Part shown: positions 1 through 7,130 of the stretch, in pieces | How the letters are laid out: every line of letters begins with the position of its first letter | How positions within the stretch are numbered: the stretch's first letter is position 1 | Assembly (NCBI GenBank): GCA_018665505.1 | Contig: JABJCS010000741.1 | Location: forward strand, 1-7,130 | Direction of reading: 5' to 3' | From: Alphaproteobacteria bacterium | GTDB taxonomy: Bacteria; Pseudomonadota; Alphaproteobacteria; UBA8366 | DNA: 7,130 nt | Made by a program: the position numbers and the translations under genes | The notes under the pieces: model-generated | Told to the model about the DNA's origin: nothing | Seen by the model: only the letters and a program-made list of their open reading frames with translations | The model's database searches: none

Positions 1-20
1 ATTCCCACGCAGGTGGGAAT
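1..20. repeat. REP-like palindrome, first of a pair past the operon end
   Basis: A perfect inverted repeat with 8-base arms, ATTCCCAC (1-8) and GTGGGAAT (13-20), around a 4-base loop. The arms resemble those of the dyads at 48-65 and 5854-5877, so I treat the three as one repeat family. It touches the left edge, so its outer arm may extend further. Paired ATTCCCGC/GCGGGAAT palindromes are common intergenic repeats in alphaproteobacteria (from general knowledge, not a search). Confidence 0.7.
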
Positions 21-47
21 CCAGTTCCTCTCAGGTTATCTTCTGTA

Positions 48-65
48 TTTCCGCCTGCGCGGGAA
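48..65. repeat. REP-like hairpin just downstream of the acyl-CoA synthetase
   Basis: Arms TTTCCGC (48-54) and GCGGGAA (59-65) pair over 7 bases, with one G-T wobble, around the loop CTGC. The dyad starts 16 bases past the stop codon of the last gene of the operon. A stem in that place could end or protect the 3' end of the mRNA. No run of T follows it on the minus strand, so it does not fit a standard intrinsic terminator. I call it a repeat and leave a terminator or mRNA-stabilising role open. Confidence 0.65.
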
Positions 66-81
66 AGACGACATTAGATGA

Positions 82-1608
82 TTACGGCCAAAACTCCGCT
101 CTCAGTTGCTTCTTGTAAAGCTTGCCGGTCGGCAGTCTTGGCAGTTCATCGCGGAAATCGATGGACCGCGGGATCATGTAGGAAGCGAGACGTTCGCGCG
201 CGAAATCCATCAACTCGGTGCGCACTTCTTCATCATGGGTCACACCCTCCGCGGTCTGCACGATGGCTTTCACTTCTTCGCCGAAATCCGGGTTCGGCAC
301 GCCGATCACCGCCACGTCGTGGACCATTGGGTGCAAGCACAAGGCGTCCTCGATCATTTGCGGGTAAATATTCACGCCGCCCGATATGATCATGAACGTC
401 TTGCGGTCGGTGAGGTAAAGATAGCCATCCTCGTCCAGATGCCCGACGTCGCCCATGGTCGACCAGTTCGGATGATGCGGGTGTTGCGCCTCTCGCGTGC
501 GCTCCGGATCGTTGTGATAGGTGAAGACGACACTCTCGCGCTCGAAATAGATGACGCCATCTTCACCCACCCCTAGTACCTTACCGTCATCATCGCAGAC
601 ATGGATCGTGCCCATCACCGCCTTACCGACGGAGCCCGGCTTTCGCAGCCACTCTTCACTGTTAATCCGAGTGGAGCCGTTTCGTTCAGAGGCCGCATAA
701 TATTCCTGCAGGATTGGCCCCCACCATTCGATCATCTGGCGTTTCACCTCAATCGGGCACGGTGCCGCTGCATGGATTGCCATTTTATGGGTCGAGAGGT
801 CGTAGGCCGCACGTTTATCTTCTTCTAGCTTCAACATGCGAATGAACATGGTCGGTACCCACTGGCTATGGGTCACCTTGTACTGTTCGATCAGGCGCAG
901 AGATTCTTCCGCATCAAAGCGCGGCATCATGATCACGGTTCCACCCAAGACATGGGTTCGGTTGGTAAAGGCGAAGGGTGCTGCGTGGTAGAGCGGCGCC
1001 GGAGACAAATAGATCGCGTCTTGATCGAAGCCGTAGGATAGAAATGACTCCAAGAACTCTGGCCCTTCAGAGATATGGCGTTCGCCCAACTCGCGCCGGA
1101 TACCTTTCGGCTTCCCCGTCGTCCCGGAGCTATAGGGCATATGCTCGCCTTGGCGTTCATCGTCGAGGGGTTCGATGGATTGCCCTTCTAGAGCCGCCTC
1201 ATAGGAGTCCCAACCGGCAAGCTCGCCGCCGATAATCAAGCGGTGCGGGCATTGCTCGATCAGTGGCAGTAGTTCACCGGCTACTTTCGACAAACGCTCC
1301 GACGTGATCAGAGCCTTCGCGCCGCAATCGGCGACGATATAGGCGACATCATGGGACGGCAGAAACTGGTTCACCGTCACCAAATAGAGACCACTGCGTA
1401 GCGCTGCCCAGGTCGCCACAAAAAATTCGAGGCGGTTCTCCAAATTGATCGCGAGCGCGTCACCGCGCTTCAACCCGACAGAGCGCAGATACCGTGCCAA
1501 GCGGATCGAGTCTTCGTTTAAGCGCCGATAGGTCAGCACCTCTCCGGTCACGGCGTTGACGGCAGCCGGTTTCTCCGGCGTCTCAGCCGCGTATTTTCCT
1601 GGATACAT
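82..1608 (-). CDS. Acyl-CoA synthetase (AMP-forming), FadD-like
   Basis: Full-length 508-residue member of the ANL adenylate-forming superfamily. It would activate a carboxylic acid with ATP to an acyl-adenylate and then form the CoA thioester in the cytoplasm. Visible motifs are the phosphate loop SSGTTGKPKG (160-169), the A5-type motif YYAASERNG (303-311), the ATP-ribose Asp in MGD (D387), the hinge DRK (401-403), the GGVNIYP motif (410-416) and the C-terminal PTGK with the probable catalytic lysine K496. The N-terminus, MYPGKYAAETPEKPA, is typical of the family and supports the ATG at 1608. No clear ribosome binding site precedes it; the upstream stop codon is only 6 bases away, so translation is probably coupled. 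It is the last gene of the operon. The class is secure, but acyl specificity (fatty, steroid side-chain or aryl acid) cannot be read. Confidence 0.93.
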   Translation of the reverse strand: MYPGKYAAETPEKPAAVNAVTGEVLTYRRLNEDSIRLARYLRSVGLKRGDALAINLENRLEFFVATWAALRSGLYLVTVNQFLPSHDVAYIVADCGAKALITSERLSKVAGELLPLIEQCPHRLIIGGELAGWDSYEAALEGQSIEPLDDERQGEHMPYSSGTTGKPKGIRRELGERHISEGPEFLESFLSYGFDQDAIYLSPAPLYHAAPFAFTNRTHVLGGTVIMMPRFDAEESLRLIEQYKVTHSQWVPTMFIRMLKLEEDKRAAYDLSTHKMAIHAAAPCPIEVKRQMIEWWGPILQEYYAASERNGSTRINSEEWLRKPGSVGKAVMGTIHVCDDDGKVLGVGEDGVIYFERESVVFTYHNDPERTREAQHPHHPNWSTMGDVGHLDEDGYLYLTDRKTFMIISGGVNIYPQMIEDALCLHPMVHDVAVIGVPNPDFGEEVKAIVQTAEGVTHDEEVRTELMDFARERLASYMIPRSIDFRDELPRLPTGKLYKKQLRAEFWP

Positions 1609-1614
1609 GTTTGA

Positions 1615-2526
1615 TTAGTTCGCCCGATAGAACGGACGGTCTCCCTTTACCGTGACGCGGTGGCCATACCGTTCATTCGGCCAGTAATCCCACATCGCCA
1701 AATGCTGCGTCGAGCGGTTATCCCAAAATGCTATCGAGTTTGGCTCCCAGTGAAACCGGACCTGGAATTCCGGCCGCGCCATATGGCGGAATAGAAACTC
1801 CAACAGCGCGTCACTTTCTTCTTCCGTCATACCGCGAATGCGGCTGGTGAAGGTCTCGTTTACATACAACGCTTGTCGGCCTGAGACCGGATGGGTGCGC
1901 ACGATCGGGTGCTCATTGGTCGGGAAAACCGCGTCCTTATCGTCGCCCCCCTTATCCACATAGCGGCCACGAAAGGCGCGTTCGGAATCATGGACCGCCG
2001 TCTTACCCTCGAGAAAGCCCTTCATCTTATCGGACAAAGCGTCATACGCCGCGTACATATTGGCGAATAATGTATCGCCACCAGAGCCGGGCGTGCGGTG
2101 AATTTGCAGCATAGTCCCTAGCGGCGGTTCCTCGTCACAAGAAACGTCCGTGTGCCAATCGGCGCCGTTATTCACGAAGGATTCGCCGTGCGTGTGAATG
2201 ACGAACAGCTCTGGATGTTCGGCGCCACCGGGCGCCGCCGGATGGATGTGTAGTTTGCCAAACCGGCGTGCGAAGGCGATCTGCTGCTCCGGCGTCAATT
2301 CCGGTTGATCGCGAAAGAACAATACATTGTGGTTCGCGAGCGCATGCGTCAAATCGGCAATCTGCGCCTCCGGCACCGCTTCGGTCAGATCGACGCCTTC
2401 AATTTCAACGCCAATCACCGGCGTTATTGGTGTTACGGAAATTGTCTCGTATGAGGCTTCTTGGCGCGCATTGGAGAGCGCTTGTGCGCGGTCCAGCTTT
2501 CCTTCGTGTAACGGTCGATCAGACAT
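1615..2526 (-). CDS. TauD/TfdA-family Fe(II)/2-oxoglutarate dioxygenase, paralogue A
   Basis: 303 residues, against 283 for E. coli TauD. The fold is a single TauD domain that couples 2-oxoglutarate decarboxylation to substrate hydroxylation, often releasing a heteroatom group. The iron triad is H125, D127 and H275. T152 and R286 align with the TauD 2-oxoglutarate contacts T126 and R266. H95 and R290 align with TauD H70 and R270, which hold the taurine sulfonate. TauD Y73 and N95 are replaced by A98 and G121, so taurine is unlikely. The Phe159 pocket position is F185. The C-terminus, GDRPFYRAN, closely matches TauD. Hand counting gives about 69% identity (198 of 288) to the gene at 2537-3457, with which it shares an extra N-terminal stretch of about 25 residues. 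The ATG has a strong ribosome binding site overlapping the upstream stop. Anionic substrate likely; identity unknown. Confidence 0.9.
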   Translation of the reverse strand: MSDRPLHEGKLDRAQALSNARQEASYETISVTPITPVIGVEIEGVDLTEAVPEAQIADLTHALANHNVLFFRDQPELTPEQQIAFARRFGKLHIHPAAPGGAEHPELFVIHTHGESFVNNGADWHTDVSCDEEPPLGTMLQIHRTPGSGGDTLFANMYAAYDALSDKMKGFLEGKTAVHDSERAFRGRYVDKGGDDKDAVFPTNEHPIVRTHPVSGRQALYVNETFTSRIRGMTEEESDALLEFLFRHMARPEFQVRFHWEPNSIAFWDNRSTQHLAMWDYWPNERYGHRVTVKGDRPFYRAN

Positions 2527-2529
2527 TGG

Positions 2530-2539
2530 CCTCTCCTTA
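2530..2539 (-). promoter_or_regulatory. Strong ribosome binding site overlapping the upstream stop codon
   Basis: On the minus strand the sequence reads TAAGGAGAGG, then CCA and ATG. AAGGAG lies 6 bases before the start codon at 2526, and its first two As belong to the TAA of the preceding gene. This fixes the start of the 303-residue dioxygenase and its N-terminal extension, and points to translational coupling. Confidence 0.8.
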
Positions 2540-3457
2540 ATTCATCCGGTGGAAGGGACGCTCGCCCTTAATGGTGACCCGGTGGCCTTTGCGCTCTTCC
2601 GGCCAATAATCCCAAAGCGCCAAATGTTGGGTGCACCGATTGTCCCAAAATGCGATGGAGTTTTCCTCCCATTGGAACCGTACCTGGAATTGAGCTTGTT
2701 CCAAATGTGTGAAGAGAAACTTGAGAAGGGCATCACTCTCAGCATTCTCTAGATCAACGATCTTCGTGGTGAAAGCTCGGTTAACATAGAGGGCTTCCCG
2801 CCCGGAGACTGGATGCGTGCGAACAATCGGATGCTCGGCGCTGGGATAAACCTTATCCGCATCGTCCACACCGCGGTCGGAATAGCGGCCGCGGTAGATA
2901 TGCTCCGACTCATGCATCGCGGTGCAGGTGCGCAAGAAATTCTTCATCGAATCCGACAAGGCGTCGAAAGCCGCGTACATATTGGCGAACAAAGTATCGC
3001 CGCCGACTTCGGGCACTACATGCAATTGCAACATGGTGCCGAGTGGCGGAGTTTCGTCGCAGGAAACGTCCGTGTGCCATCCACCGCCGTTATTCACTTG
3101 CGATTCCTTGTGCGTGTGAATGATAAATAATTCCGGATGTCCTTCCGCATGCGGGGCAGCGGGATGGACATGCAATTCTCCGAACTTGTTGGCAAAATCA
3201 ATTTGCTGATCCGGCGTCAACTCCGGTTGATCTCGAAAGAACAAGACGTTGTGATCCGCCAAGGCGTGACTCAAATCGTCAATCTGCGCGTCGGAGACCG
3301 GCTGCGTGATATCCACACCGGAGACGATACCTCCAATGACTGCTGTCGCGGGCTTGACCTCAATGGTCTCGTAGACGCCTTGAGCGCGCGAATTGGACAA
3401 ATTGCGCGCCCGGCCCGCGCGGCCTTTATAGACTTTCTGTTTCGGCTGTTCCGTCAT
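2537..3457 (-). CDS. TauD/TfdA-family Fe(II)/2-oxoglutarate dioxygenase, paralogue B
   Basis: 306 residues, one TauD domain with all cofactor residues present: iron ligands H128, D130 and H278, and 2-oxoglutarate contacts T155 and R289. The sulfonate-holding pair of TauD is kept as H98 and R293, while TauD Y73 and N95 become A101 and G124. The Phe159 position is Y188. The first 27 residues are basic and polar (seven Lys or Arg before residue 20), not hydrophobic, so this is not a signal peptide. No other Met occurs until residue 142, so the extension cannot be trimmed to an internal ATG. The core LSN.R just before the domain is shared with paralogue A. The start lies 4 bases after the FAD gene stop and has only a weak GGGA as ribosome binding site, suggesting coupled translation. 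Substrate unknown; probably a small anionic organic compound. Confidence 0.9.
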   Translation of the reverse strand: MTEQPKQKVYKGRAGRARNLSNSRAQGVYETIEVKPATAVIGGIVSGVDITQPVSDAQIDDLSHALADHNVLFFRDQPELTPDQQIDFANKFGELHVHPAAPHAEGHPELFIIHTHKESQVNNGGGWHTDVSCDETPPLGTMLQLHVVPEVGGDTLFANMYAAFDALSDSMKNFLRTCTAMHESEHIYRGRYSDRGVDDADKVYPSAEHPIVRTHPVSGREALYVNRAFTTKIVDLENAESDALLKFLFTHLEQAQFQVRFQWEENSIAFWDNRCTQHLALWDYWPEERKGHRVTIKGERPFHRMN

Positions 3458-3461
3458 GGTT

Positions 3462-5003
3462 CTATCCCGGCCTGCTGTCTTCCGCCGCGACGGTGCGCCC
3501 GGCGATGCGTCCGCTGACGAAACATTCCGTCAGGTTCCCTCCAGAAAGATAGAGGCTGCCCCAGATGCCGCCAAGCTCACCTGCCGTATAGAGCCGTGGA
3601 ATGGGCTCGCCATAGGCATTCACCACTCGGCGCTTTTCGTCATGGACAGGGCCGCCCTGAGTATTCGAAACTACCGGCCAAATTTCCGCCAGATAGAACG
3701 GCGGCTTTCGAACAGCGACCATGCTTTTAGGCGGGCGGCCAAATTCGTCGACGCCCTTCTCGCAGTTCTCATTCCACGTCTCGACGGTTGCCGATAATTC
3801 ATCCACCGGACAACCGATCATCTCGGCGAGCTCTTCAATAGAATCGGCTTTGCGCAACAACCCGTTCTGCACTTCATTCAGATTGTCCCGGCTCCATTCG
3901 TAATTCTCATAGGCTCCGTCATTGAACATGGTTTGACCCAACGGGTAGAGCGCCCTGCCCTCATCATCGAGGACCATGTAGCACGGCACGAAAGGCTGCC
4001 CCATTCGGGTGGGATCGACCCGGTCCATGCCGCGATGCCCGGTATCCTGCATATAAGGATCATATTCATTCATGAAGCGCCGCCCGTTATCACCGACGAG
4101 AATCCAACTCATCGGCGCTTCGGCCTCTCGCTCGTCCGGCACCCAATCCGGCAGTCGCTTGGTGCGGATGGCGAAGGGCAAATCCGGATGCCGGAACCCA
4201 TAGGTCCCGTGGAAATGCCACATATGCCAGAGGTCCGCGCCGAGGTCCGTCGTCATGCGGATACCGTCCCCGGTATTGCCGACAAACGCGGCGGAGTAGA
4301 CCGGATTGATCTGCCAGTATTGGCGTTGCATCTCCGGCGCGTGCTCAAACCCACCACAGGCCAGGATGACGCCCTTGCGCGCACCCACGGCGCGCGGGCC
4401 GTTACCATCGTCCAGCCAGATGCCGGCGACCGCGCCGTCCTTGTCCGTGATCAGGCGCCGCGCCGCGACCCCGAGACGCGTCTCAATTCCGCGTTTGGCG
4501 ATGTTGTCCTGCAGTACCTTGAACATGAACGGTCCACCGCTCAGCGCATTCGCGTACGCATAGTCGCGTTTCGGATCAAATCCGGGAATTTCTTCGATCT
4601 GCAAGAAATACATCTTGTCGAAACCCGGAAAAGCATAACTGCCGGGTCGTTCCGTTCGCGTAACGCGGGCGCCGTTCACCTCGGCCAATTCCTCTACGTA
4701 GCCATCGATATGAACCATCTCGTCTACGAACACTTCTAGAATATTGTCCGGCGTCGTCCCATCATTTGTGGCTTTCAGATACTCGAGCGTCGCGTCTCGA
4801 TCATGTGGAAGGCGAAGGCCACCTCCAGAGCAAATCGATATACCACCGGGGTTCGGCATCTTCTCGGCCAACAGAACCTCGGCTCCGGAATCGTGCGCGT
4901 TGATCGCGGCGACGGCGCCGCCGAAACCGTATCCCACCACAATCACATCGAAAGTCTCGTCGAACTGCTCAACGGTTCGGCTTAGCATCATATTCTCACT
5001 CAT
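3462..5003 (-). CDS. FAD-dependent dehydrogenase/reductase (fumarate reductase/KstD flavoprotein superfamily)
   Basis: 513 residues, consistent with a soluble FAD_binding_2-type enzyme. A Rossmann motif near the N-terminus, VVGYGFGGA (G24, G26, G29), is followed by E47, the expected ribose-binding acid. A glycine-rich stretch, GGISICSGGG (53-62), lies against the flavin in this fold. ILACGGFE (213-220) and the C-terminal segment from LYTAGELGG through SGGNLTECFVSGRIAGR (471-503) complete the FAD site. There is no signal peptide or membrane segment, so it is cytoplasmic. Relatives catalyse C=C formation or reduction (3-ketosteroid 1-dehydrogenase, tricarballylate dehydrogenase, soluble fumarate reductase); the reaction here is not determined. 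It sits between the two dioxygenase pairs, 3 bases after one gene and 4 before the next. ATG at 5003 is used; the ATGs of M5 and M6 are alternatives, since no good ribosome binding site is visible at either place. Confidence 0.88.
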   Translation of the reverse strand: MSENMMLSRTVEQFDETFDVIVVGYGFGGAVAAINAHDSGAEVLLAEKMPNPGGISICSGGGLRLPHDRDATLEYLKATNDGTTPDNILEVFVDEMVHIDGYVEELAEVNGARVTRTERPGSYAFPGFDKMYFLQIEEIPGFDPKRDYAYANALSGGPFMFKVLQDNIAKRGIETRLGVAARRLITDKDGAVAGIWLDDGNGPRAVGARKGVILACGGFEHAPEMQRQYWQINPVYSAAFVGNTGDGIRMTTDLGADLWHMWHFHGTYGFRHPDLPFAIRTKRLPDWVPDEREAEAPMSWILVGDNGRRFMNEYDPYMQDTGHRGMDRVDPTRMGQPFVPCYMVLDDEGRALYPLGQTMFNDGAYENYEWSRDNLNEVQNGLLRKADSIEELAEMIGCPVDELSATVETWNENCEKGVDEFGRPPKSMVAVRKPPFYLAEIWPVVSNTQGGPVHDEKRRVVNAYGEPIPRLYTAGELGGIWGSLYLSGGNLTECFVSGRIAGRTVAAEDSRPG

Positions 5004-5006
5004 CTG

Positions 5007-5837
5007 TTAGAACGGCTTGTCGCCCGCAATGGTTACCCGATATCCGGAACGCGTCTGGGGATAGTAATCCCACAGCGCTCTATGTTGCGCGGCACGATTG
5101 TCCCAAAACGCAATCGACTTCGGTCGCCACCGAAAACGGCATTGGAACTCCGGGGTCGCAATGTGCAGGAGCAACATCTCCAACACCGCATCGCTTTCCC
5201 GCTTCGAAAGCCCTTCAATGGCAGTGGTGTAGGAAGTGTTCACATATAGCGCTTTCCGCCCCGTCACCGGATGAGTGCGCACCACCGGGTGTACCGCCGA
5301 GGGGTATCGCGCATCAGGGTCACGGAAGCGTCCTTGATTTCCATAACGGACGCTCAGCGTGTGTTCGGAATCATGCACGGCATTCAGCCCGTCCAACATC
5401 TTTCGGACAGGCTCCGACAGCGCTTCATAGGCACGATACATATTGGCGAACATTGTATCGCCGCCCGCATCCGGGACCTCGTGGATCTGCAAAATGCTGC
5501 CCATGGGCGGCTCGTCATCGCAGGTGACATCACTGTGCCAGGTCTCTCCGACCACCCATTTAGAATCCGCATCTGCATGCACGTTGATCACTTCGGGGTG
5601 CCCTTCCGGGCCCGGCGCCGCCGGATGGACATGCAATTCGCCGAAGTGACGTCCGAAAGCCTTATGTTGATCCAGTGTCAGATCTTGGTCGCGGAAAAAG
5701 ACGACCAGGTGCTCCATCAGTACATCGTGGATTTCTTGAAATGCTTGGTTACCGAGAGGCTGCGAAAGATCGACACCGCTGATTTCGGCGCCGATCACGG
5801 GACTGAGCGGTTTAACGTCAATCGTTTGATAGCCCAA
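5007..5837 (-). CDS. TauD/TfdA-family Fe(II)/2-oxoglutarate dioxygenase, paralogue C (TTG start)
   Basis: 276 residues, one TauD domain. Iron ligands are H101, D103 and H252; T128 and R263 match the TauD 2-oxoglutarate contacts. H71 and R267 correspond to the TauD sulfonate-holding pair, and A74 and G97 replace TauD Y73 and N95. The Phe159 position is L161 and the Phe206 position is Y203. Hand counting gives about 67% identity (185 of 276, no gaps) to the next gene upstream, paralogue D. The start codon is TTG. No in-frame ATG occurs in the 50-base gap, a purine-rich ribosome binding site precedes the TTG, and the N-terminus aligns residue for residue with paralogue D. The C-terminus ends at GDKPF, shorter than TauD by a few residues. 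The gene reaches to within 3 bases of the FAD gene. Probably an oxygenase for an anionic substrate, not taurine. Confidence 0.9.
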   Translation of the reverse strand: MGYQTIDVKPLSPVIGAEISGVDLSQPLGNQAFQEIHDVLMEHLVVFFRDQDLTLDQHKAFGRHFGELHVHPAAPGPEGHPEVINVHADADSKWVVGETWHSDVTCDDEPPMGSILQIHEVPDAGGDTMFANMYRAYEALSEPVRKMLDGLNAVHDSEHTLSVRYGNQGRFRDPDARYPSAVHPVVRTHPVTGRKALYVNTSYTTAIEGLSKRESDAVLEMLLLHIATPEFQCRFRWRPKSIAFWDNRAAQHRALWDYYPQTRSGYRVTIAGDKPF

Positions 5838-5840
5838 GTT

Positions 5841-5852
5841 CTCCCCCTCCCC
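5841..5852 (-). promoter_or_regulatory. Purine-rich ribosome binding site for a TTG start
   Basis: The minus strand reads GGGGAGGGGGAG, then AAC and the TTG at 5837. The AGGGGG portion lies about 6 bases before the start. This site, with the paralogue alignment, decides the TTG start of the dioxygenase gene. It begins only one base past the foot of the hairpin at 5854-5877, so that hairpin could affect ribosome access. Confidence 0.7.
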
Positions 5853-5853
5853 A

Positions 5854-5877
5854 TCATTCCCGCCTTCGCGGAAATGA
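5854..5877. repeat. REP-like hairpin inside the operon
   Basis: Arms TCATTCCCGC (5854-5863) and GCGGAAATGA (5868-5877) pair in 9 of 10 positions around a 4-base loop; the one mismatch is 5859 with 5872. It fills most of the only sizeable gap in the operon, between two paralogous dioxygenase genes, and shares its arms with the dyads at the left edge. No T run follows, so it is more likely a repeat insertion that may act on mRNA processing than a terminator. Confidence 0.75.
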
Positions 5878-5887
5878 CGAGCGCCTT

Positions 5888-6718
5888 CTAAAACGGCTTA
5901 TCGCCCGCGATCGTCACCCGGTAGCCATGGCGGACTTGTGGGAAATAGTCCCAGACAGTGCGATGTTGCGCGGAGCGATTGTCCCAAAACGCGACCGACT
6001 TCTCACGCCAGCGAAAGCGGCAATGGAATTCCGGAGTTGCAATGTGATCACATAGCATTTTCAGAATAGCGTCGCTCTCGTTCTTATTCAGTCCCTCAAT
6101 TCGCGTCGTGAAGTTCTCGTTCACGAACAACGCTTTCTTCCGCGTGACAGGATGCGTTCGGACGATCGGGTGAAGCGATTCCGGAAAGGAGTCATCACCG
6201 TCCCGTAACTTCCCGGATGCACCAAAGCGGTCACGGTGAACATGGGCGGATTCGTTCCACGCCTTCAATCCCTCGATCATTTCCTTAATCGGGTCGGAAA
6301 GCGCTTCATAGGCGGCGTACCCGCTGGCGAACATCGTATCGCCGCCGGATTCCGGAATCGTGTGCAAATGCAGGATGCTGCCCATCGGCGGCTCCGCGTC
6401 GCAAGACACATCGGAATGCCATTTCATACCCGCAACCACCTTGGATTTTTCATCCGCATGGATGGTGATGATTTCGGGGTGCCCTTCCGGCGCCTTGGCG
6501 CTCGGGTGGATGTGCAGTTCACCGAAATGGCGACCGAATGCCTTATGTTCGTCCAAGGTCATTTCCTGATCGCGAAAAAAGATCACCTGATGCTTCATCA
6601 ATGCATCATGCAATTCCTGATAGGTCTGATTGCCAAGCGGCTTGGAAATATCAACGCCGCTGATCTCCGCACCGATGATGGGACTTAGCGGATCGACTTC
6701 GATGGTTTCGTAAGACAC
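5888..6718 (-). CDS. TauD/TfdA-family Fe(II)/2-oxoglutarate dioxygenase, paralogue D (GTG start)
   Basis: 276 residues, one TauD domain, same length as paralogue C and alignable with it without gaps. Iron ligands are H101, D103 and H252; T128 and R263 match the 2-oxoglutarate contacts of TauD. H71 and R267 keep the sulfonate-holding pair; A74 and G97 replace TauD Y73 and N95. The Phe159 position is H161, a polar residue unlike any of the other three paralogues. The region 154-175 differs most from paralogue C and is where substrate choice is expected to be set. The GTG start follows a clear AGAAGGA ribosome binding site in the 15-base gap after the upstream gene. Predicted cytoplasmic and co-transcribed with its neighbours. 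Substrate not known; a small sulfonate, sulfate ester or carboxylate is plausible. Confidence 0.9.
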   Translation of the reverse strand: MSYETIEVDPLSPIIGAEISGVDISKPLGNQTYQELHDALMKHQVIFFRDQEMTLDEHKAFGRHFGELHIHPSAKAPEGHPEIITIHADEKSKVVAGMKWHSDVSCDAEPPMGSILHLHTIPESGGDTMFASGYAAYEALSDPIKEMIEGLKAWNESAHVHRDRFGASGKLRDGDDSFPESLHPIVRTHPVTRKKALFVNENFTTRIEGLNKNESDAILKMLCDHIATPEFHCRFRWREKSVAFWDNRSAQHRTVWDYFPQVRHGYRVTIAGDKPF

Positions 6719-6726
6719 TGCTGATT

Positions 6727-6733
6727 TCCTTCT
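6727..6733 (-). promoter_or_regulatory. Ribosome binding site for a GTG start
   Basis: AGAAGGA begins directly after the TAG stop of the upstream gene and lies 8 bases before the GTG at 6718. It supports GTG as the true start of the 276-residue dioxygenase and the reading of these genes as one transcript. Confidence 0.75.
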
Positions 6734-7130
6734 CTAACCCTGATAGAATGGGCGGCCAGATTTTCGAACCCAAATGCGCACTAGATGACGCCGGTCTTCC
6801 GGCTCCTCCGCATCCCGGAACGCGGTGCGACGATGCCCCAGGCGACGGTTGTTGACGATCTGAATTTGCCCGCGTTCGAACTCAAACCTCTTACAGAGAT
6901 TGTCGATCTCCGTCGTTCGGCAAAGCGCATCAATGGCCGCGCGCGACTCCGAATCGAGTTCTTCGCCTTTCATCTGATAACCGTGCTCGACCAGGCGTGG
7001 CGAGAAATTCACGTTCAGCGCATCACCATCCACTTCGAAGATCGGCTTGTGAGACAAGCGTTCTTCGTTCGGCGCATGTTCCATCTGGCGGTCGAAATGG
7101 AAAGGTTGATAGAGCCGTTCCAAAACCTCG
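6734..7130 (-). CDS. Divergent TauD/TfdA-family dioxygenase, C-terminal part only
   Basis: About 131 C-terminal residues are visible, and the frame stays open to the window edge. The TTG at 7123 is an internal leucine codon, not a start: the residues before and after it (EVLERLYQPFHFDR) match the interior of the TauD/TfdA-like branch that carries an L-Y-x-P-F/Y-x-F-D-R motif. The expected second iron ligand is the His in LGHRRTAF, and RRHLVRIWV follows with the likely 2-oxoglutarate arginine 15 residues later. The end, GRPFYQG, echoes the TauD C-terminus. The HxD half of the metal site lies beyond the edge, so activity cannot be judged. It is much less similar to the four full paralogues than they are to each other, so it is probably an older member of the pathway and not a product of the local duplications. 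The gap to the next gene is 15 bases. Confidence 0.82.
   Translation of the reverse strand, partial: EVLERLYQPFHFDRQMEHAPNEERLSHKPIFEVDGDALNVNFSPRLVEHGYQMKGEELDSESRAAIDALCRTTEIDNLCKRFEFERGQIQIVNNRRLGHRRTAFRDAEEPEDRRHLVRIWVRKSGRPFYQG

Follow-up and report, generated by a model that had tools for sequence, protein, structure and literature searches.

A putative catabolic gene cluster with several TauD-like oxygenases, a flavoenzyme and a CoA ligase in an alphaproteobacterial lineage

Growth of oxygenase families has been described for SAR202 bacteria, with paralogue expansions of flavin monooxygenases and of ring-hydroxylating dioxygenases, the latter reaching up to 62 copies, and with the proposal that these broaden the range of resistant organic matter oxidised (PMC6946804). 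For E. coli TauD, a published account places His70 and Arg270 at the oxyanion and Asp94, Asn95 and Ser158 in the taurine-amine pocket (PMC9304159). In KSTD1, Tyr318 is given as the proton-accepting and Tyr487 as the keto-binding residue (PMC8220720).

The window analysed here, a whole stretch of 7,130 nucleotides of an alphaproteobacterial contig, encodes relatives of TauD beside a flavoenzyme and a CoA ligase. We propose, with a probability of roughly 0.45, that these genes form a catabolic operon in which hydroxylation, ketone desaturation and CoA activation would be combined. Its bearer would be an alphaproteobacterium, probably marine, whose lineage carries TauD-family genes in very large numbers. 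As in SAR202, one oxygenase family has grown to dozens of copies, here in many genomes of the clade of the relatives; unlike in SAR202, the family is the TauD/TfdA Fe/2OG family, the bacteria are Alphaproteobacteria, hence of another phylum, and there is a defined multi-oxygenase gene cluster. The original prediction knew of no described pathway with this exact gene set, and none turned up in a search of open-licence PMC full texts.

Organisation and conservation of the cluster

Seven reading frames lie on the minus strand, comprising four complete and one partial PF02668 (TauD/TfdA) genes, the flavoenzyme and the acyl-CoA ligase. The features are listed below, with the evidence for each.

6734..7129, minus strand: T0, a PF02668 protein distantly resembling gamma-butyrobetaine dioxygenase, of which the window end leaves the C-terminal 131 aa; ORF list, profile matches, full-length relatives in L003-L005
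5888..6718, minus strand: T1, TauD-like Fe(II)/2OG dioxygenase, 276 aa, GTG start; profile, 87-88% identity to L003-L005
5856..5877, plus strand: short palindromic repeat inside the 50-base T1-T2 gap; same pattern in G002 and G008
5007..5837, minus strand: T2, second TauD-like dioxygenase, 276 aa, TTG start as listed; profile, pairwise identity
3462..5003, minus strand: FAD-binding dehydrogenase (PF00890), 513 aa; profile, residues Y317, Y485 and G488
2537..3457, minus strand: T3, TauD-like dioxygenase, 306 aa; profile, conservation, residues
1615..2526, minus strand: T4, TauD-like dioxygenase, 303 aa; profile, conservation, residues
82..1608, minus strand: acyl-CoA ligase, 508 aa, AMP-binding and AMP-binding_C; profile, conservation

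All of the genes predicted originally are present on one strand and match the families named. The ligase does belong to the cluster, but it lies outside the span 1615-7130 in which it had been placed. The predicted spacing of mostly 3-15 bases is correct with one exception: from T0 to the ligase, the gaps in the ORF coordinates are 15, 50, 3, 4, 10 and 6 bases, the second of them between T1 and T2. With these gaps and the conserved gene order, the cluster may be one transcription unit.

The order T0-T-FAD-T3-T4-ligase, with a single TauD-type gene (T) preceding the flavoenzyme (FAD), recurs in three alphaproteobacterial MAGs (L003, L004 and L005) at 70-88% protein identity, and is present in three of the 43 genomes searched from the taxonomic order of those relatives. 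Across all 18 comparisons of the window with L003-L005 (six genes each; T2 was left out as it has no counterpart, and for T0 the comparison covers just the 131 residues in the window), pS is 0.68-0.88 versus a pN of 0.065-0.195. The six shared genes are under purifying selection, and the order kept in three other genomes, taken with the low pN relative to pS, indicates that the cluster is not a product of chance.

The neighbourhoods of 80 flavoenzyme relatives were compared; their flanks differ in length, so that the counts are lower bounds. A TauD-type gene occurs somewhere in the locus in at least 18 of the 80. The original prediction had suggested searching for flavoenzymes with two or more TauD neighbours; two or more such genes immediately adjoining the flavoenzyme on its own strand occur in at least three loci (L003-L005). 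In L025, one TauD-type gene adjoins the flavoenzyme on the opposite strand and a second is one gene away. It should be mentioned that 12 loci of the same taxonomic order, with flavoenzymes at 58-65% identity, have no TauD-type gene within ~1.5 kb (the L101 flank being shorter on one side), so that members of this flavoenzyme family do not generally go with TauD. In L003-L005 the gene after the ligase encodes an mmdA-like carboxyltransferase, and in L006 such a gene comes directly after the flavoenzyme. Ten L003 proteins were scanned by profile; the neighbours are of hydantoinase, carboxyltransferase, amidase and TPP-enzyme types and may be read as catabolic.

The oxygenases and their active sites

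T1-T4 score 233-240 bits against PF02668 (gathering threshold 27) and carry the His-X-Asp...His metal triad, both as expected of the TauD/TfdA superfamily; the T0 part, at 50.8 bits, also passes the threshold. The four complete proteins form two pairs, T1/T2 (67%) and T3/T4 (66%), with 50.5-53.8% identity across pairs. The partial gene had been called a relative, and by family it is, but it is not a close paralogue: its identity to T1-T4 is only 27-31% (no E-value better than 0.011), whereas T1-T4 are 50-67% identical to one another. Among named models, the T0 part comes closest to gamma-butyrobetaine dioxygenase (29.2 bits), VioC arginine hydroxylase (26.5) and TmpA (25.0), without coming near the cut-off of any; for the first of these (TIGR02409, cut-off 414.75), the full-length L003 counterpart, 326 aa as read, reaches 49.5 bits.

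In alignment with E. coli TauD (1GQW), T1-T4 retain the equivalents of the iron ligands H99/D101/H255, of the 2-oxoglutarate residues T126 and R266, and of the oxyanion contacts H70 and R270. In contrast, positions D94, Y73, N95, F104 and S158 are replaced in all four. D94 becomes A, V, N and N in T1 to T4, Y73 becomes A, N95 becomes G, and S158 becomes V, T, I and A, so that none of the four has the pocket of a taurine dioxygenase (Asp94, Asn95 and Ser158, with Tyr73 nearby). Taurine is therefore rejected as the substrate. R270 is shared by RdpA and PlaO1, the latter also having His70; neither residue thus proves a sulfonate substrate.

The altered pocket also makes it improbable that the cluster serves sulfur scavenging, with true taurine dioxygenases freeing sulfite from taurine or simple sulfonates. 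PF02668 membership would agree with such a role, T1, T3 and T4 each match E. coli TauD best in the PDB, and on the taurine dioxygenase model NF007104 (cut-off 313 bits) T4 alone passes at 314.8, followed closely by T3 (311.0) and then by T2 (299.7) and T1 (291.4). However, Y73, N95 and S158 are changed throughout, the profile-annotated L003 neighbours include no transporter or sulfite enzyme, and four copies with a flavoenzyme and a ligase would seem unnecessary for scavenging.

T1 is the counterpart of the single TauD-type gene preceding the flavoenzyme in L003-L005. T2 has 67-68% identity to each T1, that of the window and those of the relatives, is not seen at the corresponding place in L003-L005, and is an extra copy relative to their order. 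Surplus TauD copies could be drifting tandem duplicates with no separate function, and the existence of two pairs at 66-67% identity, the missing T2 counterpart and the repeat between T1 and T2, also found beside genes of this type in other genomes, would fit this. We consider it unlikely, as T1, T3 and T4 have each been conserved, their pN being low while pS is near saturation, and T2 retains its iron, 2-oxoglutarate and oxyanion residues.

The flavoenzyme and the ligase

Residues Y317, Y485 and G488 of the flavoenzyme align with Y363, Y536 and G540 of AcmB, and are invariant in all 16 aligned sequences, the window's own included. Via AcmB they correspond to Tyr318, Tyr487 and Gly491 of 3-ketosteroid dehydrogenase, where the AcmB-KSTD1 equivalence, Gly491 and the role of the glycine are our assumption. 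The scores remain under the KstD equivalog cut-offs (181.9 vs 789 for PRK12844; 156.7 vs 788 for PRK07843). With the residues in place and the cut-offs not reached, the flavoenzyme may work like KstD, yet it is not filed as one.

An AlphaFold model built from 16 sequences has a mean pLDDT of 73.9, but the active-site segments 314-339, 444-448 and 482-489 are precisely where it drops below 50. Ranked by TM-score, Foldseek places KstD first (TMq 0.70-0.71), followed by delta4-5alpha-dehydrogenase (0.64), cyclohexanone dehydrogenase (0.60-0.63), urocanate reductase (0.54-0.61) and flavocytochrome c (0.51-0.56); ranked by E-value, urocanate reductase and one flavocytochrome c fall between the KstD entries 7p18 and 4c3x. 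The overall fold is thus shared with KstD (AcmB, 7P18; KSTD1, 4C3X) and cyclohexanone dehydrogenase (8AM3), and the Tyr/Tyr/Gly positions with AcmB, whereas identity in the structural alignments is 18-24%.

By sequence score alone, urocanate reductase leads by a small margin (151.1 bits, against 147.4 for AcmB and 145.3 for flavocytochrome c), and it is the top match in a second sequence search as well. In an alignment read by eye, Y317, N447 and Y485 occupy the positions of Arg402, His504 and Arg544, which we take to be the substrate-binding and catalytic residues of Fcc3, and the score on TIGR01813 (flavocytochrome c/fumarate reductase) is 183.9 against a cut-off of 285.45. A fumarate-reductase role is rejected on these residues, although sequence scores alone would not distinguish it from KstD. 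Because the flavoenzyme bears ketosteroid-dehydrogenase-type catalytic residues, it most likely desaturates a ketone; with the fold, this sharpens the earlier suggestion that products are oxidised.

The closest ligase models are PRK13390 and FadD4, both under cut-off. Matches to the FadD4-like ligases NF038341 and NF009929 span nearly the full length of the window ligase, but score 597.7 and 602.4 bits against curated cut-offs of 850 and 951. The weaker matches include models of bile-acid and steroid CoA ligases, and together with the KstD-type residues and fold these would suit steroid or bile-acid catabolism, in which the flavoenzyme would be a steroid dehydrogenase, the ligase would activate the side chain and the oxygenases would act on a sulfated or taurine-conjugated steroid. 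This seems quite improbable to us, given the distance of the flavoenzyme from the KstD cut-offs and the results for TIGR03213, an extradiol dioxygenase model that we let stand in for the steroid ring-cleavage enzyme: it exceeds its cut-off in none of the three relatives' genomes (weaker matches in two) and in none of 14 control genomes, which leaves the comparison without a positive control. The classical steroid pathway was rejected with that same reservation.

Proposed pathway and lineage context

In the catabolic operon that we propose, whose co-transcription, step order, substrate class and marine habitat we infer, T1-T4 would use Fe(II), 2-oxoglutarate and O2 to hydroxylate carbons adjoining a sulfonate, sulfate or carboxylate (the oxyanion group) in an organic compound other than taurine, probably at related positions or on related substrates, while T0 would act on another position or substrate. 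The compound would be oxyanion-bearing and possibly alicyclic. Were the hydroxylated carbon to bear a sulfonate, sulfite would be released and a carbonyl would remain. The flavoenzyme, by analogy with ketosteroid and cyclohexanone dehydrogenases, would remove two hydrogens beside a carbonyl, preparing an alicyclic ketone for ring opening. The ligase would then convert an acid product to a CoA thioester, on which the carboxyltransferase-like enzyme encoded adjacent to it in the relatives would act. A dedicated catabolic route with several oxygenases and anionic substrates, as originally suggested, finds partial support, being consistent with the conserved order, purifying selection and retained His70/Arg270. 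A natural-product tailoring cluster is very unlikely: 2OG oxygenases tailor many natural products and the T proteins match the PtlD and ScoE models under cut-off and PlaO1 in the PDB, but the ten profile-scanned L003 proteins include no polyketide or peptide synthase and their types read as catabolic.

If the proposed reading is true, an operon with testable enzymes is named, and its oxygenase steps, which require O2 and iron, bear on the oxidation of dissolved organic matter. A wider and more doubtful reading is that an uncultured, probably oceanic alphaproteobacterial lineage uses up to ~100 TauD-family oxygenases per genome to oxidise resistant matter of organosulfur or carboxyl-rich alicyclic type, the cluster being one module (oxygen insertion, KstD-like ketone desaturation, CoA activation) with a PrdB-like selenoprotein in the same operon. 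A probable PrdB-like selenoprotein gene lies directly upstream of the cluster in the relatives, and PrdB is among the most abundant selenoprotein families of the GOS survey, with 235 sequences (PMC2398784); on this reading, the marine PrdB selenoprotein would gain a gene and pathway context. If the proposal is right, a further oxygenase family, TauD/TfdA, would be added to those whose expansion was reported for SAR202.

The three closest relatives have 57, 103 and 62 PF02668 genes, and 22 of the 43 genomes of the order have at least 22, so the expectation that TauD genes usually occur singly or as two fails in this lineage. No description of a TauD expansion of such size was found in open-licence PMC full texts. 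Related genomes also have TauD genes in tandem, as pairs or as a triple, at other places. T1/T2-type genes were viewed in 12 regions of 11 genomes, and in five of these regions they stand in tandem. No pathway partner common to the regions was recognised; most neighbours there are not profile-annotated. The palindromic pattern of the T1-T2 gap also adjoins T1/T2-type TauD genes in G002 and G008. On plasmids, the best flavoenzyme relatives are only 55% identical and lie in other settings, with luciferase-like monooxygenases, a rhodanese-like protein and TauE in Shinella, and one TauD/TfdA gene and an ABC transporter in Sodalis.

Gene layout in the window and in its relatives

The minus strand of the window carries seven reading frames of interest: T0, T1, T2, the flavoenzyme (an FAD-binding dehydrogenase), T3, T4 and the acyl-CoA ligase. 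The families of all seven were confirmed by Pfam, so that the original prediction of five PF02668 genes with a flavoenzyme and a CoA ligase on one strand is upheld, although its span omitted the ligase (82–1608). The intergenic gaps, predicted to be mostly 3–15 bases, are 15, 50, 3, 4, 10 and 6 bases along the operon, the one of 50 falling outside that range. T0 is a C-terminal fragment of a PF02668 protein and is only distantly related to the complete TauD-like dioxygenases T1–T4, among which T1/T2 share 67% identity, T3/T4 66%, and the two pairs 50.5–53.8%.

Genome contigs were scanned with an alignment of 16 flavoenzymes and the best 80 of 95 loci were taken. Three of these 80 have the order T0, one TauD-type gene, flavoenzyme, T3, T4, ligase. 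The search for the same gene order in other genomes, suggested with the original prediction, thus found it again, without T2, in three relatives:

L003, titled Rickettsiales RS378, TaraRedSea contig
L004, titled Rhodospirillaceae SP8
L005, titled Alphaproteobacteria UBA6544

A marine source is stated in the title for RS378 only, and the other relatives are presumably marine as well. A Tara source is given for flavoenzyme cluster P0002, 86% identical to the flavoenzyme of the window. Because the lone TauD-type gene of the relatives matches T1 (87–88% identity) and T2 is only 67–68% identical to each T1 gene, T2 is regarded as an additional copy in the window. The closest match to T2 among 43 genomes of the order to which L004 belongs is T1 of L004 itself, at 69%. 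In 18 of 18 window-versus-relative comparisons, covering six genes, pN was 0.065–0.195 against a pS of 0.68–0.88; therefore, synonymous sites are nearly saturated and every compared gene is under purifying selection. The multi-oxygenase arrangement is real and conserved. Flavoenzymes at least 84% identical were found in 3 of the 43 order genomes and, in a 385-genome class sample, only in G002, the genome of L004.

Since the window stops inside T0 and right after the ligase, the flanking genes of the wider operon are visible only in the relatives. A PrdB/GrdB-like gene (PF07355) lies upstream of T0 in all three, preceded in L003 and L004 by a divergent hydantoinase-like gene (the L005 contig stops there). 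Downstream of the ligase is an mmdA-like carboxyltransferase gene and, further on, an amidase gene on the opposite strand in L003 and L004. Neither a transporter nor a sulfite enzyme was among the 10 neighbour proteins of L003 scanned by profile. The more distant locus L006 keeps the flavoenzyme, the carboxyltransferase and a T0-like gene, with no T1–T4-type TauD gene found in its 21.5 kb.

Active-site residues and the proposed pathway

Across 75 aligned TauD-type sequences, including 4 solved proteins, T1–T4 retain the iron ligands H99/D101/H255, T126 and R266 as well as H70 and R270, which contact the oxyanion (TauD numbering). In E. coli TauD, taurine is bound by His70 and Arg270 while its amine is positioned by Asp94, Asn95 and Ser158, as described in a passage of PMC9304159. 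T1–T4 have A/V/N/N at 94, G at 95 and V/T/I/A at 158, as well as A at 73 and C at 104. With the iron ligands, H70 and R270 kept and 94, 95 and 158 altered, T1–T4 are very likely active 2-oxoglutarate oxygenases acting on an oxyanion-bearing compound other than taurine. PlaO1 has equivalents of both His70 and Arg270, and RdpA of Arg270, so neither residue is unique to sulfonate users.

Overall sequence scores leave the class of the flavoenzyme undecided. Among the matches listed, all fell below their NCBIfam cut-offs (best 183.9 versus 285.45), and profile searches gave 151.1 bits for urocanate reductase, 147.4 for AcmB and 145.3 for flavocytochrome c. Y317, Y485 and G488 align with Y363, Y536 and G540 of the 3-ketosteroid dehydrogenase AcmB (7P18) and are the same in all 16 flavoenzymes of the alignment, the window's own among them. 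We take the AcmB residues to be equivalent to those of KSTD1 (4C3X), and the glycine to be catalytic. Where Fcc3 has the fumarate reductase residues Arg402, His504 and Arg544, the flavoenzyme has Y, N and Y. In KSTD1, Tyr318 was proposed to receive the hydrogen and Tyr487 to hydrogen-bond the keto group (PMC8220720, in part).

The AlphaFold model of the flavoenzyme (mean pLDDT 73.9) is weak at active-site segments, and the residue argument therefore rests on sequence. By TMq the model is closest to ketosteroid dehydrogenases (0.70–0.71), against 0.60–0.63 for cyclohexanone dehydrogenase, 0.54–0.61 for urocanate reductase and 0.51–0.56 for flavocytochrome c; by E-value, 7p18 ranks first, urocanate reductase and flavocytochrome c next, then 4c3x. 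Desaturation of a ketone is the most likely reaction of the flavoenzyme. We propose, at slightly less than even odds (about 0.45), that several TauD-type enzymes would hydroxylate the substrate, the flavoenzyme would desaturate a ketone, and the ligase would activate the product with CoA. We infer the order of steps, the co-transcription and the substrate.

Counting against this pathway, 0 of 12 order loci with 58–65% identical flavoenzymes carry a TauD-type gene closer than about 1.5 kb. More distant flavoenzymes are next to one TauD-type gene in L012, L014, L021 and a Sodalis plasmid, next to luciferase-like monooxygenases in Shinella and L024, and elsewhere share their locus with UbiD-like and TctA genes. 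The flavoenzyme family thus seems to accompany degradative enzymes in general. On the Shinella plasmid (L001, 9989–17270), a 55% identical relative lies near luciferase-like monooxygenases, a rhodanese-like protein and a TauE/SafE-type exporter, a neighbourhood that suggests organosulfur use.

TauD-family expansion and the PrdB-like gene

At E ≤ 1e-3, PF02668 genes number 57, 103, 62 and 16 in compared genomes G001 to G004. All 11 genomes of the family of G002 hold from 22 up to at least 103 (E ≤ 1e-20). Within the order, 22 of 43 genomes have at least 22, many of these counts being at least about 45, and the other 21 have 0–11. In a 289-genome class sample, G002 was top in first-look candidates among the matches listed (105; next 70, 51, 43 and 42); a match also came from one of the 14 controls, E. 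coli. Single-genome counts are soft because completeness and contamination are not given; the agreement across 22 genomes is firmer. Expansions in SAR202 concern oxygenase families other than TauD, with up to 62 ring-hydroxylating dioxygenases (PMC6946804; also PMC8406191; both in part). SAR86 has putative tauD genes without a recognisable sulfite reductase, and a passage of PMC11582366 asks if they serve another function. Searches of open-licence PMC full texts listed no report of a TauD expansion of this kind. Bacterial oxygenase expansion is already known in kind; the finding here is a new variety of it.

The PrdB-like gene (L003, 2669–3883) is split by a TGA codon in frame, conserved in L004 and L005, that falls at a UPNC motif, and is probably a selenoprotein gene of the same operon. 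Searched via its C-terminal half, it occurs in 22 of the 43 order genomes, exactly those rich in TauD genes, with no match in the other 21; one match (G034) is short and weak. These genomes are related, so the co-occurrence may reflect descent alone. TGA was read in 28 of 30 PrdB-like loci, some of which overlap, two adjacent copies being present in both G007 and G008; the exceptions are L174, with CGA, and the truncated L189. Only 3 of the 30, those of the operon itself, have a T0 or TauD-type gene closer than about 1.5 kb. SelB scored above cut-off in G002, G003 and 2 of 14 controls, and below it in G001 and G004. In the GOS survey, PrdB ranked with the most abundant selenoprotein families, at 235 sequences (PMC2398784, in part).

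Three tandem T1-type TauD genes, 68–71% identical to T1, lie at 6982–9688 of L152, from G002. T1-type genes in L153–L155 (tandem) and L157–L159 share neighbours, namely proteins with a MALK.ILV start and proteins of ~350–370 aa starting with '..LHILPL' or similar. A palindromic repeat between T1 and T2 (window 5856–5877) is also found at L152 8748–8817 and 9753–9774 and at L163 10595–10616 (the same site as in L145), next to T1/T2-type TauD genes in G002 and G008; it is present in 3 of 167 loci, most of them chosen around TauD or flavoenzyme genes. A short inverted sequence, ATTCCCAC...GTGGGAAT, at window 1–20, 3′ of the ligase, may be a related repeat or the remains of a terminator.
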